From assembly GCF_902729405.1 (NCBI RefSeq), contig NZ_LR746496.1, positions 3,100,001-3,164,000 of the forward strand: DNA of 64,000 nt. Reading direction: 5' to 3'. Under the pieces are notes generated by a model. The model ran no database searches, was not told the DNA's origin, and worked only from the letters and a program-made list of their open reading frames with translations. Origin of the DNA: Acididesulfobacillus acetoxydans. GTDB lineage: Bacteria > Bacillota > Desulfitobacteriia > Desulfitobacteriales > Desulfitobacteriaceae. This document shows positions 1 through 64,000 of the stretch, one piece after another. A program made the translations under genes and the position numbers. Each line of letters begins with the position of its first letter. Position 1 is the first letter of the stretch.

Positions 1-421
1 TCAAACGGGCAAAATTCCGTACATGATAGGCGGCATCTGTGACATTGCTGAGCACGATCGGATCGTAGCGCCAAATAACTCTCTCCGGACCGACGATGCG
101 GGCCAACTTACGAAAAGAAGCAACAGCAACCTCCGCAGAAGGCGCCAGGGGTTCAAAGATCGGGCCATAGCCCGTGATTGTAAATTGAAAGTAGTACCTG
201 AAACCTCGGCGCTCTATTTCCGGCAAATGGGTCAGAAGAGGGCGCGGATCCCGGGTCCAAAAAACAATGACATCCACGTCCTCAGGCAGCAGAGAGACCC
301 GGCTTACTTGCTTGCTGTTAAAAGGGTTGGTAACCGTGCAGCAGCCCGCCCGCAGCCGGCCCATAAACCAGGGACTGAAAAACGCCGGCAGATCCGTCCG
401 CCGGCTGGCCGATATAATCAT
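1..421 (-). CDS. DUF1848 family protein (N-terminal part, cut by window edge)
   Basis: Reading the minus strand from an ATG at 421 gives an open frame of 140 codons that runs off the window start. The translation begins MIISASRRTDLPAFF and continues with WFMGRLRAG, TNPFNSKQVSRVSLLP, DVIVFWTRDP and YFQFTITGYG, all typical of the DUF1848 family (proteins of about 300 residues, some carrying a C-terminal cysteine cluster; molecular function not established). A strong Shine-Dalgarno (GGAGGAAGG) lies about 11 bases upstream. The missing C-terminal half should lie left of the window. The family identification comes from the characteristic N-terminus; no function is assigned. Confidence 0.85.
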   Translation of the reverse strand, partial: MIISASRRTDLPAFFSPWFMGRLRAGCCTVTNPFNSKQVSRVSLLPEDVDVIVFWTRDPRPLLTHLPEIERRGFRYYFQFTITGYGPIFEPLAPSAEVAVASFRKLARIVGPERVIWRYDPIVLSNVTDAAYHVRNFARL

Positions 422-607
422 CTGAAAACAATCCTTCCTCCGGGCCGTCTGTACCCGCCTGCTCCCTAAACCCGGCCATCCCGGATCTGTCCCAAGTAAT
501 CCTCCAAGCTCCTCCGCCCCTAAAACTCCTCTGTGCTCTTCCGAGTTTCAGCGAAAACCCACCGGGGCCTTCGCGCACACGTCCGGTTCACGGACCGCAA
601 GAGTGCT

Positions 608-1909
608 CTAATCTCTCAGCTGTTTCAGATCTTTCACACCTTGATAGACGAGTTCAAATAACTGCGCCAGGTCCTCCTTGGCGACAGAGGAGAAAGCGAT
701 GCGCAGGTCAGAATCCCCCAGGGAAATCACTCCCACCCCATAATGCTGCAGAAGATGGCGCCGCAAGGTTTCTGCCTTCACGCTCTTGAGCCTCAGGCAC
801 ATGAAATAGCCTGAATTAAAGGGGTAGGGCTCCCAGACCTCGGCAAATTTGTCTGCGGCCAGGATCTTTTTTACTTCCAAGGCCCGTTCTTTCAAAAGGA
901 GATATTTCTCCTCCTTCTCCTGCCTGAAAGCAGGCGACTTGAGAGCGTGCAAAACAAAGGATTGGGAGGGGTGAGTCACACTGGAAACCGTTCCCCGGAT
1001 ACACCCCATGGCTTTATTCTCCAAAGCTCGGTGAACTTCCGGATGCCCGGCGGAAAATGTCAGAAAGCCAACGCGGAAACCCCAGACATACTCCTCTTTA
1101 GTGGCTCCGTCCACCTTAACGGCCAAAACTCGGGGATGAATCTGGGCGATCCGGCCAAAAAGGGATTCTTTCAGCGTGTCTTCATAGAATAGACCGAAAT
1201 AAGCGTCATCCGTGACCACGACCAGGTTGATCCCCGCTTCCGCGGCTTCCCGCACGGCTTCAACAATCCCCGCGGCCTCGCGCTCGCCCGGGGTATAACC
1301 GGTAGGATTGTTGGGAAAGTTGAGGAGCAAAATCGCTTTCTTACGCGTTCTTTGCTTGAGGAGGGTTTCTCGCAAGCCCCGGACGTTAAATAAGCCCTCG
1401 GAGGAAAAGAACGGAAACGTCTTCATCCCGGCTCCACGCCGCACGGAAAATATCAAGTTATAATTGCCCCACAGTTTATCCGGCAAAATGACGGCATCCC
1501 CGGCCTCGGCAAACATGTCGGCGACGATACTCAAACCGTGGGTCAAAGCACTGGTCACGACCGGTTGGCTGAATGACTTATCCCGTAATGACGGGTTTTC
1601 CCTCAGCATTTTCTCCCGCCAGGCTTGTCTGAGTTCCGGCTTTCCCGCCGCCGGAGCATAGGGATAAAGTTCCTTCGGTTCGTAGTCAGACAAAGTCTCT
1701 TGAATCAGGGGCAAATAGAGAGGTTGACCGTTCTCGGTCGCAATTCCAATCGTGGCATCAAAACGATACGCTTGTTCTTTGGCTTCAGCCGACTGGGTCA
1801 GAATACCCCTGGGAAAATAAAGCTCCCGCCCGAGCCCGGAAAGTAGTTCGTAGACATATGGATTTCCCCGGCGTATTTTTCCGTTTAAGTCCTCAACAAT
1901 GGCGTTCAT
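608..1909 (-). CDS. Class I/II pyridoxal-phosphate aminotransferase
   Basis: Fold-type I PLP enzyme with LLLNFPNNPTGYTP (the conserved NPTG loop), VVVTDDAYFGLFYED (Asp/Tyr pair contacting the cofactor) and VDGATKEEYVWGFRVGF, whose Lys is the expected Schiff-base residue followed by the Arg-containing segment. The substrate cannot be deduced; such enzymes move amino groups between an amino acid and a 2-oxo acid in the cytoplasm. The frame stays open to 2035, but the family-like sequence starts at MNAIVEDLNGKIR, so the ATG at 1909 is preferred. The extra 42 residues (Arg/Cys/Gly rich) look unlike the family. Neither start has a strong ribosome site, so the start is uncertain. It stands alone between the DUF1848 gene and the dsrMK-like pair. 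Confidence 0.85.
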   Translation of the reverse strand: MNAIVEDLNGKIRRGNPYVYELLSGLGRELYFPRGILTQSAEAKEQAYRFDATIGIATENGQPLYLPLIQETLSDYEPKELYPYAPAAGKPELRQAWREKMLRENPSLRDKSFSQPVVTSALTHGLSIVADMFAEAGDAVILPDKLWGNYNLIFSVRRGAGMKTFPFFSSEGLFNVRGLRETLLKQRTRKKAILLLNFPNNPTGYTPGEREAAGIVEAVREAAEAGINLVVVTDDAYFGLFYEDTLKESLFGRIAQIHPRVLAVKVDGATKEEYVWGFRVGFLTFSAGHPEVHRALENKAMGCIRGTVSSVTHPSQSFVLHALKSPAFRQEKEEKYLLLKERALEVKKILAADKFAEVWEPYPFNSGYFMCLRLKSVKAETLRRHLLQHYGVGVISLGDSDLRIAFSSVAKEDLAQLFELVYQGVKDLKQLRD

Positions 1910-2139
1910 TAATTCGCAGGCGACCCCATGCCTTCCGCACCGGCAAAGGAAACCGCCCTTCCTCCTTTCGTTCGGCTCAACTTCAGCCCACCCCGCGGCC
2001 GCTATACCATAGCGTTGTTCTCTATTATCCATCACGTACCCATCAGGTCAAGCCCGTGGTTATTTTTATTATACCTTAACCGGCAGGCCGTAGCCAGCAG
2101 CTTAGAATATCCTCTCAGACCATACCCCTTAAAAACGCC

Positions 2140-2166
2140 AAACCCCGGATCGCTGATCCGGGGTTT
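2140..2166 (-). terminator. Rho-independent terminator after the dsrMK-like operon
   Basis: A perfect 12-bp stem (AAACCCCGGATC with its complement) and a 3-base loop. On the minus strand it is followed by TTTGGCGTTTTT. It sits 80 bases past the stop of the DsrK-like gene. Between the two is a 15-bp direct duplication (TACTGATCTGATACG, about 2173-2203). Confidence 0.8.
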
Positions 2167-2245
2167 CTCTACTGTACTGATCTGATACGTACTGATCTGA
2201 TACGAGACTGCGTGAGCAATTTCGTCTTGCCCCCACGGCAGGTCC

Positions 2246-3853
2246 TTATTCGTCAAAAGTCAAGAATGGCCGCGGCAAATCTGCCAGAGCATTGACCATC
2301 AAATCCACCAGGCCGCCGTAATGAATATTAAACTTCGCCGTGGCTTCATAGTACTCGAACATGTCCCGAATCGCCCCTTTGCAATTAGAACAGGGAGCGC
2401 AGACATATTTTACGATGCTCGGATCGGCGACGGTGTCGGCAAAGGCGTCCAAGATCTGCTTGAACTTCATCCGACTGCTCACCTTGTTGCGAAAATCGAG
2501 GAAATTGAGCGAATTCATGATGGCAAAACCGCTGCCTCCCCCGCAGCAGTAATTGTAAACCCCATGGGGCGTCATCTCGCGGAATTTGGGAGCGATAATC
2601 TTGAGAATGTTTCTCTGGGGTTCAACAACCCCCATACCCCTGACCAGATTACAGGGGTCATGCAAAGTCACCGGAAAGTCGTTCCGACTGGGGTCAAACT
2701 TAAACGCCCCTTTTTGCACGGCATCCCAGAGGATGGGCAAGAAGCTTTCGACCGGAACCTTATCCTCTCCGTAAACCATACGGTCGCCCACCACAGCCGC
2801 CGCTTTATGGGCGTGCCCGCACTCCCCGATGACGATACGCCTGACACCCAACTCCAGGGCCGCTCTCTGCTGTGCCTGCACGATTTTCTTGGCTTGCGTG
2901 TCATCGTACCAGATACCGTAGTTCACACTGTCATAACCCACAAGCGAACTGCTGAGGGTCCAGTTCAACCCGGCCCGTTCAAAGAGAATGGCGAAAGCCG
3001 CCGGGTTCTCCGGCCAGGAGACAAACTCGCCGGCATTATGAATGAGAAGAATATCGGCACCCTTTTTATCCACAGGAACTTTGATTTTGAGCCCTGTCTG
3101 CTCTTCGATATCCTCTTCCATAAACTCAATATTATCGAGGAAAGCGGCCTTGTTGATCCCGGTCGAGGACCCGGTCTTAAGCTGCAGGACGGTTCCTTTA
3201 TTGTGCAGAGGTGTGGGAGCGATTTCCAGTTCCTGACTGAAAATCTTACGGATTTCTTTCGCTATGATGGAATTGTCCAGTCCCAACGGGCAGGTCTGAG
3301 CGCAGCGACGGCAGAGATTACAACGATAGGCTAGTTCGCCTAAACGGGCGATCGTCTCCCAGTTGACATCAATATCCGCGCCCACAAATCCGCCCAGCAA
3401 TTTCCCGCTCTTGGTAAAATACTTCTTGTAAATCTTGCGCAGGACCTCGGAGCGAAAAATCGGACGATAGAGTTCATTGTGCCCCGAAGCCTCATAGATA
3501 TGACAGGCTTCCGAACAGGTGTTACACTTGGCGCAATAGTCAAACGTCAAACTCAGAGGCTGCAAAGCACCGTTGTTCGCATCCGTGAAAATCTTCTCCA
3601 AGCCGCTGAGGAACTTGCGCACGAACTCGTCTTCTTCCTCTTTCGTCTTGGGACGCTGCAAGGTGTCGACACCGACAAACCCGTCCAGAGTCGTACAATA
3701 CTTTTCTTGCCAAGCCGGTTTAACCTCTTTAAAATCCGGTTCCATGCCGGGCTTGTCATAAGGGGCGGGCAGATCCATCACTTTATCCAGCTTCGTCACT
3801 TGTCCCCCGGCTCGCCCTATATCCGAGGGCTTTAAATCATTAACGTTTTCCAT
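2246..3853 (-). CDS. dsrK: DsrK/HdrD-like iron-sulfur protein of a membrane-bound disulfide reductase complex
   Basis: A 535-residue cytoplasmic Fe-S protein. Two ferredoxin-type clusters are visible, CAKCNTCSEACHIYEASG and CNLCRRCAQTCPLGLD. The C-terminal half has the CCG-type cysteine motifs of HdrD/DsrK: LHDPCNLVRGMG, YNYCCGGGSGFAIMNS and CAPCSNCKGAIRD, which bind the noncanonical [4Fe-4S] centre that reduces a disulfide. The partner DsrM-like cytochrome lies 18 bases upstream in the same operon; a two-gene dsrMK arrangement is known in Gram-positive sulfate and sulfite reducers. Likely role: passing menaquinol electrons to a cytoplasmic disulfide such as DsrC trisulfide. No dsrC or dsrAB is in the window, so a Tmc- or Hdr-type role with another thiol carrier is possible. 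Confidence 0.8.
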   Translation of the reverse strand: MENVNDLKPSDIGRAGGQVTKLDKVMDLPAPYDKPGMEPDFKEVKPAWQEKYCTTLDGFVGVDTLQRPKTKEEEDEFVRKFLSGLEKIFTDANNGALQPLSLTFDYCAKCNTCSEACHIYEASGHNELYRPIFRSEVLRKIYKKYFTKSGKLLGGFVGADIDVNWETIARLGELAYRCNLCRRCAQTCPLGLDNSIIAKEIRKIFSQELEIAPTPLHNKGTVLQLKTGSSTGINKAAFLDNIEFMEEDIEEQTGLKIKVPVDKKGADILLIHNAGEFVSWPENPAAFAILFERAGLNWTLSSSLVGYDSVNYGIWYDDTQAKKIVQAQQRAALELGVRRIVIGECGHAHKAAAVVGDRMVYGEDKVPVESFLPILWDAVQKGAFKFDPSRNDFPVTLHDPCNLVRGMGVVEPQRNILKIIAPKFREMTPHGVYNYCCGGGSGFAIMNSLNFLDFRNKVSSRMKFKQILDAFADTVADPSIVKYVCAPCSNCKGAIRDMFEYYEATAKFNIHYGGLVDLMVNALADLPRPFLTFDE

Positions 3854-3871
3854 AGGAACACTCCTTTAGCC

Positions 3872-4771
3872 TCAGTTAGTTTTGCCCGGGGTGGCACCGT
3901 TCCCCTTGATATGCGGAGCGGACCACGAAGTGTGCGGCCGGTAACCCGCCGCTTTCTCCACATCTTTGCCGATGGCACTGCCGGGCGTATTCGGGCTGTT
4001 ATCCCAGAGCACCTTATGGAAAGTAAAATACTTACCGACATAGTGGCTCATCTTGCTCAGCGGAATATAGAAAAACATAATACCCAGAAGAATAACGTGA
4101 AGAACCCCCACCCCACTTAGCACTAAAGGTTGAAGAGAGAGGGCCTGCTCCATCACCCCCAGAGGCCGGTCAAAAGAAGGGGCCAGGCTCCAGGCATAAA
4201 TACCCGTACAGAGCACCAGGAAAATGAGCAGTAAATTGAAATACTCCTGCGGCGTGGTGTAACGCCTGAGAGAGCTGTCCGCCATCCGTTTGATGAGCAG
4301 GGTTCCCGAACCGAAAACCGCCAGCAGAAAACCTGCGACCCCGGCGATACCCAAAAGTATCTTGAGGACCAGTACAATTCCTGCCCCGGCACCCATAACC
4401 GCGACTCCGTTTAAGCCGGCCACCGCCAACACGGCCAAGAGCACAGTCCACCCCATCAGACAGTAGATTCCCAAATGAAAAGCATAAGAAAGCCACCAAA
4501 AAGGGCGTTGGTTATCAAATAGTTTCTTAATGAAGAGCATCTCTTTCAGCATGTCGATGATCTCCGCCCCATGAGAAACATGCCTTGGCTTGCGCCACCA
4601 CTCCAGTTCTTCGTAATACGATCCTCCGTATTCCAGTCTTCCGCCCTCTTTGGGTATCGGATACAAATCCAACCGTCCGTGTATCGGCATCTTGGCGTAC
4701 TCGGCAGCTTTATAGGCGGAAAAAGCCAGAAATAAAATGATGGCCAGTAAACTGTATAAAGTCAAAAACAC
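3872..4771 (-). CDS. dsrM: DsrM-like membrane cytochrome b (NarI/gamma-subunit family)
   Basis: A 299-residue membrane protein with about six hydrophobic segments: the N-terminal LYSLLAIILFLAFSAYKAAE, then a soluble stretch with several Arg/His (RKPRHVSHGAEI), then helices around FHLGIYCLMGWTVLLAV, GIVLVLKILLGIAGVAGFL, YFNLLLIFLVLCTGIYAW, VLSGVGVLHVILLGIMFFY and a polar tail. The conserved His residues in the helices (FHLG, LHVILLG, SHYVGKYFTFHK) fit two b hemes, as in nitrate reductase gamma/DsrM proteins. It is the first gene of a pair with the DsrK-like subunit and presumably takes electrons from menaquinol. Family placement is firm at the NarI-like level; the DsrM name rests on the neighbour. 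Confidence 0.8.
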   Translation of the reverse strand: MFLTLYSLLAIILFLAFSAYKAAEYAKMPIHGRLDLYPIPKEGGRLEYGGSYYEELEWWRKPRHVSHGAEIIDMLKEMLFIKKLFDNQRPFWWLSYAFHLGIYCLMGWTVLLAVLAVAGLNGVAVMGAGAGIVLVLKILLGIAGVAGFLLAVFGSGTLLIKRMADSSLRRYTTPQEYFNLLLIFLVLCTGIYAWSLAPSFDRPLGVMEQALSLQPLVLSGVGVLHVILLGIMFFYIPLSKMSHYVGKYFTFHKVLWDNSPNTPGSAIGKDVEKAAGYRPHTSWSAPHIKGNGATPGKTN

Positions 4772-5042
4772 TGCCCCAATCCCTTCCTCCCATTTGTTAA
4801 TAATATCACTTTCAGTGTAAACATCCGCGTCCCATCTGTAAAGTTAGCATTTCTTATGCCACTATTCGAAAAACTTATACCTACTATAGTGGAGACGGCA
4901 GATCCTTCTTCGCGATACAGGAGCACAAAGACACCCGGCTTGCAACGCTGCGAAGGCTGTACAAACATCACCGTGATCACCGTGAAAAATCAGCATTATA
5001 AAGACATCTGTCTCCTACGCACACCGGGATTAGGGGCGTCTT

Positions 5043-6722
5043 TCAAGTGAAAGCCTGCCAAACCGCCATGCCACCCTCCATAAAGGAAATGTCTCCTTTA
5101 ACTTTACTCTGGAGAAAACAGGCGGCTTCATAAGCCCGGATACCGAGACCGCAAAAGGTAACCAGGCCGGGGGACACCGGCAGGTCCCGATAGGTCTCTC
5201 TCAGCCGGCTCAGCGGCATATGGATGACGTTGGGAACCCGCAGCGGATCGGCATCAACCTCATCCTGCTCGCGCACATCCAGGACATGGGGGCCGGTCCC
5301 TGCTTGGATAAGCTCACGCAAAGCCCGCGCGGAGATGCTGTGCACTTTTCCGTTCCTTTTGTTCTCCAAGGCATAAGAAGCCTGAATCACCGCGTCCACA
5401 GCCGTGGCAAAAGGAGGAGCATAGCCCAAATCCAAATCGGCCAGATCCCGCACCGTCGCTCCGAAACTCAGCGCCGTGGCCAAGACATCCAAACGCTTGA
5501 TCCCGTCACCCAGCCCGCACACCTGGGCCCCCAGCAGTTTTCCCGATGTCCGTTCGGCTACCAGTTTGAGAACAATACCGGCATGGAGAGCATAATAGTG
5601 AGTCGAGTCATAGCCGCTGGCAACCAAGGCCACGCAGTCATAGCCGGCCTTGACGGCCTCCTCTTCCGTTAATCCCGTCCGCCCGACGTTCAAATCAAAG
5701 GCCTGCATGACCGAAGTTCCCTCGACTCCGGCAAAAGACGAGTCCAATCCGGCCAGTCTGTCCGCAATGACCCGGCCTTGTTTGGCCGCCGTCGAGGCCA
5801 AAGGAATGAAGACCGGTTGTCCCGTCAGGCGATGCTTTTGCTCGGCGCAATCTCCCGCAGCGTAAATATAAGGATCGTCCGTCTGCAAGTGCTCGTCCAC
5901 CCGAATCGCACCCGCCACTCCCAAGGAAAGCCCCGCTTCCTCCGCCAAGTGCACATTCGGGCGAACTCCCACGCTCACGATCACCAGGTCGGCAGCCCAA
6001 CGTTCTTCCCGGCTGCGCACCCCGCAGACCCGGCCTTTGCCGTCATCTTCCAATTCCGTCACCAAGGAGCCCAGGCGCAAACCGATATGCCGCTTCTCCA
6101 TCTCCCTCGCAACCAGGGGGGCCATATCACTGTCCAACAGTTTCGGCAAAACCTGTCCTTCCGATTCGCAGACCGTAACATTCACTCGGGCATGGCTTAG
6201 GGCATCCGCCACCTCCAGCCCGATCAGACCCGCCCCGATGATGGTGATGTTTTTCACCTGCTTCTGCCTGATTAACTGCCGGATGGCCGCTGCATCATCC
6301 GGGTGATGCAAGGGAAAGACGCCCTCCAGGCCGACTCCCGGCAACGGTGGCTGGAGAGGCCGCGCTCCCGTCGCCAGAACGAGGTAATCGTAGTCCAAAG
6401 ACCACGTTTCCCCCGTCGTCAAAGAACGCAAGGTAACCCTTTTCTTGTCCCGCTCTATTCTTTCGGCCCGGGTGGCCGTCACAACCTCGATCCCCTTGTA
6501 TTTGAGAAAGTACTCTCGATCACGAAGTACGCCGGTCGAAGTCCTCATGAGGTCATCCATTTCGGGAACCATATTGCCCAAATAAAGCGGCAAGCCACAC
6601 CCGCCGTAGGAAATCAGGTTCCCCTGCTCAATTATAACAATCTCCGCATCTTGCCGCAAACGGCGCAGACGAGCCGCAACCTTGGGTCCGGTGGCTACTC
6701 CCCCAATAATGACAACGCGCAT
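5043..6722 (-). CDS. CoA-disulfide reductase-like FAD/NAD(P)H oxidoreductase with C-terminal rhodanese domain
   Basis: A 559-residue flavoprotein: an N-terminal FAD site (VVIIGGVATGPKVAARLRR), the single active-site Cys in SYGGCGLPLYLGN, an NAD(P)H site (ITIIGAGLIGLEVADAL), a second FAD motif (DPYIYAAGDCAE), a dimerisation domain, and from about residue 460 a rhodanese domain with active loop VTFCGLGIRAYEAA. This architecture is that of CoADR-Rhd/Npsr proteins, which reduce CoA disulfide or persulfide and handle sulfane sulfur. The rhodanese Cys is present, so both domains are probably active. The location next to the dsrMK-like genes fits a role in intracellular sulfur or persulfide reduction; the actual electron acceptor is inferred, not shown. 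Confidence 0.9.
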   Translation of the reverse strand: MRVVIIGGVATGPKVAARLRRLRQDAEIVIIEQGNLISYGGCGLPLYLGNMVPEMDDLMRTSTGVLRDREYFLKYKGIEVVTATRAERIERDKKRVTLRSLTTGETWSLDYDYLVLATGARPLQPPLPGVGLEGVFPLHHPDDAAAIRQLIRQKQVKNITIIGAGLIGLEVADALSHARVNVTVCESEGQVLPKLLDSDMAPLVAREMEKRHIGLRLGSLVTELEDDGKGRVCGVRSREERWAADLVIVSVGVRPNVHLAEEAGLSLGVAGAIRVDEHLQTDDPYIYAAGDCAEQKHRLTGQPVFIPLASTAAKQGRVIADRLAGLDSSFAGVEGTSVMQAFDLNVGRTGLTEEEAVKAGYDCVALVASGYDSTHYYALHAGIVLKLVAERTSGKLLGAQVCGLGDGIKRLDVLATALSFGATVRDLADLDLGYAPPFATAVDAVIQASYALENKRNGKVHSISARALRELIQAGTGPHVLDVREQDEVDADPLRVPNVIHMPLSRLRETYRDLPVSPGLVTFCGLGIRAYEAACFLQSKVKGDISFMEGGMAVWQAFT

Positions 6723-6851
6723 TTACCCCACTTCCCTTTCTCTTCCGCTTGTCATCTCTTAGTGTAGAAGAGTTATGGTTCACTGTAAAATTTCTATTTC
6801 TTATACCCGCCATTGTCTTATCTCATTAAGACCCGCCGTCAAGCCCGTCTT

Positions 6852-6903
6852 TCCAGACGTATCCCGTATCCCGTATCCCGTATCTCGTATCCCGTATCTC
6901 GTC
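6852..6903. repeat. Short tandem repeat, CGTATCCCGTAT type
   Basis: Five degenerate copies of a 10-base unit (CGTATCCCGT or CGTATCTCGT) in the 207-base gap between the methylglyoxal synthase and flavoprotein genes. They lie in the 5' leader side of the downstream minus-strand flavoprotein gene. Confidence 0.85.
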
Positions 6904-6929
6904 AGACCGTCTTATCGAGCCCTGTCTTG

Positions 6930-7328
6930 TCAAGATCCCAGTCTCCTTTTGATGTGCTCGATTAAAATGTGGGCGCTCTCCCAATTTGTGGCAAGAGGAA
7001 TGTTGTGCACATCACATAGGCGCAGCAAGGCGGAAATATCCGGTTCATGCGGTTGAGCGGTCAAGGGATCGCGTAAGAACACGACCATATCCAATGTTTG
7101 GCTGGCGATGCGGCTGCCTATCTGCTGATCCCCGCCGAGGGGACCCGACAGAACCGTAGTTACTTCCAGACCTGTTTCCCGGCGGATGAGTTTTCCGGTC
7201 GTACCGGTGGCGGTCAATTGGCAGCGGGCCAAAATTTCCCTGTGGGTCTGAACAAACCGGATCATTTCCGCTTTCTTGGCATCGTGGGCAATCAAAGCCA
7301 GGCGTAAAGTCCCTGAACCGTTATCCAA
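6930..7328 (-). CDS. mgsA: Methylglyoxal synthase
   Basis: Family signatures in order: [25 protein letters not shown] (phosphate-binding), [32 protein letters not shown] (containing the catalytic Asp) and [15 protein letters not shown]. The enzyme converts dihydroxyacetone phosphate to methylglyoxal plus phosphate, a bypass of lower glycolysis under phosphate limitation. About 132 residues, normal length. The TTG at 7328 is chosen as start because GGAGG lies 9 bases upstream; two earlier TTG codons abut the ribosome site. It follows cydDC by 31 bases on the same strand and may be co-transcribed with it. Confidence 0.93.
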
Positions 7329-7359
7329 AACCAACAACCTCCTTTGCTTCGCTAATCCA

Positions 7360-10300
7360 TTATAACATACCCGCAGCGGCCGGCAAAAGGCCGCGGGCTT
7401 CCGTGAAACGCCCTCCCTCCAAAGTCAAGACCCGGTCCATATGCGGCAGCACGCTCCGGTGATGCGTGATCAAGAGAACCGTCCGATCCCGGAAAAGGGA
7501 AAGAATGTCGGATATGACCTCGTTTTCTGTCTCCGGGTCCAAACCGGCCGTCGCTTCATCCAATATAAGGATGGGGGCGTCTTTGAGCAGGGCCCGGGCA
7601 ATCGCCAGGCGTTGCCGCTGTCCGCCGGAAAGGCGGAAACCGCCTTCCCCGATCAGGGTGTCATAACCCTCCGGTAAACTCATGATGAACTCGTGCAATT
7701 TTGCTGAGCGAGCCGCGTTGATCAGCTCTTCTTCCGTCGCTTCGATATTGGCCAGGAGAAGGTTTTCACGCAGGGTCGCGTTAAATAAGTGCGCATCCTG
7801 AGAAACCACGCTGAATTGGCGGCGCACTTCATCGGGCCTGTCCCTCCCTATCTCCTCTCCCCGCAAGCGGATGCTTCCTGTTTCGTAGTCCCAAAAGCGC
7901 AGGAGAATGTTGACCAGGGTGCTCTTGCCCGCCCCGCTGGCTCCCGTGAGGGCCACCCTCTCTCCGCGCTTAAGGTCCAGGTCAAGGCCGCGCAGAACCC
8001 AGGTCCCGGCGCACGGGTAACGGAAAGAAAGGTTGCGGATACTGAGAAGAGGCGCCGGCGTTTGGCCGCTTGCCCGGGGATGGGTGCGCTGCGCACTCTC
8101 TCCTTTCGCCGCCGCCGGCGGGCTGGTACAAACGCCGGGCCGCGGTTCGATCAGTTCTCTCAGGCGTTGGGCCGCGCCCAAGCTTTGTTCAAGATTGGGA
8201 AAGACGAGCGGCATCGGCAGCAAAGCCTCAAAGCTGCTTGAGACCGCAAACGGCATCACCGCCAGAAACACCCCTGCCAACCGCCCTGCCATCACGTCCT
8301 GAATGGCCACGATGAGAACCATCCACATCCCCAAGTTCATTGTCAGACCTGTCGAAGCGGCGGCGAGCCCTTCGAGAAGTGCCGCTCTGCCTTGCAGCCG
8401 ACCCAGCTTGCGGCTCCGGTCCGCCAGGTCCCTCCGCCGCTCGGCGGTCAAGCCAAAAGCCAGAATTTCCGCCATTCCTTGGACGCTGTCCAGCAAACCC
8501 AAATACAGTCCGGCTCGTGCTTGTGGCATTTCCCGCTGAGTACGGCGACCCAGGATTTTAATCAGCCAAGGTATCCCTATCCCCCCCGCCAAATAAAACA
8601 GGGCAAAGACCAGGCCATAGAGCAGATTAAACCCGACCAGGAAAAGACTCGATCCTATAAGAATGATGAAAGCGACGACCGGCGGAGCCAATACGCGCAG
8701 AAAAAAGTATTGCAAAGCTTCGATATCCGCTCCAATCCGACCGAAAAGGTCCCCGCTGGCGAACGAACTCAAACCGGCCGGGGCTAACGGTTCCAGGGCC
8801 CGATAAAAGGCAACCCTGATCGTGCTCAGAATGCGAAACGTCAGGTCATGTGAAACATAGCGTTCAAAATAACGGGAAACCGCTCTCAGCAAGCCAAAAA
8901 ACCGCACACCGACAATCGCCGCCATCAAATAGAGAATGGGCGGATGCTCGGCCGCACGCGAGATCAGATAAGCCGAAGTCGTCATCAGCCCGATATGGCC
9001 GGCGATCGTCAAAGTCCCAAGCAGCAAAGCCAGGAAGACACGCCCCTTGTAGGGTGCGAGTTGGCGGAGCAGCCAAAGGATGTGGCTCATCCCGGATTCT
9101 CCTTCGTCGGCCTTGCCAGCGGTCCGACCACTGGCCGGATGGGGAGGCCGAAGTGCCGGAGCCTCCGCTGCGGCATCGTTCCCTTTCTCCCACTCCGGCT
9201 CTTCTCTCCGTCTCTCTGCCCCTTCTGTCAGCGTCTCTGCCCCCTCGATCCGTATCTCTGCCGCCTCAGTCCGTATCTCCGCCGCCTCAGTCCGTCCCTC
9301 TGCCGCGTCTCTCCGTCTCTCCGCCGCGTCTCTCCGTCTCTCCGCCGCGTCTCTCCGTCTCTCTGCCGCGTCTCTCCGTCTCTCTGCCGCGTCTCTCGCC
9401 CGCTCTCCTTCTTCTGTCCGCAGCTCCGCCTCTGCCGCCCTCTTTTTCGCGCTCTCCCTTATCAACCCTTCCTCCAAGACGAGAACCCGGTCGACCCACA
9501 TCAGCGCGTTTTCACCGTGCGTAACCACCAGGACCGTCCGGCCTCGGCTGAGACTTTCAAGACTTGCATAAAGCTTTTCTTCATTGGCGGCGTCAAGACC
9601 CGTAAAAGGTTCGTCAAGCAAAAGCAAAGGCGCGTCTTTAAGAAACGCCCGGGCTACAGCCAGCCGTTGAGCCTGCCCGCCGCTCAAACGCGTTCCCTTC
9701 TCCCCGATTTGTGTCTCGTACCCATCCGGAAGCAAGGAGACAAACTCCTCCACCCCAGCCTTCTTAGCCGCCTCAAGCACATCCGCCCGCGACGCGTCCC
9801 TCCTTCCCAGGCGGATGTTTTCGTAAATGCTCGCGGCAAAAAGATGCGGATGTTGGGGAACATACGCCACCCGGCGCCGCCATTCCTCCTTATTCCAGAC
9901 CCGGAGGGGCAGACCGCCGGCCGTGATCACCCCCCGGTCCGGTTCCGTAAATCCCATGAGGAGGCGGAGCACCGTACTCTTTCCCACCCCGCTTTGCCCG
10001 GTAAGGGCCACGCGCTCCCCCCGTCCAAGAGAAAAAGAGACCCCTTTCAAACAGGGTCTGCTCCTTCCCGGATAAGTGTAGCTCACCTGCTCAAAGGACA
10101 GAAATCCGCTGTCCTCCCGGACCCCTGCACAAGCGAAGGGCAAGAGCTCCCCGGCATTCCGGGCCCCTGCTAAAGCGGCTGAAACCCCTTCCGTCTCAGA
10201 AGCCGGCTCCGCCAGCAAGGCGAAAACTCTATTGGCGGCGCTAACCCCGCTCAAACTGGCATGAAACTGCGTTCCCAGCACTCTCAGGGGCTGATAGAGT

Positions 10301-11136
10301 TCGGGCGCCAACAGTAAAACAAACAAGGCGGTGGTAAAAGAAATGCCGCCCGCCAGCAGGCGCAATCCCAGAGCAACGGCGACCAATGCGGTACTGAGCG
10401 TCGCCAAGAGCTCCAGCACCAAAGCTGAAAGAAAAGCCACCCGCAAAACATCGAGAGTTGTCCGACGAAAGTTGTCACTGACCCTGCCGATCACCCGGCT
10501 TTGGGATTCACTGCGCCCGAACATTTTCAAAGTGGACAACCCTTGCAAGATATCGAGAAAATGGGCACTCATCCGGCTCATCTCCTGCCAATGCACCAGC
10601 GCCTTCTTCTCTGCCAGCTTACCGATGAGAATCATAAACAGAGGAATCAAAGGTGCCGTAATGAGGAGAATTAAAGCGCTCGTCCAGTCCGCGGGAAAGG
10701 CAAAAACAAGGATGATAGCTGGTATGAGAACCGCCAAAACCAGTTGGGGCAGATAGCGGGCGAAATACTCCTCCAGGGCTTCCACCCCGTCCACCCAGGT
10801 ATTCAGGATCTCTCCGCTCCGCTCGCCCTGAACAAAAGCCGGACCGAGTTTAAATAAGTGAGCAGCCAAGCGCTGCCTCACCCGATCCTTGATCGCGGCC
10901 GCTCCCTCATGGGCCAAAACGATACCGGCGCCCTGAGCCGCGGCCTTAAACATTATGACCGCAAGGACGGGCACAAGCAAACCTTTGAGGGAAACCCGGC
11001 TCACTGCCAACGCCAAATAGCGCGCTTGCAGGACCGAGAGGACGGCAGCCAGCCCGCCCAGGATAAGGGCAGACCCCAGATAGCCTTTCACCTTCCAAGC
11101 CTCGCGGGCCAGTCTTTTGTCCAGCACCCTCAACAC
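7360..11136 (-). CDS. cydDC: CydDC: fused CydD-CydC thiol-reductant ABC exporter with repetitive linker
   Basis: 1258 residues holding two complete ABC transporter halves. Half 1 (CydD-like): six-helix membrane domain, Walker [10 protein letters not shown], signature [14 protein letters not shown], Walker B LLLLDEP. Half 2 (CydC-like, starting near [16 protein letters not shown]): membrane domain, [31 protein letters not shown]. CydDC moves cysteine/glutathione-type thiols (and influences heme supply) outward so that cytochrome bd can assemble; it sits right after cydAB. CydD and CydC are usually separate proteins, though fusions occur. The join is a highly charged linker of about 130 residues containing four or more copies of the heptad RRDAAER, encoded by a 21-bp tandem repeat. 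Downstream cydAB-type operon partner of the bd oxidase. Confidence 0.93.
9230..9400. repeat. cydDC: 21-bp tandem repeat inside cydDC (encodes RRDAAER heptads)
   Basis: On the plus strand the unit is close to CCGTCTCTCCGCCGCGTCTCT. Four to five near-perfect copies (9293-9397) are followed by more diverged units reading AAEIRTE and GAERRRE. The frame is kept in all copies, since the unit is exactly seven codons. It lies between the two ABC halves, where extra length is tolerated. Confidence 0.9.
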
Positions 11137-11230
11137 CTCCCCTTTTCCGGGACCCTCTCGACCTCAAGGGGCCCAGATACGCCTTCACTGCTTCAGGCTT
11201 CTTCCGGGCCCGCATCATCCCCGCCGGGGT

Positions 11231-12235
11231 TTAATAGTGGAGATTTTTGAAATTGACGCGCCGCCGAAATACCCAATAAGTCCAACCTTGATAGAGGAGC
11301 ACGAAGGGGACGAGAATCAAGGCCACAATCGTCATGATTCTCAGGGTATATGGGCTGGAGGCGGCATTGTAGATCGTTAAACTCCATTGCGGCCGTAAAC
11401 TGGAAACCATGACCCGGGGGAAAAGTCCCCAAAAGACCGAAGCGGTGAGAAAGAGTATGGTCAGGGCGTTGAAGACAAAGGCCCAGCCGGAACGGCCCCG
11501 GCGTACCGCGGCATAAGACAGGATCAAGGCCAATGCGGACAGAATCAGGACGAACCCCGCTCCTCCCCGGGTAAACAGATCCGTCTGCAAATAGGTGAGC
11601 AACGCGAACACCAGCACGAGCAGGATGGTCGCAAGCCCCGTTACCTTAGCGGCCCCTTGGGCTCTTTCAAGCAGCGAGGTCTCAGTCTTCAGACTCAGAT
11701 AGAGGGCGCCGTGGTAAATAAAGAGAAAGAGAAGGGCCAATCCTCCCGTGAGGCTGTAAAGGCTGAGAAGATCCCAAAAGCCCCCGGCATACTGCAGGGC
11801 AGAATTGATGGGCACCCCATGCACCAGGTCGGCCACCGCGACGCCCCAGAGCAAAGCCGTAACCAAGCTTCCGCCGAAGAGAAGCCAATCCCAGAGTTTC
11901 CGCCAGATCACTCCCTCGTGGCTGCTGCGGAATTCGAACGAAACCCCGCGCACGATGAGAGCGATCAACATGAGAGCCAGCGCCAGGTAAAACCCGCTGA
12001 ACAGGGTCGCGTACCAATTGGGAAAGGCGGCGAAAATCGCCCCGCCGGCCGTAATGAGCCAGACCTCGTTTCCGTCCCACACCGGCCCGATACTGTTCGT
12101 CAAAACACGCCTTTCGTCATCCGTCCGGCCCAAAAAAGGCAAGAGGACGCCCACCCCGTAATCAAACCCCTCGAGGAAGAAAAACCCGGTAAAGAGCACC
12201 GCAATCAGAATGAACCAAAGTGTGTTTAAGTCCAC
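11231..12235 (-). CDS. cydB: Cytochrome bd oxidase subunit II
   Basis: A 334-residue multi-helix membrane protein, starting MDLNTLWFILIAVLFTGFFFLEGFDYGVG, the hallmark CydB N-terminus, with WLITAGGAIFAAFPNWYATLFSG and FEFRSSHEGVIWRKLWDW following. With CydA it forms the quinol:O2 oxidoreductase, which reduces oxygen to water without proton pumping and protects anaerobes. Its start overlaps the cydA stop by 10 bases, indicating translational coupling. The next gene is cydDC, needed for its maturation. Confidence 0.96.
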   Translation of the reverse strand: MDLNTLWFILIAVLFTGFFFLEGFDYGVGVLLPFLGRTDDERRVLTNSIGPVWDGNEVWLITAGGAIFAAFPNWYATLFSGFYLALALMLIALIVRGVSFEFRSSHEGVIWRKLWDWLLFGGSLVTALLWGVAVADLVHGVPINSALQYAGGFWDLLSLYSLTGGLALLFLFIYHGALYLSLKTETSLLERAQGAAKVTGLATILLVLVFALLTYLQTDLFTRGGAGFVLILSALALILSYAAVRRGRSGWAFVFNALTILFLTASVFWGLFPRVMVSSLRPQWSLTIYNAASSPYTLRIMTIVALILVPFVLLYQGWTYWVFRRRVNFKNLHY

Positions 12236-13617
12236 AGTGATGCCCCCCTTTCCATGCCTTTCCCGTTTGGATCCGTAACCGTTTCCTCAGGCCCCCTGCG
12301 GATATACTTCAATAGGAGAAAGCCGTCGGCCACCGCCAAAACCCCGTAGACCAATGTGAACAGGATCAGGGTCGTCAGAACTTCTCCCGCCGAGACCGAA
12401 GGCGACACGGCGGACGCGGTTTTTTGCAACCCGTAGACGATCCAGGGCTGCCGGCCCGTCTCGGCCATGTACCAGCCCGTAAAATTGGCGATATAGGGCA
12501 GGGGAACGGTCCAGACCAAAGCCTTGAGAAAACGTGTCTTCCCTTCCGGGAATCCCTTCTTCCATGAGAACCAAGCCGCCAGCAGCGCGGCCAGAACCAG
12601 CCACCCCCCAATCAAAACCATGATCCGGAAACTCCAGAACATCGGCGCCACCGGCGGGATGTAGTTGCCGGGCCCGTATTTCTGCACGTCCGCAGCCTGG
12701 AGTTCTTTAATTCCGGTCACTTTACCCCTAAAACTGTTGTGCGAGAGAAAGCTGAGCAGTCCGGGAACCTTGACGTCCATCGTGTTGTTTTCCGCTTTCT
12801 GGTCAATCGCCGCGATCACAGAAAAAGCGGCAGGGTTTTCGGTTTGCCATTGGGCCTCCGCCGCCGCCATGCTCATGGGCTGGGTGCGAACCAAATATTG
12901 CCCCTGCAAGTGCCCAATCGCCGCAGTGGCGAGGATGCTGATCAGAGCGAAAATCACGGCCAGCCGGAAGGAGCGCCGGAAAAGGTCCTGATACTTGTGG
13001 CGCAGCAAGTGGTAGGCGCTGATCCCCAGCACGAAAAAACCCGCTGTCGTAAAACCGCTGAGAACGGTATGGGGAAACTGATAAAAGACATGCGGGTTGG
13101 TCACGACAGCCCAAAAGCTGCTCATCTCCGCCCGGCCGTGGCGCAGCACGTAGCCCACAGGTTCCTGCATGAATGAGTTGGCGATGAGTATCCATAGGGC
13201 TGACAGGTTACTGGCGATGGCTACCAACCAGATGGTCAGGGCATGAACTTTCTTGGGCAGCCTATCCCAGCCGAATACCCAGACTCCCAAGAATGTGGAT
13301 TCGATAAAAAAGGCCAAAAGAGCCTCAATGGCCAAAGGGGCTCCGAAAATGTCCCCCATAAAACGTGAATATTCCGACCAATTCATGCCGAATTGGAACT
13401 CCTGGACCAGGCCTGTGACGACGCCCATGGCGAAGTTGATGAGAAACAATTTGCCCCAGAATTGGGTCATTTTCTTGTAGGTTTCGTCACCCGTGCGGAC
13501 GTACTGGGTCTCCATGATGGCGACTAGGACTGACAAACCCAGCGTCAGAGGAACAAAAAGAAAATGATAAGCTGTGGTTATACCGAACTGCAACCGGGCT
13601 AAGACCAATTCACTCAT
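12226..13617 (-). CDS. cydA: Cytochrome bd oxidase subunit I
   Basis: 463 residues, beginning MSELVLARLQFGITTAYHFLFVPLTLG; the His in AYHFLF is the expected heme b595 axial ligand. NFAMGVVTGLVQEFQFGMNW carries the heme-cluster Glu residues, and TGRQPWIVYG is the conserved GRQPW motif after a short Q-loop. It holds all three hemes and the quinol site. First gene of cydA-cydB-cydDC. A near-consensus promoter lies about 280 bases upstream, so the mRNA has a long leader made largely of degenerate repeats. Confidence 0.96.
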   Translation of the reverse strand: MSELVLARLQFGITTAYHFLFVPLTLGLSVLVAIMETQYVRTGDETYKKMTQFWGKLFLINFAMGVVTGLVQEFQFGMNWSEYSRFMGDIFGAPLAIEALLAFFIESTFLGVWVFGWDRLPKKVHALTIWLVAIASNLSALWILIANSFMQEPVGYVLRHGRAEMSSFWAVVTNPHVFYQFPHTVLSGFTTAGFFVLGISAYHLLRHKYQDLFRRSFRLAVIFALISILATAAIGHLQGQYLVRTQPMSMAAAEAQWQTENPAAFSVIAAIDQKAENNTMDVKVPGLLSFLSHNSFRGKVTGIKELQAADVQKYGPGNYIPPVAPMFWSFRIMVLIGGWLVLAALLAAWFSWKKGFPEGKTRFLKALVWTVPLPYIANFTGWYMAETGRQPWIVYGLQKTASAVSPSVSAGEVLTTLILFTLVYGVLAVADGFLLLKYIRRGPEETVTDPNGKGMERGASLWT

Positions 13618-13898
13618 TCCGTTCTCTCCTCCCGTAAAAGTTTTTCAGCTCTTCCTCTGCAGTCCCGTCTCGGCCTCCTTACCCTCACCCAAGCAAGGGC
13701 CGAGGCCGCTCCGCATCACCTTCTTCCCCACAATTGAGTATGTATCCGGGAATGCCGGTGACCCTGCGGCTTCAGGCTCTCCTGAGCCTTTTCCCTCCGG
13801 AGTCAGTACCCCCGGAACCGGTGCCCCCGGAGTCAGGAGAGACGTTTCCCCCGTCCGGTAAATCCTCTGCCTTCTCGGGCACCCCGTCGTTCGATATT

Positions 13899-13927
13899 AT
13901 TTTATTTGCTTTAAATACATTTGTCAA
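13899..13927 (-). promoter_or_regulatory. Sigma-A type promoter of cydABDC
   Basis: On the minus strand TTGACA (13927-13922), a 17-base spacer, then TAAAAT (13904-13899). It points toward cydA, whose start is about 280 bases downstream. Confidence 0.75.
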
Positions 13928-13942
13928 CTTATTCTAACTACC

Positions 13943-13954
13943 TTATGATCATAA
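13943..13954. promoter_or_regulatory. Candidate operator upstream of the cydA promoter
   Basis: The perfect 12-base palindrome TTATGATCATAA lies 15 bases upstream of the -35 element, a position suited to an activator of the Crp/Fnr class or to a redox repressor. It does not match the Rex consensus. The function is inferred from position only. Confidence 0.35.
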
Positions 13955-14315
13955 TTCTAATCAATTTATCCGCATATTTCCACAAAGGTCACCCCGGCCC
14001 ACGGGTATATGTCGCTCATAACCGCATCCAGCGAACTCCTGCCCCTTCTGTCCTCACTCCGTGGACATTTCTTTGGCCGACTCTTTGAAAAAGAGCGATC
14101 CTGGCTTGAAATTCGCCCGTTCGAAACATAAAATCCCCTGTGCCTGTCCACGATAACACGGGGCGAATTGATTGATAAGGTTCCTCAATATAGAATCAAA
14201 TCGTGTCAACTTGTTTTCCCCCGCGCCAAAAGCTATACTTGATTCAGAAACTTGCGCAACCGGAAATAATACGGTGACGGCCTTTAGGGCATTCGCGCCA
14301 ACCCAGGGGTGTTGC

Positions 14316-14675
14316 ATGCTAAACAAAAAAATCTTGAAGAAGGACAACTATCTCCTCTATATCCCGGTGAAAAAATACCGCCACTGGGAACTCAGAAACG
14401 ATGCGGTATTCCTGGTCTTTGAACATAACAAACCCGCAGAGAGGTTTCTGCACTGGCTGGTCAAAAAGCCCACTGTCAGCGACCTGGAACTCGACGGAGT
14501 CGGCTCGAAAGTTTGGTTGAACATAGACGGACAAAATACCGTCTACCAAATCGGCCAAAACATCAGCCGGGAATTAGGTCAGGCCTTCGATCCCGACTAT
14601 CAAAGACTGACGCGGTTTCTGAATTACCTAAATAAGAAAGGCTGGATTTCTTTTACCAGAGGTCCGCAAAGTTAG
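14316..14675 (+). CDS. PqqD family protein
   Basis: About 119 residues with the PqqD fold pattern: NYLLYIPVKKYRHWELRNDAV, a TVSDLELDGVGSKVWLNIDG-like segment, then YQIGQNISRELGQ and FLNYLNKKGWISF. PqqD-type domains bind leader peptides for radical SAM enzymes in RiPP pathways, but free-standing PqqD proteins beside pepV are also found in Firmicutes without a known peptide. Start at ATG 14316, preceded by AGGGGTG. The frame is open further upstream, but those residues are unlike the family. It lies 12 bases before pepV, so the two are likely an operon. Confidence 0.75.
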   Translation: MLNKKILKKDNYLLYIPVKKYRHWELRNDAVFLVFEHNKPAERFLHWLVKKPTVSDLELDGVGSKVWLNIDGQNTVYQIGQNISRELGQAFDPDYQRLTRFLNYLNKKGWISFTRGPQS

Positions 14676-14687
14676 GAGGATTATCAG

Positions 14688-16067
14688 ATGGAAATCAACC
14701 GGAGAATTGACGCCCGCAGAGATGAACTGGTGCAAGCCGTACAGGAACTCGTCAGGATCAAGAGTGTCCAAGATGAACCGCAAGCAGGGATGCCCTTCGG
14801 CCCCGGAGTCGCGAAGTCTTTGGACAAAGCCCTGGACATTGCGGGGCAGCTCGGTTTCGAGACCGTTAACCTGGACGGTTACATCGGTTACGCCGAGTAT
14901 GGCACAGGAGATGACTATATCGCGGTGTTGGGGCATTTGGATGTCGTCCCGGAAGGTGACGGCTGGCTCCATCCTCCCTATGGGGCGGAAATACATGAGG
15001 GCAAGATTTACGGCAGGGGAACCATGGATGACAAAGCCCCGATTCTGGCCGCACTCTTCGGGCTCAAAGCCCTTAAAGACTTAAACCTTCCTCTCACCAA
15101 GAAAGTCAGGGTCATCTTCGGCACCAATGAGGAAAGCGGCTGCAAGGAAATGGAATATTACTCGGAAAGAGAAAAAGAACCGGTTGGGGGTTTTACACCC
15201 GATGCCGAGTACCCCATTATCTACGCGGAAAAAGGGATTACAATTTTCGACGTGGTGAAGAAACTCGAGTCGGGCGGAAGCATCACCTATATCCGCGGCG
15301 GCCAGAGGGCCAATGTGGTCCCCGATTATTGCGAGGCCGGCCTCGCCGTCAAGGATGTGGAATGGCTCCTGAAGGCCGCGCAGCAATTCGCCTCTGAAAC
15401 AGGCTGCGATTTGAAGGCTGAAAAGCAGGGGGACACCGTCGTCATTAAATCAAGAGGTGTAGCCGCCCACGGCAGTCTGCCTCAACTGGGCAAAAACGCC
15501 ATCATGCAGATGTTTCAGTTTTTGGGCACTCTGCCCTTCGGCAGCCCCGAATTGACGGAGTTCATCAGCTTTTTCAACCGCAACGTGGGGTTTGAGACGG
15601 ACGGACATTCCTTTGGCGTCGGCCTTGAGGACCGCGAATCAGGCAAACTTTCCTTCAACGTGGGCACGATTTCCATGCGCGAAGACGAAGTCAGAATGTC
15701 GCTCAACTTAAGGTACCCCGTTACCTTCAAGTATGACGACATGATGACTCCGTTTCAGGCTCGCCTGGCGGGGACCGGGATTGAGATCGAAAATATGATG
15801 CATCAGCCTCCTTTGTTTTTTCCGGAAGACCATCCTTTGATCAAGTCCCTGCAGAAAGTCTACACGGAACAAACCGGGAGGGAAGCCAAACTTCTGGCCA
15901 TCGGCGGCGGTACCTATGCCAAGGAGATGCCGAACATTGTCGCCTTTGGGCCCATTCTTCCCGGAGAACCGGATCTTGATCATCAGGCTAACGAGTACAT
16001 TAAAATTGAAGATTTGATCCAGAACGCCAAGATCTACGCCCACGCCATTTATGAATTAGCCAAGTAA
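14688..16067 (+). CDS. pepV: Dipeptidase PepV (M20 metallopeptidase)
   Basis: 459 residues. Zinc-site motifs are clear: VLGHLDVVPEGDGW (His and Asp ligands), GRGTMDDKAP (bridging Asp), FGTNEESGCKEM (catalytic Glu pair), TPDAEYPIIYAEKG, and a C-terminal GGGTYAKEMPNIVAFGP. PepV removes N-terminal residues from dipeptides and some tripeptides in the cytoplasm. The ribosome site GGAGGATTATCAG precedes the ATG. It is coupled to the upstream PqqD-like gene and followed by a terminator. Confidence 0.93.
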   Translation: MEINRRIDARRDELVQAVQELVRIKSVQDEPQAGMPFGPGVAKSLDKALDIAGQLGFETVNLDGYIGYAEYGTGDDYIAVLGHLDVVPEGDGWLHPPYGAEIHEGKIYGRGTMDDKAPILAALFGLKALKDLNLPLTKKVRVIFGTNEESGCKEMEYYSEREKEPVGGFTPDAEYPIIYAEKGITIFDVVKKLESGGSITYIRGGQRANVVPDYCEAGLAVKDVEWLLKAAQQFASETGCDLKAEKQGDTVVIKSRGVAAHGSLPQLGKNAIMQMFQFLGTLPFGSPELTEFISFFNRNVGFETDGHSFGVGLEDRESGKLSFNVGTISMREDEVRMSLNLRYPVTFKYDDMMTPFQARLAGTGIEIENMMHQPPLFFPEDHPLIKSLQKVYTEQTGREAKLLAIGGGTYAKEMPNIVAFGPILPGEPDLDHQANEYIKIEDLIQNAKIYAHAIYELAK

Positions 16068-16113
16068 ACATCGGTGTGGTGAACCCCAGACCAAAAATCT
16101 CGCATCTCGTCCC

Positions 16114-16148
16114 GCAGCCACCGTCCGGCACGATGGCTGCTCTTTTTT
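16114..16148 (+). terminator. Terminator of pepV
   Basis: GCAGCCA pairs with TGGCTGC, with an inner CGT/ACG pair and a small loop, followed by TCTTTTTT. It begins 47 bases after the pepV stop. Confidence 0.8.
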
Positions 16149-16194
16149 ATCTGCAAAAAAAGTGGAAACCCGCTGCCAACTGTGCTAATCTAAA

Positions 16195-16360
16195 AGCATC
16201 AACCCCCGGAACCGCACCCTGGGGGTTCACTCAATTCCAGGAGAATCAACTCCCCCCGCCTAACACCTTGATCGGTGTTTGCAATGAGAACTTGGGGAAC
16301 CGTATCCGGTATTGCACGCCCCCAAGCCCGATTCATTATGCCACTCATCTGTTCAAGGAT
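16195..16360 (+). ncRNA. Orphan omega-RNA (HEARO)-like fragment
   Basis: The stretch 16290-16345 reads CTTGGGGAA, 12 bases, TTGCACGCCCCCA, one base, GCCCG, one base, TT, one base, ATTA. The omega-RNA upstream of iscB (minus strand, near 36940-36890) has the same blocks in the same order: CTTGGGGAA, 15 bases, TTGCACGCCCCCA, G, GCCCG, then TTGATTA. Outer pairing CTTGGGG/CCCCCAAG is kept, but the inner stem of the iscB copy is not. No iscB follows; the next gene is a PBP. Probably a decayed copy or relic. Function unknown. Confidence 0.45.
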
Positions 16361-16523
16361 TTTCTTCAAGGATTTTATGGTCCATGTGTTATCCCTTTGG
16401 GACACAGCAAAGTGGGTTTCCCGGCGGTCAATGCTGAGGTTACAGCAAAGCGGCCCTGCTCCGGCCCGGCGCTGCCGCCGCCTCACGGCCGCCGGAGAAA
16501 ACCGTCATTGAGGAGGGTTTCCC

Positions 16524-19187
16524 ATGTCAGATCACCCGAGAAAACCGCACACCCGCCGCCCTAAAAACGTGGCCAGACGGCGTCTGATCCGGCGTACCCT
16601 AGGGATCATTTTTGGGGTTCTTGCCCTCGGCCTTCTCGCCTTCGTGGCTGTCGCCGCCGCTAAGACCCCTCAGTGGGACCCTTCGGCCCTCACCGGGAGA
16701 GAATCATCGATCGTCTATGATATGAACGGCAAAGAGATCGCCCAACTGCACGCGGGAGTGAACCGCCTGGTAGTCAAGTCCCAGGACATCCCACCTCTGG
16801 TTAAGCAAACTTTCGTCGCGGTTGAGGACAAACGTTTCTATTCCAACTTCGGCCTTGACTTTCAACGCATTATCAGTTCAGCCATTGCCGACCTGCGCTC
16901 AGGCAGCGCCAAGGAAGGCGCGAGCACGATTACCGTACAGCTGGCCCGCAACGCTTTTATCGCCAACCCCACGCAAAAGACTCTTACCCGGAAGATTCAG
17001 GAAGCCATACTCGCTTTGGAACTCGAGCACCGTTATACCAAAGACCAGATTTTAACTTTTTACTTAAACAAGATCTACCTGGGGGAGTCTGCTTTCGGCA
17101 TCCGGGCCGCGGCGCAAGTTTATTTCGGCAAAGGCCTCAAGGATTTAACCCCGCCGGAAATCGCCCTTCTGGCCGGTCTGCCCCAGGCGCCCAGTGCTTA
17201 TGATCCCTACATGCACCCCAAGGCGGCTAAATACCGGCGCAACATCGTCCTCGGCGTCATGAAATCGGCCGGACTGATCTCTCCCGCCGAATACGCCAAG
17301 GATTTGAACGCACCATTTAACTATGTCGACCAGGTGAAAAAATCCCACGGTCAGGGTGTTAACAAAGCGGGAGATGGCGCCGCTTATCCCTATCCCTATT
17401 TCATCGATTATGTCATTTCCCAGCTGGAACACACTTATAACCTGACAGCCCAACAGATCTTCTCCGGCGGGCTCAAAATCTATACCACGGTTGACCCGAA
17501 AATTCAAACGGCGGCGGAAAAGGTCTATTCCGATCCGGCCAACTTCCCGCCTTCCCTGCCAAACTCGCTCATTCAGAGCGCCATGACCGTCGTTGACCCT
17601 GCCACAGGCTCGATCCGCGCCATGATCGGAGGGCGCGATTACACACCTATGGGACTGAACCGGGCTTGGCAAACCCTGCGGCAACCCGGTTCGACGATCA
17701 AGCCGTTGGTCGATTATGCCCCCGCTTTAGAAAAAGGCGGTTTCTTTCCCGGCACCGTCCTGGATGATATGCCGGTGACTTTCAATCTGGGAGGAGGACA
17801 AACCTGGAGTCCCACCGACTTCGACACCGCGACAGTCGGCTGGAAAGGCCTTATCACCATGCGCTTCGCCTTGGAGGACTCCGTCAATGTTTATGCCGCC
17901 AAACTCCTTCAACTCATCGGAGTCGATTATGGCTGGCAGTTCGCCAAAGAGAGACTGGGCCTGCCCTTAACCAAAGCGGACCGGGTGCCCAGCCTGGCTT
18001 TAGGCACAGCCCGCGTTTCCACCCTGGATATGGCTTCCGCCTACGGCGTCTTTGCCAACAACGGCATCCGGGTAACCCCTCACGCCATTACCAAAGTACT
18101 CGATGCCAACGGCAAGCCGTTGGTTCAACCCACTATTGTCACTCAGCGGGTGATGAAAGCCACCACCGCCTACCTGATGAATAACCTGCTGCACAGCGTC
18201 GTCACCAATGGTACGGCCTACAATGGCAACATTCCGGGGTGGTACGTCTGCGGCAAGACGGGAACCACTTCCCTGCCGGCCAGCTACGGAAATAAGGTGG
18301 GCAGCCCCGATGCCTGGTTTGCCGGCTATACACCCCGCTATGCCGCCGTAGTCTGGATGGGTTACGACTCAGACCCGGACGGCAGGCACTATTTGCACAA
18401 TGTCTTTGGGGGTTCGTATCCCGCCGAAATCTGGAAAAAGGTCATGGAAGCGGCTCTGCAGGGCCTTAAGCCCGAACCCACCATTCCCCAGCCGCCGGGC
18501 ATCGTGAGCGGGCAGATAGACACAAAATCCGGGCTCTTGCCCAGCAGTCTCACCCCGCCGCAGTTCATCAAGACCGAAATCGCGGCCGCCGGCAACTTTC
18601 CCACCCAGGTGAGCAATGTCTGGGTCCAGAAGGAAGTGGACGCTGCCAACCCCAATTATTTAGCCGGACCCAACACTCCCAACAAAATCACCAAGGTCTT
18701 CCTCAATCTTCCGGACCGGGATCCTTCCATCCCCTGGCCGCCCGACGAAGCGCCTTACCGTCCGCCGACGGCTTACGCCCCCGGCAGCGGGGCTCCGGGG
18801 GCAGGGGCCGGAACCTCTCCCCCGGGTGGAAGCAATCCGCCGGGAACTTCCGGTCCGCCCGGGGCGAACGCCATTCCCACCCCAGCCTTGGCGCCGCCCA
18901 TCTCGTATGATGCCAAGTCCGGTCAAGCCACTGTCGGCCTTAACCTACCCGCGGGCAGCAGTCAGTATTCGGCTTTCCTCTATGTGCAACCTCCCGGCCA
19001 AGCCGCAGGCATCACCATTCCGATACAAAATCCCGTGGAAGGAAATTCCACGGTCCAATTTCCCCTCACGCCCGCTAAACACTCTCCCCCAACCGGCACC
19101 TACCTCATTTACGCCTATCTCAAGGACAACACCTCCGGGACAGAGGGGCCCCGCTCCCAACCTGTTTCACTTAGGATCAGACGTTAA
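16524..19187 (+). CDS. Class A penicillin-binding protein (glycosyltransferase/transpeptidase)
   Basis: 887 residues. A cytoplasmic Arg-rich tail and one membrane anchor (about residues 30-48) precede a GT51 domain with VAVEDKRFYSNFGLDFQRI (catalytic Glu), GASTITVQLARN, RKIQEAILALELEHRYTK and ILTFYLNKIYLGESAFGIRAA. The transpeptidase domain has RQPGSTIKPLVDYA (the serine of SxxK), EDSVNVYAAK (SxN motif) and CGKTGTTSLPA (KTG). A Pro/Gly/Ser-rich stretch (around 18770-18890) leads to a C-terminal beta domain. It polymerises and cross-links peptidoglycan on the outer membrane face. Good ribosome site (GAGGAGGG), then a terminator downstream. Standard length; no missing catalytic residues seen. 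Confidence 0.95.
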   Translation: MSDHPRKPHTRRPKNVARRRLIRRTLGIIFGVLALGLLAFVAVAAAKTPQWDPSALTGRESSIVYDMNGKEIAQLHAGVNRLVVKSQDIPPLVKQTFVAVEDKRFYSNFGLDFQRIISSAIADLRSGSAKEGASTITVQLARNAFIANPTQKTLTRKIQEAILALELEHRYTKDQILTFYLNKIYLGESAFGIRAAAQVYFGKGLKDLTPPEIALLAGLPQAPSAYDPYMHPKAAKYRRNIVLGVMKSAGLISPAEYAKDLNAPFNYVDQVKKSHGQGVNKAGDGAAYPYPYFIDYVISQLEHTYNLTAQQIFSGGLKIYTTVDPKIQTAAEKVYSDPANFPPSLPNSLIQSAMTVVDPATGSIRAMIGGRDYTPMGLNRAWQTLRQPGSTIKPLVDYAPALEKGGFFPGTVLDDMPVTFNLGGGQTWSPTDFDTATVGWKGLITMRFALEDSVNVYAAKLLQLIGVDYGWQFAKERLGLPLTKADRVPSLALGTARVSTLDMASAYGVFANNGIRVTPHAITKVLDANGKPLVQPTIVTQRVMKATTAYLMNNLLHSVVTNGTAYNGNIPGWYVCGKTGTTSLPASYGNKVGSPDAWFAGYTPRYAAVVWMGYDSDPDGRHYLHNVFGGSYPAEIWKKVMEAALQGLKPEPTIPQPPGIVSGQIDTKSGLLPSSLTPPQFIKTEIAAAGNFPTQVSNVWVQKEVDAANPNYLAGPNTPNKITKVFLNLPDRDPSIPWPPDEAPYRPPTAYAPGSGAPGAGAGTSPPGGSNPPGTSGPPGANAIPTPALAPPISYDAKSGQATVGLNLPAGSSQYSAFLYVQPPGQAAGITIPIQNPVEGNSTVQFPLTPAKHSPPTGTYLIYAYLKDNTSGTEGPRSQPVSLRIRR

Positions 19188-19216
19188 AGACACCGACATT
19201 CTGACGGTGAGCTAAA

Positions 19217-19260
19217 GCTAAGGGGTCAGGTCGACAAAAACCTGACCCCTTAGCCTTTTT
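19217..19260 (+). terminator. Strong terminator after the PBP gene
   Basis: GCTAAGGGGTCAGGT pairs with ACCTGACCCCTTAGC (15 bp), then CTTTTTC. It lies 30 bases beyond the PBP stop and also just inside the end of the convergent hypothetical gene, so it may serve both strands. Confidence 0.9.
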
Positions 19261-19264
19261 CGGC

Positions 19265-19729
19265 CTATCCAAGCGACAACATATCTTTCATCTTCGCTAT
19301 ATCACCTTGACATTTTCCGGATGCGAAGTCATATCGCAAAATCAAACAGGTCAAGGCGGCAGGCAGCATCCCCCCAGTCTTTTGCGCCGCATCCGCCACA
19401 TACTCCCCCCAAGCCCTGCGCAAATCCCGCGCTTCGGTCCCGTGCCCGAAAGACCAATTGGCAACGCTCACGAAACGGCTTCCGGCACCGCTCTGCCCGA
19501 GCGCCGTTTCGCGCAGTTCCGCCATAACCTCTATTCCGTATCCTTCATCATCATCAAAATACCAGACAAAATATAGTTTCCTGTACTCCGCTTCTTTGCC
19601 GGCTAACCCTCCGGGTTCCACTGCGCCACCCGCTTTCTTCTCGTTTCCCCACCCATTATACTCCGGTACCGGCAAATGAAAAAGCGCGGGCTGGGTTGCC
19701 GCTCGACCCTCCGGTCGCATCTGACTCAC
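19265..19729 (-). CDS. Hypothetical protein
   Basis: 154 codons, no family recognised. The likely folded part begins near KLYFVWYFDDDEGYGIEVMAELRE and runs through SRFVSVANWSFGHGTEARDLRRAWGEYVADAAQ to the C-terminus with two cysteines (LTCLILRYDFASGKCQGD). The first 45 residues are Gly/Ala/Pro rich and unlike the rest. The start is uncertain: a GTG at 19729 has AAGGAA 12 bases upstream. Convergent with the PBP gene and divergent from pduL. Composition and frame conservation suggest a real gene; no function is proposed. Confidence 0.5.
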   Translation of the reverse strand: MSQMRPEGRAATQPALFHLPVPEYNGWGNEKKAGGAVEPGGLAGKEAEYRKLYFVWYFDDDEGYGIEVMAELRETALGQSGAGSRFVSVANWSFGHGTEARDLRRAWGEYVADAAQKTGGMLPAALTCLILRYDFASGKCQGDIAKMKDMLSLG

Positions 19730-19899
19730 GACCGTTCACGGTTCCTTTTCGACCGTTCACCCTTAGATCTCTTGACTTTTACCAAGACGGAAGTTCTACT
19801 AGCACAAGTTTTCTGAAAGTACGTTTTTGCACAAGACTGGGTGTATAATGTGGTTGAAAGATAAATTTTTACCGCACACTACCGGGGAGGTTGATTGAT

Positions 19900-20499
19900 A
19901 TGACTGCTTTCCAAGTTCCCATCGAGATCTCCAACCGTCACGTTCATCTGACGCAAGAGCATGTGGAGGCTTTATTCGGGCCCGGCTACACTTTGACGCC
20001 GTCTAAGTTTCTGAGCCAGCCCGGTCAATTTGCGTGCGAGGAAACCTTGACTTTGGTAGGACCGAAAGGGAGCCTGAATGGGGTTCGTGTTCTCGGGCCG
20101 GTACGAAAGCAGTCTCAAGTTGAGTTGGCGACCACAGACACTTTCAAGCTGGGCGTACGTCCTCCCGTCAGGGACTCGGGCGACTTAGCGGGAACTCCGG
20201 GCCTGGAACTGGCGGGGCCCAAAGGCAGCGTTATCTTGGCGTCCGGGGTCATCATAGCAGCCAGGCATATTCACATGACTCCCAGCGATGCCGCTCAATA
20301 TGGGGTTGTCGACGGTGCCTATGTGCGCTTTGAGATACCCGGTCTGCGCGGGGGAATCTTCAATAATGTTCTGGTCCGCGTCAGTGCCAATTCTCATCTT
20401 AATATACACATTGACACGGACGAGGGCAATGCTTTTTCAGTCCGCAACGGGGATATGGTCTTGGTTACAACGGACGGGCTGACGCTGGCCGCTCGCTAG
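19900..20499 (+). CDS. pduL: Phosphate propanoyltransferase (PduL family)
   Basis: About 199 residues made of two similar beta-barrel units, each with the metal-binding His pair: EISNRHVHLTQEHVEALFG near the N-terminus and IIAARHIHMTPSDAAQYG in the second half, plus LGPVRKQSQVELATTD (phosphate/CoA site). It interconverts acyl-CoA and acyl-phosphate, here probably acetyl-CoA and acetyl-phosphate for substrate-level phosphorylation. There is no N-terminal encapsulation peptide and no microcompartment genes nearby, so a cytoplasmic, acetogenic-type role is likely. ATG 19900 with GGGGAGG nine bases before. A TATAAT box lies near 19845. Confidence 0.93.
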   Translation: MTAFQVPIEISNRHVHLTQEHVEALFGPGYTLTPSKFLSQPGQFACEETLTLVGPKGSLNGVRVLGPVRKQSQVELATTDTFKLGVRPPVRDSGDLAGTPGLELAGPKGSVILASGVIIAARHIHMTPSDAAQYGVVDGAYVRFEIPGLRGGIFNNVLVRVSANSHLNIHIDTDEGNAFSVRNGDMVLVTTDGLTLAAR

Positions 20500-21064
20500 A
20501 CGCGGCCGGACTTTCACTTGACTTGGTTTCATGACTCTGTCTTATGGCTCAGCCTCGGCACTAACCGCCTTCGCGCAACGAAGTTCATACAACAAACGGA
20601 TCAAACTGGGAGCGTGTATCCGCGCGGGCGGCATGCATGCTCTTCTATTTTTTGTCTCAAGTTGCCAATCTTCTGCGGGACGGGATGAAAACACTTGCGT
20701 CAGCCATTTTGCCGCCGGTCTTGAGCAGGCACGGCGCCGGCTGCTTTTCTGATATGTGTCTTCCGCGACAGGATTCGTCCCAATGGCCTATTCACTCCAC
20801 TTTGTGAATGGGTAGTTGTAAACCAGATGTGAATCAGGCTTGACCAAATCTTAACACGATTTTCGCATAGCTTTAAGGACTCTCTCAAAAACTTCCTTTA
20901 TAGTTTATAGAGGAAGGTTAATACTAAATCTGGTGAAAAGCGGATAATGGATACGAAACCCGCTCTGCCGCCTCAAACCGTACCTGCGTCTTCAGTGCGT
21001 CAGGTACGGCATACGCCCTTTGCGCCCAAGAGCCGAGGCGTTACACCAGAACAAAGGAGATTGC
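20500..21064. other. 565-base intergenic region with three hairpins (leader of the epimerase gene)
   Basis: No convincing gene. Three stems are seen: 20787-20812 (CCTATTCAC/GTGAATGGG), 20891-20916 (CTTCCTTTATA with TATAGAGGAAG), and 20978-21009 (CCGTACCTG/CAGGTACGG). The last two lie just upstream of the epimerase start and could form a structured 5' leader. I compared it by memory with common riboswitch classes and found no match. The ribosome site AAAGGAG directly precedes ATG 21065. Confidence 0.45.
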
Positions 21065-22027
21065 ATGAGAGTATTAGTTACCGGCGGTGCCGGGTTCATT
21101 GGTTCTCACACGGTCGACACCCTGCTCAATCAGGACCACGAAGTCGGTGTATTGGATAACTTTTCAACCGGCAGGCCGGCCAACCTGCCTCTCCGCGAAA
21201 TCCCGGTCTTTGCGACAGACCTGCGTACTTATGACGCTGTCGCCCGGGCCCTTCGCTCCTTCCGGCCGGACGCCGTCATTCATTTAGCGGCCCAGGTAAG
21301 TGCACCGGAATCCTTGCGAAATCCTCGCCTTGACGCCGAGGTTAATCTTATGGCTTCGCTTAACCTTATTGACAATGCCATCCACAGCGGTGTCCGCCGT
21401 TTCGTCTTCGCTTCCTCGGCAGCCGTTTTCGGCATGACCGATCCCGGCGAATTGCCTTTGACCCTGTCAACACCCACTCGTCCACTCTCCCCTTACGGCA
21501 GAAACAAGCTTCTGGTAGAGAAATTCCTGCGTACAGAAAGTCTCACCGCCTCTCTGGAGAGCGTCATTTTACGATATAGCAACGTATACGGCCCCCGTCA
21601 GAATCCTGCCGGAGAGGGGGGTGTAGTCGCCAAATTCTGTCTGGCTGCGGTTCTGGGAGAGCCTTTGCTCATTGAGGGAGACGGACTTCAGACCAGGGAT
21701 TTTGTTTATGTCGAAGACATAGCCCGAGCCAACGTCTTATCTCTCACCGCCGCCACAGGGACTTATTTGGCGGGTAGCAGCCGCGAACACAGCATACAGC
21801 AATTAGCCCAACTCTTTCGGGCGTTGAAAGCAGATATTCACCTGCGTCACACGGCCGCCCGCCCCCGTGATATCCCCCGCAGCTTTTTTGCCCCCAGCGA
21901 TCTGCCAGTCGGCTGGCAACCGAAAGTCCGGCTGCGTCAGGGACTCGCCAAAACTCTGGCTTATTGGGAAAAGAGCGTACAGCCTCACGATTATTTGCCC
22001 GGTCAGGTGAGGAAGGCCGGTCATTGA
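21065..22027 (+). CDS. NAD-dependent sugar-nucleotide epimerase/dehydratase (GalE-like)
   Basis: About 320 residues of the extended short-chain dehydrogenase family: VLVTGGAGFIGSHTVD (NAD Rossmann motif), VIHLAAQVSAPES, FASSAAVFG (catalytic Ser/Thr region), SPYGRNKLLVEKF (YxxxK catalytic pair) and LRYSNVYGPRQNP. It most likely epimerises a UDP-sugar for cell-surface polysaccharide. ATG 21065 is preferred over an upstream in-frame ATG, since it has AAAGGAG and begins the nucleotide fold directly. A glycosyltransferase follows 50 bases later, supporting a polysaccharide role. Confidence 0.9.
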   Translation: MRVLVTGGAGFIGSHTVDTLLNQDHEVGVLDNFSTGRPANLPLREIPVFATDLRTYDAVARALRSFRPDAVIHLAAQVSAPESLRNPRLDAEVNLMASLNLIDNAIHSGVRRFVFASSAAVFGMTDPGELPLTLSTPTRPLSPYGRNKLLVEKFLRTESLTASLESVILRYSNVYGPRQNPAGEGGVVAKFCLAAVLGEPLLIEGDGLQTRDFVYVEDIARANVLSLTAATGTYLAGSSREHSIQQLAQLFRALKADIHLRHTAARPRDIPRSFFAPSDLPVGWQPKVRLRQGLAKTLAYWEKSVQPHDYLPGQVRKAGH

Positions 22028-22077
22028 GCAGGGACCTATCCTGCGGGGTTTTGCCTTATTAGACAATTGCGGAAGAA

Positions 22078-23400
22078 ATGCTGGTGAAGTTAGTTGTGAA
22101 CCTAATTTATGTTACCGCGAGTTTTCCCTATGGCCCAGGCGAGGCCTTCTTAATTCCCGAGATCAATGAGCTCATTAAGCAGGGTCATAAAATATCCATT
22201 CTCCCGCTTTACCCGCGCGGGGACCTCCTTCATAAAGACGCGCTGCCTCTTCTTGCAAACACCGAAACCGTCCCTCTGCTCTCTCCCCGGCTTCTCCTTT
22301 CCGCACTGGTTCATCTTCTAAAACATCCGGCTCTGCTGCCGCAACTTCTGGCTCTGATCGGCCGCGGCCAACCAAAGATCCTGCTGAAGAACCTCGCCGT
22401 TCTGCCCAAAGCCCTATGGTTGGCGCGATTCGCCTCGAAATGCGGTGCCGAGCACATTCACGCCCATTGGGCGACGACAACAGCCACCGCCGCCTGGGTA
22501 GCTGCAACCGTAACCAGACTGCCCTGGAGTTTCACCGCTCACCGTTGGGACATCGTCGAGAACAACCTGCTGCCGCAAAAGCTCACCTCCGCCGCTTTTG
22601 CCCGTTTCATCTCCCTGAGCGGCCTCAGAATGGCGCAAGAGATCACACCGTTGCCAGGGGGCAAATGTTTTGTCTTGCACATGGGGGTTTCCCTGCCCCC
22701 CTCTTCCACCCGACCTCCCTCTTCTTCTCAGTCCGCCTCCCCGTCTCAGCCCTACCCGGGCTTCCGGACTTCACCGGCAGCCGAGGCTCAAGCCCCTGTC
22801 CTCTTTTGTCCGGCAAATCTCATCCCTGTCAAAGGGCACCGCTATTTGCTGCTCGCCTTGGCCCTTTTAAAGGGCCGTCAAGTCAATCCAACCCTCTGGC
22901 TCGCCGGACAGGGCGAACTACTGGGCGAGCTCCGGCACTGCTGCGAGAAACTGGGCCTTGCCGGCCAAGTCCGCTTTTTGGGCCAAGTGGCGCATGAACA
23001 GCTCATAGGTTTCTATGCTTCCCGAACCGTCTCAGCCGTAGTCCTTCCCAGCGTCGACCTGGGACACGGCCTGCACGAAGGAATTCCCGTTTCTCTCATG
23101 GAAGCGATGAGTTTCGGAATTCCCACGATTTCAACCCAAACCGGAGGCATCCCCGAGTTGCTGGCAGACGACGCCGGGCTTCTCGTCCCGGCCAAGGACG
23201 CTCAAGCTTTGGCCGCTGCCATAGAAAGGCTGCTGTCGGACAGCAAACTGAGGGCGGAGGTCGCTCTTAAGGGGTATCAACGCATCTCCGATCAGTTCTC
23301 TGCCAGCCGGACAGCAGCCGAATTAAATATGGCTTTTCAGGGTCACGCCGAGGACCGCAAGAACCGGCGGGCATCCTTCCTTCCCACGTATCTGCTTTGA
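22078..23400 (+). CDS. Family 4 glycosyltransferase
   Basis: 440 residues with a GT-B fold. The N-terminal domain begins IYVTASFPYGPGEAFLIPEINEL and includes HIHAHWATTTATAAW; the C-terminal domain has VLFCPANLIPVKGHRYLLLAL, LWLAGQGELLGEL, VRFLGQVAHEQLIGFYAS and HEGIPVSLMEAMSFGIPTIS with GGIPELL (nucleotide-sugar binding). Retaining transferase acting at the cytoplasmic membrane face; sugar and acceptor unknown. Between the domains is a low-complexity Ser/Pro stretch (residues about 205-230; DNA 22690-22780) that looks like an expansion. It follows the epimerase on the same strand. Confidence 0.9.
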   Translation: MLVKLVVNLIYVTASFPYGPGEAFLIPEINELIKQGHKISILPLYPRGDLLHKDALPLLANTETVPLLSPRLLLSALVHLLKHPALLPQLLALIGRGQPKILLKNLAVLPKALWLARFASKCGAEHIHAHWATTTATAAWVAATVTRLPWSFTAHRWDIVENNLLPQKLTSAAFARFISLSGLRMAQEITPLPGGKCFVLHMGVSLPPSSTRPPSSSQSASPSQPYPGFRTSPAAEAQAPVLFCPANLIPVKGHRYLLLALALLKGRQVNPTLWLAGQGELLGELRHCCEKLGLAGQVRFLGQVAHEQLIGFYASRTVSAVVLPSVDLGHGLHEGIPVSLMEAMSFGIPTISTQTGGIPELLADDAGLLVPAKDAQALAAAIERLLSDSKLRAEVALKGYQRISDQFSASRTAAELNMAFQGHAEDRKNRRASFLPTYLL

Positions 23401-23444
23401 TGACCGACTTTTTTGCCTTGTTTAAATGAGCGGCATCCGGCTCC

Positions 23445-24296
23445 TCAGCCGGGCTCTCCGCAACTCGCAGATTCAGCCAGCCACTTTTCTGCCGCGTAAT
23501 CAAGCGGCAGAGTGCGAATGTCTTCCCAGACCCAATCATCCACCCAACGCTCTCTGGCGTCAAACTCCTTGAAATATCCCCCACATGTTTGGCAAACCAC
23601 TATCTCCACGCCGGGGTAACTTTCCGACCGGAGATAAGTTTGCTCCTTAGCTTGCTCACTTCCGCAGAGAATACAACCCACCCGCTTACCTGCCCACTCG
23701 TGACCGCAAACCCGGCAGAAGAGATGGCGTTTCCCCACTGGCGGCAAGACCAGGGAAAGGAGCGATTGCTCACCGCAGACCGGACAAACAGGCGATAGCC
23801 AATTGTGCCCCGCCGCCTCCAGCTCTTCGGCAGAGTACTGCCGTCTGGCCAGTCCAGCAACCCCGGCCAAAGCAATCCGCAGCCGTCCCAACATGTCCGC
23901 TTCCGCCAAGGTCCCGCTCGCTTTAAACTGCTCAAACCGCTGAACCGTTTCCTCAGGGCTGCAAGCCCGCCCTGAGGCGGCATTAAGCTTGTGCCAAAGT
24001 TCAATCACACTTTTCTCCGGCAAGCGCCCGATCGTAAAGTAGGGGCGTATTGCCCGGCTCTCGGGCTCACGGCGCCCGTCATCATATGTTTCCCGCGCGT
24101 CGGCAGACCTCTTCGAGCGCAGGTCCCCGGAAGCCGACGCATTCTCAGCCTGCCACGCCAGAACAATCTCCTGTAAGAGCCGGTAAATTCTCCGGGCCTC
24201 CCCCAAATCCGGTTCTTCCGTCCGGCTGGCTTTCTGCCTTTGACCCCGGACTCCATCCGCCACCACTTTTAAGACGTCTCCCCTATGCTCGCTCAT
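23445..24296 (-). CDS. fdhE: Formate dehydrogenase accessory protein FdhE
   Basis: 283 residues. The C-terminal half has the four paired cysteines of FdhE: CPVCGEQSLL, FCRVCGHEW, CILCGSEQ and VVCQTCGGYFKEFD, which bind iron or zinc. FdhE is needed to mature respiratory (membrane) formate dehydrogenases. The ATG has GGGAGG eight bases upstream. It closes the fdnGHI cluster, 69 bases after the cytochrome subunit, on the same strand. The N-terminal part is variable and is not compared further. Confidence 0.9.
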   Translation of the reverse strand: MSEHRGDVLKVVADGVRGQRQKASRTEEPDLGEARRIYRLLQEIVLAWQAENASASGDLRSKRSADARETYDDGRREPESRAIRPYFTIGRLPEKSVIELWHKLNAASGRACSPEETVQRFEQFKASGTLAEADMLGRLRIALAGVAGLARRQYSAEELEAAGHNWLSPVCPVCGEQSLLSLVLPPVGKRHLFCRVCGHEWAGKRVGCILCGSEQAKEQTYLRSESYPGVEIVVCQTCGGYFKEFDARERWVDDWVWEDIRTLPLDYAAEKWLAESASCGEPG

Positions 24297-24365
24297 TGTC
24301 TGCCTCCCACCGGACCGAAACTCACGCTTACATACGCTCCTAATCGAATCACGAGACTCCCGCTT

Positions 24366-25079
24366 CTACAAGTGGAAGCGGTTCCCCGTACTCTTGACCT
24401 CATTATACCAAGCGGCATGATGGGATTGGGCAAATTTCACGGGGACATAGCCGTTTAGCATACCAAAAATTGACGCGCGGGAATCGGGGTGCAGAAGACC
24501 GAGGTACATATGCCCGATCACCGCCGCCGTCATCACAAACATCGACAAATCGTGAATAGGGTAAGCCCAGCGCACAAGTCCGGGCGGAAAACTCCCCCGA
24601 AACCACATGACAATCCCGCTTAAAGTGATGAAAACGGAGCCGAAGATCGTGAGCAGCGAATTGATCTTCTCACCGCCGTTAAACTTTCCCTGAGGCGGAT
24701 ACTCGCCATGCCCGCCGAAAAATTCTTTCGGGAAAGCGCCGATGTGCCGCCGGTCAGCCTTCGAAAAACTGAAGGCCGATTTCAACCATTCCCAATGGTA
24801 GCGGGGATCCCCGATGAAGAACATGGCGGCTACTACGACAACGAAAATCACGGCGACCACGCGGTGGATCACCCTGGCTGCTTGAACTCCGCCGAAGAGA
24901 GAAAGGACTGGGCGAAACCACAAACTCAAAATTCCCAGACCCGTAATCAGCAGGAGAAAGAAAGAAATCGCGTGCACCCAGTGACTGAACCGCTCCCCGC
25001 GCGTAAAACGCAAAACCCGATCTTGCTCTGCCGCAGCCGAGCTTTTTGAACCTTTTCCCTGTCTGTCCTCAGCAGCCAC
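24366..25079 (-). CDS. fdnI: Formate dehydrogenase gamma subunit, cytochrome b556
   Basis: 237 residues with four membrane helices. Histidine-bearing segments typical of the family are RGERFSHWVHAISFFLLLITGLGIL, ARVIHRVVAVIFVVVVAAMFFIGD, FGSVFITLSGIVMWF and YPIHDLSMFVMTAAVIGHMYLGLLH; the histidines ligate two b hemes. It passes electrons from the FdnH iron-sulfur subunit to menaquinone. GTG start, overlapping the fdnH stop by one base (TAGTG), so translation is coupled. The N-terminal 25 residues are polar and cytoplasmic. Confidence 0.93.
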   Translation of the reverse strand: MAAEDRQGKGSKSSAAAEQDRVLRFTRGERFSHWVHAISFFLLLITGLGILSLWFRPVLSLFGGVQAARVIHRVVAVIFVVVVAAMFFIGDPRYHWEWLKSAFSFSKADRRHIGAFPKEFFGGHGEYPPQGKFNGGEKINSLLTIFGSVFITLSGIVMWFRGSFPPGLVRWAYPIHDLSMFVMTAAVIGHMYLGLLHPDSRASIFGMLNGYVPVKFAQSHHAAWYNEVKSTGNRFHL

Positions 25080-25903
25080 TACTTTTTCCCTCCTTTCGCA
25101 GAACGGCGTTCCCCGCCGTCCGGCGGACCGCCTTCCCGCCGATAACCGCCTCGGAGCAAGTTACCCAAGACTCCGACGACCACTGCGGCCGCGGCCCCGC
25201 CCACGGCCACAGTTCCCACCGGCCGGATGACATCTTGCCACAGCGTCAGAGAGACGGGAACGGCCGGGTGCTGCGGCAAATGGTAGACCTCAGGCGCATC
25301 GAGCAGGAGATAGACATAGGTCGTCCCTCCCATCTCCTGCTCGCCGTAAAGCCGGGCCCGGGGGTAACGCCGGCGGACTTCGTTCAGACGCTCTTTCGCT
25401 TTGGCCAGCAGCGCTTCCCGCTCTCCGTATTGAAGAGCACCGGGCTGACAGGTCTGGACGCAGGCCGGGGTCAAACCGTTCTCCACCCGGTCCACGCAGC
25501 CGGTACACTTGTAGGCCTTTTTGCGAACGGCATCCACTTTAGGTACCCCGAAGGGGCAGTTTTCCGCACAATACCCGCAGCCGATGCATTTGTCCTGATC
25601 AATGACCACCAGACCGTCAGCACTCTTGCTGATGGCTTTCGATGTACAGGCTTTGAGACAGGCGGGATCCCCGCAGTGAAAACACTGAGCCTTGCGCATA
25701 AAGAAATCCATGGTTTTGTTGCGGTACAGTTCGATAAAGGTCACATAGGTCCAGGTCTTGGGGGTGAAATCCTTCATGGTCTGATAGCTCTCAATGAGAT
25801 GGGTCTTCTCAGCCGGCAGATCGTTCCATTCCTTGCAGGCGACCGTACAGGCTTTACACCCCGTGCACTTGGATGTATCCGCAAAAATCATTTTTCTCGC
25901 CAT
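25079..25903 (-). CDS. fdnH: Formate dehydrogenase iron-sulfur (beta) subunit
   Basis: 274 residues with four [4Fe-4S] motifs: CTGCKACTVACKEW, CFHCGDPACLKACT, CIGCGYCAENCPFG and CTGCVDRVENGLTPACVQTC. A single hydrophobic anchor follows near the C-terminus (VGTVAVGGAAAAVVVGVLG), then a charged Gly/Lys tail. It wires the catalytic subunit to the cytochrome. Its ATG comes one base after the fdnG stop. Like other FdnH proteins it has no export signal of its own and is carried by the Tat signal of FdnG. Confidence 0.95.
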   Translation of the reverse strand: MARKMIFADTSKCTGCKACTVACKEWNDLPAEKTHLIESYQTMKDFTPKTWTYVTFIELYRNKTMDFFMRKAQCFHCGDPACLKACTSKAISKSADGLVVIDQDKCIGCGYCAENCPFGVPKVDAVRKKAYKCTGCVDRVENGLTPACVQTCQPGALQYGEREALLAKAKERLNEVRRRYPRARLYGEQEMGGTTYVYLLLDAPEVYHLPQHPAVPVSLTLWQDVIRPVGTVAVGGAAAAVVVGVLGNLLRGGYRREGGPPDGGERRSAKGGKK

Positions 25904-25904
25904 C

Positions 25905-28900
25905 CTACGCCCTCCTCACATTGACCAGGCAGACTTTCGTCTCCGGGGTCCCCGCCCCCGGATCCAAGGAGGCAATAGTCAACTCATTCGTGCTGGGACC
26001 GGGGCTTAGAGAGGCAAAGCCCCAACTCCAGGGCATACCAATCGTCTCCGTCTCCCTGCCGTTAACTTTGTAAGTCTGGAGGCGGTCTGTCACCAGACAG
26101 CGTACCGTCACTTTCCCCCGGGCAGAGGAAACTTCCACCTTGTCCCCTTCGCGCACGCCGATTTTAGCAGCCAGGTTCCTGCTCATCTCGGCAAAAGGCT
26201 CCGGCATAAGCTCGTTGAGCCAGGGAATATTCCGGGTGACACCCCCGGCACAGAACTGTTCCACAACGCCGTAGGTCGTAAGGACATAAGGGAAGTCCTC
26301 CGCTTTCCCCTTTTTTTGGATCTCCGGAAACGCAGACGGAACCAGAGCAGTCGGACTGGCCGAAACTTGCGCATGCAAGAGGTTCTCCGTGGGGCTCTCC
26401 GTCGGCTCATAAAACTCCGGCAACGGACCGTCGACACAGAGACCGGCCGGGCGGATGCCGATGACAGGCTGCCCGTTCGCGGGAGGTGCCGCGGGCAGAC
26501 CACTCGTATACTTGGCGGCAAAGAGACGCCCTAATCCCTCCGGATTCATGCGGAAAGACTGCTTTCCTTCCGGTGTCTTGGGGCCTTTGGTTTTATCCAC
26601 GACATCCGGACCGTCATTCCCCAGCCAGAGACTTTTCGCGCTATCCCACCAAACGAGCTTGCGCCTCGGATCAACCGGCTGCCCGTCGACATCACAGGAA
26701 GCGCGGTTGTAGAGAATACGGATATTGGCGGGCCAGGCAAAAGACCAGTTATTGAAGAGCCCCAAATGGGACGGGTCAGTGTTGTTGCGCCGAGCCGCCA
26801 AATTGCCGTTGCCCGTGACGCCGGCATAAATCCAACAACCGGTGGACACATCCCCCACAGGCGCTTTCAGGTAATCCGCCAAGGTCGGCAGCAGCTTGCC
26901 GCTAGTTTCATCGTACCCGTTCAGTTCTTGCAGAACTTTCAAGGCACTCGGTTCTTCGCCGTAGTCCCAGCGGGCCTTGAGAATCGGGGCGTCTTTGGCC
27001 GCAGCGCTTCCCGCATAGAGCCGGCGAATCCTCTTAAACAGGGCGTCCAGCAGATCTAAATCGGGCTTGGCCTCGCCCAAGGGTTTTATGGCCGCTTCTT
27101 TCCACTGAATCCAGCGCGAAGAATTAGTCAGGGAACCCGCTTTTTCATAGACAAAGGCGGCGGGAAACATAATGACTTCCGTCTTGATCTCCGAGGGATT
27201 GACACCGGGCTCCCGCCAGAACTGGGCCGTTTCGACTTCAAACAGATCGGAGACAACCATCATGTCGAGCTTGGTCAGGGCCGAGCGCACGAGCTGCCGA
27301 TTAGCAATAGAAACAAGCGAGTTGGAACCCATGTTGAAAAGGAGCTTGAACTGCCCTTTCTCCATTAGTTCGAACATCTTCACCATGGTGGCGTTCATAG
27401 CCGGGTTGATCTTGGGCAAATAGTCGAAAGCGTAGTCGTTGGCTTTGGTCGCGTTTTCACCATACCAAGCTTTTAACAGAGAAACCAAGGGCTTCACCTG
27501 AATCGACCCGTTGCGGGCCGCATAATCCTGCAGGTTCTTGTCCGTACTAATCGGCGCCGGTAAATAGCCCGGCAGGTTATTAAAAAGATTCGCCATATCG
27601 GTCGAACCCTGAACGTTGGGTTCTCCCCGCAAGGCATTGACTCCTCCTCCCGCTTTGCCGATATTGCCCAGGAGAAGCTGAATAATAGCATAAGCCCGGA
27701 TTCCCTGCACCGCCGTAGTGTGCTGGGTCATACCCAAAGCGTAAAGAATCGTACCCGGCTTCCTCTTGGCGAACGTCTCGGCGATTAACTCAATCGTCTG
27801 GGCCGGGATGCCGGTAATTTTTTCGGCAGTCTCAAAACTATAACGGGAATAGTGTGCTTTGAGTTTGGCGAAGACAGAATCCGGGTCTTCCAGAGAGGCC
27901 GCGGTCAAAGGCTTTTGGTCAGGACCCAGCTGATAGCTCCAGCTATCCACCCCGTACTTACGGCTCTTAATGTCAAAACCGGAAAAGAGCCCCTCATCAA
28001 ACCTGTAATCCCGATTGACTTTCAACAAAGCGTTTGTGTAATTGAGGACGTATTCTTCATCATAGAGTTTGTTGACAATGACGTAATTTATGATGGCACC
28101 CAGGTAGGCAATATCAGTCCCCGGGCGTATTTGAGCGAAGACGTCGGCTTTACTGGCGGTCCGGGTGAAACGCGGATCGACCACGATCATCTTGGCACCC
28201 TTCGCCTTGGCTCGGTTTATCCAACGCATGGCAATGGGATGATTTTCGGCACAGTTGCTGCCGGCGACGAGAAAGACTTCCGCATTTTGCAGATCAGACC
28301 AGGAATTCGTCATGGCTCCCCGGCCAAACGAGGGTGACAAACTTGCCACCGTCGGGGCGTGTCATATACGGGCCTGGTGTTCGTTATAAGGAACACCCAG
28401 TACCCGGCAGAACTTGGAAATGAGGTACGACTCTTCATTATCTACTTCCGCTGAACCCAGAAAAGCAATCCCCTCCGCGCGGTTCACGGTATAAGAAATC
28501 GAATGCCCGCTTTTGGCATCGGGGGTCTCTTCACTGGAAAGCCAGGTTGCGTCCCTCACCTCTTTAACTTTTTCAGCCACTCGGTCCAGGGCGTCTTCCC
28601 AGGTAATCTCTTCCCAATCCTTCGCACCCGGAGCCCGGCGGCGGGGTTTCACCACCCGCTGCGGGGAATAGGCCACGGCGCCTAAGCTTGCGCCTTTGGG
28701 GCAAAGTGTCCCCTCATTGGTCGGGTGATCCGGGTCCCCTTCAAGATGAATCAGCTTACCCTCTTTGACATATAAGAGCATCCCGCACCCGCCTGAACAG
28801 AAATGACAAATGCTCGGGATCTTTTGGCACCCATCGATTTTCAAGGTATAACCCTTGGCCTGCGCAGCCGCCGGATCGATCCCGACCCCGGCGGCCAGAG

Positions 28901-28952
28901 CCACAACGGACAAGCCCGTCAATTTCAGAAAACCGCGGCGCGTAACGTCCAC
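25905..28952 (-). CDS. fdnG: Formate dehydrogenase catalytic subunit, selenocysteine-containing (UGA at 28362-28364)
   Basis: One gene of 1016 codons read through an in-frame TGA: codon 197 lies in QARI-Sec-HAPTVASLSPSFGRG, matching the selenocysteine site of FdnG-type enzymes. N-terminus MDVTRRGFLKLTGLSVVALA is a twin-arginine signal, so the enzyme acts outside the membrane. The [4Fe-4S] site is SICHFCSGGCGMLL with LCPKG. Downstream are molybdopterin-binding stretches (VAGSNCAENHPIAMRWI, ALGMTQHTTAVQGIRA, KAGGGVNALRGEPNVQGSTD). It oxidises formate to CO2. A hairpin fit for SECIS follows the UGA at once. Heads fdnG-fdnH-fdnI-fdhE. Automatic annotation would split it in two or truncate it. Confidence 0.95.
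28333..28350 (-). promoter_or_regulatory. Candidate bacterial SECIS hairpin of fdnG
   Basis: In the mRNA, 11 bases after the UGA, GGTG and CACC enclose GCAAGTTTGT, giving a short stem with a G/U-containing apical loop at the distance expected for bacterial SECIS elements bound by SelB. It lies within the coding sequence. Confidence 0.65.
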
Positions 28953-29019
28953 CTGTCGTACCCCTTTCTTTCTCCTTCTTACTTGCTTGCTTTCTTCGAG
29001 TTATTCCTCCTCCGGCCCG

Positions 29020-29225
29020 GACCTTTTCCTGCCGACTCCTTTTCCGACCCGAATCTCCCCCGACCCATTCCCTCTCCTGCCCAGTCCTTCTTCGCCCCGC
29101 TCCTCCTCCGACCCGCTTGCTCTCCTGCCCGGTCCTTCTCCGACCCAAACCTCCTCCGACCCGCTCCCTCCCCTGCCCGGTCCTCCCCAAACTTGGCTTC
29201 CTCTGACCCGTTGCTTGCCGCTTTC
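29020..29225. repeat. Degenerate tandem repeat in the fdnG leader
   Basis: Units of about 28-35 bases built on CCGACCCG, TCCTGCCCGGTCCTTC and CCTCC recur at least five times, for example around 29085-29190. On the minus strand they precede the fdnG start by 70-270 bases. The frames carry only low-complexity translation. Confidence 0.8.
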
Positions 29226-29340
29226 CTCAGCCTCTTTCTCGGCAGCTTTTTTCCGGTTACTTGGTCTTACTCGAGCCTCTGCACTTCTTGAACCGTGAGT
29301 CAGACTTCTTGGCCTGGCAAGCTTTCTGACAGCGCTTTTT

Positions 29341-29369
29341 CGAATATGGACATATTATGCTAATATTCG
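29341..29369. promoter_or_regulatory. Inverted repeat, candidate operator
   Basis: CGAATAT and ATATTCG, 15 bases apart, in AT-rich DNA between the Cache-HAMP-HTH regulator gene and the fdn operon. It could be the regulator's binding site; this is positional inference. Confidence 0.35.
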
Positions 29370-29476
29370 GAATGAGCCTCTTATATCCAATTTTACCGGC
29401 AATTTATATGCCCGTCACTCTTTGGAACATAAGGAATATAAAGAACAATAATTATGTAAATAAAGAAAATCCCTTT

Positions 29477-30592
29477 TTACTCCCTTGGTTTTGCTCCCGC
29501 GTCCGTAAAAACCGCCTGACCCGTCCGTGAAAACAGTTTGACAGGCCGGCCCACCGATCCATACTTCAATTCCCCTTTCAAGGCACCGCACTGTTCCAAA
29601 AACTCAAGATAGCGCCGGACGGTGACCCTCGTCAAGCGAACACCTTCCGCGACCTCCTCGGCCGAAACCGGGCCGACCGCCTTATCTGACAAGAAGACAA
29701 CTATTTGCCGCAAGGTCGCCTCATTGAGCCCTTTCGGCAATCCTTTCGGCTCCAACGAATGGCAGATCCGGGCCAAGACATCACCCCCGCTGCCGTCATC
29801 CGCACTCGGGCGTGTCTCCGAAAATGAACTTAGGGGCAAACGCTCAACCATCTGGTTAAATGCGCCTGCCAGTTCTCCAATCTCGCTGGGCCCCCCCACG
29901 TCAATCTTTTCGGCCAGATGCCCTGCCGCGACATCACGTGTGCTCATGGTGATATTGTGCAGGGGCTCAATGATCACCCTTTGCACGAAAAACCAGGCGA
30001 GAAGGCCAACCGCGACCGTAAGTGCGCCGCCTAAGAGCGCCATTTTCTTCAGAGAATCAGCAATCATCTCCTGGTCATAATTGTGGGAAATACCCACGTA
30101 AAACATGCCTACAATGGTCCCGTTATCTGCACGCAACGGTCTATAAGCCGTTTGAAAAATCTGCCCCACCACATTGGCCTGGCCCAGGTAGTTCTGACCC
30201 TCTTTTAAAACTTTCCGGGCGACGACAGAAGAAACTTTGGTGCCAATGGCCCGCTCTCCGGTCGAGCCGCGTACGGTTGTGGCCACCCTCGTATCCCCCA
30301 GAAAAAAGGTAACAGTGTCCCCCGTCAAACCGGCTAAGTGGTCCACCAGCGGAATATTATTCGTAATCTCAACCGAACCCTTGTATAAAAGCCCGCCCTC
30401 AACACGCCAAGAACCCGGACAGGTCCGGTCGACTATTTCGGAACAGGTTGCCAAATCCGTCTTAGCCTTGATTATCGCCGCAGCCAACGCCCTGTCTTTC
30501 ATGTACCAGCCCAAAACCGCCATGAAACTGACCGCCAGTAAAAACAAAGAACCGAGAATGAGTACCAGGATTTGCATCTTCAGCGAACGCAA
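29477..30592 (-). CDS. Membrane-bound one-component regulator: Cache sensor, HAMP, DcuR/CitB-type HTH
   Basis: 371 residues. First helix IVLVLILGSL-like at residues 7-29; an extracytoplasmic single-Cache-like domain (about 45-180, with AYRPLRADNGTIVGMFYVGI); second helix about 186-206; HAMP (about 207-258, IIEPLHNITMSTRDVAAGHLAEKI). The C-terminus (about 290-355), SAEEVAEGVRLTRVTVRRYLEFLEQ followed by LKYGSVGRPVKLF, matches the DNA-binding end of CitB/DcuR/DpiA response regulators. There is no histidine kinase, no receiver and no methyl-accepting domain. It should sense a small molecule outside and bind DNA while membrane-anchored. TTG start with AGGAGG nine bases before. Upstream of fdnG on the same strand; fdn is the obvious candidate target. 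Confidence 0.8.
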   Translation of the reverse strand: MRSLKMQILVLILGSLFLLAVSFMAVLGWYMKDRALAAAIIKAKTDLATCSEIVDRTCPGSWRVEGGLLYKGSVEITNNIPLVDHLAGLTGDTVTFFLGDTRVATTVRGSTGERAIGTKVSSVVARKVLKEGQNYLGQANVVGQIFQTAYRPLRADNGTIVGMFYVGISHNYDQEMIADSLKKMALLGGALTVAVGLLAWFFVQRVIIEPLHNITMSTRDVAAGHLAEKIDVGGPSEIGELAGAFNQMVERLPLSSFSETRPSADDGSGGDVLARICHSLEPKGLPKGLNEATLRQIVVFLSDKAVGPVSAEEVAEGVRLTRVTVRRYLEFLEQCGALKGELKYGSVGRPVKLFSRTGQAVFTDAGAKPRE

Positions 30593-30944
30593 AGTGAAAT
30601 CCTCCTTCCGTCAGCCCCGGACCGGACGCACCGGCACCGGCCATTGATGTTCCTCACATTAATCTCCAAACGCCGTCCCGCCGTACTCTGCCGCTATCTG
30701 CCACTATATCCATAATTCGCGCAAAAGCCCTGAGTTCCTGCTTCTGTCAAAACCGGGGTGTAAGTGGTTGTGCGGACCGCCCCCACGCGGAAGACTTTTT
30801 CGGTATCGGATCTTTCCGCTCAAAATCTTCTCGTCAGCGCAATTGTCAGCAATCTACTCTTCTTTAAATTTCTGCGTCCACGCATAAAATGGGACCCGGG
30901 CGAACACATTACTACTGGATTTTCTAAGAAAGGAGCCGTGTCAG
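30593..30944. other. Divergent intergenic region before the coat-protein pair
   Basis: 352 bases with no gene. Ribosome sites lie at both ends. CATAAAAT near 30885 resembles a sporulation-sigma -10 element, but no paired -35 was confirmed. Confidence 0.4.
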
Positions 30945-31133
30945 ATGCAAGAACAGATTACCGCCATGGAACTGCAAAACCTGCGGGAGGCTATTGCCGC
31001 TCACACTCTCAGCGCCAAAAAGCTGCAGGAATACTCGACCCAGGCCAATGATCAGCAAATCAAGCAGATGCTGAGTCAATCTGCCCAGTCTGCCAAAAGC
31101 ACGAAGCAGCGCTTGATGCAGTTCTTACAATAG
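30945..31133 (+). CDS. Small spore-coat-associated protein (CotF-like partner)
   Basis: 62 residues, mostly helical and Gln/Ala/Ser rich (LREAIAAHTLSAKKLQEYS, QIKQMLSQSAQSAKSTKQRL), with no cysteines. AAAGGAG precedes the ATG. It lies 20 bases before a CotF-family gene; such small proteins of about 60 residues commonly pair with CotF-like proteins in Clostridia. The pairing indicates a spore former. Assignment by context and composition; the precise coat location is unknown. Confidence 0.7.
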   Translation: MQEQITAMELQNLREAIAAHTLSAKKLQEYSTQANDQQIKQMLSQSAQSAKSTKQRLMQFLQ

Positions 31134-31153
31134 GAAAAAGAGAAGGTGATTTT

Positions 31154-31402
31154 ATGCAAGAAAAAGAAATTGTGGCCGATGTCCTCACCGGGCTCAAAGG
31201 CAGCTTAGGGAATTACGCCCGGATCATCGCCGAGACATCCAATCCTAACCTGCGTCAAACTCTGCAGGAAATCCGAAACGGTGACGAGCAATTTCAGTTT
31301 CAGTTAGCGAATGTCGCCATGCAAAAAGGATACTATAAGCCGGCCCAAGCCGCTTCAGTCAGCGAGATCACCCAAGTCCGCACTGAACTGTCCCAGGGAT
31401 AA
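31154..31402 (+). CDS. CotF-family spore coat protein
   Basis: 82 residues: EKEIVADVLTGLKGSLGNYARIIAETSNPNLRQTLQEIRN and FQFQLANVAMQKGYYKPAQAA match the four-helix ferritin-like coat protein F family, including the typical GYY-KPA ending. Structural component of the spore coat in endospore formers. The ribosome site GAAGGTGA precedes ATG 31154. Likely cotranscribed with the small gene before it; a terminator at 31581 follows. Confidence 0.85.
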   Translation: MQEKEIVADVLTGLKGSLGNYARIIAETSNPNLRQTLQEIRNGDEQFQFQLANVAMQKGYYKPAQAASVSEITQVRTELSQG

Positions 31403-31471
31403 GTCCGGTCTGCCGCCGCTGAGATTAAGTGTCCCAAGCTGCAGCGGCGACATTGCAGAGGCTTGACAGCA

Positions 31472-31496
31472 TCGTTATCCTGCAAGAGGATAACGA
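31472..31496 (+). other. Hairpin downstream of the CotF-like gene
   Basis: TCGTTATCCT and AGGATAACGA form a perfect 10-bp stem with a 5-base loop, without a T-tract. Possibly mRNA stability; role unknown. Confidence 0.4.
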
Positions 31497-31580
31497 CATC
31501 CGGATAGGTACCTGGCGTAAGCGCCGCAGCTGACGTAAGTTTTCTTATCCTGCGGAACAGTTATGCCTTCCGAAAGAATA

Positions 31581-31630
31581 AATAAGCCTCCGGGGATTGC
31601 TAATCCTTCCCCGGAGGCTTATTTTGCCGG
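31581..31630 (+). terminator. Terminator between the coat and arsR genes
   Basis: AATAAGCCTCCGGGG pairs with CCCCGGAGGCTTATT (15 bp, 13-base loop), followed by TTGCC. The A/T flanks let it act on both strands for these convergent genes. Confidence 0.85.
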
Positions 31631-31677
31631 ATAAATTCTCCCAGCGAAATCAAGGCCAAAACCCTTGCGCCCGAACC

Positions 31678-32004
31678 CTACTTCAATTGCTTCATCAAAC
31701 GATAGCTGTCTTCTAATTCGTCGCGGATAACTTTTTGCCCTCTTTCCAGGATTTCCAAGACTTCCGGGTGCTTGATCCTGTACATCACTTTTAAACCGCG
31801 CTTCTCCGCTGCGATCACATTTTCCCGCCTCAATACGGCCAAATGCTGGGAAACGTTGGACTGCTCCAACCCAAGTTCATCAATAATCTCGCAAACACAG
31901 CGCTCGCCGCTGCCCAAGAACTCCAGGATGCGTACCCGTGACGGATGTCCGAGCGCTTTAAACAGATCGCTTTGTTTTGTCCAAATCATCGTCTTCATAG
32001 CCAT
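31678..32004 (-). CDS. ArsR/SmtB family transcriptional repressor
   Basis: About 108 residues. Winged helix: LFKALGHPSRVRILEFLG, recognition helix LEQSNVSQHLAVLRRENVI, wing GLKVMYRIKHPEV. ERCVCEIIDELG carries the CxC metal or metalloid motif of the alpha-3 helix (compare ELCVCDL in ArsR), so it probably senses a thiophilic metal(loid). No transport or reductase gene adjoins it. GTGAGG lies just upstream of ATG 32004. A promoter overlapped by an inverted repeat lies about 160 bases upstream, which points to self-repression. Confidence 0.88.
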   Translation of the reverse strand: MAMKTMIWTKQSDLFKALGHPSRVRILEFLGSGERCVCEIIDELGLEQSNVSQHLAVLRRENVIAAEKRGLKVMYRIKHPEVLEILERGQKVIRDELEDSYRLMKQLK

Positions 32005-32640
32005 CAAAACCTCACTGTGCTTATTTCTAAGTTAAACTCGCCAGAATATCTTACTCTGCACACAGATAGATCCTGTTCTCTGTGCGTAAATAGGATAACC
32101 ACTCTCGGTACGGAGACAGATACCACTCTCGGTATGCAGACAGGACCTAATCTCTCTATGACATATTTTATAATATTGTCATATACATGTCAAGGTGCTT
32201 TCCGGGCGATGATCATACCAAGATTACCTTGAAGGTTGTCAGCCTTCCCATTTCACTTTACCGTTCAAGAAGATGTCCTAAAGCTCATCAACGAGGCTTC
32301 CCTAACTGCTCAATCAAATCGTTCCCTGCGGCTTCCGGAGCGCCAGGAAGCAAATCGGGCCTCCCTCCGCCCCTATCAGCCAGGGTCGTTAAGAATTCGC
32401 GGTGGCTGCGGCCTGGCCGGTAATCCGGTTCCCAGCTGGGATAGCGCAGACAAGTCTCCAGTGAACCATAGAGATTCAATGTCGCCTGGGAGCGAGGGCT
32501 TTTTACAGTTCTTACTAGGGCCTATGTCCGCTTGCCCTCATCGGCTCTTGCACCCCTGGAGCACCTGTGCTAAAATAATACGCAATAAGAGCACGAAAAG
32601 AGCATAATTAAGCCGTAATCATGTATGGGAGTGATGCGCA
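32005..32640. other. Intergenic region between arsR and the toxin-antitoxin pair
   Basis: 32040-32160 holds diverged tandem units (ACTCTCGGTACGGAGACAG type) in the arsR leader; 32157-32193 is the arsR promoter/operator. 32290-32510 on the minus strand has an open stretch (residues such as YPSWEPDYRPGRSHREFL) that looks like the end of a decayed gene I cannot name. No intact gene is seen. Confidence 0.5.
32157..32193 (-). promoter_or_regulatory. arsR promoter with overlapping inverted repeat
   Basis: Minus-strand TTGACA (32193-32188), 17-base spacer, TAAAAT (32170-32165). TATGACA (32157-32163) and TGTCATA (32177-32183) form a perfect 7-bp inverted repeat covering the -10 and part of the spacer, as expected of an ArsR operator. 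Confidence 0.7.
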
Positions 32641-32910
32641 ATGGTGATTAAGCCCACAACGGCTCTGAGAACAGAGCTTGGTGAAATAACGAGGATATGT
32701 AAAGAAAAGTCTGAACCCGTTTATTTGACAAAGAATGGCGAGGGTGAACTGGTTGTCATGAGCATTGCCGCGTATGAACGAAGAGAAGCTATGCTCAACC
32801 TGAGAGCCAAACTGTTGGAAGCGGAGCAGCAGCGGCTTAACGGAACGCCGACTTACACGACGGATGATGTGAGAGGGTATATCAGGGGTCTCCATCATGA
32901 GCAGGCATAG
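32641..32910 (+). CDS. Phd/YefM-family antitoxin
   Basis: 89 residues. MVIKPTTALRTELGEITRICKEKSEPVYLTKNGEGELVVMS is the DNA-binding Phd/YefM fold; the C-terminal part, with basic and acidic helices, should wrap the toxin. It overlaps the toxin gene by 14 bases, the usual antitoxin-first order. Antitoxins of this class repress their own promoter. Ribosome site GGGAGTG upstream of the ATG. Confidence 0.88.
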   Translation: MVIKPTTALRTELGEITRICKEKSEPVYLTKNGEGELVVMSIAAYERREAMLNLRAKLLEAEQQRLNGTPTYTTDDVRGYIRGLHHEQA

Positions 32911-33196
32911 AGTCACGATGCTGCAAATCGCCCGTGAGGACATGGTTGAAATATACCTTTACATTGCGGCGGACAGTCCGAAAGCGGCACTGGACCTGGC
33001 AGAGAAGGTGGCCGGGAAAATTGACACACTCGCGGACTTTCCGCTCATCGGAAAAATCGTACCTGACACCGAGCTGGCAAAACAGGAATACCGTATGCTG
33101 ATGATCGATGGCTATATTGCGTTTTATAAGGTGGTAGGTGATAAGGTTGTAGTGTACAGAGTGTTGAATGCCGCGCGAAATTACCCCGATTTATGA
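32897..33196 (+). CDS. RelE/ParE-family toxin
   Basis: 99 residues with the RelE/ParE pattern: VTMLQIAREDMVEIYLYIAADSPKAALDLAEKV, then FPLIGKIVP, YRMLMIDGYIAFYKVVGDKVVVYRVLNAARNY. RelE members cut ribosome-bound mRNA and ParE members poison gyrase; the sequence alone does not settle which. Translation is coupled to the antitoxin by overlap. The gene pair lies in a 1.2-kb stretch with no other intact genes to the left and the ABC-F gene 36 bases to the right. Confidence 0.88.
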   Translation: MSRHRVTMLQIAREDMVEIYLYIAADSPKAALDLAEKVAGKIDTLADFPLIGKIVPDTELAKQEYRMLMIDGYIAFYKVVGDKVVVYRVLNAARNYPDL

Positions 33197-33232
33197 GAAT
33201 GACACACGGATTGTGGCCGAAAGAGAGAAACA

Positions 33233-35188
33233 ATGGATGTTTTAACGGCTGAAAACCTGACAAAAAGCTATGGCGAAAAAGTACTTTTCTCTGAGATATC
33301 TTTTGGTATTGATGAAGGAGATAAGATAGGAATTATTGGGGTGAACGGCGCAGGCAAGTCGACGTTGTTAAAGATTTTGGCGGGCGTGGAATGGCCGGAT
33401 CAGGGTCAAGTCACGGTCGGAAACAGTGTGCGCCTCGAGTACCTGCCCCAAAATCCGGATTTTGAGGATGAGGCGACGGTCTTGCAGCAGGTATTCAAAG
33501 GAACTTCACCGGTGATGCAGCTTCTGAATGCTTACGAATCGGCGCTTGAGAAGCTCACGAATCATCCGGATCACCCCGCATACCAACGAGGGCTTCTGTC
33601 CTTGGGGCAGAAAATGGACGCTGCTAATGCCTGGCAACTGGAAAGTGAAGCGAAGACCGTTCTCAATAAACTGGGAATTCACGAGTTTGATGCGGCGGTG
33701 GGGAGGTTATCGGGCGGCCAGCGCAAAAGAGTGGCTTTGGCGAGTGCCCTCATCAACCCGGCGGAAATACTCGTTCTGGATGAGCCCACCAACCACATCG
33801 ACAATGATACGGTGGATTGGTTAGAGCAATATTTAAACAAGCGCAAGGGTGCGCTGATCATGATCACGCACGACCGCTATTTCCTGGATCGGATGGTTAC
33901 CCGGATTATGGAGCTAGACCAGGGAAAACTCTATCCATACCCGGGCAACTACAGTCGTTACTTGGAACTGAAGGCCGGACGCCTGGAACGGGAAGAGGCT
34001 TCAGAGCGCAAGTGGCAAAACCGTTTGCGTAACGAGCTGGCCTGGATCCAACGGGGGGCCCAAGGGCGTTCCACTAAACAAAAAGCTAGGATTGAGCGTT
34101 TTAAGAAACTTCAGGCCGAAAAACCGCCGGAACCTTTGGGACATGTCGAAATTGCCACTGGGGCATCCCGCTTGGGCAAAAAAGTCTTGGCCTGGACTCA
34201 CCTGCATAAAGAGTTTTCAGGCCGGGGTGTTGTGATCGAGGATTTTAGTTACAGCTTGTTAAGAAATGATCGGATAGGGATTATTGGCCCGAATGGGAGC
34301 GGTAAATCGACTCTGTTGAACTTACTGGCCGGGCGCAGTGTTCCGGAAAGCGGCTGTGTCGATTGGGGTTCCACGGTCAAAATCGGCTATTTTGCCCAGG
34401 AGAACACGGAGATGAATCCTGATACTCGGGTGATTGACTATATCAAAGAGGTTGCGGAAGTGATTCCCACTTCCGATGGGAGGACCGTGACGGCCGCCCA
34501 AATGCTGGAACGTTTTTTGTTTGTGCCCTCGTCCCAGTGGACGGCCATTTCGAAGCTCTCCGGGGGAGAAAAGCGCAGGCTCTATCTTCTGCACATCTTG
34601 ATGGGGGCTCCCAATGTCCTCTTAATGGACGAGCCCACTAACGATTTGGACATTCAGACTTTGACGGTTTTGGAAGAGTACCTGGATGAGTTTCCGGGGG
34701 CTGTTTTGGCCGTTTCGCACGACAGGTATTTTCTCGATCGCATGGCCGGCAAGATTTTTGCTTTCACGGGAACAGGGCAGATTGAAGCCTATGTGGGAAA
34801 CTACTCGGATTATCAGGCGTGGCAACTTTCGGGACAAGTCGGCCCGTCTGTGGAGGTCCCGTCTGAGAAGGCTCAGCTTAAGAAGGCGGAATTAGAAGAA
34901 GAAAAACCGGAGAGAAGGAAAGAACGCCCGTTGAAAATGAGCTATAAAGAACAACGGGAATATGAGCAAATAGAAGACCAAATTGCGCAAACGGAAGAAG
35001 AACTCAAAGAGATTCAACATGAAATGAATGAACAGGGAAGCAATTTTTCCAGACTGCAGGAATTGACGATAAAGCAACAGGCGGCTGAGCAGAAGCTTGA
35101 TGAAATGTTGGAGCGTTGGACCTACCTCAATGAATTGGCAGAAAAGATTAGGCAGGGCAGAAGTTGTACTGCAAACATTTCGTCCTGA
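33233..35188 (+). CDS. ABC-F ATPase (Uup-like)
   Basis: 651 residues, two ABC domains without membrane parts. Domain 1: GVNGAGKST, LSGGQRKRVALASALI, LVLDEPTNHID. Domain 2: GPNGSGKST, LSGGEKRRLYLLHILM, LLMDEPTNDLD. A charged linker, then a C-terminal coiled coil (EQIEDQIAQTEEELKEIQHE region), which marks Uup-type members. ABC-F proteins act on ribosomes or DNA intermediates rather than as transporters. The sequence is intact. Directly downstream of the toxin-antitoxin pair; a weak ribosome site (GAGAG) precedes the ATG. Confidence 0.9.
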   Translation: MDVLTAENLTKSYGEKVLFSEISFGIDEGDKIGIIGVNGAGKSTLLKILAGVEWPDQGQVTVGNSVRLEYLPQNPDFEDEATVLQQVFKGTSPVMQLLNAYESALEKLTNHPDHPAYQRGLLSLGQKMDAANAWQLESEAKTVLNKLGIHEFDAAVGRLSGGQRKRVALASALINPAEILVLDEPTNHIDNDTVDWLEQYLNKRKGALIMITHDRYFLDRMVTRIMELDQGKLYPYPGNYSRYLELKAGRLEREEASERKWQNRLRNELAWIQRGAQGRSTKQKARIERFKKLQAEKPPEPLGHVEIATGASRLGKKVLAWTHLHKEFSGRGVVIEDFSYSLLRNDRIGIIGPNGSGKSTLLNLLAGRSVPESGCVDWGSTVKIGYFAQENTEMNPDTRVIDYIKEVAEVIPTSDGRTVTAAQMLERFLFVPSSQWTAISKLSGGEKRRLYLLHILMGAPNVLLMDEPTNDLDIQTLTVLEEYLDEFPGAVLAVSHDRYFLDRMAGKIFAFTGTGQIEAYVGNYSDYQAWQLSGQVGPSVEVPSEKAQLKKAELEEEKPERRKERPLKMSYKEQREYEQIEDQIAQTEEELKEIQHEMNEQGSNFSRLQELTIKQQAAEQKLDEMLERWTYLNELAEKIRQGRSCTANISS

Positions 35189-35305
35189 GGACTACAGATA
35201 CATTTATACCAGAAAAAATGTCATCATTTTCCGCCTGTGCTATAATTTCTTTCTAAATGCTCATTGAATGGTTCCTGAACATCTACTCCTTTTTTACCAA
35301 TGCTC

Positions 35306-35344
35306 AGCGTCCATCCCCGACCTCTAAGGTCGGGGATGGACGCT
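35306..35344. repeat. Perfect 18-bp hairpin at the right end of the IscB element
   Basis: AGCGTCCATCCCCGACCT and its exact complement flank a 3-base loop, just after the iscB stop. It fits a subterminal transposon hairpin; it has no T-tract suited to termination. Confidence 0.8.
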
Positions 35345-35349
35345 GGTTC

Positions 35350-36751
35350 CTACCTGAAACATAGTCCTTTCCCATAATATAACGGGCTAACTAACTCTGT
35401 CTTCACCGGCTTGGCTAGATCCGTTAACTTAATATAAGCTCCCCTGTTCTGAATGCCTTTCACGGAAAACCTCTGTCCGGCTAAAAGGACTGTATCTCCC
35501 GGTTGGTATGCATGCCGCCTCTTCCGTATACTGCGACGGCCTTTTGAGAGTTTCCGACCTCGAAAAACCCGCAGATTAGGTCCGTTCAAGTTCTTGTTCC
35601 GGGTTCTTCTGCCGGAAAATAACTCCCCACCGGAAGCTTTCTCACTTGTGCGAATGTCGATGTACCTGGCATCGTAGAACAACTCCAAGCTCCGATTATT
35701 CCGCCGAATCTGCTTCACCTGTAGCGGATCAACTCTTTGCTGGCGGGTTCCTCCAGCGATACAAAACGCATCGTTGGCATGAGACTTAACAAGTCCTAAC
35801 TCAATGCGTTTTGCCTTTGTGACATGCCCATAGGTGTGTTCACAACCAAGGGCATTAACCAGTTTCCAGCGCACAATCGACATAAATGTCTCCGGCTTGT
35901 AACTTTTGACCTTCAGCTGCCAACCGTGCAGAAATCCGCTAGGCTGATGATTGGCCGGGGTATGACATTTTGTGCAGAGCGTGATCAAATTCCCTGGCCT
36001 GTCACTTCGATCTTCTTTCCAGAAGCCGATATGATGCACTTGCAACACTTTTTCTCCGGCTTTGTTTTTGCACTCCGGGTTTTGGCATTGATGATTATCC
36101 CGGTGAAAGATGTACTCCCGGAGGTTCCAGAATCCATACTGTTCGCCCTGTTGGTAGCCCTTCCCTTCGATTCCGGGATTTTTGATCGCCTGGATGTCGA
36201 AGGCAGCTACTTCTACGACAACTTTGCTTATGGGAACCAAGGTAGAAATTTTGTCTACCAAGTGGATATGAGTATCCAGCTTGTTCTGTAGACTGGGAGC
36301 CAGCCACCCTGCCGGTTTTCTGCGGTTACTAAAACGCTTGGCCCGGTAGCGAAGTCTGTTTCGCCGCTGCCTGCGGTACATAGAACGTTCCTTGTTGCGT
36401 TCGACCTGGCCTTGAAGCAAGGTTAATTCCCCAGCTATCAGTTCCTTTGTTGTATTGACCGCTGAGAAACCCACATGGGTATACCCGGAGTCCAAGCCTA
36501 AAGCAGCCGATTGCGTATACTCCGTCGTTTCATACATAAGCTGGACAGTGAAAGGCTTTGCCTGGATCCCCTTAGCTTTGCCATCCCTTAAGCATCCTTC
36601 GTACTTTGCCATGTCGTTCAGTCGGCATCAACGGTGTCCCGTCTTTCGATAATACATAGACCACGTTTTTCATCTCCTCGAAGAGATAAGTCTGTCTAAA
36701 AGACAGTGGGTCCACATCGCCAATGTTAATGCCAGGTTTTTGTGTGAGCAT
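35350..36751 (-). CDS. iscB: IscB RNA-guided nuclease gene carrying one frameshift
   Basis: Two frames joined. Frame A (ATG 36751, GGAG five bases before) encodes the N-terminal PLMP domain: VYVLSKDGTPLMPTERHGKVRRMLK, then a stop. Frame B continues to 35350: DGKAKGIQAKPFTVQL, RuvC-I LGLDSGYTHVGFSAV, an Arg-rich bridge helix (RRQRRNRLRYRAKR), RuvC-II VVVEVAAFDIQAI, HNH CQNPECKN with VLQVHHIGFW and LCTKCH, RuvC-III KSHANDAFCIAGG, and a C-terminal domain. All nuclease residues are present. The break is one extra G in CTTAAGGGATGG (about 36590); removing it restores a normal joint. IscB is the ancestor-like relative of Cas9, guided by omega-RNA. It may be a pseudogene or a slippage site. Confidence 0.88.
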
Positions 36752-36980
36752 CACTTCTCCTACCCATCAGAGATGTTCAGACACTCACCGCAGGCCCTGG
36801 GACGTGTGGAGTATCCCAGGGTGCCTATATATTCTGGCTTAACGGAGTGGAAGGCGGTCCCCTTACGGTGAACATCCCGACCACTGGGGCTAATCAACCG
36901 GGCCTGGGGGCGTGCAAGACTGGCTTACACGTTTCCCCAAGCCCCCACTTAACGCCGGTTACGGCGTTAAGTGGGGGTAG
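36752..36980 (-). ncRNA. Omega-RNA (HEARO RNA) of the IscB element
   Basis: The 230 bases directly 5' of iscB are densely structured: a perfect 16-bp stem with a 4-base loop at 36942-36977, a CGTGTAAG/CTTGCACG stem inside CTTGGGG/CCCCCAG (about 36940-36903), and CCCTGGGA/TCCCAGGG (36795-36821). Position and orientation match omega-RNAs, with the guide at the 5' end, that is just right of 36978. The guide itself cannot be delimited here. Confidence 0.75.
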
Positions 36981-37003
36981 TTGACATTATTGTCTAAACC
37001 GTT

Positions 37004-37020
37004 TAACCATATCATGGTTA
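37004..37020. repeat. Small perfect hairpin at the left end of the IscB element
   Basis: TAACCAT, ATC loop, ATGGTTA. It resembles the short imperfect hairpins near IS200/IS605 ends. Confidence 0.5.
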
Positions 37021-37248
37021 GTATCCTGGTCCAATCGAGGCGGGTTCTAGAACTTGGTAAGGGGCAAGTAGCGGGGTGAGTTGACCTCGGGTAAGTTTGA
37101 CATAAGGCTATTTCTCAGAATCATTCCTATGATATTCCTCTATAGTTTTGATAATCCGTACGGAACATCCGAAGATCGTAGCAATAATCAGGCATGTTCC
37201 GATCCAAATTGCATTGGTAGGATTATTCGCATCTAAGAACATACCTAG

Positions 37249-38903
37249 ATTGCCCTGAAAAAGTAGGTTTGCAAACCGTCCCTTGACCGACCCCCTGGGA
37301 TCGGAATACATCAGTATGAATCCCCGGCATTGTAGAGGGGTATTCCTTGCCATTTCCTAATTCATGGCGGCCAATCTTCTTAAATTGTAGGTCAGTATGC
37401 CAAATCCCACCCAGATGCTAACTCCGCGGTGTCCTCTGAGCAGACTCCTCCCCAGGCCATATTTACGTTTCAAGATGCTAATGGTTCCTTCTCCACCAGC
37501 ACGCCATGCTTGCAGACGTCGAAACCATCTTTGCCTTTCATGGGTTTGTCGCTTCTGAGTTTTCTTGCCCTTCTTTGGGATGGATATTCGTTTTATCCCC
37601 AGTTCGGTTAAAGCTGCTTCATTCTTACCACTGCTGTAACCACGGTCAGTGGCAACAGCGTAAGGGATCCGCCCAGTGTTTTCGATGTGGCGTCTCACGG
37701 TGCCCAAGAGCAAACTTTCATCGCTGGGGTTGCCTATATGGATTTTGTAATCCGTAACCAGACGGTCTTCATTCTCTGTGATTTCGGTCTTATAGCCAAA
37801 TTCCGTCGGGCTCTTCAACTTGCCCTTCTGGATAGGCCTCGCGTCAGGATCATAGAGGCTAATTACCCGTTGCGGGATGTGTGTTTTTCCGCTGTTCACC
37901 TGAAGCGTTTGATTGACAATCTTGTCCGTGGTATGAATGAGCTTGTCCAATTTCTCGATCGTATTTTTTAGAGCTGGGCTTATTTGCTCGCCCCAAGTCT
38001 CTTCAACTTTATCCATTATCCGATGGGCATCGGAAATCGTCTCAATCGCTTTATCCACAAGCTTATCCGTGATGTTGCGAACCTCCTGTACCGCCTCATG
38101 GCTTCGCCGTTTCAAGGTCTTGCCGATTTCCAGTATCCGTTTTTTCGTTGAACGAAAACGATTCCTCATCTTAGGAACTGTGCCACTCACTTGATCGCAA
38201 AGGCGGTTCGCCTGTCGGGTTATGGTTTTTACTGCATCCGCCAGCAGATGGGCATCCGTTGGGTAGTGAACATTGGATTCGGTTACTGTAGTGTCCGTAC
38301 GCAGCCGCCGGTTCCGTGTCATCTGTTCCTGACTCGCCTTAGTAACAAGTTTTTTGTTCAGATCCTCAATGATTTCGTCCCCGTATTTCTGGCTCAGCTT
38401 GATCAATGTCGTACTGTGCGGCACTAAGGCATCGAGATCAACGCGGCAGAACCGCCGCCATTTGATACTGTCACTGACTTCGCTAACAAGTGTTTCATAG
38501 CCAAATCCATAACAGAATTTGAGAAACATTAGACGGAGATAAGTTTCCACCGGAACAGTTGGTCGGCCAATACGAATATTCCAGTGAGAGAGAAAGGGCT
38601 CCATAAATCGCTCATCATCCAAGAGACGATCAACCGTCTTGAGTTCTGGGCTTAGTTCCAGCACTTCCTTCGGCAAAATGGAGTCCCAAATTGTAAGCTG
38701 TTCGTTGCGAAGTCGTAACATTTTTTGCCCCCCAAAAAAGGATTTTCATGTCCCTTTGGAGAACCACAGGAACGAGGAATTCTCTAAAGGGTGGTTGTGG
38801 AGTTTCGTTGTTTGGTCACTTCTAAATTTCCACAAAATCCTAGTGAATTCCTTTTTGTTTCGAGGGATTTTTGCACAGAGTTTGCTTAGTTTTTCAGGGC
38901 AAT
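37249..38903. mobile_element. Complete insertion sequence, 1655 bp, CTAG target duplication
   Basis: Terminal inverted repeats begin ATTGCCCTGAAAAA at 37249 and, as complement, end at 38903; the first 14 bases are identical, with weaker matches beyond. CTAG is duplicated at 37245-37248 and 38904-38907. It contains one transposase gene on the minus strand. Both ends and the duplication are intact, so insertion looks recent. Confidence 0.9.
37357..38721 (-). CDS. IS transposase (IS4/IS5-like DDE, DUF772-type N-terminus)
   Basis: 454 residues, intact. The N-terminal part (IRIGRPTVPVETYLRLMFLKFCYGFGYETL) is the DUF772-like domain. Catalytic triad candidates are RLRTDTTVTESNVHYPTDA (first Asp), YAVATDRGYSSGKNEAAL (second Asp) and GGEGTISILKRKYGLGRSLLRG (Glu). 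The long helical middle (about residues 165-270) is typical of the ISNCY/IS1182-like relatives. Exact family needs a database; the ends and the 4-bp CTAG duplication fit a cut-and-paste DDE element. Gene and terminal repeats are complete, so it is probably active. Confidence 0.88.
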   Translation of the reverse strand: MLRLRNEQLTIWDSILPKEVLELSPELKTVDRLLDDERFMEPFLSHWNIRIGRPTVPVETYLRLMFLKFCYGFGYETLVSEVSDSIKWRRFCRVDLDALVPHSTTLIKLSQKYGDEIIEDLNKKLVTKASQEQMTRNRRLRTDTTVTESNVHYPTDAHLLADAVKTITRQANRLCDQVSGTVPKMRNRFRSTKKRILEIGKTLKRRSHEAVQEVRNITDKLVDKAIETISDAHRIMDKVEETWGEQISPALKNTIEKLDKLIHTTDKIVNQTLQVNSGKTHIPQRVISLYDPDARPIQKGKLKSPTEFGYKTEITENEDRLVTDYKIHIGNPSDESLLLGTVRRHIENTGRIPYAVATDRGYSSGKNEAALTELGIKRISIPKKGKKTQKRQTHERQRWFRRLQAWRAGGEGTISILKRKYGLGRSLLRGHRGVSIWVGFGILTYNLRRLAAMN

Positions 38904-39576
38904 CTAGATAGCGAATCACCCGTGGGTTTCTTTTCACTGCTTCAATAAGATACTGTTCAGTGGGATTGTTTAGATATTTAATCAGCTCGGGTTCTTGGCT
39001 CAGAACTTTAAAAAGCTCTTTTTCAGGCAAATTACTTATAATCTCATCAATGCTCTGATGAAAATATTTATTAAACCCTTTATCCCGTTGAAAAACTGCC
39101 AAGAGAACCCGAGCCGTAGGTTTATAGAGATAAAATACAAAATTTGGATTACGCTTGACGTGATAAATAATTTTGTCTTCCGACATCTCATTTAAGCTCA
39201 ATCGAAACTGGGCTGATTTTTCGGACATGAGCATCACGAGTCGGAATTCCGCAATAAGACGTTTGTCTTTCAGAGGGGCGATAATCTTTTCAACCCAACT
39301 TGATATGTCATATCCCTTTTCCCTTAAGATCATCAAAATACAAAACAGCTTATTGTATTCAGTGGTTTTCTCTAATCGTTCAGCCAACTCATTAATGTTT
39401 AACTCATAAAGTTCATTCATCGAAATCCACTCCGCACCAGTCACTTTATTTTTATATCTAGAAACTCCGAGACCATTCCTTCCTTGTTTTGGAAACGCAA
39501 TGCAATAAGTCAATTAACACAGTGCTGAGTTACTAATTGTAAGGGTCTTTGTCCATCCCATCATTAACATTTTCTA

Positions 39577-39594
39577 ATTTTCACATGTGAAAAT
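39577..39594. promoter_or_regulatory. Perfect 18-base palindrome
   Basis: ATTTTCACATGTGAAAAT in the 183-base gap between the 58- and 217-codon genes, reading toward the latter. It may be an operator or a small hairpin. Regulator unknown. Confidence 0.4.
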
Positions 39595-39603
39595 AGAGAT
39601 TTG

Positions 39604-39780
39604 TTACTCCTCATAATCATCTTCGAAAAACTCTTCATCATCCTCATTCACAACTATTCCACCGAATATAATTTCGTGCGGTATTTCCTGACCATAAGGA
39701 TCTAAGAATATTGCTTCAGGATCTTTCGCCAAGATGTCAAGCATTTTTCGGCGGGACGTTGCACCGTAAGTATTTCCCAT
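39604..39780 (-). CDS. Small acidic hypothetical protein
   Basis: 58 residues: basic N-terminal part (MGNTYGATSRRKMLDILAKDP), middle with FLDPYGQEIPHEIIFGG, and a very acidic tail (EDDEEFFEDDYEE). ATG 39780 with AGGTGA six bases before; the in-frame GTG upstream overlaps the ribosome site. It follows the 206-residue gene by 27 bases, so the two are likely an operon. No family is recognised. The charge pattern could suit a small inhibitor or nucleic-acid mimic, but nothing more supports that. Confidence 0.7.
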   Translation of the reverse strand: MGNTYGATSRRKMLDILAKDPEAIFLDPYGQEIPHEIIFGGIVVNEDDEEFFEDDYEE

Positions 39781-39807
39781 TTTGATCACCTTTCTAACAT
39801 TTAATAT

Positions 39808-40428
39808 CTACGAGCCAAATAAAGCTAATTTTGCTAGCAATGCACTGGCGGCTATACTTCCGGCTGTACCCTCAAGGATATTACGTATGCTTTTAAGGCA
39901 TTCCTTTATGATCGTATATTTTGGTTTACTCGATTTTGATTGAGCTTCCACAGTTATAATTTCCGAATTTAATTCCTGTAATTTTTCAGCATCAAGATTA
40001 AGTTCGGGAATCTTACTCTTTAATTCATCGATAAAGCTAGCTAGTACCGCCGGATCAGGAAGCGAAAAAGTACCTGTTTGAGTACTATTGTCATTCCCTT
40101 GTTGAATCTGTGAACCAACCATATTTTGAACATTAATTATATTGATGGGTGGAAAGTATTTTGTTGGTTGATCAGGTTTTGATATTGCTTGTTCGACCTG
40201 AACCACTCCATTGTGAGTGATTACTATTTCACCCCCCAACGCAAAATACTGAACCAAACTCTCCTCTACCAAATATTCTACGATACCTTCTGTGTAATCT
40301 CCTGGAAAGCCCAATTGCTTGCCTAGGGTCCACATATTCACGGGAGAAAGTTGCCTCCCGCCAGTAGCCTCAAATAAAGCTCTTAAGAAATGGAATCTGT
40401 CGGATTTCAACTTTGTAAGATTGTCCAT
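39808..40428 (-). CDS. Winged-helix protein with IQQG amyloid-like motif and hydrophobic C-terminus (AbiTii-like ending)
   Basis: 206 residues. N-terminal part (about 1-85) looks like a winged helix: FHFLRALFEATGGRQLSPVNMWTLGKQLGF and GGEIVITHNGVVQVEQAI. Residues 97-118, INVQNMVGSQIQQGNDNSTQ, carry the IQQG-N-N-S-TQ pattern seen in many bacterial defence-linked proteins and resembling RHIM/amyloid signalling motifs. A coiled segment (125-165) leads to IRNILEGTAGSIAASALLAKLALFGS, a Gly/Ala-rich hydrophobic helix like the end of AbiTii phage-exclusion proteins. AT-rich relative to the chromosome, so acquired. It heads a set with a 58-residue acidic protein and the IS-split gene. An abortive-infection role is inferred, not proven. 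Confidence 0.75.
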   Translation of the reverse strand: MDNLTKLKSDRFHFLRALFEATGGRQLSPVNMWTLGKQLGFPGDYTEGIVEYLVEESLVQYFALGGEIVITHNGVVQVEQAISKPDQPTKYFPPINIINVQNMVGSQIQQGNDNSTQTGTFSLPDPAVLASFIDELKSKIPELNLDAEKLQELNSEIITVEAQSKSSKPKYTIIKECLKSIRNILEGTAGSIAASALLAKLALFGS

Positions 40429-40533
40429 ATTCGACTACTCTCCTATCGAATTTTTTAGAATAAGAATTCGCACATATTCCTAAATATTCCTCCTAATTTT
40501 CTTAAAAAATTATGTTTCCCACAAAACCGAACC

Positions 40534-40563
40534 AGCCAGACCGTACGCAAATACGATCTGGCT
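40534..40563. terminator. Hairpin at the edge of the acquired island
   Basis: AGCCAGACCGTA pairs with TACGATCTGGCT (one G-U pair), 6-base loop; T-rich sequence follows on both strands, so it may be bidirectional. Confidence 0.6.
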
Positions 40564-40819
40564 GTGTAGCTCGTTTTATACTCTTCACTGACCCCTATAC
40601 AGACAAGCCCTTTCCCTTTGGCATAAATTACTACGGTAATTTCCACAAATTACATAAAATCTTCATTCACAGTCTCAAGGCCCCTTTACACTGAAGGACA
40701 TATTTTAACTGTATTTTACTCAAGTACATGTTCCCATGCACATCAATTACCTTTAAAACACATCTCGTTACCCTGGCACGCACATGCTAAAACCTTGAAA
40801 TCCGCTCTACAGGCGGCTT

Positions 40820-40897
40820 TCAGCTGTCTGTTTTCTGCAGTAAAACCACGGTCTCAACGTGACCTGTCCGCGGGAACATATCTGTTTCTTTCTCAAG
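40820..40897 (-). pseudogene. C-terminal tail of a 23S rRNA uridine methyltransferase-like gene (RlmD/RumA), copy 1
   Basis: The minus strand reads LEKETDMFPRTGHVETVVLLQ followed by KTDS and a stop. DMFP-x-T-x-HVETVVLL is the end of RlmD/RlmCD proteins. The upstream part is absent. A hairpin (40794-40824) overlaps the stop. Confidence 0.65.
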
Positions 40898-41499
40898 TCT
40901 CGCGCGACGCCGGCACCTCCAAAACCCCTAGTCAGATCCTTATCGCTATTTATCTTTCAAAGAGCAAAGCGGAGCAAAACCCTCCGCACTACGCTAATCC
41001 GGTCCGCCTGTTCAGCTTTTCGACATTCTCCCCCATATTCCTGCCAATAACCCCGGGAAATTTGAGACCTTCGCACCATTCCACACGGGGACCCGTCGCC
41101 CGCACGGCGGCGGGCTCTCTGCATACCTCAATTATAACACCTCTCGCAAACAAATAAGTGAAACCTATGCCCAGACCAACCGCGGCCAACCCGGTTCAAC
41201 GCTCCCCAACGGTCCTGGCACCCTCTACGGGCATAAGGCCATCATCTGGTAACGACCCCGCCCCCACTGCAAATTTCCTATACCGGGCTCCTCGGAGGTA
41301 GACTGCCGGTTAAGCTTTATCAGAGGCGCAACCGAAGGGGTGATTAGCCCTTGACCGTATATCCAGACGTTGCCGCGCTGTACCTATTTTTATTCCACGC
41401 TCCCCTGCCATTCCCTTCTACCCACGAAAAAAACCCACAAATCACTAACTCTACTTCCACAAATTACCTCACCCGACGTTTTCCATCCACACGGAGGGT

Positions 41500-41580
41500 C
41501 GCACACCGGAACATGTTTTTCCCCTAATTTTACCCATAAACATGTTCCCCTGTGCGAGGAACATGTTCCGGCGGACGAGG
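41500..41580. repeat. Clustered AACATGTTCC palindromes
   Basis: GGAACATGTTTTTCC, AAACATGTTCCCC and GGAACATGTTCCGG occur within 70 bases, with a related copy near 40727. Palindromic, but the spacing differs from the LexA box. Role unknown. Confidence 0.5.
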
Positions 41581-41662
41581 TTATGCGGCAAAAGCATAAA
41601 ATGGTCCTATACATTTTCTTATAACCACATCCCGCAGTCCTCTTGAAACACCCCCACAAACC

Positions 41663-41691
41663 CTGAAACCCGCTCTACGAGCGGGTTTCAG
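41663..41691 (-). terminator. Perfect 13-bp hairpin after the second RlmD-like tail
   Basis: CTGAAACCCGCTC and its complement with a 3-base loop, overlapping the stop codon of the remnant. GGTTTGTGGGGGTGTTTC follows on the minus strand. Confidence 0.6.
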
Positions 41692-41768
41692 CTGTTCTTA
41701 TTTACGAGACATGTTGCGCTTTCCACGTGCCTTGTCCAAGGGAACATATTAACCGGCTGGACCAAGCT
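41688..41768 (-). pseudogene. C-terminal tail of an RlmD-like gene, copy 2
   Basis: The minus strand reads SLVQPVNMFPWTRHVES, then ATCLVNKNS and a stop; VQPVDMFPWTxHVE is the RlmD end signature. Only about 60% alike to copy 1, so probably from a different paralogue. Confidence 0.6.
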
Positions 41769-41847
41769 CACTTGGTACGAGTTGCTCAATAACGGCCGCG
41801 CCAACACCGGACCGGGGTGGATCCATGATGACCACGTCCGGCTTTCG
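41752..41847 (+). pseudogene. SH3-like domain fragment
   Basis: Plus-strand reading TGWTKLTWYELLNNG, then RANTGPGWIHDDHVRLS, looks like the end of a bacterial SH3 (cell-wall binding) repeat. No start and no long continuation. Confidence 0.45.
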
Positions 41848-41912
41848 AGGCAGCCTAGGGAGGTGGAGGTTCTGTTTCACCCTGCCCCACAGGAATTAGA
41901 CGTGCCTGAGTG

Positions 41913-42182
41913 TCAGCGAAACAGCCGGTGGAGAACCACCAGTAAATCGCCGACATCATGGGCATCCTTATCCATGGCCGAAAGAAAACATTCCCTGCTG
42001 AAGCGCTCGAAAACGAGTTTCTCCAGTTCATCCAAAGAAGCCCGCACTTCCCCGGCTTCTTGGATAACTTGGAGACTGTCGGCCTCCGCGGCGATCAGAT
42101 CGCTTAAACTGATAACCCTGTGATGAATCTCTTCAATCTTGGCAACCAGCGGATCCCCTTTTTCCTCTAACGGCATGTTCAT
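41913..42182 (-). CDS. Small helical hypothetical protein
   Basis: 89 residues, strongly helical and acidic: KIEEIHHRVISLSDLIAAEADSLQVIQEAGEVRASLDELEKLVFERFSRE and a C-terminal DAHDVGDLLVVLHRLFR. ATG 42182 (GGGGGTACC upstream). It follows the 59-residue coiled-coil gene by 41 bases and probably shares its operon with the ferredoxin. No family is recognised. Confidence 0.65.
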   Translation of the reverse strand: MNMPLEEKGDPLVAKIEEIHHRVISLSDLIAAEADSLQVIQEAGEVRASLDELEKLVFERFSRECFLSAMDKDAHDVGDLLVVLHRLFR

Positions 42183-42223
42183 AAGGTACCCCCTTGAACC
42201 CAGACTCCGCCGGGCGGGTCTGA

Positions 42224-42403
42224 CTACCCCCGTCGTTCGGCGAGCAGGTCCTTCAATCGGTCCCTTTCCTCTTCCAGGTCTTCCAGCTGCGAAAGCATGG
42301 CAGGTTTAAGCGAATGGGCAGGCCAGCGGGCCTTCAAGTCCTGCAACTGGTTCTCTACTTCTCGCAGCTTTGCCTCCAGTTGACTTCTCTCATCCTCAGC
42401 CAT
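42224..42403 (-). CDS. Small coiled-coil protein
   Basis: 59 residues: MAEDERSQLEAKLREVENQ, then a short PAHSLKPAM turn and LSQLEDLEEERDRLKDLLAE, two helices able to form a hairpin coiled coil. The start overlaps the end of the ferredoxin gene by 8 bases, so it is translated with it. Likely an adaptor for the ferredoxin or for the radical SAM system upstream; this is inferred from context. Confidence 0.75.
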   Translation of the reverse strand: MAEDERSQLEAKLREVENQLQDLKARWPAHSLKPAMLSQLEDLEEERDRLKDLLAERRG

Positions 42404-42608
42404 GTCCCAGCGCCTCCTTCTTCTCTTCTCGATCGTCCCTGAAAGTTATCGCACCTTGCATGCACACTTCCATGCATTCCTCGCATTCCACGCATTTTTC
42501 CGGGTCGACGACCGCCATGTGAGCGACCATTTGAATCGCCTGGTTGGGACAGGCGTGTACACAGCGCTGACAGCCCCGGCAAAGCTTTTCCAAAATAAAG
42601 GCGGACAT
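42396..42608 (-). CDS. Small 2[4Fe-4S] ferredoxin
   Basis: 70 residues with two clusters: CRGCQRCVHACPNQAIQM and CVECEECMEVCMQGAITF. MSAFILEKL is the start, since GGAG lies eight bases before ATG 42608. Soluble low-potential electron carrier. It is the next gene after the radical SAM/SPASM enzyme on the same strand and could supply the electrons that enzyme needs, though 400 bases of leader lie between. Confidence 0.88.
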   Translation of the reverse strand: MSAFILEKLCRGCQRCVHACPNQAIQMVAHMAVVDPEKCVECEECMEVCMQGAITFRDDREEKKEALGHG

Positions 42609-43009
42609 ACAAACCACTCCTTAAACGGAGGCCGCTCCCCCGCTTCCGTTCTCCCGGCCCGTTCGGCTAATTTCCCTTCCGGCTGTTTCCCGCTTCTCGC
42701 CTCGGACGCAACTTCTTCTTTCTTGCCCTTCCGGGCGCCCTGATCCACTCCCTCTGCCTCAATCTCTCTATTCGCCTTCTCTGATACAATTCCTCTATTT
42801 GCTCTCTCTAACTAAACCCATTCCTCGATTTCTTTTGTCTAAACTCAGTCCTCGATTCCTTTTGTCTAAACCCATTGCTCAAATTTCTATTCTCTAACCC
42901 GATTTCTCTGTTCCTTTTCTCTAACCCTCTAATCCGATTCCTCTGCTCCGGCCCCTTTTCCCCTCTGCCTTCGTTTGCTTTCCCCGCGCGAATACCGGCT
43001 TTCAACCCC
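42609..43009. other. Leader of the ferredoxin gene
   Basis: 401 bases without a gene. From about 42770 to 43000 it is filled with a diverged repeat (next entry); the rest is GC-rich without clear signals. Confidence 0.55.
42780..42960. repeat. Degenerate tandem repeat, TCTAAACCCATTCCTCGATT type
   Basis: Seven or more units of about 24-28 bases, alternating CTAAACCCATTCCTCGATTTC, CTAAACTCAGTCCTCGATTCC, CTAAACCCATTGCTCAAATTTC and CTAACCCGATTTCTCTGTTCC. It lies in the 5' leader of the minus-strand ferredoxin gene. Confidence 0.85.
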
Positions 43010-44368
43010 TCAGTGTCCCATTGTCAGGAGTTCATCCCCGTAATATTGTAGTCCCAAATTAAGAATCTCTTTGATCGGATGACAATCCGGAGCCAAGACT
43101 TTTCCCCGGCGATCTTTGGCAATCGCGCCGCAGCCTCCGCCGCAAATCAACCCGACCTCACATTCCCGGCACTCCGGAATGCTCAAGATGCTGCGCTCCT
43201 GCCACTCTTTGACTTCCTTCTCTTGCAGGGCATAGACCGGATAGAAAGTCCCCAACTTATACTCGTCTTGTCCGGTAGTCGCCGTGCAACCGTAGATATC
43301 GCCATACAGGTCAAACACCCACTCCGTTTTGGCAGCCGGGCAAGTATCATAACTCGGCAGATAGAGCTCTCCGCTCTGAACGAGATGGTTGATTCCTTTG
43401 AATTCGGGTCGATGGAATTTCTTCAAAATAGGATATTTTTCCGCCAGTTCCAGAAAGAGCGCCCAGTGCTCCGCTTGATCCAACAAGTGCTGGGGAGAGG
43501 CGTAACACTCGAAGAGTTCATAATTACGGCCGATTTGGGTCTTAAAACGACTCGCCGGCAGATCCAACCAACCCCTGGCCTCGAGATCTTCCGCCAATTG
43601 AACAAGATCGGCAAAATTGCTCTTGTCAACCACGGCGCGCAGGTTGATTGGCACCCCGCGCCCAATAGCCTCCGTCAACCCGACCATGATTTTGTCATAC
43701 GTCCCTTTGCCGTTGGCGGTATGCCGGCGCCGGTCGTGAACAGGCTGCGGACCGTCCAAAGTGACCTGGATCTCTTTGATGCGGGCTTGTTGCAGGATAT
43801 CCAAGTACTCCGCCAGATCATAGCCGTTGGTCACCGCCGCGATCGCATACCCGCCGGCCGCCGCCCGTTTTACAATATAGTCCACGATTTCCATCTGCCT
43901 CGGCGCAGCATTAAGCGCCTCGCCGCCAAATAGGGTAATGAACGGCTTCGTCGCGGGAAATTGCTCAGCCAAACGGTCAAAGAAAGCGTCTGCCACCTCT
44001 CGGGTCATGAGCTGAGTCTTTTGTTTGATGCCGTTCTGGTAACAATAAGTGCAGGCGAGATTACACGCATAAGTCGGAACGAGAAGGACTTGCGGTTCGG
44101 TCTCGTGCAGGGCTTTTTGGAATTCAGGCCATCTCCTCTGCAGTTCGGCCTCTTCCTCCTCCCTAGTCCGGTACAGGTACCCACGGCTCAGGAGATAGTC
44201 GGCAAACTGCGGGTCCGAACTGCTCCCGTCCTTCTTGATTTCCTGCAGCTTTTCGTATTCCTGCTGCCTAACCAAATCAAACGATCCTGCCAAAGAGTTC
44301 ATAATAGCATACGGAAACTCTGGGTTTTCCTTCATCGTCAGCAAAAGGTTGTAGCGACTATAGTACAT
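43010..44368 (-). CDS. Radical SAM/SPASM domain enzyme
   Basis: 452 residues. N-terminal region MYYSRYNLLLTMKENPEF... (about 90 residues) resembles leader-recognition or substrate domains of peptide-maturing enzymes. Radical SAM cluster: ACNLACTYCYQNG (C102, C106, C109); ITLFGGEAL is the GGE motif. The C-terminal SPASM part has CPAAKTEW, YGCTATTGQ, CRECEVGLICGGGCG and a final PDC, enough for two extra [4Fe-4S] clusters. Such enzymes modify peptides or proteins (thioether links, sulfatase formylglycine). The ATG at 44368 follows GAGGGTGGG; the longer open frame upstream is Arg/Gly-rich. No obvious precursor peptide is certain. Confidence 0.88.
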   Translation of the reverse strand: MYYSRYNLLLTMKENPEFPYAIMNSLAGSFDLVRQQEYEKLQEIKKDGSSSDPQFADYLLSRGYLYRTREEEEAELQRRWPEFQKALHETEPQVLLVPTYACNLACTYCYQNGIKQKTQLMTREVADAFFDRLAEQFPATKPFITLFGGEALNAAPRQMEIVDYIVKRAAAGGYAIAAVTNGYDLAEYLDILQQARIKEIQVTLDGPQPVHDRRRHTANGKGTYDKIMVGLTEAIGRGVPINLRAVVDKSNFADLVQLAEDLEARGWLDLPASRFKTQIGRNYELFECYASPQHLLDQAEHWALFLELAEKYPILKKFHRPEFKGINHLVQSGELYLPSYDTCPAAKTEWVFDLYGDIYGCTATTGQDEYKLGTFYPVYALQEKEVKEWQERSILSIPECRECEVGLICGGGCGAIAKDRRGKVLAPDCHPIKEILNLGLQYYGDELLTMGH

Positions 44369-44716
44369 ATTCCCACCCTCTTCTCTAGGATGTAAATCTA
44401 TGGTAACGACCCCCGGGTTCCCTAAGCAGCGGCCCGAGTATCCCCCCGCGCCTCTCTTGAACTTGAGCGCCCTCGTTCCGTTCCTTCGCCAGCCGTCGGT
44501 TTCTGAGCGTAAACCGAGTTTCGGGGTCAACGGGTTTTCGGCAAGGGCGGCAGAATCTCTGCCGCCAAAGGATCAGTCGTGGCAACCCGCGACGATTTGA
44601 GAGGACTTCGAGCAGCATTGAGCGACGTTTAAAGCGAGGCTCGTGCAGCATGTGGAAGCCGGTTGAGTCAATGGACGCAATGGATTTCACCTCCCTTCAA
44701 AAGAATCGCGGCCGGG
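44369..44716. other. Gap between the methyltransferase and radical SAM genes, possible short gene
   Basis: A minus-strand frame (44385-44690, about 100 Arg-rich residues, GTG start inside a GGGAGGTG site) is open, but its composition looks non-native. A perfect 9-bp stem (GGCGGCAGA/TCTGCCGCC, 44546-44566) lies in it. It may be just a leader; a precursor peptide for the adjacent enzyme cannot be excluded. Confidence 0.35.
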
Positions 44717-45337
44717 TCAGAATTTATGGCTGGAGAACGTTCTGCTAATCATGTCATACCCATTTTTCACATAACGCCTCTCTTTAAACACCCGGACTCT
44801 TTCAAACCCCGCACTTTTAAGAGCGCTTTCATATTCTTCGACAGTGACGGCTCCTCCGAAACAGGCCGCCACCGCTTCAGGGTCCTCTTTAATTGCTTGC
44901 GGCAGCGGATCGTCCGTCATGATGTCCGATACGACAAACCGGCCGCCGCGCTTCAGAACACGATAAATTTCTCGGTAAACAGCCGCCTTGTCCTCAACAT
45001 GATTGATCGCACAGTTGCTGATTACGGCATCCAGAAAAGCATCCGGCAACGGAATATTTTGCATGGAACCCAGGAAGAAGCCCACGTTCTTAAGCCCTGC
45101 CGCCACAGCGTTCTGTTTGGCGGCTTCAATCATCCGGGGCGTAAGATCCAGCCCCCAAGCCATGCCGCCCGGCTGAACCAACTTAGCCGCTTCGAGCGTC
45201 TCCCTTCCCCTGCCACAGCCCAGGTCTAAAACATTCTCCCCGGGCTGCAGAGACAAGAAGACAATATTGCCGCCGCAGCTCAGATTGCTGCCTTCTTCCT
45301 CCGCAGTGTACCTTTTCACAATTTCAAAAACGCTCAT
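44717..45337 (-). CDS. SAM-dependent methyltransferase (ArsM-like)
   Basis: 206 residues. Class I SAM fold: NVLDLGCGRGRETLEAAK (motif I), GLDLTPRMIEAAKQNA, VISNCAINHVEDKAAVYREI and VLKRGGRFVVSDIM. An N-terminal SNLSCGGN and the later AVAACFGGAVTVEEYESALKSAGF resemble arsenite methyltransferase ArsM, with cysteines at comparable places, but one of the usual ArsM cysteines is not evident. It may methylate a metalloid or a small molecule. ATG 45337 has GGAGG five bases upstream. Next downstream is the radical SAM enzyme. Confidence 0.8.
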   Translation of the reverse strand: MSVFEIVKRYTAEEEGSNLSCGGNIVFLSLQPGENVLDLGCGRGRETLEAAKLVQPGGMAWGLDLTPRMIEAAKQNAVAAGLKNVGFFLGSMQNIPLPDAFLDAVISNCAINHVEDKAAVYREIYRVLKRGGRFVVSDIMTDDPLPQAIKEDPEAVAACFGGAVTVEEYESALKSAGFERVRVFKERRYVKNGYDMISRTFSSHKF

Positions 45338-45492
45338 CATTTCCTCCCGCAGCGGTTCCCAGTCAAAAACCGCCGAGCCGAAAGATCTCAGGATGCCCTA
45401 CACCCCTATTGGGTATCCTGCCGCAACCCTATTTTAAACCCGCCTGCAGCTTGAGTCAATTACTTCCCAACTATCCGGCCTATTGAGGAAAC

Positions 45493-45639
45493 CTACGACA
45501 GCTTTTTCAGAACCTCAAGCAAACTTTGGCAATCCGGGCAGCCGGCTTCCGCCCCGCCCTTCTGGCAGGTATCCAAACAATGCTGCAAGGCACGTTTGAC
45601 CACTTCGACTTCCTGTTGACTCAGTGTTACGGTTGGCAT
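45493..45639 (-). CDS. 48-residue cysteine-containing protein
   Basis: Reads MPTVTLSQQEVEVVKRALQH, then CLDTCQKGGAEAGCPDC and QSLLEVLKKLS. Two helices flank a CxxxC...CxxC group that could bind zinc or an Fe-S centre. A strong ribosome site, AGGAGG, eight bases before the ATG, supports translation. It precedes the methyltransferase gene by about 155 bases on the same strand. No family recognised; a metal-binding helper is plausible, a RiPP precursor less so because of its charge. Confidence 0.75.
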   Translation of the reverse strand: MPTVTLSQQEVEVVKRALQHCLDTCQKGGAEAGCPDCQSLLEVLKKLS

Positions 45640-45882
45640 CAAGAAAACCTCCTTCAAAAAATTCTCGGGCGCTGCCCCCGACGCGGCGAGACTAAATCCT
45701 CGGCGAAGTCTAATCCTTGGCCTAAGCGCGAAAACACTTCAGGGAAACGGTTCAAGAAGAGTTTTCCCGGCTTTTGCCCAAAATACTCATCCGGCCGAAA
45801 ATCCGCAAAGAACTCATTCCGCCTTTCCTGCGGTTCCCCGGCACCGCTTCAGCAAGTGACCGCCAAGCACAAAAGCGGAAAA

Positions 45883-47166
45883 TCAGGACCGGCGGGCCCG
45901 GTTCATGAGATAACGTTCCGCATTAACCGCGGCGACGGCCCCGTCCCCGACGGCCGTGGCCACCTGGCGAACTGTCTTGCTGCGAATGTCGCCGGCAACA
46001 AAAACTCCGGGTACATTGGTGCGCATTTCGTCATCCGCTTCCACATACCCCCACTCGTTCAGTTTCACCTCGTCTGCCAAGAGCGCATTCCTCGGCTGCA
46101 TGCCGATATAAACGAACGCTCCGTTCGCTTCTACCCGGCTCATTTGATGGGTTTTGACATTTTCAATCTCCAACCCCTCAAACCTCTTCTCCCCTAGAAT
46201 TCCTCTCGGTTCCGAATCCCAGATCACGCTGATCTTGTCGTTGGCCGCTGCTTCTTCCTGGGCCGTCTTCGAGGCCTGAAAATGATCAAACTGGTGCACG
46301 ATCGTAATACGCTTGACGTAACGCGTTAAATAAACGGCCTCCTCGACGGCGGAATTCCCCCCGCCCACGACAATAACGTGGTCGGCGCCTTCGTAGTTGG
46401 AACCGTCGCAAGTCGCACAATAGTGTATTCCGTTGCCCCTGAATTCCGCCTCCTGCGGGACGGGCAGCCGGCGTGACTCCGCTCCGGTGGCGAGTATGAC
46501 GACGGGAGCACTGTACTCGGCATCCTCCGTTACGATCTTCTTCACATCGCCGCTCAAATCCAGGCTGAAAACTTCTTTCAGATCGTGAATCTGAGCCCCA
46601 AAACTTCTGGCCTGATTAATCATATTCTCTAAAAGGTCGTGCCCATGCACGGTTCCCTGCGTTCCGGGGTAATTGGCGATATGATAAGTCGTCGCCGCCT
46701 GACCGCCCGGGAGCCCTTCATCGATTAGAATAGTATTCAGCCGCGAACGCGCCGTATAGATCGCAGACGTGAGCCCGGCGGGTCCCCCGCCCAGAATCAG
46801 CACATCGGCAGAGATCTTCTCTTTTTCCGTCTCGGCAGCCGAAATTCCCAGAAGCCCCTCAATGGCCAGACGAATCTCCGGTTTGCTGATATACCCGTTT
46901 AAGTGCTGACCGACCTCATGCCCACTCTGAAAAAACAAAACCGTAGGACTTCCCTTGACTCCATAACTCTCGGCTAAGGGACGATTGGCTTGGCGCAGGA
47001 TCTTCAGAAATTTAGCCTGGGGATATTTTTCCGCCATTCGCTCATAGATGGGGGCGAGTTGGGCGCAGGGAGCACAGTCTTCGGAATAAAAATCGACTAC
47101 GACCAAACCCTGCGTCGTTTGCAGTTCATGCAGGAATTCCTCGCTGTTCACATGCTCAATACTCAT
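45883..47166 (-). CDS. Thioredoxin / thioredoxin reductase fusion
   Basis: About 427 residues. Residues 1-100 are a thioredoxin domain with active site SEDCAPCAQLAPIY and the cis-Pro loop GSPTVLFF. From about 115 a full TrxB-type flavoprotein follows: LILGGGPAGLTSAIYTARS (FAD), CATCDGSNYEG (redox pair), VVGGGNSAVEEAVYL (NADPH), GVFVAGDIRSKTVRQV (FAD). Fusing the two lets the reductase feed its own thioredoxin. TrxA-TrxB order is rarer than the TrxB-TrxA order found in Mycobacterium leprae. ATG 47166 (AAGGAG 12 bases before) is preferred to one nine codons upstream. Confidence 0.93.
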   Translation of the reverse strand: MSIEHVNSEEFLHELQTTQGLVVVDFYSEDCAPCAQLAPIYERMAEKYPQAKFLKILRQANRPLAESYGVKGSPTVLFFQSGHEVGQHLNGYISKPEIRLAIEGLLGISAAETEKEKISADVLILGGGPAGLTSAIYTARSRLNTILIDEGLPGGQAATTYHIANYPGTQGTVHGHDLLENMINQARSFGAQIHDLKEVFSLDLSGDVKKIVTEDAEYSAPVVILATGAESRRLPVPQEAEFRGNGIHYCATCDGSNYEGADHVIVVGGGNSAVEEAVYLTRYVKRITIVHQFDHFQASKTAQEEAAANDKISVIWDSEPRGILGEKRFEGLEIENVKTHQMSRVEANGAFVYIGMQPRNALLADEVKLNEWGYVEADDEMRTNVPGVFVAGDIRSKTVRQVATAVGDGAVAAVNAERYLMNRARRS

Positions 47167-47805
47167 CCTATTTTCGCACTCCTTCTTGCTCATCTTAACT
47201 CTCTTCTGCCGCGCGGCCGCCTGAGCCGTCGCTGCAAAACTTTGGCCCGACTTTTTGTTTTGCCTGTCAGAATCTTCTCCAATTACCTATACCCCGTTAG
47301 GGTACCCTACGTTCATCAATATATGCGAAAGGAAGCGTTTTGTCAACAGAATTTTGTCACCAACCCATATGTTTTTCCTTTTTAAAGAATATATACATAC
47401 TCCTCAGGTGAGCTTTTCGACCTTCCGCGCGCACACGTGACGTGACCTGACCTGAACTTGGTTCGCAAATTCCGTCGCAAATCCCTCGGACACCGTCGGG
47501 GGTGCGCAAGTACCTCCTCTTCGTCATAAGAAAAAAAGGAACCCCCGCGAACGCATTTCGCATTCTGCGGGGGTTCGTCATGCTCTGCGGAGGTTCATTA
47601 TGCTCCGCGGGGGATTCTTCCACTCCGTCACCCGTTCTTACTCTGACAAATACAGTTTTCATCATCTTATGGTGCCGCCTAGGCTAGGGTGCCATAGGGG
47701 TCTGCTCTGAAAATAGCCCTTTGCCCGGACGGCTCGCTTAGCTTGTGCGCTCCGACGGCCATTTTCAGGCTCTGATAGTGCCGCCCAAGCAATACGGAGA
47801 TCCGC
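47167..47805. other. 639-base intergenic region with terminator, repeats and a long inverted repeat
   Basis: No gene is seen. 47530-47575 is the terminator of the hdr operon. 47566-47615 has three copies of a unit like GCGG(G/A)GGTTC-ATTATGCTC. 47690-47775 has CTGAAAATAGCC and GGCCATTTTCAG about 47 bases apart, between two copies of GTGCCGCC, giving a long stem-loop of unknown role. Confidence 0.6.
47530..47575 (-). terminator. Terminator of the Hdr-like operon
   Basis: Minus strand: AACCCCCGC, 18-base loop, GCGGGGGTT, then CCTTTTTTTC. It lies about 230 bases after the last hdr gene. Confidence 0.8.
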
Positions 47806-48672
47806 CTAGCTAATCTTCTCCAGAACCGGAGCCGTACTCACGACATGCTTGCGCATACCCAGTTCAGCCCGGGAAATTCCCAGCGCCAGGCCCAGGAGTT
47901 CCGTAAGATAGAGAACCGGTACTTTCGCTTCTTTTCCCGTCGCCTTGGTCATCGCATTCTGGCGCAGATCCAAGTTGGACATACACATAGGGCAGGCCGT
48001 CGCGACCGCGTCGGCTCCGCTGTCTTTGGCCTCGTAGATAATCCGTCCGCTCAGTTCAATGACAACGTCCGGGCGCGTAAGAACATGGGCAGCGCCGCAA
48101 CATTCCGTCTTCGCTCCCCAGGCCACCACGTCTGCCCCCAAAGCTTCAAGCAGATGATCCATACTCAGCGGGTTGACGGGGTGATCAAAACGGGCAATTT
48201 TTGCGGGCCGGGTCAACATACAGCCATAATAGGGCGCAATCCTCAAGCCCTTCAAAGGCCGTTTGACTTTGGCGGAAATTTTATCAATCCCAACCCTCTC
48301 CACCAGGAACTCCAAGATATTCATGACATGTACGCTGTTGCCGTACGTCATCCCCAGGACCCCTTCCACCCGGCGCTGGGTTTCCCGATTTCCGGCACAT
48401 TCGAGTTCCGCCGTGCGCAAATGGTTAAAACAAGCGGCACAGGGGGCCAGCACCTCTTTCATCCCCGCCCGCTCGGCCAAAGCCAAATTGCGGGCTGGAA
48501 GAGCCAGGGCCAACAAGTGATCGGTCTGGTGAGCCGGGGTCGAGCCGCAGCAGTTCCAGTCCGGAATTTCCTCCAACTGCACATCCAGGTTCTTGCAAAC
48601 GGCCTGAGTGGAAGACTCATAGTTCTTAGCCGTCGAATGCAAAGAACACCCGGGAAAATAGCCGCTTTTCAT
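47806..48672 (-). CDS. hdrB: HdrB-like protein (two CCG domains)
   Basis: 288 residues with both cysteine-rich CCG motifs: PGCSLHST, NCCGSTPAH, APCAACFNHL in the first and YGCMLTRP, ECCGAAHVL, ACPMCMSNL in the second. These bind the noncubane [4Fe-4S] clusters of heterodisulfide reductase. Its start overlaps the HdrC-like gene before it by 4 bases. Last gene of the cluster. Probably reduces a thiol-disulfide carrier with electrons from the HdrA-like flavoprotein; substrate not known. Confidence 0.9.
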   Translation of the reverse strand: MKSGYFPGCSLHSTAKNYESSTQAVCKNLDVQLEEIPDWNCCGSTPAHQTDHLLALALPARNLALAERAGMKEVLAPCAACFNHLRTAELECAGNRETQRRVEGVLGMTYGNSVHVMNILEFLVERVGIDKISAKVKRPLKGLRIAPYYGCMLTRPAKIARFDHPVNPLSMDHLLEALGADVVAWGAKTECCGAAHVLTRPDVVIELSGRIIYEAKDSGADAVATACPMCMSNLDLRQNAMTKATGKEAKVPVLYLTELLGLALGISRAELGMRKHVVSTAPVLEKIS

Positions 48673-49253
48673 GAAGCAACCCCTCCCCGCATCTTTTCAA
48701 TCTTGGCAAAAATCTGCTCTACCTGGGCCTGACCCTGAATCTTGTGAGCAAAGACATCCCCCATGCCCATGATGCCTTTGACAAACATGGGCGGACCAAT
48801 GGGGATCAAGGACGTGACATCCCGCACCAGTTCCCCCTGACTGAGCATGTTCTTGACCATAAGGTTGACTTCATGCATGCGCCCGCCCTTTCGGACCTCC
48901 CCCAGAAAGATTTGGTTCATTTTGGGAATCTTCACTTCACGGGAGACATATCCTTCTTCTTTGGCCAGTTCCCTCAGGACGTTCATCACCTCGTACATCT
49001 CAAAGCCGGCCGGACACTGGGCCCCGCAGGTACCGCACTGGATGCACATCTGAATCGCTTTGCTGGAAAGCAGCTGATCTTTCAATCCATAGACAATCAT
49101 CTCCAGGATGGAATTCGGAGCATAGTCCATAATCCCGGAAAACGGACAGCCGCCGGAACATTTACTGCATTGGTAACATTCCTGAACTTTTTGCCCGCTG
49201 CGGGCCTCGACTTCCTCAAGCAGGCTGTGTTTCTCTTCCAGTAGAACTTTCAC
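48669..49253 (-). CDS. hdrC: HdrC-like 2[4Fe-4S] protein
   Basis: 194 residues with CYQCSKCSGGCPFSG and CIQCGTCGAQCPAGF, the ferredoxin pair of HdrC. A GTG at 49253 preceded by AGGTGA is the best start; the open frame goes further to a TTG lacking a ribosome site. It overlaps the preceding HdrC-like gene and the following HdrB-like gene, so all three are translationally coupled. Carries electrons between HdrA and HdrB. Confidence 0.88.
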   Translation of the reverse strand: MKVLLEEKHSLLEEVEARSGQKVQECYQCSKCSGGCPFSGIMDYAPNSILEMIVYGLKDQLLSSKAIQMCIQCGTCGAQCPAGFEMYEVMNVLRELAKEEGYVSREVKIPKMNQIFLGEVRKGGRMHEVNLMVKNMLSQGELVRDVTSLIPIGPPMFVKGIMGMGDVFAHKIQGQAQVEQIFAKIEKMRGGVAS

Positions 49254-49638
49254 TCGCTTCACCTTCTTCTTGGTGTTTGGCACAGTGTTCAAATTTATAA
49301 TAGATCATAGACGGCTTTTCATACTTGGGCTCGATACCCCGCCGCCCAGCCTCTTCGCGCAAAACGGCCATAATTTCATTCAGGGGCAAACCGACCGGAC
49401 AAACTGCCTGACAGGCCGAGCAGCTGCGGCCGCAGAGCCAAATCATGCGGCTGTCCAAGACCTTCCCGTCCTGGCAATCGAGCAGAGATTCCACCACTTG
49501 GCGCGGGGTCAGGTCGAATTCCTCGGAATGAACACAACCACCGCCACATTTTGAACACTGCAGACAGCTCGTAAGAGATTTTCCGATCGACTGCTCCACC
49601 ATAGTGCGGATGCCGTCTTCATCAATTTTCAAACGCAT
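49216..49638 (-). CDS. Short HdrC-like iron-sulfur protein
   Basis: 140 residues with CLQCSKCGGGCVHSEEFD and CGRSCSACQAVCPVG, again HdrC-type clusters, but the protein lacks the long C-terminal part. The tail (HQEEGEASESSTGRETQPA) is low complexity. Second of three HdrC-like genes in the cluster. It may be an electron adaptor between the HdrA-like subunit and the following HdrCB pair. Confidence 0.85.
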   Translation of the reverse strand: MRLKIDEDGIRTMVEQSIGKSLTSCLQCSKCGGGCVHSEEFDLTPRQVVESLLDCQDGKVLDSRMIWLCGRSCSACQAVCPVGLPLNEIMAVLREEAGRRGIEPKYEKPSMIYYKFEHCAKHQEEGEASESSTGRETQPA

Positions 49639-49689
49639 CGTTTTATCACCTCTATAGAACCCCTATAGCTCTCCCTGTCTAACTCCGTC

Positions 49690-49770
49690 GAATTCCGCAG
49701 TCTCCATTGCACTCCGTCAGTCTCCATTGCACCGCGTCAGTCTCCATTGTACTCCGTCGGACTTCTCCGC
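49690..49770. repeat. 24-bp tandem repeat, ACTCCGTCAGTCTCCATTGC type
   Basis: Three copies in tandem upstream of the short HdrC-like gene, in the 240-base gap after the HdrA-like gene. Confidence 0.85.
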
Positions 49771-49880
49771 AATCCCATGGGAACCTCTCTGCCCCACTAG
49801 AAACTGCGGCAAGCGCCGCTGGCGTGCCAAGAGGTCCGGAAGAGCCCTTACACTCGAACCTCGCACTTCGAAGACTCGGT

Positions 49881-50894
49881 TCAGCGGCTGAGGATCAGGG
49901 CCTCGCTCGCCGCCAACCCCCCCATCGCCACCGCCGCGGCTATCTCCATCGGTTGAGTGCAGCTCCCCGCCAAGAAAATGCCTTCTTTCGAGGAATGACA
50001 AGGGCGGACATTGGCCTCCGCTTCCCGGAAAAAACCGTATTCGTCGGTCGCGATCCCCAGGATTCCGGCCAGAGCACGCGAGCCTTGCGGGGGCTCCATA
50101 GCCGAGGCCAACACCACCAAATCCGCTTCCACTTCCACCGGATTTCCGATGAGCGAGTCCTCGGCCCGGACCAGCAGCTTGTCGCCCGACTCGATCACCT
50201 TGGCCACGCGCCCGCGGATATAGCGGACATTATATTTCTCCATGGCCTCGCGGATAAACTCTTCGTATCCCTTGCCCAGCGCGCGAATGTCAATGTAGAA
50301 GACATAAGCCTTGGCCTCGGGATTAGCCTGTTTTAACATGATGGCATGTTTGGCGGAGTATGAGCAGCAGATCTTGCTGCAGTAGCGGTACCCTTTCGCC
50401 TTGTCCCGAGAACCCACGCAGTGGACAAAGACAACCCGCGCCGGCCCCTGCGGTAACCGTCCCTCAGCCGCCATCTTCTCGAATTCCAGGCTTGTGACGA
50501 CTTTTGCCGAACGCCCATAGGCATATTCCGTATAAGCCGTGGGTTCCATATAGTGGAACCCGGCCGCCACGACAATAGCAGCGACTTGTTCCGTCCGTCT
50601 GCCGGACGGCGTCCCGAGTTCCACCGTAAAATTACCGGCCTCTCCGCGGCAGGACTCCAGCGTGGTCCGGGGTAAGATTTCGATTCCGGCGAGTTCCTCT
50701 GCCGTTTTGATCTCCCGGGTTACGATCCCCTTGGCGTCCGCCAGAACCGGAAACGTGTAGGTCAACTTGGCGAAATTCCCCCCCAGGTGTCCTTCTTTTT
50801 CGATTAGGAGGGCCGTTCCGCCATTTTGGGCGATTTTTTGCGCCGCCGTGATTCCGGCGATACCCCCGCCAATGATTAACGTTTTCTTAGCCAA
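49881..50894 (-). CDS. hdrA: HdrA-like flavoprotein (short, QmoA-like)
   Basis: About 338 residues: FAD site LIIGGGIAGITAAQKIAQ, ALLIEKEGHLGGNF, then VVFVHCVGSRDKAKGYRYCSKICCSYSAKHAI (the HdrA cysteine region) and a C-terminal FAD motif GIFLAGSCTQPMEIAAAVAMGG. It lacks the N-terminal [4Fe-4S] region and C-terminal ferredoxin domains of full HdrA, as in QmoA proteins of sulfate reducers. TTG start at 50894 chosen, because GGAGGG lies seven bases before. It joins two HdrBC sets; whether it bifurcates electrons cannot be told from sequence. Confidence 0.88.
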   Translation of the reverse strand: MAKKTLIIGGGIAGITAAQKIAQNGGTALLIEKEGHLGGNFAKLTYTFPVLADAKGIVTREIKTAEELAGIEILPRTTLESCRGEAGNFTVELGTPSGRRTEQVAAIVVAAGFHYMEPTAYTEYAYGRSAKVVTSLEFEKMAAEGRLPQGPARVVFVHCVGSRDKAKGYRYCSKICCSYSAKHAIMLKQANPEAKAYVFYIDIRALGKGYEEFIREAMEKYNVRYIRGRVAKVIESGDKLLVRAEDSLIGNPVEVEADLVVLASAMEPPQGSRALAGILGIATDEYGFFREAEANVRPCHSSKEGIFLAGSCTQPMEIAAAVAMGGLAASEALILSR

Positions 50895-50910
50895 AGTCTC
50901 TCCCTCCTTC

Positions 50911-51840
50911 TCAGCGTCCAACCCGATCCCAGACCTCTTCCAGGCGCTTCCGCCCGCTGATGTGGGCCGCAAAAGCTAATTTTCCCTCAGGCACTCCCAA
51001 GGCCATTCCCACAAGTTGGGCGATATGCAGGACCGGTGTTTGATAATCCGTGCCCTGGCGAAAATTCAGTTGTTGTTGGACCCGATCCAGTTGGCTGTGG
51101 CAATAAGGGCATTGGACGATGAGCAAGTCAGGATCCGCTTCCCGGACGGAGTCCAGCTTGCGCTGCGTGTGCTCCAAGGAGAGGTCCTTACCGTTGATGA
51201 TTTGCGTAAATCCGGTGCCGCAGCACTCCCGGTTGGCTGTATAAGGCACCACCGTTCCGCCCATCAGCTCAATGAGTTCTTCCATGTAGCTGGGCATTTG
51301 CGCATCGTCGATGGCCGAATATTTTCCTCCCCCCAAATAGTGACAGCCATAGTGGGTGGCTGCCCGCACCCCTGCCAAAGGGCGTTTAACTTTTTTGGCA
51401 ATGTCGTCTTTAAGACGATAGAAAAGTTCTGCGATATGAAAGACCTGACCGCTGCCCTCATAACTGCGTCCCATCATGTTGAGCATCATATTGACGCTGG
51501 CTTTCACTTCCTCATTATGGTTCATGAAATGTCCGAATTCATTGAGAAAAGTCCAGCAGCCATTGCAGACCACACACGTGTCCAAATTTTTCTCCTCCGC
51601 CAAGGAGAGATTGCGCGCCACAGCGGGCATGGAGGCCGTGGGAGCCGCCACATTGGCAAACGTCACGAACCCGCCGCAGCAAGTCTGTTCCTCCGACTCC
51701 ACCGGTTCCACACCGAGAAGACGCAGAGATTCCGTCCCGCAGGCCTCGATGCCGGGGTACTTATTGCTGGCCACACAGCTTTTGAAAAAGAAGATCTGTT
51801 CCGGTTTCGGAATCTGCGCCACTTTATCCAGCCTGGGCAT
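50911..51840 (-). CDS. hdrB: HdrB-like protein (two CCG domains)
   Basis: 309 residues. First CCG motif: SCVASNKYPG, QTCCGGFVTF, CVVCNGCWTF; second: THYGCHYLGGG, RECCGTGFTQ, VQCPYCHSQL. Start ATG 51840 after GGGAGGG; it overlaps the preceding HdrC-like gene by 17 bases. With HdrC and HdrA neighbours on either side it would reduce a disulfide or link to another carrier. The longer upstream frame is excluded, because it overlaps the neighbouring gene by over 100 bases and is Arg/Ser rich. Confidence 0.9.
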   Translation of the reverse strand: MPRLDKVAQIPKPEQIFFFKSCVASNKYPGIEACGTESLRLLGVEPVESEEQTCCGGFVTFANVAAPTASMPAVARNLSLAEEKNLDTCVVCNGCWTFLNEFGHFMNHNEEVKASVNMMLNMMGRSYEGSGQVFHIAELFYRLKDDIAKKVKRPLAGVRAATHYGCHYLGGGKYSAIDDAQMPSYMEELIELMGGTVVPYTANRECCGTGFTQIINGKDLSLEHTQRKLDSVREADPDLLIVQCPYCHSQLDRVQQQLNFRQGTDYQTPVLHIAQLVGMALGVPEGKLAFAAHISGRKRLEEVWDRVGR

Positions 51841-52537
51841 GTTTTTTCCCTCCCGGTTCGCCATAATTATAGAAACGATAGTGGGTTTTGACCTTGCCGA
51901 CTTTGGAAGGCATCGGCTTCCTCTTGCAGCGCTTGGCCTGCTCATCCGTACAGCTCTTGCAATCCAGGAGCTCGACCCCGCCGATTTGCTTCATAAAGGC
52001 CGTCATCCCGCTGAGATCTGAGATCATGTTGATCTCCGCCACTCCGCGCGCACTGACCTTGCGCTCGGGCGGGAGTCCGGCTTCCGCCCGTATTTTCCCT
52101 ATATCCCCAACAGTATCAAGCACATAGGGGTTCCGTTCGAAGGTCGAGACCGTGATCCCGTCCTTGAGATAACTCTTCTCCGCGTACCCCTCCAACTGTT
52201 TAACGTCCTCCCAGCCATAGCCTTCGTTCATAGCGGCCAGCCGAAACATAAAGACGAAGAAGGGAAAATTGATATCCATGGGGCAAACCGAATAACAACC
52301 GCTGCAGAAAAAACATTGCCAGAGTTCGACACTGGAGAGAACCCGCTTAACATTGCCGAAAACCAGGTCCCGGATGATCTTGCGCGGATTGTAACTCGGT
52401 GTGACCGCCGCGGCCGGGCACTGTCCGGTGCATTTTCCGCACTGGAGACACTTCTCCGCCTCGTTGACAAACCCCATAGCAATCGGTTTAAAGCTTTCGT
52501 AGAACTCGTCGCTCCAATCTTTCACTTTTTCCAGCAT
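51824..52537 (-). CDS. hdrC: HdrC-like iron-sulfur protein
   Basis: 237 residues, with CLQCGKCTGQCPAAAVTP and CFFCSGCYSVCPMDINF, the two HdrC ferredoxin motifs, and a C-terminal addition rich in basic residues and cysteines (LLDCKSCTDEQAKRCKRK), absent from ordinary HdrC. That extra part may bind another metal centre. Overlaps the HdrB-like gene. It follows a small helical protein gene by 10 bases. Confidence 0.88.
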   Translation of the reverse strand: MLEKVKDWSDEFYESFKPIAMGFVNEAEKCLQCGKCTGQCPAAAVTPSYNPRKIIRDLVFGNVKRVLSSVELWQCFFCSGCYSVCPMDINFPFFVFMFRLAAMNEGYGWEDVKQLEGYAEKSYLKDGITVSTFERNPYVLDTVGDIGKIRAEAGLPPERKVSARGVAEINMISDLSGMTAFMKQIGGVELLDCKSCTDEQAKRCKRKPMPSKVGKVKTHYRFYNYGEPGGKKHAQAG

Positions 52538-52547
52538 CGCGTCCCAC

Positions 52548-52790
52548 CTATCCCTCTCTCTTACCGCTTACGGCCGCTTTCATCATGGGCATCATCTGTG
52601 GCACAAACTTCAGGAGATCAACCCTCGTGTCTTTGCCGTGCATGGCGAACTTGACCATACCGGGCATCATTTTCATCATTCGCCCCAGGGGCATCTCCAG
52701 ACTGAAGAGTTCCCGGAAATAGGAAAGTGTGCGCTCCGCCGCTTCCCGACTTGTCTCTTGGCCGTACTCCTCCATAAAATTCTCCGCCAT
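52548..52790 (-). CDS. Small hypothetical protein in the Hdr cluster
   Basis: 80 residues, helical and Met-rich: MAENFMEEYGQETSREAAER and FRELFSLEMPLGRMMKMMPGMVKFAMHG, ending DLLKFVPQMMPMMKAAVSGK. The Met-rich stretch suggests membrane or hydrophobic contact rather than metal. It precedes the HdrC-like gene by 10 bases. No family recognised; likely an accessory subunit. Confidence 0.65.
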   Translation of the reverse strand: MAENFMEEYGQETSREAAERTLSYFRELFSLEMPLGRMMKMMPGMVKFAMHGKDTRVDLLKFVPQMMPMMKAAVSGKREG

Positions 52791-52837
52791 CTCTCTTACC
52801 TCCCTCTGAACTAACCGGCTCACTGCAACCGCTTAGG

Positions 52838-53092
52838 TCACTCATAGAGACTCAAGCACTGACCCCGACAACCCAAACTGAAAATCTCCCCTGGGGACAA
52901 AGGATTGTACAAAGGCTTAAAAAAGTCGCAACGGGCACATTCCGATAAATTAAGAGCATAGTTCAGCCCGCCGCATTTTGGGCAAGTAATCTCTTTCACA
53001 TTTTTGGGCAAAGGGCTGACCTTCTCCAACACCATAAAAAACTTGGGACGAAATTCGGCGATGAGCTGACCGCACTTCGAGCAATTGAGCAT
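52838..53092 (-). CDS. Zinc-ribbon hypothetical protein at the head of the Hdr cluster
   Basis: 84 residues with MLNCSKCGQLIAEF, ITCPKCGGLNYA and SECARCDFF, three CxxC pairs, and a last cysteine in LGCRGQCLSLYE. This fits one or two zinc ribbons or an Fe-S site. ATG 53092, or the GTG six bases before it, follows GGAGGGGG. It lies 47 bases before the Met-rich gene on the same strand and may be the first gene of the Hdr-like operon. Function unknown. Confidence 0.7.
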   Translation of the reverse strand: MLNCSKCGQLIAEFRPKFFMVLEKVSPLPKNVKEITCPKCGGLNYALNLSECARCDFFKPLYNPLSPGEIFSLGCRGQCLSLYE

Positions 53093-53385
53093 AATCACTA
53101 TGCCCCCTCCCCCCTGGCAGGGGTCCAATTCCTAAATCAAGGATACACCCGAACCAGATCCGGGGTCAATAAGTTTTTCCCAATACAGAATATCTATACA
53201 TCGCATTCCGGAGTCCAGATTAGTTCAAAAGGCAGTGGCTTTTGGCCAAACGCTCACTCCGTACCCCATTCCGTTTTTTAGTTCCAACATTTGATTGGGT
53301 CCATTTTGGGTCTGCTCCATGTCCGTATTCATTGCTGTCGCAGACTCAATCTGCGACAAATTCATCCAGCGCACCACGAAAGAAA

Positions 53386-53430
53386 GAGCCGATAACTGTG
53401 AACTCTCACATGTTATCGGCTCCGCGTTTT
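53386..53430 (+). terminator. Terminator-like hairpin
   Basis: GAGCCGATAAC-TGTGA pairs with TCACA-T-GTTATCGGCTC around a 4-base loop, then CGCGTTTT. No intact gene lies directly before it. Confidence 0.6.
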
Positions 53431-53488
53431 AGCGTCCGGCTCTTTGATAATTGACATCTGAGCACTATCATTTCACTGCCTGCGAACA

Positions 53489-53766
53489 TTAAGCTGCTTT
53501 GCGTTTGTAAACCCTCATTGCGAATAGATACGCGACAACAAGAATGCCAAGACACCAAGAGAGCGCGATCCAAATATCATTGCCGACAGGCCTTCCTCCA
53601 GATACTGCGTAGTCAGGAATACCGTCGTGCCGCCGTTAGCCAGCTCTTTGACAACCTTCCAAACCTCGATGCGCCCCTCGGGGTCAAGCCCGGTGGTCGG
53701 CTCGTCGAGGAAAATAAGCCGGGGTTTGCCGATTAGGCTCATGGCGATGTCGAGCCTGCGGCGCAC
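53489..53766 (-). pseudogene. Deletion-fused remnant of a DrrA/DrrB-type ABC transporter
   Basis: The upstream half is the end of an ATPase domain ([44 protein letters not shown]). It then runs in a shifted frame into the last 30 residues of an ABC-2 permease ([32 protein letters not shown], stop). The Walker A region and most of the permease are gone. A drug-export pair reduced by deletion. Confidence 0.75.
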
Positions 53767-53937
53767 CCAATCCGGAAACTACAGAGAAAACCGCCAGGCA
53801 AAGTGCCTTTCCAGTGGCATGGCTCAGACGGTAATAATGGCGTCGTTCTAATAAGATCCGGATCCTTGTTAGTAAATCGGGGACTTCCGAATCCAAAAGT
53901 TCCTCGGGAGAAGTTGGTTGAGGGTCTCTACGAGCTA

Positions 53938-54184
53938 TCAAGAAACTTGGGGTAATGAAGACCTAAGAAATCGCAACCAGTTCGTACTTAATACCGCTTC
54001 ACTAACATCTGCAGGCACAACGGAGCCTGCCTTATACAAGTCTGCCACAGTGTTTATTTCCCGGGGGCTCTCTTCGAGCCCCAATCCTCCATCCAAATCA
54101 GACCCAATTCCCAAGTGATCCCACCCAGTCATGCTTGCAATATATGTCGCATGTCGCTTCCAATGGTCGTTCAGCGCGACGGTA
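53938..54184 (-). pseudogene. Fragment of membrane dipeptidase (peptidase M19)
   Basis: Continuous minus-strand reading VALNDHWKRHATYIASMTGW then DHLGIGSDLDGGLGLEESP, INTVADLYKAG and STNWLRFLRSSLPQ, stop. DHLGIGSD-DGG is the metal-site motif of renal-type dipeptidases (usually over 300 residues). Only the C-terminal fourth remains. Confidence 0.75.
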
Positions 54185-54522
54185 ATAGATTGAGAGACCT
54201 CGCTTCATTGGTCAGAGATCCGGGAACAAAAAGACTGAAGGGACCTCAGCGTGTGCTACGATTGGCCCAGTGGAGCGATCAGCCTCGGCGGAAACCGAAG
54301 TTGCACTTATACACCCGTAGGTTTTACCCTTTCGGATATGCTGAAAAAGACCGCCACATTTCTAGGCGGCCTCTTCCGTTTCCTTCTCTTATTTTCCCAG
54401 GGGCAACCAGGTGCAGCGTCCGGGATCTCTTTTCAGGCCAGTGAACAAAATCGGTCTCTTCTCCAACCCGCTTCCTCTAAGAATTTGAATGATTGGGCTG
54501 CGCTGAACCGGGCCGTCCGCCC

Positions 54523-54807
54523 TTACTGGCTCAGCTTCATGATCGTTTCAATGGCTTTGTTGAGAATTTCCTGCTGGTTTTCCCCTTTTTCCAGCGCATC
54601 CACCAGACACGTATTGGCATAACGCTGGGCAACGACCGCAGACACTTTCTGAATAGATGACCGGATAGCCAAAAGCTGCACAAGAATTTCCTCACAGGTC
54701 TTGTCTTCTTCAATCATGCGCTCAACACCGGAAATATGGCCCCGGGTTGTCTTAAGCCGAGTCAGGATTTCCTTGCTTTCCGTGGGGTCAACGCTGTGCA
54801 CCTGCAC
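54523..54807 (-). CDS. CsoR/CstR-family transcriptional repressor
   Basis: 94 residues, all helical: TRLKTTRGHISGVERMIEEDKTCEEILVQLLAIRSSIQK and VAQRYANTCLVDAL. The two family cysteines are present (C38 and C67), but the His that binds copper in CsoR, four residues before the second Cys, is Tyr63. A Cys pair without the His is the pattern of CstR-type persulfide sensors, so sulfane sulfur rather than copper may be the signal. No target gene adjoins it; the dipeptidase and ABC remnants lie downstream. Intact, with a ribosome site GGGAGGTAG upstream. Confidence 0.85.
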   Translation of the reverse strand: MQVHSVDPTESKEILTRLKTTRGHISGVERMIEEDKTCEEILVQLLAIRSSIQKVSAVVAQRYANTCLVDALEKGENQQEILNKAIETIMKLSQ

Positions 54808-54845
54808 TACCTCCCTTTTCCGAGCAAAGCTTGTGCCAAAAAAAC

Positions 54846-55433
54846 TTAGGGATTTTTATAAAGCATAATATACTTTTGATAGCTTTTCAAGACGCGCAAC
54901 ACGTATTCCCGGGTCTCCCCGAATGGTATGTCCCCCACCTGGACATGCTTCGGATCAATCTGCCCCGAACGAATCCATTGGCGCACATGTCCTTTCCCCG
55001 CGTTGTAAGCCGCCATTGTCAATACTACATTTCCCGAGAATTCTTTCTCCAGACTTGCCAAATACCAGGTCCCGTACTGAATATTCTTTTCCGGCTCCAG
55101 CAGATCACGCTCCCTGTACCCCTTGTCACCCAGGCTGTGCGCAATCGAACTCGCCGTCGCCGGCATAAGCTGCATCAAGCCCAGCGCCCCTTTGCGTGAC
55201 TCCGATTGCGGCAAGAAGCGGCTTTCCTCCCGAATGACGGCAATGACCAACAACGGATCGACGCCATAGTCGTGCGCATACTCGTCCACAAGGGCCCGGT
55301 TCGGAAAGGGGTAAAAAATACGCTCAACAGGCGGCGACTGCCAGAGCGCCCAGCCTGCCACCGCAATGAGCACCAGGACCACAATCAACCTAGGCAAGGC
55401 GTTCCCTCTCGAATTCGTCCTCTTTTTAGCCAT
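54846..55433 (-). CDS. Lytic transglycosylase (SLT domain)
   Basis: 195 residues: a basic cytoplasmic N-terminus, one membrane anchor (LPRLIVVLVLIAVAGWALW), then the SLT domain with VIREESRFLPQSESRKGALGLMQLMP (catalytic Glu), EKNIQYGTWYLASL and LTMAAYNAGKGHVRQW. It cleaves glycan strands to anhydro-muramyl ends outside the membrane. ATG 55433 follows GAGGAG. It lies just upstream of the CsoR/CstR gene with the same orientation and 38 bases between. Confidence 0.93.
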   Translation of the reverse strand: MAKKRTNSRGNALPRLIVVLVLIAVAGWALWQSPPVERIFYPFPNRALVDEYAHDYGVDPLLVIAVIREESRFLPQSESRKGALGLMQLMPATASSIAHSLGDKGYRERDLLEPEKNIQYGTWYLASLEKEFSGNVVLTMAAYNAGKGHVRQWIRSGQIDPKHVQVGDIPFGETREYVLRVLKSYQKYIMLYKNP

Positions 55434-55562
55434 CACATCTCCTCACGCACTCGTTCACTGCTCCGCACCTGCTCACCAAAATTTGGCACTCAATGTTCGT
55501 TTGCCGTTACCTTGAGCCAAACATGAGACTCCAGCTTCCACAAATAGGAGTGATGCTCGTGT

Positions 55563-56186
55563 CTAAGGCAATGGGCCCGTAGTCACGAGGCCTCGCTCTG
55601 CCAGGGTACGCCAGTACTCCACCAGCTGATTTTCGGTCTCGCTCCAGTCCCCGGAATTATCAATCATGACATCCGCCAGCTTGCGCTTGTCATCGAGCGG
55701 CATCTGGGCCGCCAGTCTGGCTAAAATATCAGCCCGTGTCCAACCGTCGCGGCGCCGGACCCTTTCAATTTGGACCTCAACCGGAACCCAAATAAGCAAA
55801 GTCTCCTGAACATTCCCTCGTAAATTCTTTTCAAAGAGAAGGGGAACATCCCAAATGGCCAGCCTGTGACCGCAGTCTTCCAGAGTTCGCATTTCTTCCA
55901 GCCGCAGGCGTTCGATCCGCGGATAGACAATTCCCTCCAGAGCCTCACGAGCCTGAACGTCCGCAAACACGACCCTTGCTAGCTTCCGGCGCTCCACTTG
56001 CCCGTCCTCCGCTATGACCTTGGGTCCGAAAGCTTGCCGGATCATCGTCACAGTCTCCGCGTCTCCTTGCAAAAGCCGTCTAACCATGGCATCCGCATCC
56101 AGGACCGGGATCCCGTGTTCTCTCAACCAGCGTGCCACACTCGATTTGCCGCTGCCTATACCTCCGGTTAAGCCGATGAGCCACAT
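55563..56186 (-). CDS. coaE: Dephospho-CoA kinase
   Basis: 207 residues: WLIGLTGGIGSGKSSVARWL (P-loop), VLDADAMVRRLL (substrate Asp), FEKNLRGN-like lid region LLFEKNLRG, and VQIERVRRRDGWTRADILARLAAQMPLDDKR. It adds the 3'-phosphate in the last step of coenzyme A synthesis. Together with fpg and polA nearby it follows the familiar Firmicute order polA-fpg-coaE, with the lytic transglycosylase gene next and extra genes inserted between. Confidence 0.95.
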   Translation of the reverse strand: MWLIGLTGGIGSGKSSVARWLREHGIPVLDADAMVRRLLQGDAETVTMIRQAFGPKVIAEDGQVERRKLARVVFADVQAREALEGIVYPRIERLRLEEMRTLEDCGHRLAIWDVPLLFEKNLRGNVQETLLIWVPVEVQIERVRRRDGWTRADILARLAAQMPLDDKRKLADVMIDNSGDWSETENQLVEYWRTLAERGLVTTGPLP

Positions 56187-56323
56187 CTTATCTCACCCCA
56201 AGCTCCCAATTGCCATCTTCCCTGGGCCGAGGCCAGGGGGTCAAGAACCAAAACCTACAGTTGACTCGCTGTCAACTCGTTCCCAAATGTCAGTCTCTTT
56301 CCTGACTCAGGCAGCCTCTGGGC

Positions 56324-58180
56324 TCAACCTTCTCCCAGTTCCGTCCAAGCTTGAAGCATTTCCTCCACTTGAGCCCGGGTCTCTTCACACGCTTGATGCA
56401 GTGCCATGGCCCTCTCATAATCGGCCGCGCATCCGACCAATTCTTCTTCCAGCGAGTGCAGCTTCGCTTCCAAGGCCGCGATACCATCCTCCAGCTCGCG
56501 CACCTTTTTCTCTCTTTTTTGCTCCTCCCGGGACATCCTCTGCTCCTGTCCCCGCGTCTGCCGGGCCGCCTGCACCTCCCGCCGGACCCCGCTCCCGACC
56601 GCCAAACGCTCCGCCTGCTTGGCTTCCAGATAGTGCGTATAGTTACCGTCATAAACTCTTAATCCGTCGGGAAACAATTCCGCGATTTTGCCGGCCAGTT
56701 TGTCCAGGAAATAGCGATCGTGGGAGACGGCCAGAATCGTTCCCTCGTAATCGAGCAGAGCCTCCTCCAAAACCTCCCGCGTCTCCGCGTCCAAATGGTT
56801 GGTCGGTTCGTCCAAAAGGAGAAAATTTCCCTGTACCAGAAACAGTTTGCACAAGGCTAAGCGGCTTTTCTCGCCGCCGCTGAGGACCGAAACCGGCTTA
56901 AAAACTTCTTCTTGCTGAAAACCATAACGGGCCAAAAGAGAACGAATTTCCGGGTCATAAAGGGAGGAAGCCTGGCGAATTTCGTCAATGACCGTATTGG
57001 CTGGATTTAACCCTTCATGCTCCTGCGAATAATAACCCAGTATGACATTAGCTCCTATCCGGATCATACCACGATAGGGTAACTTGTGCAAAACCGCTTT
57101 CAGGAGGGAAGTTTTGCCGACCCCATTCCTGCCCAGCAAGGCCACCCGTTCTCCTCGCCGCAGGCTGAGGTCCACTCCGGAAAAAAGCACCTTTTCGCCA
57201 AAGCTTAGGGCCAGTCCCTGCACGTCCAGCACCCGATCGCCGCTCCGCCCCGCCACACTCAAAGCAACCCCGAGCTCACGGGCGGATTTTTTCCTCTGCA
57301 CCGGAACTATCCGTTGCAATTGCGTTTCCCGCCCCCGAGCCTGCCTGGCATTCACTCCGGCTTTGTTTCGGCGGATATACTCCTCAAGATGGGCGATTTT
57401 TTTCGCCACGCGCTCGGCTTCGCGCGCCATCGTCTTCTCGGCCAGGGCCCGCTGCAGTTCGTACTCCGAATAGTTTCCCTTGTATTCTTGCAACTCCCCC
57501 TGTTCCAGGTGCAAGATCCTGTGCACGACTCGGTTGAGAAAATAACGGTCATGCGAGACCACGAGGACGGTTCCCGCGTACTCCCGCAGGTAATTTTCCA
57601 ACCACTCCAGGGCCGCAATGTCCAGGTGATTGGTCGGTTCATCCAGCACCAGGATCTCCGGCGAGCGCAAGAGGAGTTTTGCCAGAGCCAGGCGTGTTTT
57701 CTGCCCGCCGCTCAAGTGCCGGATGGGCACTTCTCTCTCCTCGCTCAAATCCAAACCGGCTAGAATCCTGCGCACCTGCGCCTCAAGGGCATACCCTCCC
57801 TGCCTTTCAAAGGCTTCGGTCAGAGCCGCGTAATGTTCCATCATTTTCTCGTCGGGTCGGGACATTTGAGTTTCCAAGGTGCGCAGCTCTTCCCCCATAC
57901 GAATCAGATCAGACCGTTCGGCCAGCATCCCGGCCCATACCGTTTCCTCTCCCTCCAGGACAGGATTCTGGGGTAAAAAGCCGACCGAACCCGTAACATA
58001 AACCTGTCCGCTCTCCAGCGGCCACTCTCCCAGGCAAGCCTTGAGCAAAGTCGTTTTGCCGGCGCCGTTCGGCCCGACCAGCCCGACTTTATCCCCAGGT
58101 TCAAGTGCAAAGGTCGCTTGCCGGAAAAGTGCCACACCTGAGACATCCACCCCGCACCCCCGACAATATAAAATGCTCAT
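56324..58180 (-). CDS. ABC-F ATPase
   Basis: 618 residues, two ABC domains: GPNGAGKTT, LSGGQKTRLALAKLLL, LVLDEPTNHLD; then GRNGVGKTS, LSGGEKSRLALCKLF, LLLDEPTNHLD. Between them lies the P-site tRNA interaction linker (rich in Arg/Lys/Glu). The C-terminal 100 residues form a charged coiled coil. No membrane parts. A translation or ribosome-associated ATPase; antibiotic protection cannot be judged from sequence. Intact and separate from the plus-strand promoter region to its right. Confidence 0.92.
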   Translation of the reverse strand: MSILYCRGCGVDVSGVALFRQATFALEPGDKVGLVGPNGAGKTTLLKACLGEWPLESGQVYVTGSVGFLPQNPVLEGEETVWAGMLAERSDLIRMGEELRTLETQMSRPDEKMMEHYAALTEAFERQGGYALEAQVRRILAGLDLSEEREVPIRHLSGGQKTRLALAKLLLRSPEILVLDEPTNHLDIAALEWLENYLREYAGTVLVVSHDRYFLNRVVHRILHLEQGELQEYKGNYSEYELQRALAEKTMAREAERVAKKIAHLEEYIRRNKAGVNARQARGRETQLQRIVPVQRKKSARELGVALSVAGRSGDRVLDVQGLALSFGEKVLFSGVDLSLRRGERVALLGRNGVGKTSLLKAVLHKLPYRGMIRIGANVILGYYSQEHEGLNPANTVIDEIRQASSLYDPEIRSLLARYGFQQEEVFKPVSVLSGGEKSRLALCKLFLVQGNFLLLDEPTNHLDAETREVLEEALLDYEGTILAVSHDRYFLDKLAGKIAELFPDGLRVYDGNYTHYLEAKQAERLAVGSGVRREVQAARQTRGQEQRMSREEQKREKKVRELEDGIAALEAKLHSLEEELVGCAADYERAMALHQACEETRAQVEEMLQAWTELGEG

Positions 58181-58328
58181 CCTTTTCTGCCAACCTCACT
58201 TATTTCGACTGCTCAAGGATTCTTCTGTAAGAATTCATCTGGCTGCGCCGGCCCCGATTATTGGCGGGAAGTGCGTCATGGCAAAACCGGCCATTCAATA
58301 GTTGGGATATCCACTCTGAGATCCGATC

Positions 58329-58357
58329 TTGACAATACATCGCGTAAGATGTATACT
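58329..58357 (+). promoter_or_regulatory. Sigma-A promoter upstream of marR
   Basis: TTGACA (58329-58334), 17-base spacer, TATACT (58352-58357): near-perfect. It lies about 400 bases before the marR start, with no other plus-strand gene between. Confidence 0.8.
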
Positions 58358-58401
58358 GCGTAATGCATCGCGCGTGATGCATTTCACGAGATGCATCGTG
58401 A
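58335..58401. promoter_or_regulatory. Tandem palindromic operators of the MarR regulator
   Basis: ATACATC-N6-GATGTAT (58335-58354) fills the promoter spacer; ATGCATC-N6-GATGCAT (58363-58382) lies just past the -10; TCACGA-N6-TCGTGA (58384-58401) follows. Two 20-bp sites with the same arm and spacing pattern over a promoter are typical of MarR autoregulation. Confidence 0.65.
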
Positions 58402-58574
58402 TAGATTTAAATATCGTTGCCTGCCTTTTCCGATCATTCGGCCTCGCTGCCGCCCTGACCTGAGTTTTCATCATCTGCGAGTTCCACCTTTACGCGCATG
58501 GAGGTTTGCCCATGAATACATCCTAATAATACACGCTCCCTGAGTTCACCCCTTCGCTCAAGTCACTCAGGGAC

Positions 58575-58720
58575 GCAGCAGTGACTCGAGCGGAGTATTC
58601 CGCCTCGCGTGTTCCACCTCTGGGTATTCCGCCTCATCTCATGGTCCGCCTCGCGTGTTCTGCCTCTGGTATTTCGCCTCATGTTCGACCTCACGTGTTC
58701 TACTTTAGGTTATTTCACCT
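58575..58720. repeat. Degenerate repeats in the marR leader
   Basis: Units such as GTATTCCGCCTCGCGTGTTCCACCTCTGG, GTCCGCCTCGCGTGTTCTGCCTCTGG and TTCGACCTCACGTGTTCTACTTTAGG recur four times with drift. Confidence 0.85.
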
Positions 58721-58761
58721 GATGCATCCCGAGGGCTGCATCGTCACGAAAGGAGCCGGTC

Positions 58762-59259
58762 ATGGAGACTTCGACATTATTACAAGACGCAGAGTTCGTT
58801 CGCCAAACAATCGAACACCTGCAACGCCACTTTGCCAAAAGCATTGAGAGAAAGGCCGAAGAGCAAGGTATTACCGAACCCCAGATGCGCGTTATGACAG
58901 AAGTCGTCGCCCGCCCGGGGGTCAGCATTAAAGAGATCTCTTCCGATCTGGCGATGACTCAGAGCACCGTGTCCGGCGTCGTCGAACGCCTAATCAATAA
59001 AGGCATCCTCAGCAAGCGGTCCAACTCGCGCGATAAACGAGCCGTCCAAGTCTTCCCCACTGAAGCCGTCGTTCAGTTTTTACAGCAGGATCGCCTGGAA
59101 TTTGTCAATGAAGCCGTACTGGCTGCTCTGGACCGCTTGACCCCCGCCGAACAGGCCCTCGTCATACAAGGGCTGCACTTACTCGCCGCTGCGGCAGACC
59201 CGGAGCAAAGAACAGTTCCAACCCAGCCGACGGTAAGTCCTCCGAACTCGGAGGCATAA
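58762..59259 (+). CDS. MarR-family transcriptional regulator
   Basis: 165 residues. Winged helix: EPQMRVMTEVVARPGVSIKEISSDLAMTQSTVSGVVERLINKGIL, wing RSNSRDKRAVQVF, then the dimerisation helices. The C-terminal 20 residues are Pro/Thr rich. The ribosome site AAAGGAG precedes ATG 58762. It likely controls the methyltransferase gene 128 bases downstream and itself through the palindromic promoter upstream. The effector is unknown. Confidence 0.9.
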   Translation: METSTLLQDAEFVRQTIEHLQRHFAKSIERKAEEQGITEPQMRVMTEVVARPGVSIKEISSDLAMTQSTVSGVVERLINKGILSKRSNSRDKRAVQVFPTEAVVQFLQQDRLEFVNEAVLAALDRLTPAEQALVIQGLHLLAAAADPEQRTVPTQPTVSPPNSEA

Positions 59260-59387
59260 ACAACGCCCTGAGAAATCTTGCGGACTTCACAGGATTTAAA
59301 CCGTCCCGAGCAAGAGCCGGCTTGACCGGGAAGATTCATCAGTGAACGTTAAAGATTAAACATTAAAGATTAAACAAGGAGGAAAAC

Positions 59388-59972
59388 ATGACCGCTTCTT
59401 TATTTGATTGGCTTAATTGGTTCTGCTGGGGCCTTTTCGGCCTGGTCTGGATTTTGGGAGCCTTCTATAATTCCTATCAAGCTCCCCAGGTGGCAAAAAA
59501 ACGGTTTCGTTACGATTGGCTCATTTTGGCCGGGCTGGCCTGGTATCTCGACAGCCGTTACGCCCCCCATTATCTCCACCTTTTCCGCTTCTCCCTCCCC
59601 TGGCATCTCCCCTGGCTGGCCTGGCTCGGGACGATTCTTCTCCTCGTGTCCACAGTATTTACCCTTTGGTCCCGCTGGACTCTGGGAAAAATGTGGGCCA
59701 CCAATGCCCAAGTGAAGGCTGAACACCGCCTGGTCACCGGCGGGCCATACCGAATCACGAGACATCCCATTTACACCGGCATTTTAGGTATGATCCTGGG
59801 CTCCGCATTTTCCCTGGGAGAAGCATTCGCCGTGATTTTTGTCCTCGTCCTCATTTTCTTCTTTAACCGGATGCGCTTGGAGGAAAAGTTGATGGTTGAA
59901 ACTTTCGGTGATGAATATTTGGCCTACCGGAAGAGGGTGCCAAAGCTCATTCCCGGCTTAAAACCGCGCTGA
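59388..59972 (+). CDS. Isoprenylcysteine carboxyl methyltransferase (ICMT/PEMT) family membrane protein
   Basis: 194 residues with four or five membrane helices and the family's conserved end: TGGPYRITRHPIYTGILGMILG, then FFNRMRLEEKLMVETFGDEYLAYRKRVPKLIPG. Bacterial members are membrane methyltransferases or related lipid or small-molecule methylases of mostly unknown substrate. GGAGG nine bases before the ATG. It follows marR and may be its target. The RHPIY and EEKL motifs (SAM and substrate binding) are both present. Confidence 0.88.
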   Translation: MTASLFDWLNWFCWGLFGLVWILGAFYNSYQAPQVAKKRFRYDWLILAGLAWYLDSRYAPHYLHLFRFSLPWHLPWLAWLGTILLLVSTVFTLWSRWTLGKMWATNAQVKAEHRLVTGGPYRITRHPIYTGILGMILGSAFSLGEAFAVIFVLVLIFFFNRMRLEEKLMVETFGDEYLAYRKRVPKLIPGLKPR

Positions 59973-60186
59973 CATACCCGTACCTCGGGACCCTGGGGAC
60001 AGGGGCGGGGCAGCGCGCCGATTGGCACCCGGGGCAGTTCGTTTCAGCGGAGGCCGTCATCGTGCCGAGGCAAAACATCGTCACCGGCGTTGTACTGCGA
60101 AAACGCGCACCGTCACCGGTACCGTGCCGGAGAAGAACCTCACCGTCTCCTCGGTCCCCGAGAAATAAACCGCCGGCTTCTCGACC

Positions 60187-61008
60187 TTAGACCTGACAAG
60201 CCGGACAAAAAACAGCCGTCCGCCCCCCCAAGCGCTTGCTGACCAATATCCCCCCGCAGGCGGTGCAAAGTTGTCCTTGCCTCCCGTAGACCTGCAAAGA
60301 ACGTTGAAACTCCCCTTTTCTCCCGTTGGCATCGCGATAATCTCGAAAAGAAGTACCTTGAGCCTCGATGCCGGCCTTCAGGACCTCTTTAATCGCCGCG
60401 GTCAATTTCTCCGCTTCCTCTCTCTCCAGGCTGGCCGCCGGGCGCTCCGGGCTAAGACGTGCCCTGAAAAGAGCTTCGTCCGTGTAAATGTTCCCCAGCC
60501 CGGCCAAGACCCTTTGGTCCAGCAGGGCCGATTTCAAGCAGGTCTTTTTTCCCCTGAGTCTGTTTCGGAGAACGTCCGGCGTAAATTCCTGCTCCAAAGG
60601 TTCCGGCCCCAGGGCAGCCAATCCACGCACCTCATTCACTGCTGCCGACGGCACTGCCAGAATCCGGCCGAACTTGCGCACATCCTGAAAGTGCAGCTCC
60701 CCTTGATTGAGTTCAAAAACCCCACGCGTATGGGGCCCAATCTCTTGACTTGCGGAAAAATAGAGAAGCCTTCCGGTCATGCGCATATGCGCTACCAGGC
60801 TCCAGCCCTCATCCAAATGAATAAGCAGATACTTTCCCCGCCTCTCCAGGCCTTGGATTCGCTTTCCGGTTAGAATTCCCGCGAAATCAAGTTCGCCCCA
60901 GCCTTGGAATGCCCCCGGCCAGATCAGGCGCACCCCTGTCACCCGGGCGTCCGTCAGATGCCCCGCTAACGTGCGCCTAATGGTTTCCACTTCCGGTAAT
61001 TCCGGCAT
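60187..61008 (-). CDS. fpg: Formamidopyrimidine-DNA glycosylase
   Basis: 273 residues. MPELPEVETIRRTLAGHL carries the Pro2 nucleophile and Glu3; GKYLLIHLDEGWSLVAHMRMTG includes the conserved Lys and the His/Met/Arg loop; LAGLGNIYTDEALF is the helix-two-turn-helix; the C-terminal zinc finger is CTACGGILVSKRLGGRTAVFCPAC. It removes 8-oxoguanine and cuts the DNA. The start at the second ATG leaves Pro2 exposed, as required. It sits 202 bases after polA in the usual polA-fpg order. Confidence 0.95.
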   Translation of the reverse strand: MPELPEVETIRRTLAGHLTDARVTGVRLIWPGAFQGWGELDFAGILTGKRIQGLERRGKYLLIHLDEGWSLVAHMRMTGRLLYFSASQEIGPHTRGVFELNQGELHFQDVRKFGRILAVPSAAVNEVRGLAALGPEPLEQEFTPDVLRNRLRGKKTCLKSALLDQRVLAGLGNIYTDEALFRARLSPERPAASLEREEAEKLTAAIKEVLKAGIEAQGTSFRDYRDANGRKGEFQRSLQVYGRQGQLCTACGGILVSKRLGGRTAVFCPACQV

Positions 61009-61210
61009 CATCCTACCTCGCTGTCTTTTTCCTTTTTCGTTTCATGTTACCATTTGCCATCCGAATTTGACTTCGCAGCCATTCGACCTGACTCCCGAGC
61101 CGCGCCTTGGCCTCTGCCGGCCTAAAGTCCTTGTCTTTTTTCTTTTTCCCTGCCGGCGTTTTCTCCGCACCGGCGTTTACTTGGCAATTTACTCGTCTGC
61201 TTGGGACAAT

Positions 61211-64000
61211 TTAATCCAACGGTTTCATCTCGTACCAGTTGGGGCCGGATTTACATTCGACCGTGAGGGGAACCGAGAGGGGCAAAGCATTCTCCATTTC
61301 TTCTTTCAGGATCCCGCTCACTTCGGCCAATTCTTCCGGAGCCACCTGGACCAGGAGTTCATCATGGACCTGGAGCAGCAAATCGGCCCGGTACTCCCGC
61401 AGCCGTTCAGCCACCCCAATCATAGCCAGCTTCATAATATCCGCCGCCGTCCCCTGTACCGGCGTATTCATGGCAATGCGCTCCCCGAACCGGCGCTGAG
61501 TGCGGCTTGGATGATAGAGTTCGGGAATGCGCCGCAGGCGTTTGAGAAGGGTCCGCACCTGGCCTTCCTCTTTCGCCTTAGCCACAACCCCTTCCAAATA
61601 TTCCTTGACTCCGTGGTAACGGGCAAAATACTGCTCAATATAGTATTTGGCTTCAGAGCGGGGAATACCCAAGTCCCGAGCCAGACCGAAATCCGTTAAA
61701 CCGTACACCAAGCCGAAATTAACCGCTTTCGCCCGGCGCCGCAGCTCCGGTGTCACCTCCTGCCAAGGCAGACCGAAAACCTCGGCCGCGGTCCGGGTAT
61801 GAACATCCTGCCCCAGAGCAAACGACTCGCACAACAGCGGGTCCTGGGAATAGTGGGCCAAAATGCGCAGTTCAATCTGTGAATAATCTGCCGACAGGAG
61901 GACCCATCCTCTCTCCCCGGGCTCAAAAACCCGTCTCAACCTGCGCCCATATTCCAAACGCACCGGGATGTTCTGCAGATTGGGCTCCGTGCTGGACAGC
62001 CGGCCGGTAGCCGTCACTGTCTGTTGAAAAGTCGTGTGAATCAAACCGTCCCGGACCTGAGCCGAAAGCCCGTTGACATACGTAGACATGAGCTTGTTTA
62101 ACTGTCGGTAATCCAGAATCTTTCCGATCAAAGGATGAGCCGCCCGGAGTTCTTCCAAAGTCTCCGCATCGGTCGAATATCCCGTTTTGGTCTTTTTAGC
62201 CGGCGGCAGACCCATTTTTTCAAATAAGATCTTACCCAGCTGCTGGGTGGAATTAATGTTGAAATGCTCACCCGCCTGCTCATAGATCTCCTGTTCCAGA
62301 CTTTTCAAAGCACCCCGCAGTTCCCGGCCAAATGATTCCAACTGCGGCAGGTCTACGCGAAGCCCGGTCCGCTCCATCCGGGCCAGGACAGGGCTCAGGG
62401 GCTCCTCCACTTCTTTAAGCAAAGCCCAAAGTTCCCAGTGTTTCAGTTCCTCCTCCATCTTAGCCCAAATCTGAGCCAGGGCAGCCGCTTCTCCGCTCAA
62501 ATCCGCAAACGGCTCAGTCTGAGGAAAGTAATCGCGCACCAAATCCAGCGGAGTGAACTTCGTCCGTGCGGAATTGAGAAGATAAGCCCCCAAGCTGAGG
62601 TCTATTCTCAGGCCTTGAAGCGCATTCCCTTCTTGCTGCAAAAGGGACGACAGGGCCTTGTAATCGACGACGACTTTCTCCACCGCCGCATCCCGCAAAA
62701 GCTCAGACCAGGCCGCCTCCACCCGGGAGGAGACTTTCCCTTTTTCCAACCGGTAGGTCCGGCCCGCCGCGGCTATGGCCCATGCCTGCCACTGTCCCCA
62801 ATGCGGACTCGCCCCCGCAAAACGATAAGCCAGGCTGAGAACGGCCCCCGTCTCCGCCCAGGTCTGAAATATCTCCAGCCATTCCTTGTCGCCCAGGGGA
62901 GTCTCCGGCCATTCTTGAGGGTATTGTTCGCGGTGTTCTACCCGGTGTTCTTCGCGGCGTTCTCCCCGGCTTTCTTCACCGTGTTCTCCCCAGCCGTCTT
63001 CGCGGCCTTCTCCCGGCCCCGTTGGCCGTTCCGCGGCAGGTATCCCTTCTTCTCCCGGCCTTATCCCCGCCGGTTCCGGCGATAGCGGTTCTGCCGCGGC
63101 CCCGAAGGCCGGCACCGAACCTCTTGCGGGCACCGGCTCCTGCTCCGGAGCCATTCCTCCTTTGGGCACCGGCCCGGCCTCCGGCAACGCCCCTCCTGCG
63201 GGCCCGAACCCTCCCTCCGTCACGATCCCGCTATCCGCCGCCGGGTTCGTACGGTGCGTTTGCTGCCGGTCCGCGGACCCCGCAACCGACCCGGCTCCGC
63301 TCCCGGCCCCGGCCGCACCGCCATAGCGGCCGGCGAAAAGGCGGGCCACACTGCGCAGATCGTAGTCATGGAGAACTTTTAAGGCCCGGTCATACGGAGG
63401 CTGCCGGTAAACGAACTCATCCAGGGAGAATTCCACAGGAACGTCTTTTAACATAGTGGCCAGTTTTTTGCTGAGCAACGCCTGCTCCGCATAGTCCTCC
63501 AGACTTTGCCGGAGTTTCTTGCCGGATACCTGAGCGCACCCGTTTAGGGTTTCTTCCACACTGCCGAACTGCCACAACAATTTCAGGGCCGTCTTTTCCC
63601 CTATGCCGGGAACCCCCGGAATGTTGTCTGAGGCATCACCCATCAGACCTTTGAGATCGATGATCTGGGACGGGCGCAATTCATATCGTTCCCACAGGGC
63701 GGACTCATCATAAGCCTCCACCTCGCTGATCCCTTTTTTGGTCAGAAAGACCGTGGTCCTGGGAGAAACGAGCTGCAAAGCGTCCCGGTCGCCCGTGTAA
63801 ATCAGGGTCTCCCAGCCCCTCTCCTCAGCCCCGGCTGTCACCGTCGCGATCAGGTCATCCGCCTCATACCCGGCATATTCCAGGATCGGCACGGCTAAGA
63901 CTCCTAAAATTTCTTTCAGAAACCCAAACTGCGGCCTCAACGCTTCCGGAGTCGCTTTCCTCTGCGCTTTGTAAGCGGCATATTGTTCGATCCTCACGGT
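61211..64000 (-). CDS. polA: DNA polymerase I (N-terminus cut by window edge)
   Basis: At least 929 residues, continuing off the right edge. 5'-3' exonuclease part: GYEADDLIATVTAGAEE, TGDRDALQLV, LKGLMGDASDNIPGVPGIGEKTA. The middle 3'-5' exonuclease-like domain lacks the catalytic acids. The polymerase has DYSQIELRILAHYS (motif A), RRRAKAVNFGLVYGLTDFGLA (motif B) and LLQVHDELLVQV (motif C). It replaces Okazaki primers and fills repair gaps. Odd: about 140 low-complexity residues (Gly/Ala/Pro then Glu/Arg/His, DNA 62905-63330) sit between the 5' nuclease and middle domains. Followed by fpg. Confidence 0.95.
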   Translation of the reverse strand, partial: TVRIEQYAAYKAQRKATPEALRPQFGFLKEILGVLAVPILEYAGYEADDLIATVTAGAEERGWETLIYTGDRDALQLVSPRTTVFLTKKGISEVEAYDESALWERYELRPSQIIDLKGLMGDASDNIPGVPGIGEKTALKLLWQFGSVEETLNGCAQVSGKKLRQSLEDYAEQALLSKKLATMLKDVPVEFSLDEFVYRQPPYDRALKVLHDYDLRSVARLFAGRYGGAAGAGSGAGSVAGSADRQQTHRTNPAADSGIVTEGGFGPAGGALPEAGPVPKGGMAPEQEPVPARGSVPAFGAAAEPLSPEPAGIRPGEEGIPAAERPTGPGEGREDGWGEHGEESRGERREEHRVEHREQYPQEWPETPLGDKEWLEIFQTWAETGAVLSLAYRFAGASPHWGQWQAWAIAAAGRTYRLEKGKVSSRVEAAWSELLRDAAVEKVVVDYKALSSLLQQEGNALQGLRIDLSLGAYLLNSARTKFTPLDLVRDYFPQTEPFADLSGEAAALAQIWAKMEEELKHWELWALLKEVEEPLSPVLARMERTGLRVDLPQLESFGRELRGALKSLEQEIYEQAGEHFNINSTQQLGKILFEKMGLPPAKKTKTGYSTDAETLEELRAAHPLIGKILDYRQLNKLMSTYVNGLSAQVRDGLIHTTFQQTVTATGRLSSTEPNLQNIPVRLEYGRRLRRVFEPGERGWVLLSADYSQIELRILAHYSQDPLLCESFALGQDVHTRTAAEVFGLPWQEVTPELRRRAKAVNFGLVYGLTDFGLARDLGIPRSEAKYYIEQYFARYHGVKEYLEGVVAKAKEEGQVRTLLKRLRRIPELYHPSRTQRRFGERIAMNTPVQGTAADIMKLAMIGVAERLREYRADLLLQVHDELLVQVAPEELAEVSGILKEEMENALPLSVPLTVECKSGPNWYEMKPLD

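Follow-up and report, generated by a model that had tools for sequence, protein, structure and literature searches.

Mobile elements that carry IscB, an RNA-guided DNA cutter and a relative of the ancestor of Cas9, are already well known, and broken copies of them are to be expected. In those passages of the structural literature that deal with it, the PLMP domain is described as contacting the terminal hairpins of the omega-RNA as well as the RuvC domain (PMC9640706, PMC9581776). A passage of the second source also reports that IsrB, which is without PLMP, was tested, and mentions standalone omega-RNAs that are able to serve IscB in trans (PMC9581776).

The locus treated here lies in a stretch of 64,000 nucleotides (the window; GC content 53.8%) of the genome of Acididesulfobacillus acetoxydans, which is available as one contig of 4,520,225 bases, and it is an ordinary copy of this known kind of mobile element. 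The reading that we prefer, with a probability of about 0.82, is that of an ISC-type element of which the nuclease gene was recently killed by a one-base change and the hairpins were perfected, and which probably no longer moves, its omega-RNA perhaps still being transcribed. A mechanism beyond decay is not supported.

Layout of the element and its omega-RNA

The element covers approximately positions 35297-36985 of the window on the minus strand (1.7 kb), and on that strand its parts follow each other in the order GTCAAC start, hairpin, HEARO/omega-RNA, iscB, second hairpin and TTGG/TAAAA end. The GTCAAC start is conserved in the aligned relatives, and the TTG-T-AAA end is kept in most of them. 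With its subterminal hairpins, its conserved ends and the absence of a transposase gene, a profile search having found no Y1 transposase match inside the element and no tnpA being present there, it is a non-autonomous element of the IS200/IS605-like (ISC) type, as proposed in the preliminary description, which was made from the DNA letters and their open reading frames. The left limit (35290-35297, minus strand), where the sequence reads ...TTGG/TAAAA in agreement with the ends of most aligned relatives, would also hold the insertion motif and a putative TAM, for which the published IscB TAM serves as the model.

The element was probably inserted downstream of an ABC-F gene (33233-35188), which itself adjoins a Phd/YefM antitoxin and ParE toxin pair at 32641-33196 (Pfam 39.3 and 54.0 bits). 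To the left of the element, a stretch of 37 bases (35251-35287) is 89% identical to the palindrome that terminates a different repeated element, matches being reported at five other places. Positions 37246-38721 of the window hold an ISNCY-type DDE insertion sequence (NF033593, 481.6 bits), the end region of which has 12 matches in the genome, itself included.

Directly 5' of iscB lies the omega-RNA (36706-36985, minus strand), the 5' end of which coincides with the GTCAAC end of the element and which could be aligned with six relatives. A structured RNA had been predicted in this place, at 36752-36990, and its identification as omega-RNA had been made dependent on a comparison with the HEARO covariance model. 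In cmscan, RF02033 matched over its full length (model positions 1-211 of 211) with 103.8 bits, which clears the gathering score of 83 bits, and this match is the only one reported in the whole genome; the identification therefore stands, the predicted limits having been slightly off.

The sequence upstream of the conserved GTCAAC varies among the aligned copies, and it is in this variable flank, in the DNA just outside the element end and 5' of the omega-RNA, that the guide region is predicted (36986-37005, minus strand, the length being an estimate). The expectation that the guide should match the DNA to the right of the element is retained with a corrected position, just right of 36985 instead of 36978. 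For the 15 nt of the guide nearest to the element, no other place with zero or one mismatch was found in the genome; with two mismatches there are 10 other places, against 5 for a control with the reversed pattern. When an empty site was sought in G001, the one other genome of the genus compared, neither flank query found a counterpart: the left-flank query gave a single match of 137 bases (69%) inside the ABC-F gene, and the right-flank query matches only at the neighbouring insertion sequence.

By analogy with published IscB and TnpB work, the intact ancestor of this element would have made an IscB-omega-RNA complex with a guide transcribed from the flanking DNA outside the element, and this complex would have been capable of guided DNA cleavage. 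Since the guide would match the donor site once this had been emptied, cutting of that site would favour retention of the element. The omega-RNA of the present copy may still be transcribed.

The frame break in iscB

The iscB gene is distributed over two frames that are one base apart and that overlap by 41 nt, both being open there. An N-terminal fragment of 60 aa with the PLMP motif LMPTERHG (36572-36754, minus strand) ends at an early stop and matches positions 1-24 of the Pfam RRXRR profile with 22 bits, which for this short fragment alone is below the cut-off of 25 bits. The remainder (35350-36612, minus strand) is an open frame of 420 aa that comprises RuvC I-III, an Arg-rich bridge and HNH; it matches RRXRR positions 22-174 with 163.3 bits and Pfam HNH with 29.4 bits, both above the cut-offs, as well as NCBIfam NF040563 (guided_IscB) with 291.1 bits (cut-off 175). 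Since the two frames match complementary parts of RRXRR, they represent one gene that is cut by a one-base frame change.

A RuvC domain interrupted by an Arg-rich bridge and accompanied by HNH is what makes the encoded protein an IscB, and the N-terminal PLMP sequence is present, but in a frame different from that of the RuvC part. When the long frame is aligned with the solved IscBs 11hr_A and 11hx_A, the motifs D (RuvC I), E (RuvC II), HH (HNH) and H..D (RuvC III) correspond by eye; catalytic roles for them in OgeuIscB are named in a passage of PMC9640706. In a seven-row alignment, the one-base difference in length from the relatives sits in or next to a GGG run at 36585-36587 (plus-strand letters, the gene being on the minus strand). 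On all these points, i.e. an IscB relative with PLMP, RuvC I-III, Arg bridge and HNH, its division over two frames by a single base near 36590, and intact nuclease residues, the profile matches and alignments agree with what the preliminary description had stated. Through the one-base change, PLMP and the nuclease have recently come to lie in different frames. In view of the contacts that PLMP makes with the omega-RNA hairpins and with RuvC, either piece, if translated, would be expected to cut under guidance hardly or not at all.

Comparison with other copies indicates that the break is young and private to this one. It occurs in none of the six aligned relatives (L019-L024, of which five are distinct, the aligned stretch being alike in L021 and L024). 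These relatives do possess the PLMP-encoding frame, on the presence of which the original interpretation had been made to depend. In 82 class-level genomes, RRXRR gave 14 matches distributed over 7 genomes, and 10 of these matches begin at profile position 1-2 in a single frame; the other four are the present copy, the scrap L009 from its own genome, L085, which has an internal deletion, and L083, which lies at the edge of a contig. The absence of the break from the six relatives and the ten single-frame matches together argue that it is private.

The age of the break was approached by counting private differences by codon position over 402 codons of the window copy, L019 and L020. At codon positions 1/2/3 there are 20/13/64 such differences on the window branch, the corresponding values being 17/8/69 for L019 and 32/22/76 for L020. 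Compared with L019, Fisher tests indicate no significant loosening of the window branch (p = 0.28 for codon positions, 0.81 for codon classes). According to a rough two-state split, the neutral share of the window branch is 0.09 with L019 as reference (95th percentile 0.23), below zero with L020 (95th percentile 0.06) and approximately 0 with both pooled (0.14). The dN/dS value with respect to L019 is 0.06-0.11; L019 has an in-frame stop of its own, and is thus an imperfect yardstick for constraint. The codon-position counts show no loosening of constraint on the window branch, which points to a recent break, and in combination with the absence from relatives this bears out the very recent decay that had been suspected.

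The possibility must be considered that the gene is in fact intact and that the break arose from an error in sequencing or assembly. Just one base, within a run of Gs, is concerned, the remainder of the gene is open and constraint on the window branch is unrelaxed, all of which an error would explain; the GGG run, however, has just three bases, and the genome contains several scraps of the same family, so that decay is usual here. The genome of A. acetoxydans INE, one chromosome of 4.52 Mbp with 53.65% GC and closest to CEB3, is presented in a passage of PMC8982180 as a PacBio assembly that was Illumina-corrected with Pilon, and if the genome used here is that of INE, a base-call error in a run of three Gs becomes less likely. 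An error is thus possible, but it is not favoured, and we consider it unlikely.

Two further explanations would leave a function to the divided gene. Programmed +1 ribosomal (or transcriptional) slippage could join the frames and tune the dose of IscB, and the preliminary description had indeed mentioned slippage as a way to restore the protein. Both frames are open over the overlap and the catalytic motifs are in place, which speaks for slippage, but a long slippery run is absent, the break is shared by 0/6 aligned relatives, and the 10 of 14 matches from the 82 genomes that start at position 1-2 are single-frame. No conserved slippage site was found in the six aligned relatives or the 82 class-level genomes, the break itself not being conserved among relatives as it would be with a programmed frameshift, and among the papers listed for IscB with frameshift and for IscB with programmed frameshift, OMEGA and PLMP, no title pointed to iscB slippage. 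We find this explanation scarcely credible. Restart of translation at the ATG at 36612 would give a PLMP-less IscB of 420 aa, which might be a working protein or a dominant-negative binder of omega-RNA. The corresponding frame is open and under constraint, but the latter is explained equally well if the frames were joined until recently; moreover, no Shine-Dalgarno-like stretch is visible by eye just upstream of 36612, and mutations in the PLMP motif lower cleavage according to a passage of PMC9640706. This makes a restart very unlikely.

End hairpins and mobility

The hairpin at the omega-RNA end (36942-36977, minus strand) folds into a perfect stem of 16 bp with a 4-nt loop, and the hairpin at the 3' end of iscB (35305-35345, minus strand) into a perfect stem of 19 bp with a 3-nt loop. 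No other perfect stem with a loop of 3-8 nt in the 64-kb window is as long as either of these two, the next one having 15 bp. In the close relatives folded the hairpins are imperfect: all seven other copies folded at the omega-RNA end have an unpaired bulge of 2 nt or worse, and the six others folded at the iscB 3' end all contain an internal loop of roughly 5x5. The count for the 5' hairpin leaves out L021, L023 and L024 (other hairpin form), L005 (decayed), L036 (the same copy as L025) and L040 (the same hairpin as L033); that for the 3' hairpin leaves out L020, L021, L023, L024, L028 and L036, as well as L035 and L039, in which the 3' end was not found. When folded separately, the 5' hairpin of L021 has a short stem with a 1x1 mismatch, and the 3' end of L020 differs from the usual end. 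The more distant relative L023 has a short, unbulged 5' stem of 8 bp and keeps the 3' internal loop.

The second hairpin, when inspected by eye, shows in its 3' arm a run of neighbouring differences from the relatives that all match the other arm, a pattern such as template switching would be expected to leave behind. According to the abstract of PMC8794818, a stem that is already present can have its pairing corrected by this process, and to judge from the sequence pattern, template switching during replication most likely perfected both hairpins. Such a double correction is uncommon.

Perfect hairpins probably weaken or end recognition by the cognate TnpA, which would make the element probably immobile. 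In passages of PMC8266576 it is reported that mutations that regularise the stem remove or reduce the activity of the E. coli REP transposase, and also that IS200/IS605 includes a subgroup with perfect palindromic ends, with IS200 and IS1451 as members; since this subgroup exists, perfect hairpins need not mean that mobility is lost. With two perfect hairpins in this copy and imperfect ones in its close relatives, nature has set up an experiment on whether the unpaired bases of ISC elements are required by TnpA. It could also be imagined that the template-switched hairpins lock the element in place, and that its fixed guide and the nuclease thereafter remained under selection for a role in the host until the recent break, or even through it by slippage, but this is highly improbable as compared to recent decay of an ordinary element.

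As to the transposase that may have mobilised the family, the genome has nine Y1 transposase matches, six of which have internal stops, and the 3' hairpin pattern of the family was found at none of the nine loci in the locus sequence scanned; no resident TnpA with matching ends was recognised in these stretches. The pattern has 0 matches in this genome (control 0) and 7 in the sister genome G001 (control 0). Two of the latter are the ends of L033 and L040, and one (L089) is too short to represent this hairpin; L086, L087, L091 and L092 were selected with the pattern and do not count as independent evidence. The pattern match in L093, considered as a TnpA-linked end, looks like chance. At six of the seven Y1 matches of the sister genome (L099 being left out), no matching TnpA was found in the locus sequence scanned.

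Relatives and comparison with described systems

A search with the element DNA against 45 family-level genomes gave matches in three of them (this genome, G001 and G039). In this genome, pieces of the same family are L002, L003, L005 and L009. L005, which is also in the window (16246-16338), is a decayed 5' HEARO piece with 74% identity to the element start (own-genome match, E 4.7e-8), downstream of a gene that by eye is peptidase-like. L002 (1501-1614) is a scrap that consists of the omega-RNA end and the iscB start, and it is flanked by genes that, by eye, we take to be purN and purH of purine synthesis.

Two elements of the sister genome have both ends and no iscB: L033 (1501-1925) contains a complete omega-RNA (114.9 bits), and L040 (1437-1760) has lost the middle of it. 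They share a linker of approximately 40 nt with L003 (1380-1560), the scrap in this genome. As these mini-elements keep omega-RNA sequence and both ends, they are plausible as passengers, and probably depend on IscB and TnpA. L033 resembles the standalone omega-RNAs mentioned in a passage of PMC9581776 in being a complete RNA without iscB, whereas L033 and L040 are distinguished from these as small elements with a shared linker.

The copies most similar to the present one are L020 of Peptococcaceae bacterium CEB3 and L019 of Bacillota MAG SKS1.bin106, with 80% and 83% DNA identity, respectively, along most of the element. An element of the sister genome G001 agrees with L020 in both its BLAST coordinates and its identity. 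Both share its start, as does L025 (SKS1.bin106), and L019 and L025 also share the usual 3' end. Unlike this copy, L019 and L020 have a single frame at the break point, and their end hairpins are imperfect where folded. All three have other peculiarities: in L019 the HNH region is followed by a stop, the usual 3' end is missing from L020, and in L025 an internal deletion removes the PLMP part.

Among described transposons, IS608 has imperfect palindromic ends according to passages of PMC5934647 and PMC8266576, in which it is like the relatives, with their unpaired bases in the hairpins; the present copy differs from ends of this type by its perfect hairpins, and there is no tnpA in the element. 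With the IscB systems represented by NF040563, by the solved proteins 11hr and 7xht and by RF02033, it has in common the domain order, the catalytic motifs, an omega-RNA located 5' of the gene and a guide at the edge of the element, whereas it is set apart from them by a gene that is split between two frames.
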